From Spirochaetes bacterium ADurb.Bin218 (GTDB lineage: Bacteria > Spirochaetota > UBA4802 > UBA5550): 44,803 bases of DNA. Of the stretch, positions 1 to 44,803 are shown in pieces (the first letter of the stretch is position 1; every line of letters starts with the position of its first letter). Position numbers and translations under genes: made by a program. A model generated the notes under the pieces. That model ran no database searches. It worked only from the letters and a program-made list of their open reading frames with translations, and was not told where the DNA came from. The DNA lies in the NCBI GenBank assembly GCA_002069965.1, contig MWCI01000023.1:1-44803 (forward strand). Reading direction: 5' to 3'.

Positions 1-483
1 TAATATCAGAAGATGAATTCGCACATGATTGAGTATAAATCGGACAAGGAGGTATATCAAAACAGCAAAGATCCCTGTTATAAAAGGTGTAACAATCCAG
101 CTTGAAACTATTTTTGCCAAAGAGTTATAATCTGTCATGGAGCCAGAAAATAGATTCCAGCCAATTATAGCTCCCACAACAGATTGGGATGTTGAAACAG
201 GCAGATTAAATCTTGTCATGAATAAAATAGCAAGGGCTGTGGATAATGTTACAATGAAAGCCCCTGCGATTTCATTAACAGATCCCAGTTTGCCAAGAGT
301 CAAAGCTGCACCTGTTCCAGAAATAACAGATCCCAGAATTAGAAAAATACTTGTTACAATAGCTGCTGTACGAAATTTAACCATCTGCGTGCCTATGGCA
401 GTTCCAAAGACATTACCTGCATTGTTGGCACCATGGGACCATCCAAGAAACAATCCGCTTGAGAGAAAAAAGAGAATAGACAT
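1..483 (-). CDS. pit: PiT-family inorganic phosphate permease, C-terminus cut by window edge
   Basis: Low-affinity inorganic phosphate importer of the inner membrane (PiT family). The first 161 codons are present, and the frame is open to base 1, so the stop lies outside the window. Near residues 14-32 the protein reads GWSHGANNAGNVFGTAIGT, the PiT signature around the first transmembrane segment. Near residue 105 it reads STSQSVVGAIIG, the conserved phosphate-pathway repeat of the N-terminal half. Long hydrophobic stretches surround both. The ATG at 483 follows the stop of the DUF47 gene by one base, so the two are translationally coupled. DUF47 proteins routinely accompany PiT transporters and are thought to control them. 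The family is certain; whether the substrate is phosphate alone is inferred. Confidence 0.93.
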   Translation of the reverse strand, partial: MSILFFLSSGLFLGWSHGANNAGNVFGTAIGTQMVKFRTAAIVTSIFLILGSVISGTGAALTLGKLGSVNEIAGAFIVTLSTALAILFMTRFNLPVSTSQSVVGAIIGWNLFSGSMTDYNSLAKIVSSWIVTPFITGIFAVLIYLLVRFILNHVRIHLLIL

Positions 484-484
484 T

Positions 485-1129
485 TTACACGATCCTCTTC
501 ATTGCAGCTATTGATAGCCTATTGGAAATATCCTCTGCAACATCAGAGATTGAATCAATGGATACTATAAAATGCTTTATATGAAGTTTTCGTTCAAGGG
601 AAATATTCAATTCAAATAACTCTCTCTTTGCCTTTTCAGAAACATAATCAGACTCATTTTCAAAAAACTTAACCTTATGGAGATGATCCTTCACTGTATT
701 TGCATCATAAAAAAAAGATCTGGCAGATTGGACAAGAGCCTGAGTCGAGTCCACTGCAATCTCTGCAAGCTTTCTAAGGCGATCATGCAATTCCCCTGGT
801 ATTTCCGGTTTTTCCACACAAAAATCGAGCATAATTGATTTTGAAAAATCTATTATTTCATCCATCTGTTCAAGTAAATCCAAAACATCCCCTCGCGATT
901 CAGGGATCAGAGTCTGGACATAAAGTTGAGCCTCAATGTTTTGTCTGAGTTCATCAGCTCTTGATTCTGAATTTTTAATTATAACAAGCCTTTCATTGAA
1001 CTCCACCTCGCTGCCAGATAAATAAAGCTTTAAGCCCTCTTCAAAATGAAGAACAGATTCTCCAACAAGATCAAGAAAGGCATCTATTTTGCGCACCAGA
1101 TCCTTAGTTGCTTTGAATATCGAGTACAT
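485..1129 (-). CDS. DUF47 / PhoU-like phosphate transport regulator
   Basis: A 214-residue all-helical protein of the DUF47 (TIGR00153, PhoU-related) family, of usual family length. It has no signal peptide or membrane segment and should be a cytoplasmic peripheral partner of the PiT permease encoded directly downstream. A central stretch with ESRGDVLDLLEQMDE (about residues 77-91) matches the acidic helix of PhoU-like bundles that can bind metals, and the C-terminal helix carries a similar acidic pattern (SIDSISDVAEDIS). The start is ATG at 1129. The gene begins downstream of the terminator at 1165-1187, so the DUF47-PiT pair is probably its own transcription unit. A regulatory role is inferred from family and neighbour. 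Confidence 0.9.
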   Translation of the reverse strand: MYSIFKATKDLVRKIDAFLDLVGESVLHFEEGLKLYLSGSEVEFNERLVIIKNSESRADELRQNIEAQLYVQTLIPESRGDVLDLLEQMDEIIDFSKSIMLDFCVEKPEIPGELHDRLRKLAEIAVDSTQALVQSARSFFYDANTVKDHLHKVKFFENESDYVSEKAKRELFELNISLERKLHIKHFIVSIDSISDVAEDISNRLSIAAMKRIV

Positions 1130-1164
1130 ATACTTAGACCATCCCCAATTTTTATAAGCAAAAA

Positions 1165-1187
1165 AAGCGGCCAGGAATCTGCCGCTT
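1165..1187 (-). terminator. Rho-independent terminator of the DUF115-MATE-coaE-SPOR operon
   Basis: Read on the minus strand this is AAGCGGC, a 9-base loop, GCCGCTT, then a run of T. It sits 24 bases past the stop of the SPOR gene and ahead of the DUF47 gene. Confidence 0.85.
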
Positions 1188-1210
1188 CTATACTGGACTA
1201 TAAGACTTTT

Positions 1211-2068
1211 CTATTCCTTGACTATGTAGCTGCCTGAATAGCGCAAGTCCCTCTGAATTTCCTCAAGCAAAGCTGAGGCACTCTTTTGAGAAGCAACAGG
1301 TCCCACTCTGACCCTAAAATAATTTTTGCCACCAACTATAGACGAGGTAATATAAGCGTCAAACCTTTTTGATTTAAGAAGATTCTTTTCTCTTTCAGCC
1401 TTCTCTCTTGTATCATAAGAGGCAACCTGGATTGAATAGCCATCAAAAGTCTTTTTACTCTCTATCTCTCTTGAAACCTCATGGATCGTTTTTCCTGTTT
1501 CGTGAGAGGCTGAGGCTTTATCTCTGGAGGCTATCTTTGCTTTATCATCCTTTTTGTGCTCCCTACTGGCTCTGGCTGTATTTGTTGTCTTGATTTCATT
1601 TTTCTTTTTATGAGAATCAAGAGCAGGAGGTATTATTTCTCTTATGTTTTCACTCTTTAAAACATCGTTTTTCGCCATCTTTGAGCTATCATCTGGCAAC
1701 TTGCTATCACTTTTATTAAATTGATTGAGATTATCAGCAGTGATTGGTTCTTCCTTTTTATCCTTATCCTCAAGAGAGGCAAACTTATCCTCAATTGTTC
1801 CATTGTCAACAGAATGATCATCAGGCAGAGGGGGAATATCTTTGCCAAAGAGATCTGCATTTTTGCCATTCATGGAATCAGTTCCCTCAATAGCAAATTC
1901 CTTTGGAGCAGACTTATTGCTTTTAACTACCCCCATCCCGAGAAGAAATGCTGCTGTTATTATTCCAATAAGAACTGATGCCAGAATTATTATCCTTGGT
2001 GTATCAAGATGGAGAATGTAAAAATTTTTCTCTTTCACACCTCTTTGCTTTGGTTCAAAACTTTCCAT
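1211..2068 (-). CDS. SPOR-domain membrane protein
   Basis: A 285-residue single-pass membrane protein. Residues 26-47 form one transmembrane helix after a short basic cytoplasmic tail. Residues 50-205 are a long charged linker rich in K, D, E and S. Residues 208-285 form a SPOR domain (FDGYSIQVASY at its start, YFRVRVGPV in the second half). SPOR domains bind glycan strands stripped of stem peptides at division sites, so a role in septal peptidoglycan or cell division is likely. The ATG at 2068 lies inside coaE, giving a 34-base overlap. The SD-like GGCAGG is rather distant, so the exact start is less certain. It is the last gene of the minus-strand operon and ends at a strong terminator. Confidence 0.88.
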   Translation of the reverse strand: MESFEPKQRGVKEKNFYILHLDTPRIIILASVLIGIITAAFLLGMGVVKSNKSAPKEFAIEGTDSMNGKNADLFGKDIPPLPDDHSVDNGTIEDKFASLEDKDKKEEPITADNLNQFNKSDSKLPDDSSKMAKNDVLKSENIREIIPPALDSHKKKNEIKTTNTARASREHKKDDKAKIASRDKASASHETGKTIHEVSREIESKKTFDGYSIQVASYDTREKAEREKNLLKSKRFDAYITSSIVGGKNYFRVRVGPVASQKSASALLEEIQRDLRYSGSYIVKE

Positions 2069-2622
2069 ATATCAAAAACCTGCCTTTTTGTTTGTTCAAT
2101 ACTTCCAGAATTATCTATAACATAATCGGCAAGTTTAATTTTTTCATTTAGCGGAATTTGATGTTTTAATCTCTCTTTTATCTCCTCAGGAGAAATATTA
2201 TCTCTTTTGCATCCCCTCAGAATTACCTGCTCATCCCCTGCTGTTACAACAATATTTTTGTCCATATATCTATCAAATCCAGACTCAAACAGCAAGGGAG
2301 TGTTTATCATATAAATTCCATTTCCCTTACTTCTCTCAAGAACAATATTAAGTATAATGGGGTGAGTTATTTCATTTAAACGCCTGACCTTTTCCTCACA
2401 GGAGAATACATAATTGGCAAAGGCCCTTCTATCAAGAGTCCCATCGCTTTTAATAAAAGAATCTCCAAACTCATGGATTAAATCCTGAAGACCTTTTTTG
2501 CCTGGTTCCATAATTTCCCTTGCAATTGAATCAGTATCTATAACTGATGCACCCAACTCTCTAAAGAGTTCACAGACAGTTCCTTTGCCAGATGCAAATA
2601 TACCTGTAACGCCAACTCTCAT
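2035..2622 (-). CDS. coaE: Dephospho-CoA kinase
   Basis: Cytoplasmic enzyme that phosphorylates the 3'-hydroxyl of dephospho-CoA with ATP, the last step of coenzyme A synthesis. The length of 195 residues is normal. The P-loop is at residues 7-15 (GIFASGKGT), followed by DTDSIAR at the usual acceptor-binding position and by a LID-like basic segment (GCKRDNISPEEIKERL). The P-loop has GKGT where most CoaE have GKST; this resembles adenylate kinase and probably still works. RBS GGAG stands 5 bases before ATG 2622. It lies 15 bases downstream of the MATE gene and overlaps the SPOR gene. Confidence 0.93.
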   Translation of the reverse strand: MRVGVTGIFASGKGTVCELFRELGASVIDTDSIAREIMEPGKKGLQDLIHEFGDSFIKSDGTLDRRAFANYVFSCEEKVRRLNEITHPIILNIVLERSKGNGIYMINTPLLFESGFDRYMDKNIVVTAGDEQVILRGCKRDNISPEEIKERLKHQIPLNEKIKLADYVIDNSGSIEQTKRQVFDIWKVLNQSKEV

Positions 2623-2637
2623 AAAAATCTCCTTTAT

Positions 2638-4017
2638 TTAAAGAACTTTTATTTCTTTCCATTTGCCACTTCTATATCTTAAAAAGAGAAAAAAGCAAAA
2701 GATCATGAAAGATAAAACAAGGCTTGCCCATGCTGCAATTGCAGACATGGACAATATATTAAAAATTATATATAAAAATAAAACAGCAAGCCAATTAAAG
2801 GCAACTGATGCCACCATTGTCCAATGAGTATCACCAGCACCTCTTAAGGCTCCAACCAGGCTCACCATCATTGCCTCTGCAAGAACATAAATCGAAGCTA
2901 TTTTAATCATTGAGGCAGCCATTGGAGTGGCCTCAATAAAGAGATCGTTCCTCTGTTGAGGTGCAAAGACCATAACAAGATCCTCAGAAAAAAATAAAAA
3001 GGCAATTAAAACTATAAAGGAAAACCATAGTCCAGTCTTAATTCCAGACATTGCAGATCTGTGGGCAATATCAACCTTTCCTGCACCAATGTATCTTCCC
3101 ACAAGGCTTGTCACTGCAATCTCAATGCCAAGGAGTGGTATAAATGATATTAAATCCCAGCTAAACATAATGGAGCTTGCGGTTGCTACGACCCCACCCT
3201 GGGAATGAAAAAGAAAAACCATCATATTAAATGCAAGAAAATTTAAAAACATCTCAAGCCCTGCAGGATAGCCAAAATAAAGCAGCTTCTTCATAACCTC
3301 AAGATTAAACTTAAAAGACTTGAATACAGAAAAGGATTTTCTATTATCTGGCAGGAGATAAACAAAAAGCAAAAATAAAAAAGAAGATAAACTGCCGCAT
3401 ATTGTTGCAAAAGCTGCACCCTTGATACCTAAGGGTGGGAACCCAAACTTGCCAAAGATAAAAATATAATCAAGGCCAACATTTACTAACATAGCCAGAA
3501 TACTTGCAACCATAACGATTCCTGTTCTTCCTGTTCCAGAAAAAAAACAGCTCAGCGTATGGCGCAAAAGACCTGGCAATGCACCAAATATCAGAATATT
3601 CATGTATATAATTTGCAGGTTAAGCTGAGACGGCTCTATATCAGACATATAAACAAATTTCTCCACAACAGGAAAGGCAAGCAATATAACAGGGCAGGCC
3701 AGAAAGGCAATCAAGGCAGACTGCGTTGCTGTTACGGAGGAAAACTCCCTTCTCCCTGAGCCGTAATACTGAGCAGCAAGAGCAGTGGAATATCCAATAA
3801 GTCCAAAAAAGAAAAAAACAAGACTTTGAACAACCAATCCACCGGCCAGAGCAGCATTCATGTGAAGAGGAGAAAGAGCAGACAAAAAAAGCCTATCCGT
3901 AAAAGTCATTATTCCGTCACATGCTGTGGATATAACCATAGGCAAAGCAAGAGAGACCATCTCAATTATACCGCCCTCTTTGCCATGGGATAGTTTTATT
4001 TTTTCCAGAAAACTCAT
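2638..4017 (-). CDS. MATE-family multidrug/Na+ antiporter
   Basis: A 459-residue polytopic membrane protein of the MatE family, with two homologous halves of about six helices each. The N-terminal segment around MVSLALPMVISTACDGIMTF and the later GLEMFLNFLAFNMMVFLF show the repeated helix pattern. MATE proteins export cationic drugs, dyes or metabolites, driven by H+ or Na+. The substrate here cannot be read from sequence. The start ATG overlaps the stop of the upstream DUF115 gene as ATGA, so the two are translationally coupled. The pairing with a Maf/DUF115 protein could hint at a lipid- or sugar-related cargo, but that is speculation. Confidence 0.88.
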   Translation of the reverse strand: MSFLEKIKLSHGKEGGIIEMVSLALPMVISTACDGIMTFTDRLFLSALSPLHMNAALAGGLVVQSLVFFFFGLIGYSTALAAQYYGSGRREFSSVTATQSALIAFLACPVILLAFPVVEKFVYMSDIEPSQLNLQIIYMNILIFGALPGLLRHTLSCFFSGTGRTGIVMVASILAMLVNVGLDYIFIFGKFGFPPLGIKGAAFATICGSLSSFLFLLFVYLLPDNRKSFSVFKSFKFNLEVMKKLLYFGYPAGLEMFLNFLAFNMMVFLFHSQGGVVATASSIMFSWDLISFIPLLGIEIAVTSLVGRYIGAGKVDIAHRSAMSGIKTGLWFSFIVLIAFLFFSEDLVMVFAPQQRNDLFIEATPMAASMIKIASIYVLAEAMMVSLVGALRGAGDTHWTMVASVAFNWLAVLFLYIIFNILSMSAIAAWASLVLSFMIFCFFLFLRYRSGKWKEIKVL

Positions 4018-5546
4018 GTGGACAGATTTATGGAATGAAGAACCTTAGTCAATCTCTTAATATTTATATCAAAATTATTCCTCCCATAGGACTCAATGGA
4101 AAGCTCTCTTGCTAAATCCTCTCGCATCAGAAATTTCAAAAGATACTGAAGATCTAAAATCTCAATCAGCCTTTTTCTTCTATAGAATAATCTTTCCCTT
4201 AAATTATTTCCCTTTCTCTTTAGAGAACACAGAGAAATAAAATCCTCAAAACTTTTATATAAGGCTCCATCAACCCTGAGACCTATATCATTGATAAAAA
4301 CAATGGAACTATCCAAGCCTCTTATAATACGCGATAGACCGTCTCTGTAATTTAAAAAATTTCTTCTTGTGTATTTACTCTCTTCTATTAATGTTGAAGT
4401 CCCTCTAAATATATATGATCCATTAAAGCTCTCCGGGGACAAAAATCTATTATTAAACATTAAGGAGTATCTATCCTGATAAGCTGTTCCTCTTGAGTAG
4501 ATCAAATTATCATTAAAGCAAAAATCAAATCCTATCATACCTATATTTTTAAAACCACAGAGTCTTGCAAAGCGTAAAGAATCACCAGCTACTGAGCCAG
4601 TGCCAGAATCAATGGATCCAACAACAGAGGGGAATAAACTTTCAATTATCTGCGACAGAGGATGACTGTTAAGGGAAAGCATCCCTTTATATTGTGCAAC
4701 AATAGAAGGGGGAGAGACAAGAGAAAAGATAGGAATAAAACTATAATTCACCCCAAGAAAATGCTCATGAATTCTTCCCTGAGGATCTATGGAAATAACA
4801 AAATCAGGGTTAACCCCGTTTTTCTGCAGCATTGGAACTGCAGAGTCAACTGCAATTATATACAATCCATCCTGATATGCCCTTATATAATCCATATAAC
4901 TTTCTGCAGAAGGAGCAGAAGAAACTATGAGACAATCACCATCAACAAACTCATCCTTTACAAGACTAACAGGGAACAAAGAATCAAAATTCTTTAAATT
5001 ATTGAGAGCATTCCTCAAAAAAACTCTACCAAAAGCCTTAACAGTTGCAGCATCAGAAATTCTTTTATCAATAACTCTTTTGATAATTCCTTTAACTTCA
5101 CTGTAATAAGTATCAAAAATTCTAAGAGATGCTGGATGCTCAATAACTACAAGACCCTTTGCAGATGAAAAATCTATTTCTTCAAGAAGAATTGGCTCAA
5201 GTTCCCGAGGAGCAAATCCACAAAAAAATTCAATATTTCTATGATCCATCAAAAAGGATGTTTGAGTTGAATTCTTTATATGTTCCACTATGCCAGAGAG
5301 TATATCGATTATTATTATTTTTGAAAAACTGGACAATCTCTCCTTAAGAGAAAGCAGATGATATCCAATACCACAACCAAGGACTATCAATATGTCATTG
5401 CCGGAGCCTGCACCTAATTCAGCAGAAATCTTTTCCTTCAATGGATTTATCCTGCTATGTAAGGGATATTCCCTGCCATTAACCCTGGCAATCAAGGTAA
5501 GATTGCCATCCTTTGCTGTTTCTACATAATATTCTATTTTATCCAT
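4014..5546 (-). CDS. DUF115 (Maf / MptE-like) protein, possible glycosyltransferase
   Basis: About 510 residues. The DUF115 domain is clear at residues 206-256: a nucleotide-binding-like strand-turn (CLIVSSAPSAES), then IIAVDSAVPMLQKNGVNPD and VISIDPQ. The N-terminal part (residues 53-64, LIVLGCGIGYHL) looks like a second Rossmann-type nucleotide fold. The family covers the motility-associated factor glycosyltransferases that add nonulosonic acids to flagellins, and archaeal MptE pterin kinases. In spirochaetes these genes are common and mostly uncharacterised. A TTG lies further upstream at 5588, but ATG 5546 has AAGG nine bases ahead and is preferred. It is first gene of the operon DUF115-MATE-coaE-SPOR, behind the promoter at 5707-5735. 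Confidence 0.82.
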   Translation of the reverse strand: MDKIEYYVETAKDGNLTLIARVNGREYPLHSRINPLKEKISAELGAGSGNDILIVLGCGIGYHLLSLKERLSSFSKIIIIDILSGIVEHIKNSTQTSFLMDHRNIEFFCGFAPRELEPILLEEIDFSSAKGLVVIEHPASLRIFDTYYSEVKGIIKRVIDKRISDAATVKAFGRVFLRNALNNLKNFDSLFPVSLVKDEFVDGDCLIVSSAPSAESYMDYIRAYQDGLYIIAVDSAVPMLQKNGVNPDFVISIDPQGRIHEHFLGVNYSFIPIFSLVSPPSIVAQYKGMLSLNSHPLSQIIESLFPSVVGSIDSGTGSVAGDSLRFARLCGFKNIGMIGFDFCFNDNLIYSRGTAYQDRYSLMFNNRFLSPESFNGSYIFRGTSTLIEESKYTRRNFLNYRDGLSRIIRGLDSSIVFINDIGLRVDGALYKSFEDFISLCSLKRKGNNLRERLFYRRKRLIEILDLQYLLKFLMREDLARELSIESYGRNNFDINIKRLTKVLHSINLST

Positions 5547-5686
5547 AAATAATGACCTTAAAAGATGAGTTTTCAGGCGAAACAGCAAATTTCTGTTTTA
5601 AAAAATTCCTGAAATTGAAAACAAAAGCTAAGTAAACATTGAGTTAAAATAAAATTAGCCAAAACATTCTTGTTAAAGAAAATTAT

Positions 5687-5714
5687 TTGTATTTTTTTAC
5701 CTCTAATTTATAAT
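5687..5714 (+). promoter_or_regulatory. Sigma-70-type promoter for the lipoprotein-htrA operon
   Basis: On the plus strand: TTGTAT (5687-5692), a 16-base spacer, TATAAT (5709-5714), 43 bases before the GTG start at 5758. The perfect -10 box shares bases with the opposing minus-strand -10 box. Confidence 0.5.
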
Positions 5715-5735
5715 TGATATAGCGCAGGATGTCAA
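5707..5735 (-). promoter_or_regulatory. Sigma-70-type promoter for the DUF115 operon
   Basis: On the minus strand: TTGACA (5735-5730), a 17-base spacer, TATAAA (5712-5707). The match to consensus is near perfect, about 160 bases ahead of the DUF115 start. Its -10 box overlaps the -10 box of the opposing promoter at 5687-5714. Confidence 0.6.
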
Positions 5736-5757
5736 TTCCAAAAAATTGAGGTCTTAA

Positions 5758-6006
5758 GTGAAAAATTTACAGAAGAATAATCCTAAGATTTTCACCTTTA
5801 TTCTGATTTTGATAATGATGGGCAATATAGCTACACTTTCCTGCAAAAAGAAAAAAAACACATCAACAATTGATCTTGAGGCAATTGAATATGACGGATC
5901 AAAAAATGAGCGATATCTTTTCAGGGAGGAGTTAAAAAAAGAGAAGATGAAAAAGGAAAAAGAAAAGACTATGTTAAAAAAAATTGAGGAGGAAGTTCCA
6001 AAATGA
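5758..6006 (+). CDS. Small charged lipoprotein coupled to HtrA
   Basis: An 82-residue predicted lipoprotein. A hydrophobic signal (residues 10-25) ends in the lipobox TLSC with lipidation at Cys29. The mature part is short and extremely basic/acidic (KKKK after the Cys, then a run of alternating K and E), probably a single charged helix or coiled coil from residue 55 to the end. The start is GTG 5758, supported by GAGGTC just upstream; no ATG is available in the right place. Its stop overlaps the start of htrA (ATGA), so the two are co-translated. I do not recognise a family. A role as an envelope partner or adaptor of the protease is only suggested by the coupling. Confidence 0.75.
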   Translation: MKNLQKNNPKIFTFILILIMMGNIATLSCKKKKNTSTIDLEAIEYDGSKNERYLFREELKKEKMKKEKEKTMLKKIEEEVPK

Positions 6007-7139
6007 AAACAAAAAGAATTTACTATATAGCAGTTCCATTTTTAATAGTTATTATTGCATTACTATTAAACTTTTTCTCATGGAACATCAATTCAACTGG
6101 AGTGCTCTTTGGAAATCAATCTGAATCACCAATAAAATCAGAAGTTGAAAAAACAAAGGCCTTTGAAATTCAAGACACCTTTAGAAAGATATTTGATCTC
6201 TACAAAAACACCGTTGTCTTTATTACAACTGAACAAATAGTAAAAGTCAGGCATCCATTTTTTGACGACCCGGTTATGAGAGAATTCTTTGGGAAAAACA
6301 ATAATCCACAAGTGCGTAAACGAACAGGTCTTGGCACAGGTTTTATCATATCAGAAGATGGCTACATATGCACAAACCACCATGTTATAAATGGCATGGA
6401 TAAAATAAATGTAAATATCAATGATAAGAACTATGAGGCTAAAATAATTGGATCCGACGAAAAGACAGATATTGGGCTACTTAAGATCGAGCCAAAGGAA
6501 AAACTTCAGCCTGCATATTTTGGAGATTCCGACAGGGTTCAGGTGGGCGACTGGGCTATAGCCATAGGCAATCCCTTTGGCCTTGACAAGACCTTTACAG
6601 TTGGAGTGATAAGTGCAGTTGGCAGAAGAGATGTGGACTTCATGGGTGGAGCTCATATACAAACAGATGCATCTATAAATCCGGGCAACTCAGGAGGGCC
6701 ACTAATTAACATATATGGAGAGGTTATTGGAATAAACAGGATGATCTACTCAAAAAGTGGAGGCTACATGGGAATTGGTTTTGCAATTCCAATAAATACA
6801 GCAAAAGCTGTTTTACTTCAATTGCAAAAGTATAAAAAGGTCAAGAGAGGATATCTTGGGGTTAATATCTTCCTTCTATCAGATGAGGATGCCAAAAAAC
6901 TTGGCCTTCCCAATAACGAAGGGGCTTTTGTTGGAGAGGTTATGGAAAACAGCCCGGCCCACATTGGCGGAATCCTTGTAGGAGATATAATACTTAAGGT
7001 CAATAATACTGATATTAAAAGCAGCAGAGACCTTATAGACCTCATAGAAAAATCTCAAATAGGAGATACGCTTAAGGTAGTTGTTCTGCGGAATAGAAAA
7101 ATCGAAAACCTGAGCGTAAAGATTAAAGAGCGGCCGTGA
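6003..7139 (+). CDS. htrA: HtrA/Deg-family serine protease with one PDZ domain
   Basis: Envelope quality-control serine protease of 378 residues. An N-terminal membrane anchor (residues 7-27) is followed by a trypsin-like domain with the full triad: His127 (TNHHV), Asp156 (TDIGLL) and Ser230 (GNSGGP). A single PDZ domain spans about residues 285-375 (RGYLGVNI, GAFVGEV, GGILVGDIIL). One PDZ plus an uncleaved-looking anchor resembles DegS more than the two-PDZ DegP, so it may act as a regulated or membrane-tethered protease. The start ATG overlaps the stop of the small lipoprotein gene. No terminator is evident in the 107 bases after it. Confidence 0.94.
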   Translation: MKTKRIYYIAVPFLIVIIALLLNFFSWNINSTGVLFGNQSESPIKSEVEKTKAFEIQDTFRKIFDLYKNTVVFITTEQIVKVRHPFFDDPVMREFFGKNNNPQVRKRTGLGTGFIISEDGYICTNHHVINGMDKINVNINDKNYEAKIIGSDEKTDIGLLKIEPKEKLQPAYFGDSDRVQVGDWAIAIGNPFGLDKTFTVGVISAVGRRDVDFMGGAHIQTDASINPGNSGGPLINIYGEVIGINRMIYSKSGGYMGIGFAIPINTAKAVLLQLQKYKKVKRGYLGVNIFLLSDEDAKKLGLPNNEGAFVGEVMENSPAHIGGILVGDIILKVNNTDIKSSRDLIDLIEKSQIGDTLKVVVLRNRKIENLSVKIKERP

Positions 7140-7246
7140 CATGAAAATTCCAAAAAGGATAATTCACAATGGAAAAATATTAAGTAATTTTAATATAAAT
7201 TCCGTTAATATGTTAAGAATATTTATACTATTAAAAAGGTAACCAA

Positions 7247-7552
7247 ATGCATGAGTATATACCAGAAAATAATATCTTTGTGGTCTTTCTATTGATTCTC
7301 TTTACAGCAGGGCTTTATTATTTCTGGTGGCTTGCCAGAGTAAGTCCCTTATTCGGAGATGACCCTGTAATCAACATTCTACTTACAATATTTACTCTTG
7401 GATTATGGGGATTTTATATAAATCTTAAATATATGCAGAAATCAGAAATGATGAATGGCAGAGATATGAAATGGTTTATGATTCTATTTCTTCCGCTATC
7501 TCCAGTCATCATCCAGCACAATATAAATGAAAAATTCTTTTCAGACAGATAA
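7247..7552 (+). CDS. Small three-helix membrane protein, DUF4234-like
   Basis: A 101-residue hydrophobic protein with three likely membrane helices (about residues 9-30, 42-60 and 76-92). The pattern of an aromatic-rich first helix (LYYFWWLAR) followed by a TLGLWGFYINLKYM segment resembles DUF4234 proteins of unknown function. The start ATG 7247 has AAGGT seven bases ahead. It lies 18 bases before the acidic zinc-ribbon/DUF4389 gene and is probably co-transcribed with it; both encode membrane proteins of unknown role. Confidence 0.7.
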   Translation: MHEYIPENNIFVVFLLILFTAGLYYFWWLARVSPLFGDDPVINILLTIFTLGLWGFYINLKYMQKSEMMNGRDMKWFMILFLPLSPVIIQHNINEKFFSDR

Positions 7553-7570
7553 AAAAAATAGGAGTCACTT

Positions 7571-9607
7571 ATGATCGTCAGGTGCACTAACTGTAATTCC
7601 GCTTTTGCTGTGGATGATGAGAAGGTTGCAAACAAAAAATTTGCATTCTCCTGCCCAAAATGTGGAGCAGATAATATTTATGATAACAGGAAAAGTGCAA
7701 AAAAAGAAAATCTTATAGAAGACACTTTTTTAGATGAAGAAGATCACCTCTCTTCTACTAAGGAGGACGCTCTTTTTGATGATGATTTTGTGGCACCTGA
7801 AAAAACAGATCAATTCTCTGATGATGAAATTTTTGGCAAGGAAAAACGCTCACCAGAAGAAGATTTTATTTCTGACTCATTTTCAGAGGAAGGTCTTGAT
7901 TCAACAACCCATGAGGAACTCATAGATGAATTTGCGGAAGAGCCCATTACAAAAGGTAAAAGGTCACAAAAAGAAGATCTATTTAACGATGACCTCACCA
8001 TTGACGAAAGCGATTTTCCTGACGAGGAAGGTCTTGTAATAGAAGATACAGACTTGCAAGAAAAAGGAGACAGAGATACAAAAATCTCCTCACAAGAGGA
8101 TATAGATGCAATGTTTGCAGATATAGATGAGTTCGAAAAATCCAACTCCCAAAAAGAATTGGAAATAGATGAGGATACGACAGTAGATATAGATAGCCTT
8201 GACATAGATCTGGAAGAGGATCTTCATGATGAAGAATTAGTTGTCAAATCAGAAAAGTTAAAAGGCAAGGGCAAACCGCTGGAGGATGATGACGATATCA
8301 CACTTGATTTAGATACCCTTGATCTTGACATTGAGGAAGAACCTGCACCTCAAAAACAGAAATCTCTTAAAAGCAAAATACAAGAAGAAGGGCTATTTGA
8401 CGAAGAACTCACCTTATCTGTGGATGAAATGGACGTTAATATTGACGATCTCACAGAAGAACCTCAGGCCCAGACACTTGAACCCTCACCTGCAAAATCA
8501 GCAAGAAAAAGCGTCAAAATAGAAGAGAGCACTGAAGATGAAAGCATCACAATCGATCTGGATTCCCTTGATATTGACGTAGAAGAAAGCTCTGATTTAC
8601 TCTCTGGCGAGCTTACAGAGGAGGAAGAAAAGCTTACACTGGAAGATGCTGGTCTTACCTTTAGCGAACTGGATGAACGAAAAAAACCATCTGAAGACGA
8701 AATCTTCGATGAGGATTTAGTCCTATCCATAGATGAAATAGATCCAGATCTAAAGCTTGAGGTAATTGGCGATAAAATCGAAAAAACCCCTGTAGTTGAA
8801 GAGCTGGAAGAGTTGCCAGAGATAGACTTAGAGGAATATGAAGCTACTATACAAGAGGAAACACCATCTAAAAAGATAGCTCAGGTGGAAAGCCCTATGG
8901 AAAGCCTTGATGACTTCATGCTTTCTGATGAGGAGATATATACACCAAAAAGCACCTCTCTTGATATTTTTGACTATGATGAAAGAGAATCAGAGCGCTA
9001 TTTGCCAGAAAAAGGAAGCTGCACTTTTTCTGTGGACTTTTCTCTGAAGTATTCAAGAATAGGTGCTCTTTTGCGACTGCTTCTTATATATGTTATCAGC
9101 ATGATTCCACATCTCATCGTTATGTTTCTTTATACCCTTGTGTCAGCAGTTCTTGGCTTTATAAATCAAATAGTTATACTTACAACAGGCCATTGCGTTG
9201 AGGATTTCTCTCTAATAACAGAAAATACATTGAGATATTTCTTATACATAAAAACAAACATAATAGGCATTGTGGAAGATAGACCTGTATATGCAGGAAG
9301 AGAAAAGCTTAATCATCAATTACAGCTTGATATAACCTATCCTGTCAAATACTCAAAAATTATGGCCCTATTGAGACTATCCATTATAGGAATAATTGCA
9401 ATTCTCATTCCTCATATTATTGTAATGTTGTTATTGACTATTACTGTTCTATTTGTATACTTGGCAGGAATAGTGATGGTAATTGCAACAAGGAGATGGC
9501 CAAATCCTCTCTTTGTTTACCTCACAAGGTATTTTAGATATCTTGCAAGGATCTCATCATTTGCAATTGGTTTAACTGATGAGTATCCACCTTTTAAATT
9601 TGACTAA
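7571..9607 (+). CDS. MJ0042 zinc-ribbon, acidic-repeat, double DUF4389 membrane protein
   Basis: A 678-residue protein in three parts. Residues 1-35 form an MJ0042-type zinc ribbon (Cys5, Cys8, Cys28, Cys31). Residues 40-480 are a very acidic, low-complexity region containing a repeated motif of the form T-[VLI]-D-[IL]-D-[ST]-L-D-[IL]-D-x-E-E near residues 203, 243 and 325, plus related copies near 280 and 383 and a more divergent stretch near 142. Residues 484-575 and 585-678 are two DUF4389 domains, each beginning with a YSxIxALLRL and IPHxIVM pattern. The second ends in the family hallmark TDEYPPF. Membrane helices lie in the C-terminal third, so the acidic arm should face the cytoplasm. 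Function is unknown. RBS GGAG precedes ATG 7571. Confidence 0.85.
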   Translation: MIVRCTNCNSAFAVDDEKVANKKFAFSCPKCGADNIYDNRKSAKKENLIEDTFLDEEDHLSSTKEDALFDDDFVAPEKTDQFSDDEIFGKEKRSPEEDFISDSFSEEGLDSTTHEELIDEFAEEPITKGKRSQKEDLFNDDLTIDESDFPDEEGLVIEDTDLQEKGDRDTKISSQEDIDAMFADIDEFEKSNSQKELEIDEDTTVDIDSLDIDLEEDLHDEELVVKSEKLKGKGKPLEDDDDITLDLDTLDLDIEEEPAPQKQKSLKSKIQEEGLFDEELTLSVDEMDVNIDDLTEEPQAQTLEPSPAKSARKSVKIEESTEDESITIDLDSLDIDVEESSDLLSGELTEEEEKLTLEDAGLTFSELDERKKPSEDEIFDEDLVLSIDEIDPDLKLEVIGDKIEKTPVVEELEELPEIDLEEYEATIQEETPSKKIAQVESPMESLDDFMLSDEEIYTPKSTSLDIFDYDERESERYLPEKGSCTFSVDFSLKYSRIGALLRLLLIYVISMIPHLIVMFLYTLVSAVLGFINQIVILTTGHCVEDFSLITENTLRYFLYIKTNIIGIVEDRPVYAGREKLNHQLQLDITYPVKYSKIMALLRLSIIGIIAILIPHIIVMLLLTITVLFVYLAGIVMVIATRRWPNPLFVYLTRYFRYLARISSFAIGLTDEYPPFKFD

Positions 9608-9621
9608 GAAAGGAGTGACCT

Positions 9622-9786
9622 ATGGACGATTCTATGGAAAAGGCCATCAGATTTATATCAGAGGAGCTAAAAGAAAATCCTTCAGCTGATAGACTTAAGC
9701 TAATAGAAAGAGCTGGCAGAGAATTTAATCTCAGCCCAATTCAAACAGAGTTTCTAACAGAAAAGTTTGTATTAAACAAGGTATAA
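9622..9786 (+). CDS. 54-residue conserved-looking small protein
   Basis: A short ORF of 55 codons starting at ATG 9622, with an excellent AAGGAG ribosome-binding site 9 bases upstream and only 14 bases after the stop of the DUF4389 gene. The predicted protein is soluble, mostly helical and amphipathic, beginning MDDSMEKAIRFISEEL and containing LIERAGREFNLSPIQTEF, which looks like a helix-turn-helix-sized fold. It has no signal or membrane segment. The strong RBS and tight operon spacing argue that it is translated. I do not recognise the family. Confidence 0.7.
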   Translation: MDDSMEKAIRFISEELKENPSADRLKLIERAGREFNLSPIQTEFLTEKFVLNKV

Positions 9787-9821
9787 TTTTTAAATTTTAT
9801 AAGTATTATTGCTCTAAAGAT

Positions 9822-10106
9822 TTAAATCTCTTCTAATTCAACAAGAGAGCTCATTGTAGAGGCGATCTCCTTCATAGCAGTGGAAACTTCCTCTATACGG
9901 GATAGAACTGATTCTATGCTCTTTTCTGTCTCATCATCAGCAAGGCCCTTTGCTTTTTTTTCTTCCAGTATAGCAAGAGTTTCAAAAAAATCCATGACAT
10001 AGATATTAAATCGTTCACAGGCATCACAAACCATTTTATAAATTCTCATGGTCTCTGGATTATCAGAATTTAAGGGCTTCATCACAAGCTTATACTTTGT
10101 TCTCAT
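9822..10106 (-). CDS. Hypothetical helical protein
   Basis: A 94-residue predicted cytoplasmic protein starting at ATG 10106 with GAGGTAAT directly ahead. It has an N-terminal segment with two Cys-containing turns (YKMVCDACERF, residues 23-33) followed by a coiled-coil-like helix rich in E, K and S to the end. It is convergent with the small gene at 9622-9786. I do not recognise a family. A single-gene transcription unit is likely, since the next gene upstream is divergent. Confidence 0.6.
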   Translation of the reverse strand: MRTKYKLVMKPLNSDNPETMRIYKMVCDACERFNIYVMDFFETLAILEEKKAKGLADDETEKSIESVLSRIEEVSTAMKEIASTMSSLVELEEI

Positions 10107-10207
10107 ATTACCTCAAAAGAATTTACAAAAAAGATGCTAAATTTTTAAATTTTCAAAAATTTAAATATACAAAATCGCTTTTATAAAAAATATGGCAAAA
10201 CATTTTA

Positions 10208-10235
10208 TTGAATTTCTTATTTTTTGAGTTACAAT
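10208..10235 (+). promoter_or_regulatory. Candidate promoter of the pyrophosphatase gene
   Basis: TTGAAT (10208-10213), a 16-base spacer and TACAAT (10230-10235) on the plus strand, 52 bases before the ATG at 10288, in a very AT-rich region where chance matches are common. Confidence 0.4.
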
Positions 10236-10287
10236 GTCAATTATAGTTATATTTATTTAATAAAAAATTTTTATCTCTGGGGTTAAA

Positions 10288-11931
10288 ATGAAAAAAGTAT
10301 ACGTAATTGGGCATAAAAACCCTGATACAGACTCAATTGTATCAGCAATAGCCTATGCTACTTTAAAACAGGAGCTTGGAGAAACAAATGTCTTCCCTGC
10401 ACGATGTGGCAAAATAAATCTCCAGACCGAATACATACTCAAAAGATTTAAAATAACTCCGCCAGAATTCCTTAGTGACATGATACCAAAGGTAAGCCAC
10501 CACATGAGCGAAGAGCCTGTAACTCTTTACCAGGATATGCCTTTGTGGGATGCAATGCAGGTTTTATCAACAAATAGATTCAGAATGATTCCTCTGGTAG
10601 ATGAAAATAAAAAATACGTTTCCACATTACATTACAACACATTTGCAGAGCACATCCTTAAAAAAATAGACCCTCAAAAAAATACAATAATACAGACATC
10701 TGTTCAACATCTTGCCAGAACTCTTAAGGCGCAGCCCATTGTCATTAAAAATGAAAATGAAATCTTCAGTGCACAGATAGTAGTTGCAGCCTCAAAGATT
10801 GACACTTTGCGGGAATTTATTGATCTCATGCCTGTGGAAAACACAATAGTAATAGTGGGAGACAGAGAGGATATTCATGAGTATGTTATCAAAAGAAAAG
10901 TAAGAGTCCTAATTGTTTCTGCTGGCAGAATGATCTCCAAAGAGATGAAGGATCTTGCAGAGGAAAACAACGTTTCAGTTCTAACAACCCCTTTCCATAC
11001 AGCAGGAGCTTCATGGCTTGCCCTTCACTCAATGCCTGTAAGATATGCTGGCGATAAAGAACTAAAACCCGTTGCCGGATACGATTATATCAAAAATATC
11101 AAAGAGAGATTTTCTGACTCACTATCACGTTCATTGCCAGTAGTGGATGAGGACATGAGGGTAATCGGTGTCCTTACTCAAAGCGATTTAATGAAAGAGC
11201 CAAACATCGGAGTTATTCTTGTGGATCACAATGAGCTCTCTCAGTCAGCTGACGGTGTCTCAGAGATAAGAATTCTTGAGATAATTGATCACCATAGACT
11301 TGGGAATCCTTCAACAAAATATCCAATTACCTTTGTCAATAGACCTGTTGGTTCCACCTCTACCATAATAGCAAATCTTTATAGAGATTATAAAGTCCCA
11401 ATAAAAAAAGAAATAGCAGCAATTCTCCTTGCGGGGATTCTCTCTGATACCCTTACTTTAAGATCTGCAACCACAACTCCTATTGATCGCGATACAGCAG
11501 AATATCTCTCCCAGATAACTGACCTCAATATTGAAGAATTTGGCAAAGATATTACAAATGCAGCAGCTATTATAAGCTCAAAACCAGCTGAAGAGATAAT
11601 AAATATGGATATGAAAACTTATAAAGAAGGAAATATATCCTTCTCTGTTAGCCAGGTGGAGGTTAATTCCCCTGATGAAATTCTTGGCAGATCTGATGAG
11701 ATATTAGAATATCTTTCAAAACTAAAGTCAGGCAATGGATTTCTATTCTCTTCTCTTCTTGTCACAGATCTAAGTCAGCTTAGCAGCTATCTATTGATAA
11801 GCGGTGATGATAGCTTTATTAGAAAAATAGAATACCCAAAGGAGGCGGATCATATATTCTTTTTAAAAGATGTCCTTTCACGAAAAAAACAGCTAATGCC
11901 ATATATTCTTGAGATAATAAGGAGGTTATAA
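10288..11931 (+). CDS. Family II Mn-dependent inorganic pyrophosphatase with CBS and DRTGG domains
   Basis: Cytoplasmic enzyme hydrolysing pyrophosphate to phosphate, 547 residues, much longer than the roughly 310 residues of simple family II enzymes. The DHH catalytic core is split: motif GHKNPDTDSI at residues 8-17, then a regulatory insert with a CBS motif (about 70-120), a DRTGG domain (about 140-250) and a second CBS motif (about 250-305). The rest of the core follows: VDHNE (312), IDHHR (333), SDT (386) and the DHHA2 domain to the end. In characterised CBS-PPases, AMP and ADP inhibit and ATP or diadenosine polyphosphates activate, so this enzyme probably senses energy status. The ATG 10288 is preceded by GGGG. 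Confidence 0.92.
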   Translation: MKKVYVIGHKNPDTDSIVSAIAYATLKQELGETNVFPARCGKINLQTEYILKRFKITPPEFLSDMIPKVSHHMSEEPVTLYQDMPLWDAMQVLSTNRFRMIPLVDENKKYVSTLHYNTFAEHILKKIDPQKNTIIQTSVQHLARTLKAQPIVIKNENEIFSAQIVVAASKIDTLREFIDLMPVENTIVIVGDREDIHEYVIKRKVRVLIVSAGRMISKEMKDLAEENNVSVLTTPFHTAGASWLALHSMPVRYAGDKELKPVAGYDYIKNIKERFSDSLSRSLPVVDEDMRVIGVLTQSDLMKEPNIGVILVDHNELSQSADGVSEIRILEIIDHHRLGNPSTKYPITFVNRPVGSTSTIIANLYRDYKVPIKKEIAAILLAGILSDTLTLRSATTTPIDRDTAEYLSQITDLNIEEFGKDITNAAAIISSKPAEEIINMDMKTYKEGNISFSVSQVEVNSPDEILGRSDEILEYLSKLKSGNGFLFSSLLVTDLSQLSSYLLISGDDSFIRKIEYPKEADHIFFLKDVLSRKKQLMPYILEIIRRL

Positions 11932-11947
11932 GAGCAATTTATTTAGC

Positions 11948-11978
11948 TTGACATTTACATTTTTACTTTTTTTATTTA
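11948..11978 (+). promoter_or_regulatory. Candidate promoter of the FlgO/CsgG-like lipoprotein gene
   Basis: A perfect TTGACA at 11948-11953 is followed after 17-19 bases by TTTATTTA (11971-11978), about 44 bases before the ATG at 12022. Confidence 0.45.
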
Positions 11979-12021
11979 GAAAAATTATAAAAGGCACAAA
12001 ATAAATAATGGAGTATTCCTC

Positions 12022-12954
12022 ATGAAAATAAGAACTCTTCTGAAGACACTTTTTTTATCAATTATAGTTGCTGGTTGTGGCGGCACAGAGCTTGTGATAA
12101 AAGACAACTATGTATTTAGTCCTGCATCTCATCTTAAAAACAAATACCCCACAACTGCAGCTTTGACAGGCCAATATACCTCCAAAAAGATTATACTCAA
12201 AGACAATATCCTGGAGATATGCAAGGCAGAGCTTGACTCACAAAAAATATTCAAAGAAGTAGGCATAAAAGGCACAGCTGGATATGATGTGGTAATTGAG
12301 ATGAATTTTGCCGATGTAGAAAAAGATAAACAATTGGGGCTTGAGCTTAGCATAAATCTCAAACAATTGCCAGAAAAAAAGCTCATCTACAAAAATAAAT
12401 ATGTAGAATACACAACACCTGAGGCCTTTCAAAGTCCAGATGGTTTTGCAGAAGTACTTAAAAAAGTTATAACTCAATTTACTGCTGACATGGATAGGCT
12501 CTTTGAAAAATTTACAAAAGAAGGAAATCTTCCTGTAAACCTTTCTGGAAAAAATGTTATATGTGCAGTCTTTCAGTTTAAAGACACAATAGAAGGTGAA
12601 AAATACGGAGACCCACTTGCATCAATGATGATGACATCTCTTACCAAGACTTCAAATATAAAGGTTGTGGAAAGGGAAAGAATTCAAAAGGCAATAAAGG
12701 AGTTAGAGTTCCAGACATCGGGGCTCTCTGACTCATCAACTGCTAAGGAAATTGGAAAATTTCTCAATGCTGATTTTCTGGTATATGGAGAGGTTTCAAA
12801 GATAAAGGAAACATACCATGTAACAATTCATGTCATTGATGTAAAATTGGGCGAGGTTGTGCTCTCTCGAGATATTGATTCCAATGATCCATCTCAGTTC
12901 TCAAAGCTTATGCAGGAACAGGCAAACTACATAGCTCAATTTATATCTAAATAA
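12022..12954 (+). CDS. Lipoprotein with FlgO/CsgG-like C-terminal domain
   Basis: A 310-residue predicted lipoprotein with lipobox VAGC and lipidated Cys19. The C-terminal half (about 175-310) looks like the CsgG/FlgO fold: a strand with ICAVFQFKD, then VVERERIQKAIKELEFQ, KEIGKFLNADFLVYGEV and a final strand with IDVKLGEVV. This pattern is shared by the CsgG pore and by FlgO-like outer-membrane proteins. The N-terminal half (about 40-170) has no family I recognise. The protein probably sits at the outer membrane and contributes to surface structure or secretion; this is inferred. RBS GGAG is near ATG 12022. It ends at the hairpin 12972-12997. Confidence 0.75.
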   Translation: MKIRTLLKTLFLSIIVAGCGGTELVIKDNYVFSPASHLKNKYPTTAALTGQYTSKKIILKDNILEICKAELDSQKIFKEVGIKGTAGYDVVIEMNFADVEKDKQLGLELSINLKQLPEKKLIYKNKYVEYTTPEAFQSPDGFAEVLKKVITQFTADMDRLFEKFTKEGNLPVNLSGKNVICAVFQFKDTIEGEKYGDPLASMMMTSLTKTSNIKVVERERIQKAIKELEFQTSGLSDSSTAKEIGKFLNADFLVYGEVSKIKETYHVTIHVIDVKLGEVVLSRDIDSNDPSQFSKLMQEQANYIAQFISK

Positions 12955-12971
12955 TCTCCCTTAAAATCTTT

Positions 12972-12997
12972 GCTGGTAAAAGGAAACTTTTACCAGC
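12972..12997. terminator. Bidirectional hairpin terminator between convergent genes
   Basis: Perfect 11-base arms GCTGGTAAAAG and CTTTTACCAGC with a GAAA loop. The right arm includes the stop codon of the minus-strand ACT gene. No long T-run follows on the plus side. Confidence 0.6.
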
Positions 12998-13388
12998 TAT
13001 AGTAATCAACATCGTGATGCTTGCCAAGAATCTCCACAGCCTTGTAGGCATGTTCCATTTTTATAAAAAAATAATCTGTATCAAAAGTTGAAAGAACAAA
13101 TACCGGGATCTCGCTTTCTGCCAAAGGCGTTGTTATAGAATTAATTATCCCTGTTTCATTAAATTTTAGATTTTTATTTATTTTAAAGATCTTCATGCTG
13201 CACTCGTGGGGATATTCCTCTGGGACAGCCTCTCCTGAACATATTACAGTACACTCCTCCCCTGTATCTGTTATACTGTAGAATCTTGAAGTATCAACCC
13301 AATCCGGCAGCTTAGAACCAGAGTCAAGCCTAAAAATTGTGTAATCCCCTGGTAATATGGTTATGGGAAGCCTTAAAATTTTTTTCAT
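12990..13388 (-). CDS. ACT-domain protein (CASTOR-like)
   Basis: A 132-residue cytoplasmic protein with two ACT-like halves, similar in layout to the small bacterial ACT_7/CASTOR proteins. A short N-terminal beta unit (residues 3-60) is followed by the second unit with GIINSITTPLAESEIPVFVLSTFDTDYFFIK split over residues 80-110, the typical amino-acid-sensing loop and strand. Such proteins are thought to bind free amino acids. Its ATG overlaps the stop of the EamA transporter gene (ATGA), so the two are made together. A role as a sensor for an amino acid or metabolite exported by that transporter is an inference. Confidence 0.78.
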   Translation of the reverse strand: MKKILRLPITILPGDYTIFRLDSGSKLPDWVDTSRFYSITDTGEECTVICSGEAVPEEYPHECSMKIFKINKNLKFNETGIINSITTPLAESEIPVFVLSTFDTDYFFIKMEHAYKAVEILGKHHDVDYYSW

Positions 13389-14275
13389 AATAAATCCTCT
13401 CTTTTAAAAAATCCATGAAAAGAAGAAATCAAAACCCCAGAGAGAACCAGAAGTGATCCTGCTATTTCCGGGAAGCTCAACTTCTCACCAAGAACCACAA
13501 AGGCAATTAAAACAACAAAAACAGGCTCTGCTGTTCCTACAACAGAGGCTCTTAGAGAACCAATTCTTTTTACTCCCTCAAGAAATAAGAGAATAGCTAA
13601 AACAGTGCTAAAAAATGACATTAAAAAAACAAGCTCCACCTGCTTAAGAGAGAGGGAAGTTAAAAAATTTAGCTGATTATGAAAGAACAGTGAAATAACA
13701 ATAAGGCCCACCAGTGACATTGTAAAAGCCACAGAGAGGGAATTATAGCTCTTCAAAGTTCTTTCACTAATTATGCAATAAATAGAATAACTGAAAGCAG
13801 ACAAAGCAGCCAGAGATATTCCAGTTATATTATTAACCTCAATCTTACTTGCCCCAGAAATAAAAATAATTCCCAGAAAAGAAATAAACACAGAGAACAA
13901 AAGAACCATTGATGGTTTTCTTTTTAAAAATATTATGGACATCACAGAGATGATTGCAGGATGAGAAAAAAATATAACAATGGCCAGTGCTGCTTTTATG
14001 TATGTGAGGCTATAAAAAAAACAAATACCCCCTGCAGTAAAGGCTAACCCCTGAAGCAGTAACAAGGGAGAAAACTTAAAAAACATAATACCTTTTATGC
14101 TTAAAAGCAGAGCAAGTAGCAGAAGAGAAAAAATAAATCTCAATATAAGAACCTCAAAGGGAGCAAGCCCTGTGGAATAAGTGACTTTTGCTATTACAGG
14201 CATCCATGCATAACATAAGGCTGAGAGCAAAATCAAGGCAGTTCCAGCAATTGACTTTATAAGTTTTTCACTCAT
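13385..14275 (-). CDS. EamA/DMT-superfamily transporter
   Basis: A 296-residue membrane protein with about ten helices in two EamA repeats (about 10-140 and 150-288). The first repeat contains SALCYAWMPVIAKVTY near the N-terminus and the second ends in FVVLGEKLSFPEIAGSLLVLSG, the usual DMT pattern. Drug/metabolite transporters export amino acids, purines or other small molecules; the cargo here is unknown. It is coupled to the ACT-domain gene. The first gene of a two-gene operon, it is divergent from the PaaI thioesterase gene with 145 bases between them. Confidence 0.88.
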   Translation of the reverse strand: MSEKLIKSIAGTALILLSALCYAWMPVIAKVTYSTGLAPFEVLILRFIFSLLLLALLLSIKGIMFFKFSPLLLLQGLAFTAGGICFFYSLTYIKAALAIVIFFSHPAIISVMSIIFLKRKPSMVLLFSVFISFLGIIFISGASKIEVNNITGISLAALSAFSYSIYCIISERTLKSYNSLSVAFTMSLVGLIVISLFFHNQLNFLTSLSLKQVELVFLMSFFSTVLAILLFLEGVKRIGSLRASVVGTAEPVFVVLIAFVVLGEKLSFPEIAGSLLVLSGVLISSFHGFFKREDLL

Positions 14276-14378
14276 AAAGAATTAGCTGCCAGCATGAGGT
14301 TTAAAATCAAGCAAATAAAATATTATCTGCTTTTTTTATTTACATTTTCCCCTTTTGTAAAAAAATAGCTCTTCGAAG

Positions 14379-14397
14379 GCTTACTATCAAAGTAAGC
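14379..14397 (+). promoter_or_regulatory. Inverted repeat ahead of the PaaI gene
   Basis: GCTTACT, a 5-base loop and AGTAAGC form a perfect 7-base dyad 23 bases before the ATG at 14421. It could be an operator between the divergent genes or a leader hairpin; the sequence does not decide. Confidence 0.3.
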
Positions 14398-14420
14398 ATA
14401 AACTTCTGAGGAGTAGTGCT

Positions 14421-14879
14421 ATGGAAAAAGCTATACAGGATTTCTATCCCGATGAATTTGCCCACTGTTATGGATGTGGACATAAAAACGAACATGGCCA
14501 CAGGATAAAAAGCTTCCTTGAGGGAGATGAAACAGTATGCCACTATAAACCTGAGCCTTTTTATACTGGAGGCTTTCCAGATAAAATGTATGGAGGTTTA
14601 ATTGCATCTCTTATAGATTGCCATGGAGCAGCAACAGCCTCTGCAGCAAGAGTAATATCAGAGGGATTTAAGATAGGAGAAAAACCTGCTCCAAGATTTG
14701 TCACAGCATCTCTAAAAGTTGACTATCTTAAACCCACCCCCATGGATGCAACTCTTGAGCTCAGAGGAAAGGCTGTAGAAATCAAAGACAGGAAGATAGT
14801 CGTCCATGTAACTCTATCTGCAAAAGGAATTGTCACAGCAAAAGGTGAGGTAATACTGGTTCAACTGCCAGAGAAATAG
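14421..14879 (+). CDS. PaaI-type hotdog-fold thioesterase
   Basis: A 152-residue cytoplasmic hotdog protein that probably hydrolyses an acyl- or aroyl-CoA thioester. The N-terminus has CYGCGHKNEHG (residues 16-26), typical of the PaaI-like group that begins with a CxGCG motif. The catalytic helix follows at MYGGLIASLIDCHGAAT, with Asp at the nucleophile-activating position, and the later strand VTASLKVDYLKPTP is the usual hotdog core. The length is standard. The start at ATG 14421 has GAGGAG nine bases upstream. It stands alone between a divergent transporter gene and a terminator, so no pathway partner is visible. Confidence 0.87.
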   Translation: MEKAIQDFYPDEFAHCYGCGHKNEHGHRIKSFLEGDETVCHYKPEPFYTGGFPDKMYGGLIASLIDCHGAATASAARVISEGFKIGEKPAPRFVTASLKVDYLKPTPMDATLELRGKAVEIKDRKIVVHVTLSAKGIVTAKGEVILVQLPEK

Positions 14880-14913
14880 TTTGCAGAGGCTATCTATAAT
14901 TAGCCTCTGCAAA
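14880..14913. terminator. Bidirectional hairpin between PaaI and FGGY kinase genes
   Basis: Perfect 13-base arms TTTGCAGAGGCTA and TAGCCTCTGCAAA around an 8-base loop, between converging genes. There is no strong T-run on either side. Confidence 0.65.
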
Positions 14914-14920
14914 TCTCCTC

Positions 14921-16513
14921 CTAACCTTCGTTACTATAAAAAGGAGGGTATCCTGTAACTTCTCTTATCTCTTCATAAAGAGGCTTAAGTTTATTATAAA
15001 GCTTCATATATACGTTTTCAAAAAGATCTCCATAGAGTTTGCTATTTTTCTTGTCTGGCTCAAAAATATCAGCAACCCTTGTCATTGACTGGACAGCGCT
15101 TTTAAAATCAGAGAAGACCTTGATTCCAACTGCTGCATCAATTGCTGCTCCAAGGGCAGAGGTTTCATAAGTATGAGGCCTTTCTGCAGGAAGATTAAAA
15201 ATATCTGCAGTAAGCTGCATTGCACATCTGCTCTGGGAGCCACCACCAGATACTCTTAGCTTTTCAATTTTTATTTTATTGCGCTTTTCTGTGCGAATTG
15301 CTCCTTCTTTAAGGGCATAAGAGAGGCCTTCAAGAATTGCTCTGTAAACATGAGCCTTTGTATGGACATCGCCAAAGCCAATTATAGCTCCCTTAGCCTC
15401 AGGCCCTGGTACTTTAACACCTGGGGACCAGAAAGGCTGAAGCATAAGCCCCATAGAACCAGGGGGAACACAACAGGCCATATCATCAAGAAGCACCTCA
15501 ACTGGAATGCACTTTTTCTGCGCCAGGACCATCTCATTGTGGGCAAATTCATTTTTAAACCAGCTTACCATCCAATAGCCGCGATAAATCATTACCTCTG
15601 TATTGTAAGCGCCTGGCACTGCACTGGGATAAGGAGGCAAAAATGGAATTATTTCAACATACTTGCTATTTGTTGTTTCAATTGTTGCAGTTGTGCCAAA
15701 GCTCAAGCATGCTATATCAGGGCTCAAACATCCAGATCCCAAGACCTCACAGGCCTTATCAGCTGCTGCTGCAATAACAGGAAGCCCTTCAGGAATACCT
15801 GTCTCTTTTGATGCCTTCTTAGAAATAGCCCCAAGGAATTCTGAGGGTTTTACAAGAGTTGCCAACCTATCCCTTGTAATGTAAGGGAACATCTTCCATT
15901 TAAAATCACTATCCTTTGACCACTCTTGTTTTTTAAAATCAAAGGGCACATAGCCCACCTGATTCCCTGTAGAGTCTGTAAACTCCCCTGTCAATTTATA
16001 GGTAAAATATCCAGATAAAAATAAAAATTTATAGGTCCTGTCCCATATCTCAGGTTGATTTTGAGCTATCCAGTTTGCCTCACACTCCATGATTGTATAA
16101 ATTGCAGTGTCATACATGTTTATTGCTTTGAGAATATATTTAAGATATGCAGGAGGCCAATTCTCTGCCTTTGCCTTTCTTCTATCCAGCCATATAATTG
16201 CTGGTCTCAAAGGCTTCCCATCTTTATCGAGATTTATCATGGTGTTTCTCTGAGTCGTAAGAGAAACAGCCTTTATTGAATCCTTTTGTATAGACTTATC
16301 AGAAAAGAGTTTTTTTGAGGTTGCACATAAAGTCTTCCAGAAATAATCTGGATTTTGCTCTGCCCAGCCTAGTTGGACAGAAAAATATGGTTCTATTTCT
16401 GTTTTTACAATTTTTTTTATGTTACCATTAAAATCAATAAGAGCAGCTCTTATAGACTGAGTCCCTGCATCAATAGCAAGAACACAGTCCTCCCATGTAT
16501 TTTTTTTTGCCAT
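14921..16513 (-). CDS. FGGY-family carbohydrate kinase
   Basis: A 530-residue ATP-dependent kinase of the glycerol/xylulose/gluconate kinase family. FGGY_N spans about residues 10-255 (AIDAGTQSIRAALIDFNG at the phosphate-1 site; IIWLDRRK) and FGGY_C about 270-480 (LSFGTTATIETT; KLRVSGGGSQS at the ATP site). The catalytic-base region AAAADKACEVLGSG keeps its Asp. Length is normal, but the substrate cannot be read: the sugar-contact regions do not match glycerol kinase or xylulokinase well enough for me to choose. It is the last gene of an operon with an XPB helicase, a glycosidase-like protein and a STAS protein; RBS GGAG precedes ATG 16513. Confidence 0.88.
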   Translation of the reverse strand: MAKKNTWEDCVLAIDAGTQSIRAALIDFNGNIKKIVKTEIEPYFSVQLGWAEQNPDYFWKTLCATSKKLFSDKSIQKDSIKAVSLTTQRNTMINLDKDGKPLRPAIIWLDRRKAKAENWPPAYLKYILKAINMYDTAIYTIMECEANWIAQNQPEIWDRTYKFLFLSGYFTYKLTGEFTDSTGNQVGYVPFDFKKQEWSKDSDFKWKMFPYITRDRLATLVKPSEFLGAISKKASKETGIPEGLPVIAAAADKACEVLGSGCLSPDIACLSFGTTATIETTNSKYVEIIPFLPPYPSAVPGAYNTEVMIYRGYWMVSWFKNEFAHNEMVLAQKKCIPVEVLLDDMACCVPPGSMGLMLQPFWSPGVKVPGPEAKGAIIGFGDVHTKAHVYRAILEGLSYALKEGAIRTEKRNKIKIEKLRVSGGGSQSRCAMQLTADIFNLPAERPHTYETSALGAAIDAAVGIKVFSDFKSAVQSMTRVADIFEPDKKNSKLYGDLFENVYMKLYNKLKPLYEEIREVTGYPPFYSNEG

Positions 16514-16526
16514 TTAACTCTCCTCA

Positions 16527-16889
16527 TTAATCTATTTTATGTATTTTCTGCAGAGCCTTATCAATACTTTCTATGGATTCGATATATTCAGTAATGCCAA
16601 CTATATCCATAACGCGGTAAAGATGTTCAGTAAGCCCAGTAAAGATAAAATTGCCATTGATCTCCTTATGGAGATGAATCAACTTTATGAATGAAGATAT
16701 CCCTGATGAGTTAACATAGGTGCAATCTTTAAAATCAAAGATATAAACCTTTGCTTTACTGCTTTTACGTATTTCATGATAAACTGAACACAAAAGAGGA
16801 TCTGCCTCGTAGGTAATATCCCCTGATAAATACACTACGGGTATTTCCTTAACAATATCCCACTTTAAGCTAAATTGTCTCATATTCAT
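16527..16889 (-). CDS. STAS-domain protein (anti-sigma-factor antagonist type)
   Basis: A 120-residue single STAS domain, the fold of SpoIIAA/RsbV antagonists. The switch region reads YVNSSGISSF (residues 57-66); its serines match the position phosphorylated by anti-sigma kinases, with Asn replacing the usual Asp before the first Ser. The start ATG overlaps the stop of the glycosidase-like gene (ATGA). Partner switching controls sigma factors, adenylate cyclases or phosphatases. No anti-sigma kinase is encoded in this window, but a SpoIIE-type phosphatase that could dephosphorylate it lies at 33388-35109. Confidence 0.88.
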   Translation of the reverse strand: MNMRQFSLKWDIVKEIPVVYLSGDITYEADPLLCSVYHEIRKSSKAKVYIFDFKDCTYVNSSGISSFIKLIHLHKEINGNFIFTGLTEHLYRVMDIVGITEYIESIESIDKALQKIHKID

Positions 16890-18817
16890 TTTTCTCTTTT
16901 TATTGCTTTTTTTGCAACGTCATAATCTCCTGCAGCATTCCACAGTGAATATCCGCTGCAATTGCCTTCCTGTGAAGCGCGGATCTGACTTTTTATATAT
17001 TCAGGGCTCCATGTTGGTGAAAGCAAATTAAAGGCCTGCAAATATGGCCTTATAATAACTTTTTTATTTATCATTACAGAAGCTCTTAATGCTCCATCTC
17101 TAACAATATAATAAGGTCTTGTATCTGTGGAAAATTTTTTGTAAAAAGATTGGCCAAAATGTGAAGGATAAACCATTGGCGATATTACATCCACCACATA
17201 AGAAAATTCCTCCATATCCTGACCTATTCTGTTTCCAAAATAATACCAGGAATTAAATCCATAGATGTCCACAGACACAGGTATTTTAAGATTATAATTA
17301 GCTCTTTGCAAAAAATCAATTAAAATTTCCGATTTATAAAAGGATGGCTCCTGTTGAAAGGAAAATTTGCAAAGATGTATTGGCCCATCTGCCGGAAACC
17401 TTATATAATCAAACTGAATCTCATCAAAGCCAAGCTTTTCCAATTCCAGTGCAAGCTCAATATTGTAATCTTGAACAAAGGTGGAAAAAGGATCTACCCA
17501 ATATTCATGAGTTGCCCCCTGCCATGGCTTTCCTGTATTTTTGTTCTTGATGGCATACTTATTATCATAGGCAAAATAGAGTTTTTTATCTCTGAAAGTA
17601 ACAATTCTGGCTATTAGATATATATTTGCTTCCTTAAGTTTTTTCATCACCTCTTTAAAATTCTTTATAGGTCTTAAGGATCCTATTTCTTTTGCTGTTT
17701 TGCTTTGACTATCAAAAAGCACATTGCCAAAATCATCCTTCATATCTATCACAAAGGAATTAATCTCACTTTCCTCAGCTATTTTTATATAATAATCCAG
17801 CCTCTTTGTAAGAGCAGGAACGCTTATATATATACTTCTCCTTTGAGCTGCTCTCTCATCCCTAAATTTTACAGAAGGATTACCAATGAAAAAAGCAAGA
17901 GATGGAAAATTCATCTCCCTGGGAATCACTGCAAGGGATTTAATGTCACCTCTTGTGGAAATTATAGCTGGCAGATTATATATCTCCCTGGCAGAAGAAT
18001 CACCCACTTCATAAGCAAAGACCTTATTCTTTTCAGTGAAAAAGATCTTATCTCCATATTTTTTTATGTCATAAACTACCGCACTAAAATCCCCATCAGA
18101 ATCATTTTTAACTGGCAAAAAACTCCTACCATCAGAAGCTTCATATAGGCCTTTCCCAAAATAAAAGCCAGCAAAAATTCTACTGTCATCTATAAGCAAA
18201 GAGGAGATCTGTTCAGTGAACTTTAACTCAGGGGAATAAGGATTTTCTGGAAGCCCTTTGCCTATTTTTTTAAAAGCCCTTCCATCAAAGCTAAACAATC
18301 CAGAAAAGGATGTGCCAGCAATAATGGAATCCCCTTTAATTGACAGTGCAGTTATATAATTGCCCCTTCCTATGTCAGAAATAGGCATTTCCTTCCATGT
18401 TTTTGCGCCATCTTTGCTTCTATAAATGCTGTGTTTAGTTGCCACTACCATATTTAGAGGATCTAAGGGATCAACAGCAAAGGCTGAAATCTTTCTGTAT
18501 TTCCAGGGATTATCATAAATCGAAGGTCTTTTGAATTCACTGGAGTTTAGCTCAATCCACTTATTTTTATTAAACTTAAAAATCCCGCAATTCATTGTTG
18601 CCAGAAAAACATCATTGCCAGAGCAATAAAACCTGACAGGCAAGACTCCCTCTGGAAGACCATCTTGAATTTTTTCCCAGCCATATCCACCATTGTCAGA
18701 GAAGAGAATCTCATCAGAGGAAGTAATTGCAAAGAAGGAAGTGGAAGCTGCCTTGCATTCCACCAAAAAAAATAGACTAAAAAAAACAATCAGGCATTCA
18801 GTCAGAAGATTTCTCAT
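16886..18817 (-). CDS. Exported beta-propeller plus putative glycoside hydrolase (DUF4015)
   Basis: About 643 residues. A signal peptide (residues 1-24, hydrophobic core LIVFFSLFFLV) directs export. Residues about 30-320 carry repeated short strands with SKDGAKTWKEMP and SDNGGYGWEKI, the signature of a BNR/YCF48-type propeller. Residues about 325-640 match the DUF4015 putative glycoside hydrolase TIM barrel: FVIDMKDDFGNVLFDS, YWVDPFSTFVQDYN, FDEIQFDYIRFP and VISPMVYPSHFG, with Asp and Glu at the expected strand ends. A TTG at 18841 is open upstream, but ATG 18817 has GAGG seven bases ahead and directly starts the signal peptide. It overlaps the XPB gene by 20 bases. The glycan substrate is unknown. 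Confidence 0.82.
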   Translation of the reverse strand: MRNLLTECLIVFFSLFFLVECKAASTSFFAITSSDEILFSDNGGYGWEKIQDGLPEGVLPVRFYCSGNDVFLATMNCGIFKFNKNKWIELNSSEFKRPSIYDNPWKYRKISAFAVDPLDPLNMVVATKHSIYRSKDGAKTWKEMPISDIGRGNYITALSIKGDSIIAGTSFSGLFSFDGRAFKKIGKGLPENPYSPELKFTEQISSLLIDDSRIFAGFYFGKGLYEASDGRSFLPVKNDSDGDFSAVVYDIKKYGDKIFFTEKNKVFAYEVGDSSAREIYNLPAIISTRGDIKSLAVIPREMNFPSLAFFIGNPSVKFRDERAAQRRSIYISVPALTKRLDYYIKIAEESEINSFVIDMKDDFGNVLFDSQSKTAKEIGSLRPIKNFKEVMKKLKEANIYLIARIVTFRDKKLYFAYDNKYAIKNKNTGKPWQGATHEYWVDPFSTFVQDYNIELALELEKLGFDEIQFDYIRFPADGPIHLCKFSFQQEPSFYKSEILIDFLQRANYNLKIPVSVDIYGFNSWYYFGNRIGQDMEEFSYVVDVISPMVYPSHFGQSFYKKFSTDTRPYYIVRDGALRASVMINKKVIIRPYLQAFNLLSPTWSPEYIKSQIRASQEGNCSGYSLWNAAGDYDVAKKAIKREK

Positions 18818-20510
18818 TGTATGCCTCAAAATTCTTCTCAAACATTTCTTCGTTCATAATAGTATAAGAATAGCCCTGCTCTGTCAAAAAAAGCTGCCTG
18901 TTGTGAGCAAACTTCTCTTCAATAGAATTAGATGTTACAATTGTATAAAAATAGGCGTAATTCTCATCTCTCTTTGGCCTTAATACTCTTCCAAGCCTTT
19001 GAGCCTCCTCCTGCCTGGAACCAAAGGTGCCGGAAATTTGTATTGCCACATTTGCATCAGGCAAATCAATGGAAAAATTAGCCACTTTAGACACAACCAA
19101 TGCCTTAAGCTCACCATTTTTAAATCTCCCGTAAAGCTCCTCTCTTTCTGCAACAGGCGTTATTCCTGTGATCAGAGGAAATCCAAAAATAGATGAAAAC
19201 TCCTCAAGCTGAGATATATACTGGCCTATTATAATAACATTATCCTCTTTATGGCGAGAGAGAATTTTTTTCACTATGGCAATCTTTCGCGGATTTTCAG
19301 CTGCTATGCGAAATTTTTCTCTGTCCTTTGAGATGGAATACTGCATCCTCTTATCCTCTGGAAGATCAATACGAATCTCTGTGCAAAGAGCTGTGGCTAT
19401 CCAGTTGGACTTTTCCAGAAGTTTCCAGGGCATGTCATATTTTTTTGGTCCTATAAGGCTAAAGACATCTGACTCAAGCCCATCCTCTCTTATCAAAGTA
19501 GCAGTAAGTCCCAATCTTCTTTTGCTCTGTATTTCCGATGTAAGCCTGAATACAGGTGCAGGCAGGAGATGAACCTCATCATAAATGATAAGACCCCAAT
19601 TTTTGGAAGAAAAGAGATCAAAGTGCTTAAAGCCTTCTTTTTTGTCCTTTCTGTATGTCAAGATATTATAGGTTGCTATTGTAACAGGTTTTATTTCTTT
19701 TTTATCACCAGAATACTCACCAATTAAATCAGGAGAAAGAAACGTCCTGTTTATAAGCTCATCTCTCCATTGCCGTAAGGCCACTGTGTTTGTAACTAAA
19801 ATCAAAGTAGCACTTTTTATCTGAGCCATAATTCCTATACCAACGATTGTCTTTCCAGCTCCACAGGGTAACACAACAACCCCACTACCTCCCTCTGGCC
19901 CACCTCCTTTGTAAAAGGCATTTACAGCGCTTATCTGATAGTCCCTCAGTTCAACCCCAGTGCCATCCTCTGCCAGAGGCTTTATCTCTATATCAAGTGG
20001 ATCCCCATCTTCATATCCAGCCAGATCCTCCACAGGAAAGCCGATCTTGATAAGAGCCTGTTTTACATGGCCTCTATAGAGCTTATGAACTGTAAGAGAA
20101 TTATCATCTATTCTATCTATGATATAATTCTTAAATTTTTTATTATAGAGGATTTCATTTATTAAAGTTGCATCCTTTGATTCAAGCACAAGGCTATCAC
20201 CTCTCATTACAAGGCGCAAAAGCCCATAGCGCTTCATCTGTTCCTTTATTGTTGTATATACAGTTGCAGGTATTTCATACTTTGAATAAGTCTCAAGACT
20301 ACTTAAAATATCCTCAACAGAGATCCCTGAAGAAGCTGCATTCCACAAAGAAAGAGGTGTTACCCTATAGGTATGAATATGCTCAGGACTTTTTTCGAGT
20401 TCAGAAAAACGAGAAATTGAATTCCTGGCCTCTTCAAAAAGAGGATTATCCACTTCTACAAGGATTGTATTGTCACTTTGAACTATTACTGGTCCTGCCA
20501 TATCATTCAT
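18798..20510 (-). CDS. XPB/Rad25-family DNA repair helicase
   Basis: A superfamily 2 DNA helicase of about 570 residues, like the XPB proteins found in spirochaetes, actinobacteria and archaea. The N-terminal damage-recognition-like region is followed by Walker A PCGAGKT (residues 215-221), DEVH (311-314), the XPB-specific RED motif in ATLIREDGLES (341-343), and motif VI EEAQRLGRVLRP. All signature elements are present. Eukaryotic XPB unwinds DNA in nucleotide excision repair; the bacterial role is less clear. Start choice: GTG 20516, ATG 20510 and ATG 20501 are all in frame and none has a good SD. First gene of the operon with the glycosidase, STAS and FGGY genes. Confidence 0.92.
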   Translation of the reverse strand: MNDMAGPVIVQSDNTILVEVDNPLFEEARNSISRFSELEKSPEHIHTYRVTPLSLWNAASSGISVEDILSSLETYSKYEIPATVYTTIKEQMKRYGLLRLVMRGDSLVLESKDATLINEILYNKKFKNYIIDRIDDNSLTVHKLYRGHVKQALIKIGFPVEDLAGYEDGDPLDIEIKPLAEDGTGVELRDYQISAVNAFYKGGGPEGGSGVVVLPCGAGKTIVGIGIMAQIKSATLILVTNTVALRQWRDELINRTFLSPDLIGEYSGDKKEIKPVTIATYNILTYRKDKKEGFKHFDLFSSKNWGLIIYDEVHLLPAPVFRLTSEIQSKRRLGLTATLIREDGLESDVFSLIGPKKYDMPWKLLEKSNWIATALCTEIRIDLPEDKRMQYSISKDREKFRIAAENPRKIAIVKKILSRHKEDNVIIIGQYISQLEEFSSIFGFPLITGITPVAEREELYGRFKNGELKALVVSKVANFSIDLPDANVAIQISGTFGSRQEEAQRLGRVLRPKRDENYAYFYTIVTSNSIEEKFAHNRQLFLTEQGYSYTIMNEEMFEKNFEAYNEKSSD

Positions 20511-22219
<1,709 letters not shown>

Positions 22220-22227
22220 AATAAATC

Positions 22228-22256
22228 GATTCACCTGCAGTTATTGCAGGTGAATC
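22228..22256. terminator. Bidirectional hairpin between purA and hemL
   Basis: Perfect 12-base arms GATTCACCTGCA and TGCAGGTGAATC with a 5-base loop, 8 bases after the purA stop and 15 before the hemL stop. TTTA follows on the plus side. Confidence 0.75.
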
Positions 22257-22271
22257 TTTAAGGTTTAAAAA

Positions 22272-23558
22272 TTAAAAAATTTCCTCTAAGGACTCATATA
22301 TAGCAGCTGCGGTCTTATCTATATCCTCATCGCTGTGAGCTGAAGAGAAAAATCCAACCTCGTAACCTGAGGGAGAAAGATAAATTCCCCTTTTTAACAT
22401 TGCATTGTGAAATTTTGCAAAGAGCTTCATATCGCAAGCTCTAACATCATTAACAGAGGTAATAGTTTTTTTGTCTGTAAAATAGAAACAGAATATTGAC
22501 TCAATAAAATCAAAGTGCACCTTTGAAAATTTACTTAAGGCAGGTTTTATTCTCTCTGCCAGAGTCTCTGTTTTCGTCTTAAGCGATTCATAAAATCCTG
22601 GGGATAGGGTCTTTTTAAGAGAGGCAAGTCCTGCAGCCATTGCAAGAGGATTTCCGGCAAGAGTTCCTGCCTGATAAACCGGGCCTTCTGGCGCAATTTT
22701 TGACATGATATCTTTTCGACCACCATAAGCGCCCACAGGTAACCCTCCGCCTATTATCTTGCCAAGGGTTGTAAGATCTGGCCTTACACCATAATACTCC
22801 TGAGCACCACCCCTGGCCAGCCTGAATCCAGTTATCACCTCATCAAAAATCAATATCACCCCATATTGAGTGCAGAGATCTCTCACCCTTTGCAGATAGC
22901 CTTCTTTTGGTTTAATAAGTCCATAATTGCATGGGACAGGCTCCATAATAAGAGCAGCTATGTCTTTGCCTTCTTTTTCAAAAATTCTTTCAAGTGAATC
23001 AATATCATTGTATGGAACAACCAGCGTATCCTTTGCGTTGCCAGTTGTTACCCCGGCTGAATCAGGTATACCTGAATCTGCAAGGCCAGAACCTGCTGCA
23101 ACTAACAAAAAATCTGCATGACCATGATAGCAGCCATCTAACTTAACAAATTTTTCCCTCCCTGTAAAACCTCGTGCAAGCCTTATGGCACTCATTGTGG
23201 CCTCTGTGCCAGAGCAAACAAACCTCACCTTTTCTATAGAGGGGACCATAGAAATTACAAGCTCTGCAAGCTCTACCTCAAATCTGTGAGCTGTCCCAAA
23301 ACTTGTTCCATGGAGAGCTGTCTCTCTCACTGCATCAATTACATCTCGATCCCCATGACCCAAAATCATCGGTCCCCAGGACATGCAGTAGTCAATAAAA
23401 CTATTACCATCCTCGTCAATGAGCACGCTACCCTTGCCCTCTTTCATAAATAGCGGAATACCGCCAACAGACTTAAAAGCCCTAACAGGGGAATCAACTC
23501 CTCCAGGCAAAAGATTTATAGCCTTTGAATACAGCTCCTCAGATCTCTTTATATGCAT
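22272..23558 (-). CDS. hemL: Glutamate-1-semialdehyde 2,1-aminomutase
   Basis: PLP-dependent cytoplasmic enzyme converting glutamate-1-semialdehyde to 5-aminolevulinate in the C5 route of tetrapyrrole synthesis. The 428 residues are of normal length. The N-terminal LLPGGVDSPVRAF and the CSGTEATMSAIRLAR phosphate-binding region are standard. The PLP lysine is Lys267 in TTLGKIIGGGLPVGAYGG, and IFDEVITGFR supplies the Asp that holds the pyridine nitrogen. ATG 23558 has GAGGT eight bases upstream. Last gene of the hem operon, 14 bases after hemB. Glutamyl-tRNA reductase (hemA), which supplies the substrate, is not in the window. Confidence 0.96.
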   Translation of the reverse strand: MHIKRSEELYSKAINLLPGGVDSPVRAFKSVGGIPLFMKEGKGSVLIDEDGNSFIDYCMSWGPMILGHGDRDVIDAVRETALHGTSFGTAHRFEVELAELVISMVPSIEKVRFVCSGTEATMSAIRLARGFTGREKFVKLDGCYHGHADFLLVAAGSGLADSGIPDSAGVTTGNAKDTLVVPYNDIDSLERIFEKEGKDIAALIMEPVPCNYGLIKPKEGYLQRVRDLCTQYGVILIFDEVITGFRLARGGAQEYYGVRPDLTTLGKIIGGGLPVGAYGGRKDIMSKIAPEGPVYQAGTLAGNPLAMAAGLASLKKTLSPGFYESLKTKTETLAERIKPALSKFSKVHFDFIESIFCFYFTDKKTITSVNDVRACDMKLFAKFHNAMLKRGIYLSPSGYEVGFFSSAHSDEDIDKTAAAIYESLEEIF

Positions 23559-23572
23559 GTTTTACCTCAAAC

Positions 23573-24541
23573 TCAAAACCACTTATTTTTAAAAATGTCA
23601 CGTGTATGGTATGATATTATCATATCACTGCCAGCCCTAAATAGAGAGGTTATAATCTCTGTCACAACCCTTTGCTCATCTATGTATCCCACTGCAGATG
23701 CAGCCTTCACCATAGAATATTCCCCACTTACATTATAAGAACATACAGGGACGGGTGATATGTCAGCCACTCTGCGTATTATATCCATGTAGGATAAGGC
23801 TGGCTTAACCATAACTATATCAGCCCCCTCATCAATATCCAGAAGCACCTCTCTCTCTGCATCACGGATATTCCTTATATCCATCTGGTAACTGCGCCTA
23901 TCTCCAAACTGAGGTGTGCTACCTGCAGCATCCCTAAATGGTCCGTAAAAGGATGAGCAGTATTTTGCTGAATATGCCATCAAAGCTGTGCTTTGATATC
24001 CATTGCTATCAAGCATCTCTCTTATGGAATTAACTCTTCCATCCATCATATCAGAGGGGGCAACTATATCAGCACCTGCCTGCGCATGGCTTAGAGCAAT
24101 TCTTGAAAGCAAAACAAGAGTTGGATCGTTTAAAATTTCTCCATGCTCAACAATCCCGCAATGGCCATGATCTGTATATTCACACAAGCAGACATCTGTG
24201 ATTATACAAATCTCATCGCCAAAGTTCTTCCTGATTTGACGTATTGCCTTCTGAACTATACCATTTTCATTATAGGCCTCAGAACCTGCATGATCCTTCA
24301 AATCAGGTATCCCAAATAGTATTATATATTTTATACCAAGATTTAGATCCTCCTCAAGATCCCTAAGCATATTATCAATTGAAACCCTTTCTATTCCAGG
24401 CATAGAATTTATTGCCTCGCGAACAGATGTCCCTTCCTTTACAAAGTGTGGCATTATGAGCTTATTTTTATCTGGACTTACCTCTGCTACTAAATCTCTT
24501 ATAAGATTTGTTTTTCTCAATCTTCTTGGTCTATGAATCAT
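23573..24541 (-). CDS. hemB: Delta-aminolevulinic acid dehydratase (porphobilinogen synthase)
   Basis: Cytoplasmic enzyme condensing two 5-aminolevulinate molecules to porphobilinogen. Length 322 residues, normal. The active-site lysines are Lys193 (MAYSAKYCSSFYGPFR) and Lys246 (IVMVKPALSY). The metal loop DVCLCEYTDHGHCG has cysteines 118, 120 and 128, so this is the zinc-dependent type rather than the magnesium type. The start overlaps the stop of the cobA-hemD gene (ATGA), giving tight translational coupling. Confidence 0.96.
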   Translation of the reverse strand: MIHRPRRLRKTNLIRDLVAEVSPDKNKLIMPHFVKEGTSVREAINSMPGIERVSIDNMLRDLEEDLNLGIKYIILFGIPDLKDHAGSEAYNENGIVQKAIRQIRKNFGDEICIITDVCLCEYTDHGHCGIVEHGEILNDPTLVLLSRIALSHAQAGADIVAPSDMMDGRVNSIREMLDSNGYQSTALMAYSAKYCSSFYGPFRDAAGSTPQFGDRRSYQMDIRNIRDAEREVLLDIDEGADIVMVKPALSYMDIIRRVADISPVPVCSYNVSGEYSMVKAASAVGYIDEQRVVTEIITSLFRAGSDMIISYHTRDIFKNKWF

Positions 24542-26034
24542 GGCTTCACCTCTGTAAAGTATTCAATCAAAGCCTTTACCAGGCCATCTATGGTGTATTC
24601 CCTGGCTGTTATTTCTGCCTCATGTCCTCTTTTTATAAGAGTCTCTGTTGTAATAGGACCTATGCTGGCAAAAACGCCATTGCAACTGTTTACAATATCA
24701 AAAAAATTATTTACTGTTGAAGAGCTTGTGAAGGTCACAACATCTGCCCCTTTGACCATATCAAGAATTTCATCATTTATCTTAGCAGGCTTTTGGCTAC
24801 TATAAATATGAATTCTGTTAACCTCTGCTCCAAGTTTTTCAAGACCGTCTCTGAGAGTTGGCCTTGCATCTGCAGAACAGGGAAGCAATATTTTTTTATG
24901 CTTAATATCTATTTTAGAAAATTTCTCAATTAAAGATTCTGCCACAAATTCCTCTGGGATAAGATCAGGTCTTAATCCGTATTGCTTTAGCTCATCACCA
25001 GAGGCTTTGCCTATTACAGCAATTTTAATATTACCAAGAGTGCGAGAGTCTTTCCCAATTTTAAAAAGCTCCTCAAAGAATATATTAACAGCATTCTGAG
25101 AGGTAAAGACAAGCCAGTGATATTTATCAATATTCTGTAAAGCATTGTGAAGGGTGGAAAGATTTTCCTCTCTTTTGATCTCAATTGTTGGGAACTCAAC
25201 AACCTCTGCACCAAGAGTGATAAGCATTGAAGAAAGTCTCGATGCCTGTTCCCTTGTTCTTGTCACAACAATTTTTTTGCCAAAGAGAGGCTGATTGTCA
25301 AACCACCTGAGTCTTTCTCGTAAAGAAACGACCCCTCCCATAACAATAATGGCAGGTGGTTTCATCTTTGTCCTTTCTACTTCAATGTCTATAGAATTAA
25401 GAGTAGCTGTCAAAACCCTCTGTTGGGGTCTTGTCCCCCAACTTACAATACCGACTGGAGTATCTGGAGGAAAATGCTTTTCATTTATAAGCTTCTCTTT
25501 AATATGAGAAAGATTTTTCATCCCCATCAAAAAGACAAAAGTTTTTTCTGGATCGTATTCAGGAAAATTAACATCATCAATCTCTGAGGCATCATCTCTT
25601 CTATGGCCACTTATAACCTCAAAGGCATTTGCAAAATCACGATGCGTCACAGGAATTCCAGCGTAGGCAGGGGCAGAATAAAAAGAAGATATCCCTGGAA
25701 CGACCACAAAGGGGATGCCAGCCTTAGCTAATTCCTCTGCCTCCTCTCCGCCTCTTCCAAAGATAAAGGGATCTCCACCCTTTAACCTTACAACCTTTTT
25801 CCCTTCAAGAGCTTTACTAAGCATAAGAGAATTTATCTCATCCTGAGTCATTGTGTGATTACTACCCTGCTTACCCACATAAATAAGCTCACAGCGCAAA
25901 TCAGAAACAAGACTCTTCTCTGCAAGATAATCATATATCACACAATCAGCTTCTTGCAGAAGCCTCTTCCCTTTGATGCTTATAAGCTCAGGATCTCCTG
26001 GTCCTGCTCCAACAAGATAAACAATTCCTTTCAT
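24538..26034 (-). CDS. Fused uroporphyrinogen-III methyltransferase / uroporphyrinogen-III synthase
   Basis: A 498-residue bifunctional cytoplasmic protein. Residues 1-245 are a CobA/SUMT methyltransferase: VGAGPGDPELISIKGKRLL at the S-adenosylmethionine site, VVRLKGGDPFIFGRGGEEAEEL, and PVTHRDFANAFEVISGH. Residues about 255-498 are HemD, with KIVVTRTREQASRLSSML at its start, LVFTSQNAVNIFFEEL and DVVTFTSSSTVNNFF. HemD closes hydroxymethylbilane to uroporphyrinogen III; CobA then methylates it to precorrin-2, the branch to siroheme or cobalamin. The fusion occurs in clostridia, spirochaetes and others. The start overlaps the stop of hemC. CobA-hemD is the usual name. Confidence 0.94.
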   Translation of the reverse strand: MKGIVYLVGAGPGDPELISIKGKRLLQEADCVIYDYLAEKSLVSDLRCELIYVGKQGSNHTMTQDEINSLMLSKALEGKKVVRLKGGDPFIFGRGGEEAEELAKAGIPFVVVPGISSFYSAPAYAGIPVTHRDFANAFEVISGHRRDDASEIDDVNFPEYDPEKTFVFLMGMKNLSHIKEKLINEKHFPPDTPVGIVSWGTRPQQRVLTATLNSIDIEVERTKMKPPAIIVMGGVVSLRERLRWFDNQPLFGKKIVVTRTREQASRLSSMLITLGAEVVEFPTIEIKREENLSTLHNALQNIDKYHWLVFTSQNAVNIFFEELFKIGKDSRTLGNIKIAVIGKASGDELKQYGLRPDLIPEEFVAESLIEKFSKIDIKHKKILLPCSADARPTLRDGLEKLGAEVNRIHIYSSQKPAKINDEILDMVKGADVVTFTSSSTVNNFFDIVNSCNGVFASIGPITTETLIKRGHEAEITAREYTIDGLVKALIEYFTEVKP

Positions 26035-26936
26035 ATATATTTATCAGCTCCTTTTGCTTTAAGAATACGGGCAAGCTCTTCCCCAAGGCTCTCTGGTCTT
26101 TTGCCATAAACCCTTGAACGTGCAACAAAATTTCCCTCTGGTGAGGCAACGACTCCATCCAGAATTATTGCATCTCCATGAAGCCTTGCAAGAGCTCCTA
26201 AGGGAACATGGCAACCTCCACCAAAATACTTTAAAAAAGATCTCTCTGCCTTAACTGCTTTTTCAGTAACAGGATCATTCAGCTTTTCAACAATTTTTTC
26301 CGTGTAAGTATCATCATATCTTATTTGTAGACCCAAAGCCCCCTGAGCAGGTGCAGGTAAAAACAATTCCTCTGGCAACTCCCTTACATAAAATTCACTG
26401 ACATCGAGATTTATTCGCTCAACCCCTGCCTTTGCCATTACAATGGCATCATATAGACCCTCTTTTAACTTTCTAAGTCTTGTATTGACATTGCCCCTTA
26501 AAGGCTCAATAATAAGGGACTGATCTATGGCTTTAAGCTGAGCAAGTCTCCTCATAGAGCTTGTGCCGATTTTTTTCCCACTTTTTATACCAAGCGCACT
26601 ATTATCAAGACAATCTCTGTGCATAATAAGCAGATCATGAAAATCACCTCTAACTGGAATTGCTGCAAGTTTTAGACCCTTAACCTCCTCTGTTGGCAAA
26701 TCCTTAAGAGAATGCACTGCAAGATCTATAGAGTTGTCAAGCAGAGCCTCTTCTATTTCTTTGGTAAAAAAACCCTTACCCTCCATCTTGTTAAAAGAGA
26801 CATTCTGAATTTTATCCCCCTCTGTTTTTATAATAACAATCTCGACTCTATCTCTTCCAATTAAATCTGCAATATAATTTGCCTGCCACAGGGCAAGCTC
26901 GCTGCCTCTTGTGCCTATTTTAATCTTCCTTTCCAT
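26031..26936 (-). CDS. hemC: Porphobilinogen deaminase (hydroxymethylbilane synthase)
   Basis: Cytoplasmic enzyme polymerising four porphobilinogens into hydroxymethylbilane. Length 301 residues, normal. Conserved elements: RGSELALWQA near the N-terminus, DLAVHSLKDLPT with catalytic Asp79, GTSSMRRLAQL, the arginine-rich loop PLRGNVNTRLRKL, and the dipyrromethane-cofactor Cys242 in FGGGCHVPLGA. ATG 26936 is the first start of the hem operon, behind a good promoter at 26973-27002. Its stop overlaps the start of cobA-hemD. Confidence 0.96.
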   Translation of the reverse strand: MERKIKIGTRGSELALWQANYIADLIGRDRVEIVIIKTEGDKIQNVSFNKMEGKGFFTKEIEEALLDNSIDLAVHSLKDLPTEEVKGLKLAAIPVRGDFHDLLIMHRDCLDNSALGIKSGKKIGTSSMRRLAQLKAIDQSLIIEPLRGNVNTRLRKLKEGLYDAIVMAKAGVERINLDVSEFYVRELPEELFLPAPAQGALGLQIRYDDTYTEKIVEKLNDPVTEKAVKAERSFLKYFGGGCHVPLGALARLHGDAIILDGVVASPEGNFVARSRVYGKRPESLGEELARILKAKGADKYI

Positions 26937-26972
26937 TAATAATCAAACACCATATATTTTTTTATTTTATGT

Positions 26973-27002
26973 AGAATACTATTTAAAAGGCTGCTGTGTC
27001 AA
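26973..27002 (-). promoter_or_regulatory. Sigma-70-type promoter of the hem operon
   Basis: On the minus strand: TTGACA (27002-26997), an 18-base spacer, TATTCT (26978-26973), 36 bases ahead of the hemC start. Confidence 0.5.
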
Positions 27003-27108
27003 TTTATTATTTAAAGTCTGTTTATTTATTAGCCTTATAAAAAATTATACATAATTCTTGACTAAAGAATACTTTTTTTATTCACTTTAAAAAAAACGAG
27101 GTAAAATT

Positions 27109-28101
27109 ATGAAGCGATTAAACACAATTTTTATAACCTTTATGGTTGCTCTTGCTTTCTTTGTTGCCTGTAAGGATTCAAAATCTACAAGCATCAAAAT
27201 AGGGATATCTAAAATAGTCTCCCATCCAGCTCTTGATTCTGTGGAGAAAGGGATTCAGGATGAACTGAAAGAGGAGGGTTTTACAAATATCACCTATGAT
27301 CTACAGAATGCCAATGGAGAGCTATCAACCGCTGCTTCAATTGCTCAAAAATTCAAAGCCGACAAGGTTGATATTGCTGTGGGCATTGCCACACCAACAT
27401 CTCAGGCTCTTTATAACACACTGAAGGATAGTGTTATTATATATTCTGCAGTAACAGATCCAGTTGATGCAGGCCTTGTAAAATCCTACAAAGCAGGAGA
27501 AAAAAACATAGCAGGCGTTTCTGATATGACCCCTGTTAAAGATCAGATTGCCTTCCTGAAAAAGATAAAGGATATAAAAAGGCTTGGCCATATATATGCA
27601 AGCCACGAGGCTAACGCTGTAGCTCTTGCCAAAGTAGCAAAAGAAGCTTGCAAGGAGCTTGGGATTGAATTTGTAGAAACAACAGTAACCAATTCATCTG
27701 AGGTAAAGCAGGCAGCACAGACAATAGCAGACAGAGTTGATGCCTTCTATCTCAGCACAGATAACACTGTAATATCTGCAATAGCTGCTGTTGCTGATGT
27801 TGCAAAGGCAAAAAAGATCCCTATAATGTCAGCGGATCCCAGCTCTGCAGAAAAATTTGAAGTCCTTGCAGCATGGGGATTTGACTACTACAAGATGGGA
27901 AGAGCCACAGGAAAGTTAATTGGCAGAATCCTTAAAGGTGAAAAACCAGAAAACATTCCTACAATTTTTATGACAGATCCATCAGATGTAGATCTGCTGA
28001 TAAATCTTGATGTAGCAAAAAGACTTAACATAAACATTGCTGATGATATTAAAAAGAAAGCAAGCCGTATAATCGAAAACGGTAAACTGATTAAGAAATA
28101 A
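27109..28101 (+). CDS. TrpX-type ABC transporter substrate-binding lipoprotein
   Basis: A 330-residue lipoprotein (lipobox FVAC, lipidated Cys21) of the ABC_sub_bind family (PF04392). IGISKIVSHPALDSVEKGI at the start of the mature domain is typical, as are IYSAVTDPVDAGLV, GVSDMTPVKDQIAFL and the C-terminal WGFDYYKMGRATGKLIGRI. Relatives bind tryptophan or other hydrophobic amino acids in streptococci and spirochaetes. Unusually, no permease or ATPase gene follows; a terminator ends the unit at once. The partner genes may lie elsewhere. RBS GAGGT stands before ATG 27109; a TTGACT 50 bases upstream may be its -35 box. Confidence 0.88.
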   Translation: MKRLNTIFITFMVALAFFVACKDSKSTSIKIGISKIVSHPALDSVEKGIQDELKEEGFTNITYDLQNANGELSTAASIAQKFKADKVDIAVGIATPTSQALYNTLKDSVIIYSAVTDPVDAGLVKSYKAGEKNIAGVSDMTPVKDQIAFLKKIKDIKRLGHIYASHEANAVALAKVAKEACKELGIEFVETTVTNSSEVKQAAQTIADRVDAFYLSTDNTVISAIAAVADVAKAKKIPIMSADPSSAEKFEVLAAWGFDYYKMGRATGKLIGRILKGEKPENIPTIFMTDPSDVDLLINLDVAKRLNINIADDIKKKASRIIENGKLIKK

Positions 28102-28111
28102 TAACAAAAGA

Positions 28112-28132
28112 CCGGCAACTCTTTGTTGCCGG
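28112..28132 (+). terminator. Hairpin terminator after the binding-protein gene
   Basis: CCGGCAAC, a 5-base loop and GTTGCCGG, a GC-rich 8-base stem 11 bases after the stop, followed by an AT-rich tract. Confidence 0.75.
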
Positions 28133-28161
28133 CATTCCTTAATTTTACAAAAAGGCTTCTA

Positions 28162-29004
28162 ATGGATATAAAGAGTTGCTATAACATTTTAAAAATATCT
28201 CCTGAGTCAACAGATGAAGAGGTTGCAAAGGCCTTCAGAATTATGGCTTTAAAATATCATCCAGATAAAAACCCAGATAAAAGAGAATGGGCAAATGAAC
28301 AGATGATAATTCTAAATCAAGCCTATTCCACAATTATGAGCCACAGGTTTAAATCCAATGGCTCACAGGATAGCAGCAATTCTTATGAAGAGAAGCCCAC
28401 ACAGAACAAAAGATCTGATTTCGCATCCGCAAAAATCAATAAAAAAGCTGATAGAGATTATCTCATAAACAAATTTGTGGAAGTGAGAGAAACAGCAAAA
28501 GATGCCATGTATGTTTACTTTCAGTATTCACTTTACAATTTTCATCGCAGAGATGAAATTGGCAATAGAAAGATATATGAAAAGATGATCTACACCTTAA
28601 GAAAGGCTTACCATTCAATACAAAAGCTTTCTGAGATGACAGATGATAAAGAGCTCCTGGAGCATTTTGATGTCTTTGGCAAGCTTATATTTGATTTCTA
28701 TCGCGCATCTGAATGTGTAAATATAATAGACTCATATAAAGATGAATATGAAGTCCTTGCATACAGAATATATAGAAAGGGCGATGATTACCTCCATAGG
28801 GCTCACAAGGAGCTCTTTTTTGACAGGCACAACAGAGGCTATATTGACAAAAAAAGAATCGCTCCAGATATCTTAGAGGCAGAAAACTGTTTTAAACAGA
28901 CCATCAAGGTCTATTCAAAATCAACGTGGACTGTGGAATCAAAGATTAAGCTTGAATATATACAATCCCTAAAAGCCTATGTAAGCCTTTTCTTTACTAA
29001 ATAA
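28162..29004 (+). CDS. J-domain protein (type III DnaJ-like)
   Basis: A 280-residue cytoplasmic co-chaperone-like protein. Residues 4-60 are a J domain with the essential HPD at 33-35 (LKYHPDKNPDK), which stimulates Hsp70 ATPase. There is no Gly/Phe region, zinc finger or DnaJ C-terminal domain. Residues 80-280 are helical, charged and rich in Tyr, with no family I recognise, so the client is unknown. A TTG upstream at 28123 is in frame but sits in the preceding terminator; ATG 28162 with AAGG six bases before it is chosen. The alr gene follows after 87 bases with its own promoter-like site. Confidence 0.85.
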   Translation: MDIKSCYNILKISPESTDEEVAKAFRIMALKYHPDKNPDKREWANEQMIILNQAYSTIMSHRFKSNGSQDSSNSYEEKPTQNKRSDFASAKINKKADRDYLINKFVEVRETAKDAMYVYFQYSLYNFHRRDEIGNRKIYEKMIYTLRKAYHSIQKLSEMTDDKELLEHFDVFGKLIFDFYRASECVNIIDSYKDEYEVLAYRIYRKGDDYLHRAHKELFFDRHNRGYIDKKRIAPDILEAENCFKQTIKVYSKSTWTVESKIKLEYIQSLKAYVSLFFTK

Positions 29005-29033
29005 AAATTCCAATCTTTAAAAATTTTTTCAAA

Positions 29034-29063
29034 TTGACATAAGCCTCAAATATATGAAATTAT
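29034..29063 (+). promoter_or_regulatory. Candidate alr promoter
   Basis: TTGACA (29034-29039), an 18-base spacer and AATTAT (29058-29063), 28 bases before the GTG start of alr. The -10 box is weak. Confidence 0.4.
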
Positions 29064-29091
29064 CCACAATCTCTTAAAAGAGGTCATCTTA

Positions 29092-30249
29092 GTGGAAAAA
29101 CCAGATTCTCCAACCTATTGTGAAATAGATCTCTCTGCCTTTTCAAATAATCTAAAAGAGATAAGAAGGCTCATCCCCGATCATACAAAAATCATGGCTG
29201 TTGTAAAGGCAAATGCCTATGGCCATGGCTCAGTTATAATTGCAAAAGAAGCACAAAGTGCTGGAGCAGAGTTTTTGGCTGTTGCTCGACTGAATGAGGC
29301 TATGCTGTTGCGCAATGGCGGTATTACTCTGCCTATTCTGCTCTTTGACGATTCAGCAATGCACAGTGCAGAAATTTATATAGATCAAAACATACGCCCT
29401 TCAGTTAGTTCCATGGAAGAGGCTATTCTCTTTTCAAAAAGCGCAACTCAATATGGCAAACCAATCAAGATTCACATAAAGATTGATACAGGTATGGGTC
29501 GCCTTGGCTTTTTAAGCGATGAACTCAGCCATAAAGAACCAGGCACCCTTGCAAGGACCATAGCAGAGATCAGCAATCTTCCAAACATAAAAATAGAGGG
29601 GATATATTCTCACTTTGCTACATCCGATGAAAAAGATAAAAAATATGCAAACACTCAGCTTGCAATTTTTAAAAAGCTCATAGCTCAACTAAATGAGCTT
29701 TTACCCTATAAGCCATTATACCACATGGCAAATAGTGGAGCCATAATAGATATACCAGAATCTCATCTGGACATGGTTAGACCCGGGATATCCATCTATG
29801 GTATATATCCATCGCAAGATGTGTGCAAGGATAAAATAGATCTTCACCCTGTAATGAGCATAAAATCAAAAATAGTTCACCTCAAAAAAGTTAAGCCCAA
29901 TTTTAAAATAAGCTATGGATGCACCTTCACAACAAAAAGAGATAGCATAATTGCAACAGTGCCCGTTGGATATGCGGATGGCTTCCCCAGAAGCCTTTCC
30001 TCAAAGGGCGAGATGATTGTTCGCGGGCAGAGAGCTCCAGTTATCGGAAGAGTTTGTATGGATCTAACGATGATTGATGTTACAGATATTGAAGGAGTTT
30101 CCCTCTATGACGAGGTCGTTGTTATGGGGAGGCAAGATAGTGAAGAAATTACAGCTGATGAAATAGCCTCAAAGTGCAATACCATAAGCTATGAAATTCT
30201 GACATCAATCTCACCAAGGGTTACAAGAATATTTTTGAAAAAAAGTTGA
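29092..30249 (+). CDS. alr: Alanine racemase
   Basis: PLP enzyme interconverting L- and D-alanine for peptidoglycan, 385 residues. The PLP lysine is Lys39 in MAVVKANAYGHG; the TIM-barrel N-terminal domain contains IHIKIDTGMGRLGF and the beta domain has SYGCTF with the catalytic Tyr, IATVPVGYADGFPR and VCMDLTMIDVT. The start is GTG 29092, with GAGGT eight bases upstream. The small DUF493 gene follows after 43 bases. Length and motifs are standard. Confidence 0.95.
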   Translation: MEKPDSPTYCEIDLSAFSNNLKEIRRLIPDHTKIMAVVKANAYGHGSVIIAKEAQSAGAEFLAVARLNEAMLLRNGGITLPILLFDDSAMHSAEIYIDQNIRPSVSSMEEAILFSKSATQYGKPIKIHIKIDTGMGRLGFLSDELSHKEPGTLARTIAEISNLPNIKIEGIYSHFATSDEKDKKYANTQLAIFKKLIAQLNELLPYKPLYHMANSGAIIDIPESHLDMVRPGISIYGIYPSQDVCKDKIDLHPVMSIKSKIVHLKKVKPNFKISYGCTFTTKRDSIIATVPVGYADGFPRSLSSKGEMIVRGQRAPVIGRVCMDLTMIDVTDIEGVSLYDEVVVMGRQDSEEITADEIASKCNTISYEILTSISPRVTRIFLKKS

Positions 30250-30292
30250 CAGTAAAAAGCATAATTTCTCTCTTACAGAAGAGGTGCTTAAT

Positions 30293-30562
30293 ATGATTCA
30301 ATCAGGAATGCAAAAAAAGGAAATTCAATATCCATCGGAAATAATTTTTAAATCTATATTCCGCAATAAACCATACACTATTGATTCAATAAGGACAATT
30401 CTCTCTGAAAATTCCATAGAGCAGGGAAATGTTTCTGCAAAGGAAAGCTCCGGTGGAAAATTTATATCTTACACAATCTCCGGAATATTCTATTCAGAAG
30501 AAAATCTAAATTCTATTTGCAACCAGATTTCAATGCTTGAGGGATTTATGGCTATATTTTAG
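30293..30562 (+). CDS. DUF493 / YbeD-like small protein
   Basis: An 89-residue cytoplasmic protein with the ferredoxin-like ACT-related fold of DUF493 (E. coli YbeD). Conserved features are the early strand QYPSEIIFKSIF, the central KESSGGKFISYTISGIF that corresponds to the family's R-x-S-x-x-G-K-Y-x-S motif, and the final helix-strand. A GTG at 30284 is open, but ATG 30293 has GAGG eight bases ahead and is preferred. Its TAG stop directly abuts the stop of the converging flavoprotein gene. Function in the family is not well defined. Confidence 0.75.
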   Translation: MIQSGMQKKEIQYPSEIIFKSIFRNKPYTIDSIRTILSENSIEQGNVSAKESSGGKFISYTISGIFYSEENLNSICNQISMLEGFMAIF

Positions 30563-31774
30563 CTACTGGCTCATCCCTGCTATTGCCCCTGTGCTCCAGG
30601 CAAACTGAAGATTAAATCCACCACTGTCTCCATCGATATCCAGGATCTCCCCTGTAAGATATAAGTTCTTTATAATCCTTGATTCCATTGTTAGAGGGTT
30701 AACCTCATCAACTGCAACTCCCCCTGCAGCAACAACAGCCTCATCAAAACCTCGGCATTTTCCCACTGGTGCAATAAAGCCCTTCAGCAGCTGTGCAATT
30801 TTTTGAAGATCCTTAGTTACCTCAAAATTTTTATTTAACGGATCAAAGCCACCGCAGGCAAGCAATGTATCTGGCATCCTCTCCTTTAATATCCCAAGGA
30901 GTGAAAATCCAATTGATTTCTGGGGATCTGCAGTAACCACCGCCAACAGAGATTGTAACTCCTCAACAGAAAGCTCAGGGAAAAAATCAAACTCAATGAA
31001 AGAGTGCTCTCCCTTAAGGCTAATCTCATTTACCCATCTGGAAATCTTCAAAGAGGCAGGTCCAGATATGCCATAGGCGGTAAAAAGAACCTCACCATAG
31101 GACTCAGCAATCGCCCTATTATCGTAAAGCACCCTTAATCTGCAATCCCATTTAATGCCCTGAAGTTTATGTAATGACTTTAGTTTAATATTTATTGGGG
31201 TTATAGAGGGGAATGGCTCAACAATACTATGTCCAAGGGATGCAACCAGGTCATAAACATTTTTTGCAGCTCCAAGTTGAGGATAGGCACAGCTTCCACA
31301 GGCAATTATAACAGAATCAAATACAAACTCTTCCATACCGGCTGTAATAACTTTAAAACCTGACCTGAGGGGGATAATTTTATCAATACGCCTATGGAGT
31401 TTTATATCCACAGAATTTTTTATTAGCTCATATTCAAAGAATTTAATAATTGTAGAGGATTGCAAAGAGGCAGGAAAAAGCTTTCCTTCTTCCTCTTCTA
31501 TAAAGGGCACACCTAAATCTCTAAAAAAATCTTCAGTTTGAAGAAGTCCAAATCTCTCAAAAACCTTTGCTACAAAATCCTTATTACCTCCATGATATCT
31601 ATCTGGAGATATATTTACATTAGAAATATTACATCTGCCATTCCCAGTGGCCAGTAACTTTCTTCCAATTTTTTTCTGCTTTTCGAAGATAGTAACATCA
31701 CAACTCCGTGAGGCAATAGATGCTGCCATTAGCCCAGATGCTCCTGCTCCAATAACTGCCACCTTCTTTTTCAT
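30563..31774 (-). CDS. HI0933-family FAD-dependent oxidoreductase (BaiN-like)
   Basis: A 403-residue cytoplasmic flavoprotein of the HI0933/YhiN/BaiN family (PF03486). The dinucleotide-binding motif VAVIGAGASGLMAA spans residues 5-18, followed by the family signature KIGRKLLATGNGRCNISN and, near the C-terminus, AAGGVAVDEVNPLTMESR and LTGEILDIDGDSGGFNLQ. Such proteins carry FAD; the physiological substrate is generally unknown, though BaiN acts on bile acids in gut clostridia. It is the last gene of a minus-strand group after a flippase-like protein and a lipoprotein. Confidence 0.9.
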   Translation of the reverse strand: MKKKVAVIGAGASGLMAASIASRSCDVTIFEKQKKIGRKLLATGNGRCNISNVNISPDRYHGGNKDFVAKVFERFGLLQTEDFFRDLGVPFIEEEEGKLFPASLQSSTIIKFFEYELIKNSVDIKLHRRIDKIIPLRSGFKVITAGMEEFVFDSVIIACGSCAYPQLGAAKNVYDLVASLGHSIVEPFPSITPINIKLKSLHKLQGIKWDCRLRVLYDNRAIAESYGEVLFTAYGISGPASLKISRWVNEISLKGEHSFIEFDFFPELSVEELQSLLAVVTADPQKSIGFSLLGILKERMPDTLLACGGFDPLNKNFEVTKDLQKIAQLLKGFIAPVGKCRGFDEAVVAAGGVAVDEVNPLTMESRIIKNLYLTGEILDIDGDSGGFNLQFAWSTGAIAGMSQ

Positions 31775-31794
31775 CGAAACTTATAAACAAACCT

Positions 31795-32319
31795 CTATTT
31801 TCTTATAGCCTGCCAGTTATCCTGTGTGCCAGCGTATCTATAATATCCACGAATAATTTTTCTGTCTTTTGATATAATACCATAAAATTCCTGAGTAAAA
31901 AAATCTGTTCCACCATATTTTATAAGCTCTTCCCTTGTTGTAATTGAGCGAATAAAGTAAATCTTATCCTCATTAACTCTCAAACTTTTTAGAGGCTGCG
32001 GAACTCCATTTCCCCAGTTATAAAATTTTATCGTTCCATAAAAAGCGCCATCTTTTATGCCAATAAATATTTCCCCTTTATAACCAGACATCGTTATTTC
32101 AAAAGATCCTGTATAATACTCTGGATGGGAAATACCGCTTCCATTAATATCATTTCCTTTTATAATCTCAGTAGTTTTTTCACGAGCTTTTTCATCTTCA
32201 CCCTTTTCTTCTGTTATAATTATATTCTCTTCATTTAAAGGTTTAGCGACATCTTTAAGGGGCCTGCCTGCACAGGAGCAAAGCAATAAAAATGATACTA
32301 TAACATACAAATATCTCAT
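31795..32319 (-). CDS. Predicted lipoprotein of unknown function
   Basis: A 174-residue predicted lipoprotein: signal YLYVIVSFLLL, lipobox LCSC, lipidated Cys16. Residues 20-65 are a charged linker (EEKGEDEKAREK). Residues 70-174 form a beta-rich domain with YTGSFEITMSGYKGEIFIGI and GTIKFYNWGNG, like a small beta barrel or jelly roll, ending in IIRGYYRYAGT. I do not recognise a family. ATG 32319 with AGGGG eight or so bases upstream. It lies between the flippase-like gene and the HI0933 gene, 21 and 20 bases from each, so all three are co-transcribed. Confidence 0.7.
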   Translation of the reverse strand: MRYLYVIVSFLLLCSCAGRPLKDVAKPLNEENIIITEEKGEDEKAREKTTEIIKGNDINGSGISHPEYYTGSFEITMSGYKGEIFIGIKDGAFYGTIKFYNWGNGVPQPLKSLRVNEDKIYFIRSITTREELIKYGGTDFFTQEFYGIISKDRKIIRGYYRYAGTQDNWQAIRK

Positions 32320-32340
32320 AGATTACCCCTAAATTCATTT

Positions 32341-33363
32341 TTACTTATTATCGTCTGGAGCAACCTCTTTCTTTATTAGCCCTGCGTAGAAAAGAAGCGC
32401 AATGCCTATGCCTGCCCATATAAAAGTTCTAAACCTCCTTATAATGCCAACAGAAAAGCCTATAACAGGATCATGACCGAGAAGCTTCAAAGCCAAGGAA
32501 TAAGAGCCTTCACTTGTGCCAATATTTGCAGGAACAAAAAATAGCGCACTTGTTGCAATAAATCCAAAGATATAGACAAATAAGGCCTCTGAGAGAGCAA
32601 GATTAGTTGCAGGAGCTATAAATTTTACTATTAGATATATTTCAAGAGAGCAGGAAATAATTATAGCAAAATAATGTATGGAAAGGGAAATATAAAACTG
32701 CCTCACAGTGTTATCGCTGCTGAATATATATGAAATCTCATCATCAGTTTTTTTAATTTTTTGCCTTAGAGAATCAGTGACAAATCTTGATTTTATAAAA
32801 GGCGGAAGCTTTTCTACCAGAGATATAATTATGCCTTTGTGATGATTTTTTAAGATGCGAACCATAAAGAGAAGAAGAATGATAAAAAAAAGCAAAAGTC
32901 CCAAAAAGGCAAGAAGGTTGTTGAAAAACTTATCTCTAAAAACAAAAAGACCAGCAAGCATCCCGGTCAAAACCATAAGAAGGTTTGAAACAGTATGAAT
33001 TAGTCGATCAAGGACAACTGTCGCAAGGCCAATTCTCAGAGGTAAAATATCCCTTACATATATAGCCTTTAATGGCTCACCTGCAACTGCACCCATAGCA
33101 TTTATCGATGATGTAGCATCACCGGCAATCCTTGCCAGAACAAATTTATAAAATTGATTATCAGGGATTGGATGATTCACCAGAACTCTCCAGGCATAGG
33201 CCAAAAAAATATTGCTAAAAATAAAAATTGAGCAAATTATAAAGAAACCACCCCATCCAATAGCTTTTATATATTGAAGAGTGGTGGTTATCCCCATCTT
33301 TTTGAACAAAAAAATTAAAATGGCAAAGCCCACTGCTAAAAAAATATATTTAGAGATTTTCAT
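32341..33363 (-). CDS. Flippase-like integral membrane protein (LPG synthase TM / UPF0104)
   Basis: A 340-residue protein with about eight membrane helices, of the lysylphosphatidylglycerol-synthase membrane-domain family (PF03706, YbhN-like). Hallmarks are the RIAGDATSSINAMGAVAGEP loop, FVPANIGTSEGSYSLAL (a conserved P-x-x-x-G-x-x-E/D-G pattern), and the basic C-terminal RRFRTFIWAGIG. Only the membrane domain is present: there is no aminoacyl-transferase domain, so it may move lipids or isoprenoid-linked sugars rather than synthesise a lipid. RBS AAAGG is ahead of ATG 33363. It follows the phosphatase gene by 24 bases. Confidence 0.85.
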   Translation of the reverse strand: MKISKYIFLAVGFAILIFLFKKMGITTTLQYIKAIGWGGFFIICSIFIFSNIFLAYAWRVLVNHPIPDNQFYKFVLARIAGDATSSINAMGAVAGEPLKAIYVRDILPLRIGLATVVLDRLIHTVSNLLMVLTGMLAGLFVFRDKFFNNLLAFLGLLLFFIILLLFMVRILKNHHKGIIISLVEKLPPFIKSRFVTDSLRQKIKKTDDEISYIFSSDNTVRQFYISLSIHYFAIIISCSLEIYLIVKFIAPATNLALSEALFVYIFGFIATSALFFVPANIGTSEGSYSLALKLLGHDPVIGFSVGIIRRFRTFIWAGIGIALLFYAGLIKKEVAPDDNK

Positions 33364-33387
33364 GTTTAACCTTTAAAAATTTTAAAT

Positions 33388-35109
33388 TCAAAGACGGATG
33401 AGAAGCAAGGTAAGATCATCTGCCAGGCTTAAATCCCTTGAAACTTCTCTTATCTCATTTCTAATTCTATTTAATATTATCTCTTCTGTGTCATCAAAAA
33501 ATTTTATAATAATATCTGCAAGCTTAAAAAAGCCTCTGTCAACATCAAGATCATCCCCACCAAGAGCCTCAGCAATTCCATCTGTAAAAAGAACAAGAAG
33601 ATCCCCATTATTATAGTAGATCTCCCTTTGCTCAAAAAAAACATCTTCAAATATTCCCAGAGGCTTGCCTGATGTCTTTAATCTTAAAATATCACCGCTT
33701 TTTTTTATAAGCATCTGATCATTATGGCCAGCAGAAGAAAACAAGATGCGCTTGTCATATTGATATATAATTGCACAAAAAGCAGTGGTAAACATTCCCA
33801 TCTCTGATTCTGCTATTATTAATTTGTTTGCCTGAGTAAAAAGATCAACTGGATTGCAGCAACTCTTTTGCTCCATCCTCAGGATATGCTTTACACTACC
33901 TGTATACAGCGCAGCAGGAATGCCTTTTCCAGCAACATCTGCTATCAAAAAGCCTGCAATATCATCGCGTATCCTATAATAATCAAAAAAATCACCACCA
34001 ACAACCCTTGCAGGTTCATAAAGAATTGATATAGCAATATCGCCTATATGCCTTGGTATTTTTGTTAAGTTTCTTCTTTGAATTTCAGAGGCAATTTTCA
34101 GTTCCTCTTCAATTTTTTTCCTCTTTTCTTCTCTTCTTCTTATAGAGTAGTTCTTATAAATCTCAGTAACGTGATTAATTATTGATAATAAAACATTTAT
34201 CTCAAAGCTGTCAAAGGTTCTGTGATTTTTTTTATCTGTAAGGTTAAGGACACCTACAATCTGCCCTTCAAAATACAGAGGTATAGATACAAATGAGTCT
34301 GAGCCATAACCTCTACCTTTTGACTTTATATGGTCAGGCAATTCTTCATTTATATTGCGGACATTCAGGATCTTCCCTGTTTTGAAAACATAAGCAGCAA
34401 CTGAATCATCATCTATTATAAGATTTTCCGGTAAGTCTTTTCCATAAGAAGCAAGCAATTCCAGATGTTTTTTTACTGTGTTATAGAAAACAAGAGATGC
34501 TCGTTCTACATTAAGAGATGAAGCAACTATAGCAAGAACTCTTTTAAAAAAATCTGCCTCACTTGAGGAAAACACTGCAGCGCTGGAGAGCTCATAAAGG
34601 GCATTGAGCTCTTCAATTCTCTTCTTCAGACTATTATAAAGAATTCTGTTTGTAATAGCTCCTGCTGCTTCCATTACAATAAGCTCAAGTATATTTTTAT
34701 CTTCTTCCGAATATAATTCATACGCTCTTGCAGTTAAAAGCACACCGGAAAATTTGTTATTGCTATACAGAGGAGTCCCCAGAATATTAAAGGATCTGCC
34801 GCTGGAAATGAGATTGTTTATAATCATACTATCTTTTGTTTGCAAAACCTCCTCTGCTATATATTGAAAATCAAAGAGATTAAGATTCTGCAAATATTCC
34901 TTTTCCTCTCTGGAAGTAAATCTTTCCATGATTAGCTTATTATTATTCAAAAGAAATATCATAGAAAAATCTGAATTGCAGAGAGATAGAGAAAGCCTCC
35001 CGAGTGATTCATATAGAAGATCAATATCCTTCTCAGGTGAAAGTTCATCATGGATGAAGGCTATCAGGTTTATATCTATTAAAGATTTTGGATCCAATTT
35101 ACTGTCCAA
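33388..35109 (-). CDS. GAF-GAF-SpoIIE PP2C-type serine phosphatase
   Basis: A 573-residue soluble signalling protein. Residues about 30-155 and 185-320 are two GAF domains. A short coiled linker (RRREEKRKKIEEELKIASE) leads to a SpoIIE/RsbU phosphatase at 350-573. The metal ligands are in VVGGDFFDYYRI, IADVAGKGIPAAL, LFTDGIAEAL and DDLTLLL, all intact, so it should be active. It likely dephosphorylates a STAS protein in response to a small ligand, possibly the one at 16527-16889. No ATG is suitable: TTG 35109 has AGAGAGG seven bases upstream, and that site is inside a hairpin (35117-35135). Confidence 0.88.
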   Translation of the reverse strand: MDSKLDPKSLIDINLIAFIHDELSPEKDIDLLYESLGRLSLSLCNSDFSMIFLLNNNKLIMERFTSREEKEYLQNLNLFDFQYIAEEVLQTKDSMIINNLISSGRSFNILGTPLYSNNKFSGVLLTARAYELYSEEDKNILELIVMEAAGAITNRILYNSLKKRIEELNALYELSSAAVFSSSEADFFKRVLAIVASSLNVERASLVFYNTVKKHLELLASYGKDLPENLIIDDDSVAAYVFKTGKILNVRNINEELPDHIKSKGRGYGSDSFVSIPLYFEGQIVGVLNLTDKKNHRTFDSFEINVLLSIINHVTEIYKNYSIRRREEKRKKIEEELKIASEIQRRNLTKIPRHIGDIAISILYEPARVVGGDFFDYYRIRDDIAGFLIADVAGKGIPAALYTGSVKHILRMEQKSCCNPVDLFTQANKLIIAESEMGMFTTAFCAIIYQYDKRILFSSAGHNDQMLIKKSGDILRLKTSGKPLGIFEDVFFEQREIYYNNGDLLVLFTDGIAEALGGDDLDVDRGFFKLADIIIKFFDDTEEIILNRIRNEIREVSRDLSLADDLTLLLIRL

Positions 35110-35116
35110 TAGAAAA

Positions 35117-35135
35117 ACCTCTCTAAGATAGAGGT
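35117..35135 (-). promoter_or_regulatory. Hairpin sequestering the ribosome-binding site of the SpoIIE phosphatase gene
   Basis: On the minus strand ACCTCT, a 7-base loop and AGAGGT form a 6-base stem. The right arm is the SD sequence (GAGAGGT) of the TTG-started gene, followed by TTTTTC. It could be a translational switch or a leader terminator. Confidence 0.5.
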
Positions 35136-35229
35136 ATATTGTTTTAATTATTAATAAAAGAAATATACTAAAATTTTTCTGGAAAGAGATAAAAAAAGAT
35201 GAAAAATTTCAAAATAAAGCAAAAAATTT

Positions 35230-36180
35230 CTAAAAAATTGGCTTATAATCAAACCTATGGACAGCATCAATGAATCTTATGGTATGAGTCTTTTGTCTGA
35301 TTACTATTGAGTGAGTTTTTGCACCACCAGAAAAATACTTAACGCCGGGCAATAATACCCCATCTGTAACACCTGTTATAGCGATAAGTATATCATCTCC
35401 CTGAGCAAGATCTCTGGTTTTATATATTTTATCAGGATTTCCCATGCCAAGATTTGCAGCAACAGTTTTTTCAAAGTAATCATTATAAAAAACCCTGGCC
35501 TGCATCTCACCATCAAGACATTTTAATCCTGCAGCTGCAATAACCGCCTCCTTTGCGCCACCAATTCCCATCATCATGTCTATAGAAGAATTTTCTATGG
35601 CCGTAGATATTACAGCAGAAATATCACCATCTGTAATAAACTTTATTCTGGCACCTGTTTTTCTTATGTCCTCAACAAGTGGCCAATTGATTTCTCTGTC
35701 AAGAACGCAGACTGTTATGTCCTCTATATATTTCTTCTTTGCTCTGGCAACCCTCTTTATATTAATGGATGGAGATTCATTTATGTCAATCACTCCCTTT
35801 GCATCAGGACCCACTGCAATTTTGTTCATCATACAGGGAGGCACTCTCATAAAAGAACCACTGCTACCGAAGGCTATTACAGAAATTGCATTATTTCCTC
35901 CAAAGGCGCAGGTTCTCTTACCTTCAAGGGGCTTTGCTGCTATTTCTGCCTTTGGCCCCTCACCAGAGCCAGCCTTTTTACCATCATATATATAGAGATC
36001 CCTGTTGGATGCCCCTATAACTATCTCCCCATCAACATCTATCTTCTCAAGGAGTTTCCACATTGCCTCATCAGAAGCACGGTAACATAAATCATCATCT
36101 CCCTTACCCATATATCTGCTTGCATAGAGAGCAGAAAACTCCGTGAGCCTTGTGGCTTCAAGAGTAAGGTTTCTGTTCAT
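35230..36180 (-). CDS. GlpX-family (class II FBPase-like) protein with lost active-site residues
   Basis: A 316-residue protein aligned along its length to class II fructose-1,6-bisphosphatase GlpX: LEATRLTEFSALYASRYMGKGD, NNAISVIAFGSSGSF, KIAVGPDAKGVIDIN, DGDISAVISTAI, MMGIGGAKEAVIAAAGLK, GDDILIAITGVTDG. Compared with E. coli GlpX as I recall it, metal ligands Asp33, Glu57 and Asp85 correspond to Tyr33, Ala57 and Lys83 here, and Thr90 to Lys88; only Glu213 remains (Glu211). Two residues are deleted near 60. Activity as an ordinary FBPase is doubtful. ATG 36180 has a perfect GGAGG; an ATG at 36219 coincides with the expected transcription start and is rejected. Confidence 0.8.
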   Translation of the reverse strand: MNRNLTLEATRLTEFSALYASRYMGKGDDDLCYRASDEAMWKLLEKIDVDGEIVIGASNRDLYIYDGKKAGSGEGPKAEIAAKPLEGKRTCAFGGNNAISVIAFGSSGSFMRVPPCMMNKIAVGPDAKGVIDINESPSINIKRVARAKKKYIEDITVCVLDREINWPLVEDIRKTGARIKFITDGDISAVISTAIENSSIDMMMGIGGAKEAVIAAAGLKCLDGEMQARVFYNDYFEKTVAANLGMGNPDKIYKTRDLAQGDDILIAITGVTDGVLLPGVKYFSGGAKTHSIVIRQKTHTIRFIDAVHRFDYKPIF

Positions 36181-36225
36181 AAATCCTCCGGATTGTTCCT
36201 GATCAAGAAATGCGTCCATAAAGCC

Positions 36226-36254
36226 ATAATAGCTGTATCAAAAGATATTTTCAA
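36226..36254 (-). promoter_or_regulatory. Sigma-70-type promoter of the GlpX-family gene
   Basis: Minus strand: TTGAAA (36254-36249), a 17-base spacer, TATTAT (36231-36226), about 45 bases ahead of the ATG at 36180. Confidence 0.55.
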
Positions 36255-36306
36255 CTCATTTTCTTTTCTCACTTCCACATCGAGAGAAGTTAAAAAATAA
36301 TAAAAT

Positions 36307-37137
36307 TTACAACCTCAAAGTAGCAACTCGTGGCAAGCCTGAATAGTCATTGAGAATTGATACATCAAAACCCTTTTTTTTGCCATAAGTCTCTGTAAAA
36401 TCCCTTTGATCGCTTCCTATCTCAAGGAGCAATATCCCATTTTTGTTAAGATACTTGCGGGAATTTTCTATTATTTGCTTTATAACTGCCTGTCCTTTAT
36501 CCTCTGCATATAGGGCGATCTCTGGTTCAAAATCAAGCTCCTTCTGCAATGTCCCTTTAAGAGAATAATCAACATAGGGGGGATTAGATACAATAACATC
36601 AAATTTTTCTGATTGAAGAGGCTCAAAGAGATTACCAGCAAGAAATGATATTTTGTTTTTCCCAAGTAGATTTTCACAATTTTTCTTTGCTATTTTTAAA
36701 GCCTTCTGTGATATATCAGAAGCAAAAACATCCAGGTCACTACGGGTGTATTTTAATGCTATTGCAATAGCTCCAGATCCCGTGCAGAGATCCACAACCC
36801 GTGCATTTAATGGGCTCCAATAAATTGCCATATCCACGAGGAGTTCTGTTTCTGGGCGAGGTATAAGCACATCCTTTGTTACCAGAAAATCAAGACCGTA
36901 AAACTCCTTTTTTCCTATAATATATGCAACAGGCTCTTTCTTCAATCTGCGCTTTATTTTCTTTTCAATAAGAGAGATTTCCTCAGATGAAAGAACTCTA
37001 TCCCTCCATGTAACCAGCTGATACCTTTCAAGATTGAGGCAATTAGCAATTATCACTTCAGCATCAAGTCCAGGATTTTCAATCCCCACAGAGCGAAGTC
37101 TTTCAGTAGCTTCTATAACATAGCAAGCAATATTCAA
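36307..37137 (-). CDS. prmC: Peptide chain release factor N5-glutamine methyltransferase
   Basis: Cytoplasmic S-adenosylmethionine-dependent enzyme that methylates the glutamine of the GGQ loop of RF1 and RF2. Length 276 residues. The N-terminal helical domain is followed by the methyltransferase core with VVDLCTGSGAIAIAL (motif I, residues 114-128) and NPPY at 185-188. The start is TTG 37137; GAGGT lies eight bases ahead, across the stop codon of prfA, and the only nearby ATG is out of frame. It is five bases after prfA, the classical RF1-PrmC pairing. Confidence 0.94.
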   Translation of the reverse strand: MNIACYVIEATERLRSVGIENPGLDAEVIIANCLNLERYQLVTWRDRVLSSEEISLIEKKIKRRLKKEPVAYIIGKKEFYGLDFLVTKDVLIPRPETELLVDMAIYWSPLNARVVDLCTGSGAIAIALKYTRSDLDVFASDISQKALKIAKKNCENLLGKNKISFLAGNLFEPLQSEKFDVIVSNPPYVDYSLKGTLQKELDFEPEIALYAEDKGQAVIKQIIENSRKYLNKNGILLLEIGSDQRDFTETYGKKKGFDVSILNDYSGLPRVATLRL

Positions 37138-37142
37138 AAGTC

Positions 37143-38210
37143 TTACCTCACTGATTTGAGAAGAGCTTCAATCTCAGCTTTTTTTAAAGCCTCAATAATC
37201 TCATCAATCTCTCCCTCAAGGACCTTTTCCAGAGAGTAAAGAGTAAGCCCAATTCTATGATCAGTAACCCTTGATTGTGGAAAATTATAAGTTCTAATCC
37301 TCTCGCTCCTGTCACCACTTCCAACCTGAGATCTTCTCATTTCAGATTCTTTTGCCATCCTCTCACTTGTAACCTTTTCAAGGAGGCGAGCCTTCAAGAC
37401 CCTCAGAGCCTTTGCTTTATTTTTGATCTGAGATTTTTCATCCTGACATGTAACAACCATTCCAGTTGGTATATGAGTTATTCTCACAGCAGAGTCTGTT
37501 GTATTAACGGACTGCCCACCATGCCCTGAGGATCTATAGACATCCACTCTTATATCATTGGGATCAATCTCTATTTCATCTTCCTCTGCCTCTGGCAAGA
37601 CTGCTACAGTAACAGCAGAGGTATGAATCCTTCCGCTTGCCTCTGTTTCTGGCACCCTCTGCACTCTGTGAACACCTGATTCAAATTTTAAAGAGTCATA
37701 GGCCTCCTGACTTCTTATAGAAAAAGAAACCTCTTTATATCCGCCAAGTTCATTTGTATTTGCCTCCAGGAGTTCTACCTTCCAGCCTTTAATCTCAGCA
37801 TATCTTGTATACATGCGAAAAAGATCAGCAGCAAAGAGTGAGGCCTCATCACCTCCTGTGCCTGCGCGGATCTCCATGATTATATCCTTCCCGGAATTGG
37901 GATCCTTTGGCAACAACATAACCAGGAGTTTATCATTTAAATCATCAATTTTCTCTTCAAGATCGCCTATCTCATCAAGGAGCATCTGCTTCATCTCAGG
38001 ATCGCTTTCACTTTCCAGCAATTCCTTATTCTCTGCAAGATGCTTTTTAAAAGAGCACAGCTCATTATATCTTGCAACAATGGGAGCAAGCTGTGAATGT
38101 TCTCTGTTAAGCTCCCTGAAAAGCTTCTGATTAGATATTGTCTCAGGATCGCTCAGTTGCTGTTCAATTTCACCAAAGCGCTGTTTTATTTCCTGCAGCT
38201 TTTTTTCCAT
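37143..38210 (-). CDS. prfA: Peptide chain release factor 1
   Basis: Release factor for UAA and UAG stop codons, 355 residues from the chosen start. The stop-codon-recognising PxT motif is PET at residues 187-189 ([14 protein letters not shown]) and the peptidyl-tRNA hydrolysis loop GGQ is at 231-233 ([17 protein letters not shown]). The methylated glutamine is Gln233. An upstream start is open to 38252, but ATG 38210 has AGAGG five bases ahead and matches the family start. It follows the terminator at 38254-38281. Confidence 0.96.
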
Positions 38211-38253
38211 AAAGCCTCTGTATAAGTTAAAACTATAAAAGATCAAATTCAAA

Positions 38254-38281
38254 TAAAAAAATAAGCGGTATAAACCCGCTT
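38254..38281 (-). terminator. Rho-independent terminator downstream of tRNA-Arg
   Basis: On the minus strand AAGCGG, a 7-base loop and CCGCTT are followed by ATTTTTTTATTT. It ends the amidohydrolase-cNMP-Crp-tRNA unit and isolates prfA. Confidence 0.8.
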
Positions 38282-38296
38282 TCTTTTTCTAAAATT

Positions 38297-38370
38297 CGCT
38301 CCCGGGAGGACTCGAACCACCGACACACGGTTTAGGAAACCGCTGCTCTATCCGCCTGAGCTACGGGAGC
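38297..38370 (-). tRNA. tRNA-Arg (anticodon CCT)
   Basis: A 74-base cloverleaf on the minus strand. Acceptor stem GCTCCCG pairs with CGGGAGC perfectly; D stem GCTC/GAGC; anticodon stem GCGGT/ACCGT with loop TTCCTAA, giving anticodon CCT (codon AGG). The T arm is GGTGG-TTCGAGT-CCTCC, with a T-T mismatch at the centre of the stem. CCA is not encoded; the discriminator is G. It starts only six bases after the stop of the Crp-like gene, so it is probably processed from that transcript. Confidence 0.95.
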
Positions 38371-38376
38371 CTGAGT

Positions 38377-39027
38377 TTAAGATGAATAGAGATTTTTTCT
38401 TCTTGAGGCAACAATCCTCTGAAAGTCGCGAATATTTTTCACAACAATTCTATCCTCATATAATTCAATTTTGTCAAGACGTGCTAAATGTGTCAACTCT
38501 TTTTGCGCCTCAGACTCTGCCATGCCAGCCCAGCTTGCAACCTGACGAACAGTAGTGTTGAGAGTAATCTCGCTTTCAAAATCAAATTGCTGATTCTGCT
38601 CTGCAAGCATTATCAAAACGTCCATTACCTTTACATTGGGCTCCTCCAGAAGGAGTATCATAAGCCGTCTTTTTGCATCATATATCCTTTTAGAAAAAAT
38701 GAGCAATAATTTGTATGCAAGCTGAGGATTGCCCTGTAATAAGGCATCAAAATTATCTCTATGGAATTTCAAAACACGAACAGAATCCATTGCAATGGCA
38801 GTTGCAGATCTCGGCTGCTCTTCCAATATTGCCATCTCTCCAAAGACGTCCCCTGGCCCCAGAACATCAATTGTCTTTTCCATGTCATTTATAATTTTTA
38901 CAATGCGCACTCTCCCCTTTTGTATAAAATAAAACTCATAACCAGGTTCATATTCACAGAATATGATCTCATTGGGGGAATACTCTGCACCAAATCTTGA
39001 AAAAAACTTTTCATCCAGTTCAAGCAT
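38377..39027 (-). CDS. Crp/Fnr-family transcription regulator
   Basis: A 216-residue cytoplasmic regulator. Residues about 15-125 are a cyclic-nucleotide-binding jelly roll with the phosphate cassette GEMAILEEQPRSATAIA, which keeps the Glu and Arg that contact cyclic nucleotide. A dimer helix (about 115-140) leads to a C-terminal winged helix (about 155-205; VRQVASWAGMAESEAQKEL as recognition unit). Cyclic AMP or a related signal is likely. It lies two bases after a cNMP-binding TPR gene and six before tRNA-Arg. Operators cannot be told from sequence alone. Confidence 0.9.
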   Translation of the reverse strand: MLELDEKFFSRFGAEYSPNEIIFCEYEPGYEFYFIQKGRVRIVKIINDMEKTIDVLGPGDVFGEMAILEEQPRSATAIAMDSVRVLKFHRDNFDALLQGNPQLAYKLLLIFSKRIYDAKRRLMILLLEEPNVKVMDVLIMLAEQNQQFDFESEITLNTTVRQVASWAGMAESEAQKELTHLARLDKIELYEDRIVVKNIRDFQRIVASRRKNLYSS

Positions 39028-39029
39028 AT

Positions 39030-40223
39030 TTATTTTCCGCCTTTTTGAAGAGCCTTAATCTTATTTAAAGCAGCGCCATTTAATGAATCTGTGGGTTGAA
39101 TATTAAGCACTCTGTTATAATAAGTAATGGCTTTATCCTTCTGGCCTGCTGCCTCAAAGATTTGAGCTGCATAGAATACAGCGCTTTTATACTTTTCTGA
39201 ATCACTCCAGTTTTTAATAATCTCTGCCAGAAGATTCATAGACTCCTTATACTTCTTCATTTCATAATAACATACACCTGCATAAAAATGCGCATCTATA
39301 AAATAGTGGCGATCTCTGTCACTTGATGGAAGCCCGCTGTCTATTATTTCATTAAATATCTCAAGAGCACCTTTAAAATTTCCTTTTTTAAAGGCAGACT
39401 CCCCATCCTCAAATTTAATCTTTATAGTATCTTTTGGCTTTGACTCCTCTTCCAGTCCAAAATCTCCAAAGTCATCAATGGAATCACTTTCATCAGCAAG
39501 AAAATCATCCATTTCACTGGAAAGAGCAGAGGATGCAGCAGGATTAATATCTCCCTTATCTGGTAATTTTTTAGATCCAGAGGGGACTTCATCAAAAGAA
39601 AAGACATCAGAGGAATCATGCTCCATTGAAAAATCTTCAAAATCATCTGCCGCTGCCTTGCTCTTTACAGGGCCTCCTGAGTTTATGGTCTTGATCCTCT
39701 CCATTGCTATTTTTCCATAATCAGTTTCTGGATAGTACTCCAGATATTTCTTAAAAACATAATTTGCTTTGCTAAAATCTCCAGCCTTAAAGTAGTGCTC
39801 CCCTATTTTAAACAACTCAATATCTGGATTAACATTTTCACTTTCTCCGAGAACAGTCCTAACAGCCTTGCCTATTCTTCTGAGCTGATTACTGAAGACA
39901 CGAAGCATCTTCCTCACAATATTGACATTGCGCAAAATCATCCTTTCAAAATCAGCAAGAGTAAGAATAACAACAATAGTCTCTCCCACGGTTTGAGCAG
40001 TTTCCTCTCTCGGATATCGTCCAAGGGCAGACTTAACTCCAAAGAACTCTCCCTGGCGCACCTCTTCTTTAACTTCTTCCCCTGTATCAACTTTAGTATA
40101 GGTTAGAAAGACTCTGCCGGATTTAAGAATATATATATATTCGCTTTTATCTCCTTCAAAATAAATTATTGAACCTGATTTATATGTCCGTGTTCTTATG
40201 CCACTTTGTAAACCATTACTCAT
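39030..40223 (-). CDS. Cyclic-nucleotide-binding-fold protein with TPR repeats
   Basis: A 397-residue soluble protein. Residues about 10-125 form a cNMP-binding-type jelly roll (SGSIIYFEGDKSEYIYILKS), but the cassette reads GEFFGVKSALGRYPREETAQ: the Glu expected after the second Gly is Val, so nucleotide binding is uncertain. One TPR (about 145-175) is followed by an acidic low-complexity linker (about 180-255) rich in D, S and F, then at least three TPRs (about 255-390; YFIDAHFYAGVCYYEMKKYKE, AVFYAAQIFEAAGQKDKAI split). It may be a scaffold that reports to the Crp-like protein encoded two bases downstream. ATG 40223 has AGAGAGG upstream. Confidence 0.82.
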   Translation of the reverse strand: MSNGLQSGIRTRTYKSGSIIYFEGDKSEYIYILKSGRVFLTYTKVDTGEEVKEEVRQGEFFGVKSALGRYPREETAQTVGETIVVILTLADFERMILRNVNIVRKMLRVFSNQLRRIGKAVRTVLGESENVNPDIELFKIGEHYFKAGDFSKANYVFKKYLEYYPETDYGKIAMERIKTINSGGPVKSKAAADDFEDFSMEHDSSDVFSFDEVPSGSKKLPDKGDINPAASSALSSEMDDFLADESDSIDDFGDFGLEEESKPKDTIKIKFEDGESAFKKGNFKGALEIFNEIIDSGLPSSDRDRHYFIDAHFYAGVCYYEMKKYKESMNLLAEIIKNWSDSEKYKSAVFYAAQIFEAAGQKDKAITYYNRVLNIQPTDSLNGAALNKIKALQKGGK

Positions 40224-40238
40224 TGTCTGCGATCCTCT

Positions 40239-41459
40239 CTAAAACTCCACTGGCAAAAATGGAAATTCTTTCTTAAAACCCACAGCCTTGCTTATCCTGC
40301 GCAAAAGCCCTTTAAGATCACCAATAACCACCTTTTCTACTCCATCAAGAACTATTTCTTGATATTTAATACCAAGGGCATCAAAAACCTCTGCAAATTC
40401 AACATCTCCATAGGCAGGCATGCCATTTATCACAACAAGCATAATGTCCTTTAATCCAGCAGAAACGACCGAGTTAACATAAGATCCACCTCTATCCCTC
40501 ACTACCACCAGATCAGCAACATTGCCTTCTTTTATAGTTCCAGCATCATATAGTCTAAAACCCTTTGCAGGATTTACAGTAACCATTCTATAGATAGTTT
40601 CGTCAGGGAGTTCTTCTCCATAAAGCTTTTTATAGAGCTTTTTGTCAAATTTCATCTCCTCAAGGAGGTTTAGTCCACCAGACATAGGAGAGTCTGTTCC
40701 AATACATACATTTATTTTTTTATCAAGGAGCATCTTTATATTTGTAGTCTTATTAAACATAAACATGTTTGAATCGCCACACCATACAACAGTAGCCCCC
40801 TTCTTTTTAATTAAATCCATATCCCTTTCGGTGAAGGCTATGCCATGAATGAGCACTGAATGTTCCCCAAGACCTCCTTTTCTATCAAGGGTTTCAACAT
40901 CTCTCTGAGTTTCACTGTCAAAACCCTCTGCAATGTGAGTTATAAAAGGAATATCCTCTTCAACAGCTTTTTTATATTCTCTCTCTATATCATCACCCCA
41001 TGAAAGAGCAAAGGAATTAACAGAATGAGCTAGACTATATTCCCTTATGGCTTTTACAGGTAACAGATCATAAAATGGTTCTGCTACAAAATGAGGCATG
41101 TGATCAGAAACAGTTGTTACACCAGAGACTAAATTTCTATAGGCACCAAGGAGATAGAGATCTCTGTTTTCTATTTGCTGTCTCTCTTGATATATGGGGG
41201 AACTTTTCAGGTCATTGTCCCAGGGAAGCCAGTTTTCATAAGGGCCATTGCCAACCTTTGGATAGTAGGTGCCCAAAAGATGATCATGGGAATTAATAAG
41301 GCCAGCTGAAACTATGCCTCTTGTAGTATAGCTAATATTGCTGTGTAAATCCTTTTTGGAAACAAGACTTATAACACCATCTTCAATTAATATATTAACC
41401 TTTTCTGCTACTTCATTAGGATTTAAAATTGCAGCACCTGAAAGCAACCATCTCTTCAT
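40239..41459 (-). CDS. Amidohydrolase-superfamily deaminase-like enzyme
   Basis: A 406-residue cytoplasmic metal-dependent hydrolase of the TrzN/SsnA/cytosine-deaminase-like group. The complete metal set is visible: H58-x-H60 (INSHDHLLG), His175 (FITHIAEG), His205 (SVLIHGIAF) and Asp256 (CIGTDSPMSGG). The N- and C-terminal beta-sandwich segments (e.g. DAGTIKEGNVADLVVV) are present. Likely reactions are deamination or hydrolysis of a purine, pyrimidine or adenosine derivative; the substrate cannot be read. ATG 41459 has AGGG ahead and is the first gene of the unit with the cNMP/TPR gene, 15 bases away. A promoter lies at 41507-41535. Confidence 0.85.
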   Translation of the reverse strand: MKRWLLSGAAILNPNEVAEKVNILIEDGVISLVSKKDLHSNISYTTRGIVSAGLINSHDHLLGTYYPKVGNGPYENWLPWDNDLKSSPIYQERQQIENRDLYLLGAYRNLVSGVTTVSDHMPHFVAEPFYDLLPVKAIREYSLAHSVNSFALSWGDDIEREYKKAVEEDIPFITHIAEGFDSETQRDVETLDRKGGLGEHSVLIHGIAFTERDMDLIKKKGATVVWCGDSNMFMFNKTTNIKMLLDKKINVCIGTDSPMSGGLNLLEEMKFDKKLYKKLYGEELPDETIYRMVTVNPAKGFRLYDAGTIKEGNVADLVVVRDRGGSYVNSVVSAGLKDIMLVVINGMPAYGDVEFAEVFDALGIKYQEIVLDGVEKVVIGDLKGLLRRISKAVGFKKEFPFLPVEF

Positions 41460-41506
41460 CCTGTCATCCCTGTAAATAAAATTTCAAAAAAATAGCTTGA
41501 ATTTAA

Positions 41507-41535
41507 ATTTATCTAAGATAAAAAGTCAAAGTCAA
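41507..41535 (-). promoter_or_regulatory. Promoter with operator-like dyad for the amidohydrolase operon
   Basis: Minus strand: TTGACT (41535-41530), a 17-base spacer, ATAAAT (41512-41507). A second TTGACT follows directly. The -10 overlaps the dyad TTTATC-TAA-GATAAA (41508-41522). Confidence 0.5.
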
Positions 41536-41550
41536 GCAAAATAAACCTAT

Positions 41551-42330
41551 TCAACCCCTTTCCTGAAGATATTTAAGAGGATCCTGAGGTCTCCCATTTT
41601 TTCCGATCTGAAAGTGAATTTTACCATCGGAACTTGTTTTGCCAAGAATATCACCCTTTCTCACCCTTTCCCCTTTTTTCACGCAAACAGAGTCTAAATT
41701 AGAATATACTGTTATAAATCTTGAATCATGTTTCAGTATTATATATGTTTTATATCCTCTCATATATCCAATCTTTTCCACCTCTCCATCCATTGAAGCA
41801 ATCACAGAGACATCCTTGGGTGCAATTATTATAATGCCATGGCTATTCACTCCATCAGTTCCATCCCTTTTGTAGGTAATTATATGTTTTACAGGCCAAA
41901 AAAATTTATAATCAGAATTATCTTCTTTTGCAGCTTTTTTACGATAATCTAAATCATCAAAATTGCCTTTCACAGCTTTGATTCCATCAGCTCTTGCAGA
42001 GGTGCAATTATTAAGCTTAAGAACCATGCCTGCTTTTAAATCATCACCTTTTATATTATTTATTTTCTTTATCTCATCAATTGATATGCCAAACCTTCTT
42101 GCAATGCCAAAGAAAGTGTCACCCTTTAAGACCCTGTAGGTCTTTACAAGACATTTTCCATTATTTATGTCTCTTTGGGACATTCTAAGGCTTTCACGGC
42201 TTTCAGAGCTATTTTTATTTTTTGATTTCTCCCTCTCCTTCCCTGTATTTGCCGGGAGACTCTCTCCGCTTAATGTCCAAAAGAGCAACCACATTAGGGA
42301 GAAAATAACAAAGAGACTCCTTTCTCTCAC
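41551..42330 (-). CDS. Exported LysM plus degenerate M23/LytM-domain protein
   Basis: A 259-residue exported protein. A signal sequence (MRERSLFVIFSLMWLLFW) is followed by a charged linker, a LysM glycan-binding domain at about 64-107 (YRVLKGDTFFGIARRFGIS) and a LytM/peptidase M23 fold at 162-255. The zinc ligands are mostly lost: the H-x-x-x-D pair becomes SHGIIII, the second His motif reads KIHF where HLHF is expected, and YSNL replaces YGHL. It is therefore probably a non-enzymatic NlpD/EnvC-type amidase activator. GTG 42330 with AAGGGG seven bases ahead is preferred over TTG 42360. Confidence 0.8.
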   Translation of the reverse strand: MRERSLFVIFSLMWLLFWTLSGESLPANTGKEREKSKNKNSSESRESLRMSQRDINNGKCLVKTYRVLKGDTFFGIARRFGISIDEIKKINNIKGDDLKAGMVLKLNNCTSARADGIKAVKGNFDDLDYRKKAAKEDNSDYKFFWPVKHIITYKRDGTDGVNSHGIIIIAPKDVSVIASMDGEVEKIGYMRGYKTYIILKHDSRFITVYSNLDSVCVKKGERVRKGDILGKTSSDGKIHFQIGKNGRPQDPLKYLQERG

Positions 42331-42440
42331 TGTTTTTCCCCTTAGCTTATTAAAAGGCAATAATATCCCTATTCTTAATATCGAAACGTAGCGCTTTATT
42401 ATTTAGCATTATTTTTTTAAAATTATAAGATGTTATATAA

Positions 42441-42491
42441 AAAGTATGCCTTCCTCCTGAAATAATAATATTCAAGAGAAAGGCATACTTT
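42441..42491 (-). terminator. Long 21-base-pair hairpin terminator of nikR
   Basis: Read on the minus strand the two 21-base arms pair throughout, with two T-G wobbles, around a 9-base AT loop, and TTTTTATAT follows. On the plus strand the wobbles would be A-C mismatches, so the structure is an RNA hairpin of the minus transcript. Confidence 0.75.
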
Positions 42492-42543
42492 GAGTTTATC
42501 AGATAGATTGAGCCAACTAAAATAGAAAAGGTAAAATTGTTAT

Positions 42544-42972
42544 TTACTCATCAAGATTTGATTGAGTGGAAGCTATTACAAAGCGTCCATGGCGGACATT
42601 CTTAATTGCAAGGATCATATCTGCTATGGCCTTAAGCTGGCCTGCTTTCCCTTTCAAGATCAAAACCTCAAGACAATTGTGAGCATCAAGGTGGACATGA
42701 GTTGTTGATACAATGTTTGGAAAATAATCATGTTGAACATTGTTAAGCTTTTCTGAAATATCACCATGGTGATGATTATAAACCATTGTAAGAGTGCCAA
42801 AGGATTCTACTTCCGGATCCTCAATCTGATGAGACACAAGCATATCCCGTATCAAATCCCTTATGGCCTCAGATCTATTTACATATCCTTTTTCTGTAAT
42901 AAGCTTATCAAATTTATCCAGCAATTTTTCATCAATGGATACTCCAAATCTGACTATATTTTTTTCAAGCAT
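42544..42972 (-). CDS. nikR: Nickel-responsive regulator NikR
   Basis: A 142-residue cytoplasmic repressor with an N-terminal ribbon-helix-helix (VRFGVSIDEKLLDKFDKL, then VNRSEAIRDLIRDML) and a C-terminal ACT-like nickel domain. The four nickel ligands are identifiable: His81 (VQHDYF), His92 and His94 (TTHVHLDAH) and Cys100 (NCLEV). Nickel binding usually turns off nickel uptake genes. None is present in the window, and I see no GTATGA-N16-TCATAC site around it. ATG 42972 has GAGGT nine bases upstream. Confidence 0.93.
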   Translation of the reverse strand: MLEKNIVRFGVSIDEKLLDKFDKLITEKGYVNRSEAIRDLIRDMLVSHQIEDPEVESFGTLTMVYNHHHGDISEKLNNVQHDYFPNIVSTTHVHLDAHNCLEVLILKGKAGQLKAIADMILAIKNVRHGRFVIASTQSNLDE

Positions 42973-43137
42973 TCACTTAACCTCACTCTATTTTTTTTAG
43001 CCTTTTTTCAGCAAAATTTTATCGCAATCTTAGACCTCAGCAGGACATTATAAAACAAACTGATCATTAAGTCAAAAATATATAATTATAAAAAAATTTC
43101 AATTTATTTCAAACACCAGGGAATAAAAAATCTTTGA

Positions 43138-43166
43138 TTTAATTTTTGATTAAGTAGTAATGTCAA
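43138..43166 (-). promoter_or_regulatory. Weak candidate nikR promoter
   Basis: Minus strand: TTGACA (43166-43161), a 17-base spacer, ATTAAA (43143-43138), about 165 bases before the nikR start. The region is so AT-rich that this is weak. Confidence 0.3.
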
Positions 43167-43184
43167 TTTTTTAGCAATATTTTC

Positions 43185-43213
43185 TTGAAAAAAAGAAAAG
43201 CACTTTTTAATTG
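43185..43213 (+). promoter_or_regulatory. Candidate methyltransferase promoter
   Basis: TTGAAA (43185-43190), a 17-base spacer and TAATTG (43208-43213), 34 bases before the TTG start at 43248; back to back with the minus-strand candidate at 43138-43166. Confidence 0.3.
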
Positions 43214-43247
43214 TAAAAATCAAAATTTAATATAAGGACAGATATAA

Positions 43248-43985
43248 TTGGAAAATCCAGAACCATACAGTTCCATAGCCCAGGCCTATGATTATATTCT
43301 CAGACATGTTGATTATACAAAATGGTATGAATACATAAAAGAGATTATGCATATATACTGCAACGATCCTGTGGACATACTTGAACTTGGTTGTGGTACA
43401 GGAAAATTTGGTGCAAAATTTTCAGCTGATAACTATAAAATCTTCGGTATAGATATATCTTTACCAATGCTAATGGTGGCAAAAACACGCGCTTTCAAAA
43501 ACTTTAAAATAGCCTGTTGCGATATAAGAAACTTTTATTTCAAAAAAAAATTCGACTTTATATTCTGCGTTCATGATACATTGAATTACCTCCTCGAAAT
43601 TGAAGAAATAGGTCAAGTCTTTAGATCTGTGAAGGAGATTATGCATAAAAATTCAATATTTATGTTTGATCTCACAACAGAATATAATATAGAAAGATTT
43701 TTTGAAAACCGAACCACTTTTTACAAAACAGGCTCCCTCCACATAGAATGGAACAATCACTATGATAAAAAAAATAAAATAATAACCTCAGCATTTAAAA
43801 CCTCCAAGCCAGATGGAACCATAGAATATGAGACTCATAAGCAAAAGATTTATTCAGAGGAAGAGATAAAGAAATTGCTTTTAGAAGAGGGCTTTAACCT
43901 CCTTGCTATATATAGCGACTACACATTTGAGCCCCCCTCAGAGACCTCTGTTATGATGAATTTCATTGTAGAAAAGAAAAGCTAA
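43248..43985 (+). CDS. Class I SAM-dependent methyltransferase
   Basis: A 245-residue soluble methyltransferase with a Rossmann core: motif I LELGCGTGKFG at about residues 45-55, motif II around IFGIDISLPML, then CCDIRNF and FDFIFCVHDTLNYLLE. The C-terminal half (LHIEWNNHYDKKNKIITSAF, then KIYSEEEIKKLLLEEGF) resembles UbiE/Methyltransf_25 relatives; the acceptor is not recognisable. The only suitable start is TTG 43248, with AAGGA nine bases upstream. Its stop TAA overlaps the next start by one base, so the zinc-ribbon membrane protein is co-translated. Confidence 0.85.
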   Translation: MENPEPYSSIAQAYDYILRHVDYTKWYEYIKEIMHIYCNDPVDILELGCGTGKFGAKFSADNYKIFGIDISLPMLMVAKTRAFKNFKIACCDIRNFYFKKKFDFIFCVHDTLNYLLEIEEIGQVFRSVKEIMHKNSIFMFDLTTEYNIERFFENRTTFYKTGSLHIEWNNHYDKKNKIITSAFKTSKPDGTIEYETHKQKIYSEEEIKKLLLEEGFNLLAIYSDYTFEPPSETSVMMNFIVEKKS

Positions 43986-44338
43986 TGAGCCTTTTGATTT
44001 ATTTCGCAGGACTTTTAATTGGGGTTTCAATCTTTCTATATCTCTATTCAACTATTGCAGATAAAGCTGAAGGATTAAAAAAATCGCAAAGTAAAAACAA
44101 AACTCAATCCTCTCAGACAATTATCCAGAGCAATGATACCATATCCTTTAGAAAAAGGCCATCTCTTCCACCAGGAACAAGAATTTGCCCCTTATGCGGT
44201 TCATCTCTTACAAAATATGAGGGACTTTATGCTACAAAGATAAAGCAAAATGGAACAAATAAAATTCTTATCATGGGATGCAGATACTGTTACAAAGAGG
44301 ATGAAGATCCTCTCAGGCCTAAGAAATCATCTATTTAA
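43985..44338 (+). CDS. Single-pass membrane protein with C-terminal zinc ribbon
   Basis: A 117-residue protein with one N-terminal membrane helix (residues 3-22) and a polar linker. A zinc-ribbon-like C-terminus carries Cys68-x-x-Cys71 (ICPLCGSSL) and Cys99-x-x-Cys102 (GCRYCYKED). The basic residues after the helix place the ribbon in the cytoplasm. I do not recognise a family. It is translationally coupled to the methyltransferase gene and ends at the hairpin 44347-44371. A two-gene unit with a shared role is likely but undefined. Confidence 0.7.
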   Translation: MSLLIYFAGLLIGVSIFLYLYSTIADKAEGLKKSQSKNKTQSSQTIIQSNDTISFRKRPSLPPGTRICPLCGSSLTKYEGLYATKIKQNGTNKILIMGCRYCYKEDEDPLRPKKSSI

Positions 44339-44346
44339 AATACAAA

Positions 44347-44371
44347 AAAGGCTGACCAGAGGTCAGCCTTT
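44347..44371. terminator. Bidirectional hairpin between convergent genes
   Basis: Perfect 11-base arms AAAGGCTGACC and GGTCAGCCTTT with an AGA loop. A T-run follows on the minus side (AAAAAA on the plus strand), so it ends the Fe-S gene as well. Confidence 0.8.
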
Positions 44372-44401
44372 GAAATATTTCTTAATTTTAAGTTTATATT
44401 C

Positions 44402-44803
44402 TTATGCATCTTTTGCAACATTCTTTGATATCCTATAGGCCGCTCTCTTAAGAGCAGGAACACCAAATGTAGCTGTTGACAGCAGAGCATAAACATCTCT
44501 TGTATTTTCAGCCTTAGTCATATCCACCTTTGGAGGATTGAGAGGCAGATCATACTTTTCTGGCTTATCTCTCAATACAGTAATTACACCAAGGCCACCA
44601 TATTGATCAAGGCCATATATACTTGCATTAGGAAAACCCTGTTCCTTAAGCTCTTTAACTCTCTTCTTGGCATATTCAATCATCTTTGGCCTATAATCAA
44701 AGAGAAGAGCTCCAGCTGGGCACACAGAGACGCATGCAGGGATCTCCCTTTCATTCAGTGTGCAGGCATTGCACTTGTGAGATTTATCCTTCTTTATTAT
44801 ATG
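44402..44803 (-). CDS. 4Fe-4S electron-transfer subunit (FdhB/HybA/NrfC type), N-terminus outside the window
   Basis: The C-terminal 133 codons of an iron-sulfur protein; the frame runs open to the right window edge, so the start lies outside. It shows the ferredoxin pattern KCNACTLNEREIPACVSVCP, a Cys-x2-Cys-x8-Cys-x3-Cys-Pro cluster site with an enlarged loop. Further on YGLDQYGGLGVITVLRDKP matches the beta subunits of formate dehydrogenase N and HybA-like proteins that wire molybdopterin enzymes or hydrogenases to the quinone pool. No catalytic subunit is in view, so the enzyme served is unknown. A GTG at 44725 (in the CVSVCP codons) is not the start. Confidence 0.82.
   Translation of the reverse strand, partial: HIIKKDKSHKCNACTLNEREIPACVSVCPAGALLFDYRPKMIEYAKKRVKELKEQGFPNASIYGLDQYGGLGVITVLRDKPEKYDLPLNPPKVDMTKAENTRDVYALLSTATFGVPALKRAAYRISKNVAKDA

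Follow-up and report, generated by a model that had tools for sequence, protein, structure and literature searches.

What does a protein do that keeps the fold of the class II fructose-1,6-bisphosphatase (FBPase) GlpX along its whole length and has lost most of the residues with which that enzyme works? The question is raised by a gene in the contig analyzed here, a stretch of 44,803 nucleotides from Spirochaetes bacterium ADurb.Bin218 (henceforth the window), whose product we call pseudo-GlpX. A first-pass annotation, made from the letters of the DNA, had described it as either a regulatory pseudoenzyme or an enzyme with a changed reaction. The coordinates and strand that it gave for the open reading frame (35230-36180, minus strand; 316 aa, with the start codon ATG at 36180) are correct, as is the perfect Shine-Dalgarno sequence that it reported (GGAGG at 36189-36185). 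The claim that the gene has its own promoter fares less well: a TTGAAA-17-TATTAT sequence is indeed present, but such sites are no commoner around the gene than chance would have it (6 found versus 5.1 expected from shuffles). The Pfam model FBPase_glpX (PF03320) matches practically the entire protein, over residues 3-308 (E 1.4e-106; 356 bits against a cut-off of 27), and the NCBIfam glpX equivalog model TIGR00330 is also passed, at 269.5 bits versus a cut-off of 259.3. By sequence, the PDB entries closest to it are without exception class II FBPases, with E values of 1e-74 to 1e-57. The AlphaFold model has a mean pLDDT of 91.9, every one of its best structural matches in the PDB is a GlpX (E 1e-41 to 1e-34), and its TM-score to most GlpX structures is ~0.90-0.94 at identities of 33-44%. 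The retention of the fold from end to end, likewise proposed at the outset, is borne out by the whole-length Pfam match and by this model; that pseudo-GlpX is a full-length GlpX homolog with the predicted GlpX carbohydrate-phosphatase fold is not in doubt.

Table 1. Features of the pseudo-GlpX gene and its surroundings. Positions are those of the window; residues are numbered as in the window protein, with the E. coli GlpX equivalents in parentheses, and "order" denotes the aligned members of the Spirochaetota order described in the text.
Feature	Position	Strand	Evidence or conservation
Pseudo-GlpX coding sequence, 316 aa	35230..36180	-	PF03320 and TIGR00330 matches, AlphaFold model
Shine-Dalgarno GGAGG ahead of ATG 36180	36185..36189	-	Direct reading
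Promoter-like TTGAAA-17-TATTAT, weak	36226..36254	-	10/12 matches
Tyr33 codon (Asp33, metal ligand)	36082..36084	-	D in 0/36 of the order; Y in 16/16 of the window's family
Ala57 codon (Glu57, metal ligand)	36010..36012	-	E in 1/36 order members by alignment
Lys83 codon (Asp85, metal ligand)	35932..35934	-	K in 16/16 of the window's family; D in 13/20 of other families
Lys88 codon (Thr90, nucleophile)	35917..35919	-	T in 0/36; K in 15 and R in 1 of the window's family
Thr90 codon (Ile92), new threonine	35911..35913	-	36/36 of the order; <5% of canonical rows
Met117 codon (Tyr119, substrate site)	35830..35832	-	Y in 20/20 of other families, 6/16 of the window's family
Ile164-Asn165 codons (Arg166-His167, 6-phosphate pocket)	35686..35691	-	R-H in 20/20 of other families
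Asp184-Gly185-Asp186 codons (DGD, furanose-ring binding), kept	35623..35631	-	Every order member with a complete stretch
Lys210-Glu211 codons (Pro212-Glu213)	35548..35553	-	K210 and E211 in 15/15 of the window's family
GAF + SpoIIE-type (PP2C) phosphatase, 573 aa, next downstream, context only	33388..35109	-	PF07228, 1.5e-36
LPG-synthase-TM-like membrane protein, small protein, HI0933-like flavoprotein; context only	30563..33363	-	

In E. coli GlpX, the catalytic set comprises Asp33, Glu57, Asp85, Glu88, Thr90, Tyr119, Lys164, Arg166, Asp188, and Glu213, with one calcium held by Asp85/Glu213 and the second by Asp33/Glu57 (PMC5892879). In both M. tuberculosis and F. tularensis GlpX, alanine in place of the nucleophilic threonine leaves the enzyme inactive (PMC5892879, PMC10289334). 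We aligned the window protein with E. coli, Francisella, and Mycobacterium GlpX, the last two rows being taken from a PDB search; these two show the same picture as the E. coli row. At the positions of the catalytic set, the window protein has Tyr33, Ala57, Lys83, Glu86, Lys88, Met117, Arg162, Ile164, Asp186, and Glu211. Three of the four metal ligands are replaced (D33 by Y33, E57 by A57, and D85 by K83), with only E213 surviving as E211, and the nucleophile T90 has become K88, all three references agreeing with the first-pass annotation on these points. The loss of the GEGE motif likewise stands: the gaps at 57-66 are ambiguous, leaving the exact partners of E59 and D61 uncertain, but no alignment brings GEGE back. 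The reported two-residue deletion is seen against Francisella and Mycobacterium GlpX, whereas the E. coli protein has extra residues elsewhere as well. On the other hand, the extent of the damage had been understated, as the substrate site is additionally altered at three positions (Y119 to M117, R166 to I164, and H167 to N165). E. coli E88 is retained as E86, and two substrate contacts persist in Arg162 (E. coli Lys164) and Asp186 (E. coli Asp188). Judged by the established mechanism, the window protein would be unable to hydrolyze fructose-1,6-bisphosphate (FBP) through the known metal/threonine route, and it is with high confidence that we regard it as something other than an ordinary FBPase.

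What had appeared to be a single odd gene turned out to be a trait of an entire order, one that arose in a common ancestor. PF03320 is present in 38 of the 46 genomes of one uncultivated Spirochaetota order, always as one copy per genome (split across two contigs in G012); none of these 38 genomes carries a catalytic GlpX, and PF03320 is found just once in the window's own genome, with no second GlpX. Among the 36 order sequences that were aligned, 16 from the window's family and 20 from other families, neither Asp33 nor Thr90 is kept in any, Glu57 is kept in 1, and Asp85 is kept in 13. All four residues are fully conserved in 98 homologs from outside the order, which were drawn from many phyla and other Spirochaetota and exclude L088, an apparent independent case from Chloroflexota, and the SGS subfamily (see below). 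Chance does not account for this contrast. The other fold residues and the DGD motif are conserved both within and outside the order. When losses at the catalytic positions were set against those at other conserved positions, a Fisher test returned p 0.065; the degenerate 57-70 loop, which adds to the noncatalytic losses, accounts for this value. In the tree, the copies from the order form one clade (support 100) within which each family is monophyletic, and the nearest group is the canonical Spirochaetota GlpX (support 86). The frames are open and free of stops in 38 genomes, and dN/dS of close pairs is 0.02-0.07, with more distant pairs being saturated in dS. These data show that the ancestor shared by at least six families came to have a GlpX with its fold retained but without the nucleophile and the greater part of the metal site, and that the protein has since descended vertically under strong purifying selection rather than decaying. 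With essential catalytic residues absent and purifying selection present, the protein answers to the description of a pseudoenzyme.

Two further sets of unusual GlpX proteins were encountered in the course of this comparison. The Anaerolineae metagenome-assembled genome IP29b_bin.19 (Chloroflexota) carries two copies (L088/L276 and L277), both with Thr90 replaced by Ala; one additionally has Asp33 replaced by Glu and the other Asp85 by Asn. This pair is an apparent independent case of a seemingly dead GlpX. A second odd subfamily (L188-L207), from the Spirochaetota families f34 and f11, has intact metal ligands and an intact threonine nucleophile, with DGD changed to SGS and LEGT to LECT; in G124 and G164, it shares the genome with a canonical GlpX. 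This configuration suggests that the protein is an active phosphatase but acts on another substrate.

Within the order, the site occurs in two states. All 20 members of the other families have the sugar-binding half intact (Tyr119, Arg166, His167, and DGD188) and likewise keep all four substrate contacts (Tyr119, Lys/Arg164, Arg166, and Asp188); in 19 of them, the Thr90 position is taken by a basic residue (Lys, Arg, or His). In the window's family, Tyr119 is kept in 6/16 and Arg166 in 7/16, both being lost in the window protein; Tyr33, Lys83, Asn165, and Lys210 are invariant there across the 15-16 members compared, and Lys88 is replaced once, by Arg. The residues that took the place of the catalytic ones vary among families (Y/N/S/F/L/G at 33, K/D/T/N/A at 85, K/H/R/G at 90, and E/H/Q at 213). 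Common to both states are the DGD motif and the Arg164 equivalent, which are kept in all order members with that stretch, and a threonine at E. coli position 92, which is found in 36/36 and is nearly absent from canonical GlpX.

If pseudo-GlpX does not carry out the FBPase reaction, another protein might be expected to do so. The first-pass annotation had advised a search for a second intact fbp or glpX gene: no second GlpX exists in the window's genome, but a class III FBPase gene does. This homolog (PF06874, 8.1e-113) is a 619-aa protein encoded at G000:C74:6516-8297, with the metallophosphatase motifs DPHG, GDVFDRGD, WGNHD, FGHTPVD, and INIDGGF all intact; the same member of a divergent class III subfamily is also seen as L216:2990-4846 on the minus strand. 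A class III homolog bearing DPHG, GDVFDRG, GNHD, and GHTP motifs occurs in 40 of the 46 order genomes, and none of the 38 that carry pseudo-GlpX is without one. Both genes are missing from six genomes (G006, G009, and the four of family f3), and two, G010 and G015, which are 72-73% complete, have class III alone. On the rpoB tree, in which f3 is basal, the double absences reduce to roughly two independent events; the pattern points the same way throughout, but the events are too few for significance, and the co-occurrence is only suggestive of a link between the two genes. The class III proteins of the order are divergent: the nearly complete ones score ~340-394 bits, whereas most of those from elsewhere in the phylum reach 835-1020, and NCBIfam gives the order's proteins no FBPase name. 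Having a class III gene does not entail losing GlpX, since G061 and G128, two Spirochaetota genomes from outside the order, hold it alongside canonical GlpX. Going by these sequences, it is plausible that FBPase catalysis passed to the divergent class III enzyme. Other candidates were considered as well. Class I FBPase is present in just 2/46 order genomes and so cannot be the general replacement, and the archaeal FBPase is found in 0/46. The sole phosphofructokinase match of the window's genome (G000:C38:22883-23806; L208) has GGDGT and PKTIDND motifs, which we take to be those of the ATP type; therefore, a PPi-dependent enzyme does not explain this genome. Other order members additionally carry a GGDD-form phosphofructokinase of ~405 aa. 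Genes of the inositol-monophosphatase type are common in the order, but their sequences do not allow FBPase activity to be assigned to them.

The gene neighborhood, too, was explored as a guide to function and was set aside. In the window's family, the GAF/SpoIIE phosphatase lies downstream of pseudo-GlpX in most genomes, membrane or small proteins are encoded there too, and the HI0933-like flavoprotein lies downstream in 16/16 contexts. In most other families, the gene lies between lipoprotein-like genes on one side and, on the other, genes that by eye resemble those of an aminotransferase and an NYN-type protein. The neighbors are thus conserved within families and different between them. 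In the contexts compared across families, the class III FBPase gene is never among the neighbors, nor is any carbohydrate enzyme; a context that is family specific and unrelated to sugars names no pathway. Members of the window's family (L152 and others) have a divergent upstream neighbor of ~745 aa (cluster 4), which by eye joins an ATP-grasp domain to an FMN-dependent alpha-hydroxyacid-dehydrogenase-like domain; in the window, prfA-prmC occupy its place. Elsewhere in the window, a 153-aa open reading frame (15350-15811, plus strand) lies wholly within a 530-aa one (14921-16513, minus strand) and is probably due to chance.

Taking these observations together, we lean toward the view that pseudo-GlpX is a pseudoenzyme kept as a regulator that binds sugar phosphates. 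We propose that, in this order, whose ancestral GlpX retained the fold but was left without the nucleophile and most metal ligands, class III FBPase would have taken over FBPase catalysis, with pseudo-GlpX acting by binding. The versions from the other families probably bind fructose-6-phosphate (F6P) or FBP without turnover, because Tyr119, Arg164, Arg166-His167, and DGD188 persist in them and a basic residue usually replaces Thr90. The bound protein might then report the sugar-phosphate level to a partner in gluconeogenesis, possibly the class III FBPase itself. In the window's subgroup, the ligand may differ, perhaps being another anion, or the role may lie mainly in protein-protein contacts, as its pocket has drifted (Met117, Ile164, and Asn165) and it has acquired the invariant Tyr/Lys/Asn set. 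We tentatively entertain a bolder scenario, which is possible rather than probable, wherein the window's family rebuilt the dead site from Tyr33, Lys83, Lys88, Asn165, and Lys210, together with the order-wide Thr90 (window numbering), into a new ligand-binding or active site that would accept another sugar phosphate or anion. The other families, binding F6P or FBP without turnover, would then be intermediates, so that a single order would preserve each stage on the way from enzyme through sensor to a new function.

Other explanations can be weighed against this sensor hypothesis. The strong selection on pseudo-GlpX, the near invariance of Tyr33, Lys83, Lys88 (R once), Asn165, and Lys210 in 15-16 members of the window's family, and the threonine at position 92 in 36/36, nearly absent from canonical GlpX, would all be in keeping with a changed reaction, in which the old site was rebuilt for a sugar phosphate or similar compound using the Lys/Tyr set or Thr92 beside the basic residue at 90. 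We nevertheless deem this unlikely: no canonical metal site is left, and the replacing residues differ between families, which fits a loss of catalysis better than a single new chemistry. The alternatives offered in the first-pass annotation are, as a class, well supported by the order-wide catalytic losses, the purifying selection, and the class III FBPase in the genome; between them, regulation is the likeliest reading, with a putative target, and a changed reaction is its alternative. It is also conceivable that pseudo-GlpX is a scaffold or subunit, for instance, of class III FBPase, with no small-molecule role. GlpX assembles as 222 tetramers, the fold-core residues are kept, selection acts across the whole protein, and class III FBPase shares its genomes. 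A pure scaffold, however, would have no need of the DGD motif and Arg164, which are kept order-wide, or of the full F6P pocket found in 20/20 of the other families, and we give this option rather little weight.

Residual FBPase activity through an altered metal site or another nucleophile is still harder to credit. The Glu88 and Glu213 equivalents remain in the window protein and the TIGR00330 equivalog cut-off is passed, but the nucleophile is gone from all order members along with metal ligands, a Thr-to-Ala change is by itself enough to inactivate two GlpX enzymes (PMC5892879, PMC10289334), and the same genome encodes an FBPase of another class. The lost catalytic residues might at first sight bring to mind a decaying pseudogene without function. 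This is refuted by the dN/dS of 0.02-0.07, far below 1, by the open frames in 38 genomes, and by retention across six families, and the chance of it is negligible.

A central gluconeogenic enzyme has thus apparently ceased to serve in catalysis throughout a bacterial order and yet is strongly selected. If it does sense F6P or FBP, pseudo-GlpX would count as a new regulatory protein in central carbon metabolism. Annotation based on NCBIfam would label it an active FBPase and leave the probable real FBPase without an FBPase name; therefore, metabolic models would assign the reaction to the wrong gene. A search of the open-access literature for "GlpX" and "pseudoenzyme," which most subscription journals lie outside, found no GlpX pseudoenzyme. 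With the class II FBPases of known structure (E. coli 3d1r, M. tuberculosis 6ayy/7txb, and F. tularensis 7js3/7txg), the window protein shares homology over its full length, the predicted fold, the DGD ring motif, and the equivalents of Arg164, Glu88, and Glu213. Unlike them, it is without the threonine nucleophile, Asp33, Glu57, and Asp85, and its subgroup also loses Tyr119 and Arg166. The class III FBPase of the same genome (PF06874, the B. subtilis Fbp type), which presumably catalyzes the former GlpX reaction, belongs to the calcineurin-like metallophosphatases; it is unrelated in sequence to pseudo-GlpX and is no homolog of it. Among pseudoenzymes derived from metabolic enzymes, Arabidopsis PDX1.2 (PMC6829848) offers a comparison. 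Unlike PDX1.2, which has active homologs in the same plant, pseudo-GlpX has no catalytic GlpX left beside it; like PDX1.2, it has lost its catalytic residues, conserved its fold, and been retained by selection.
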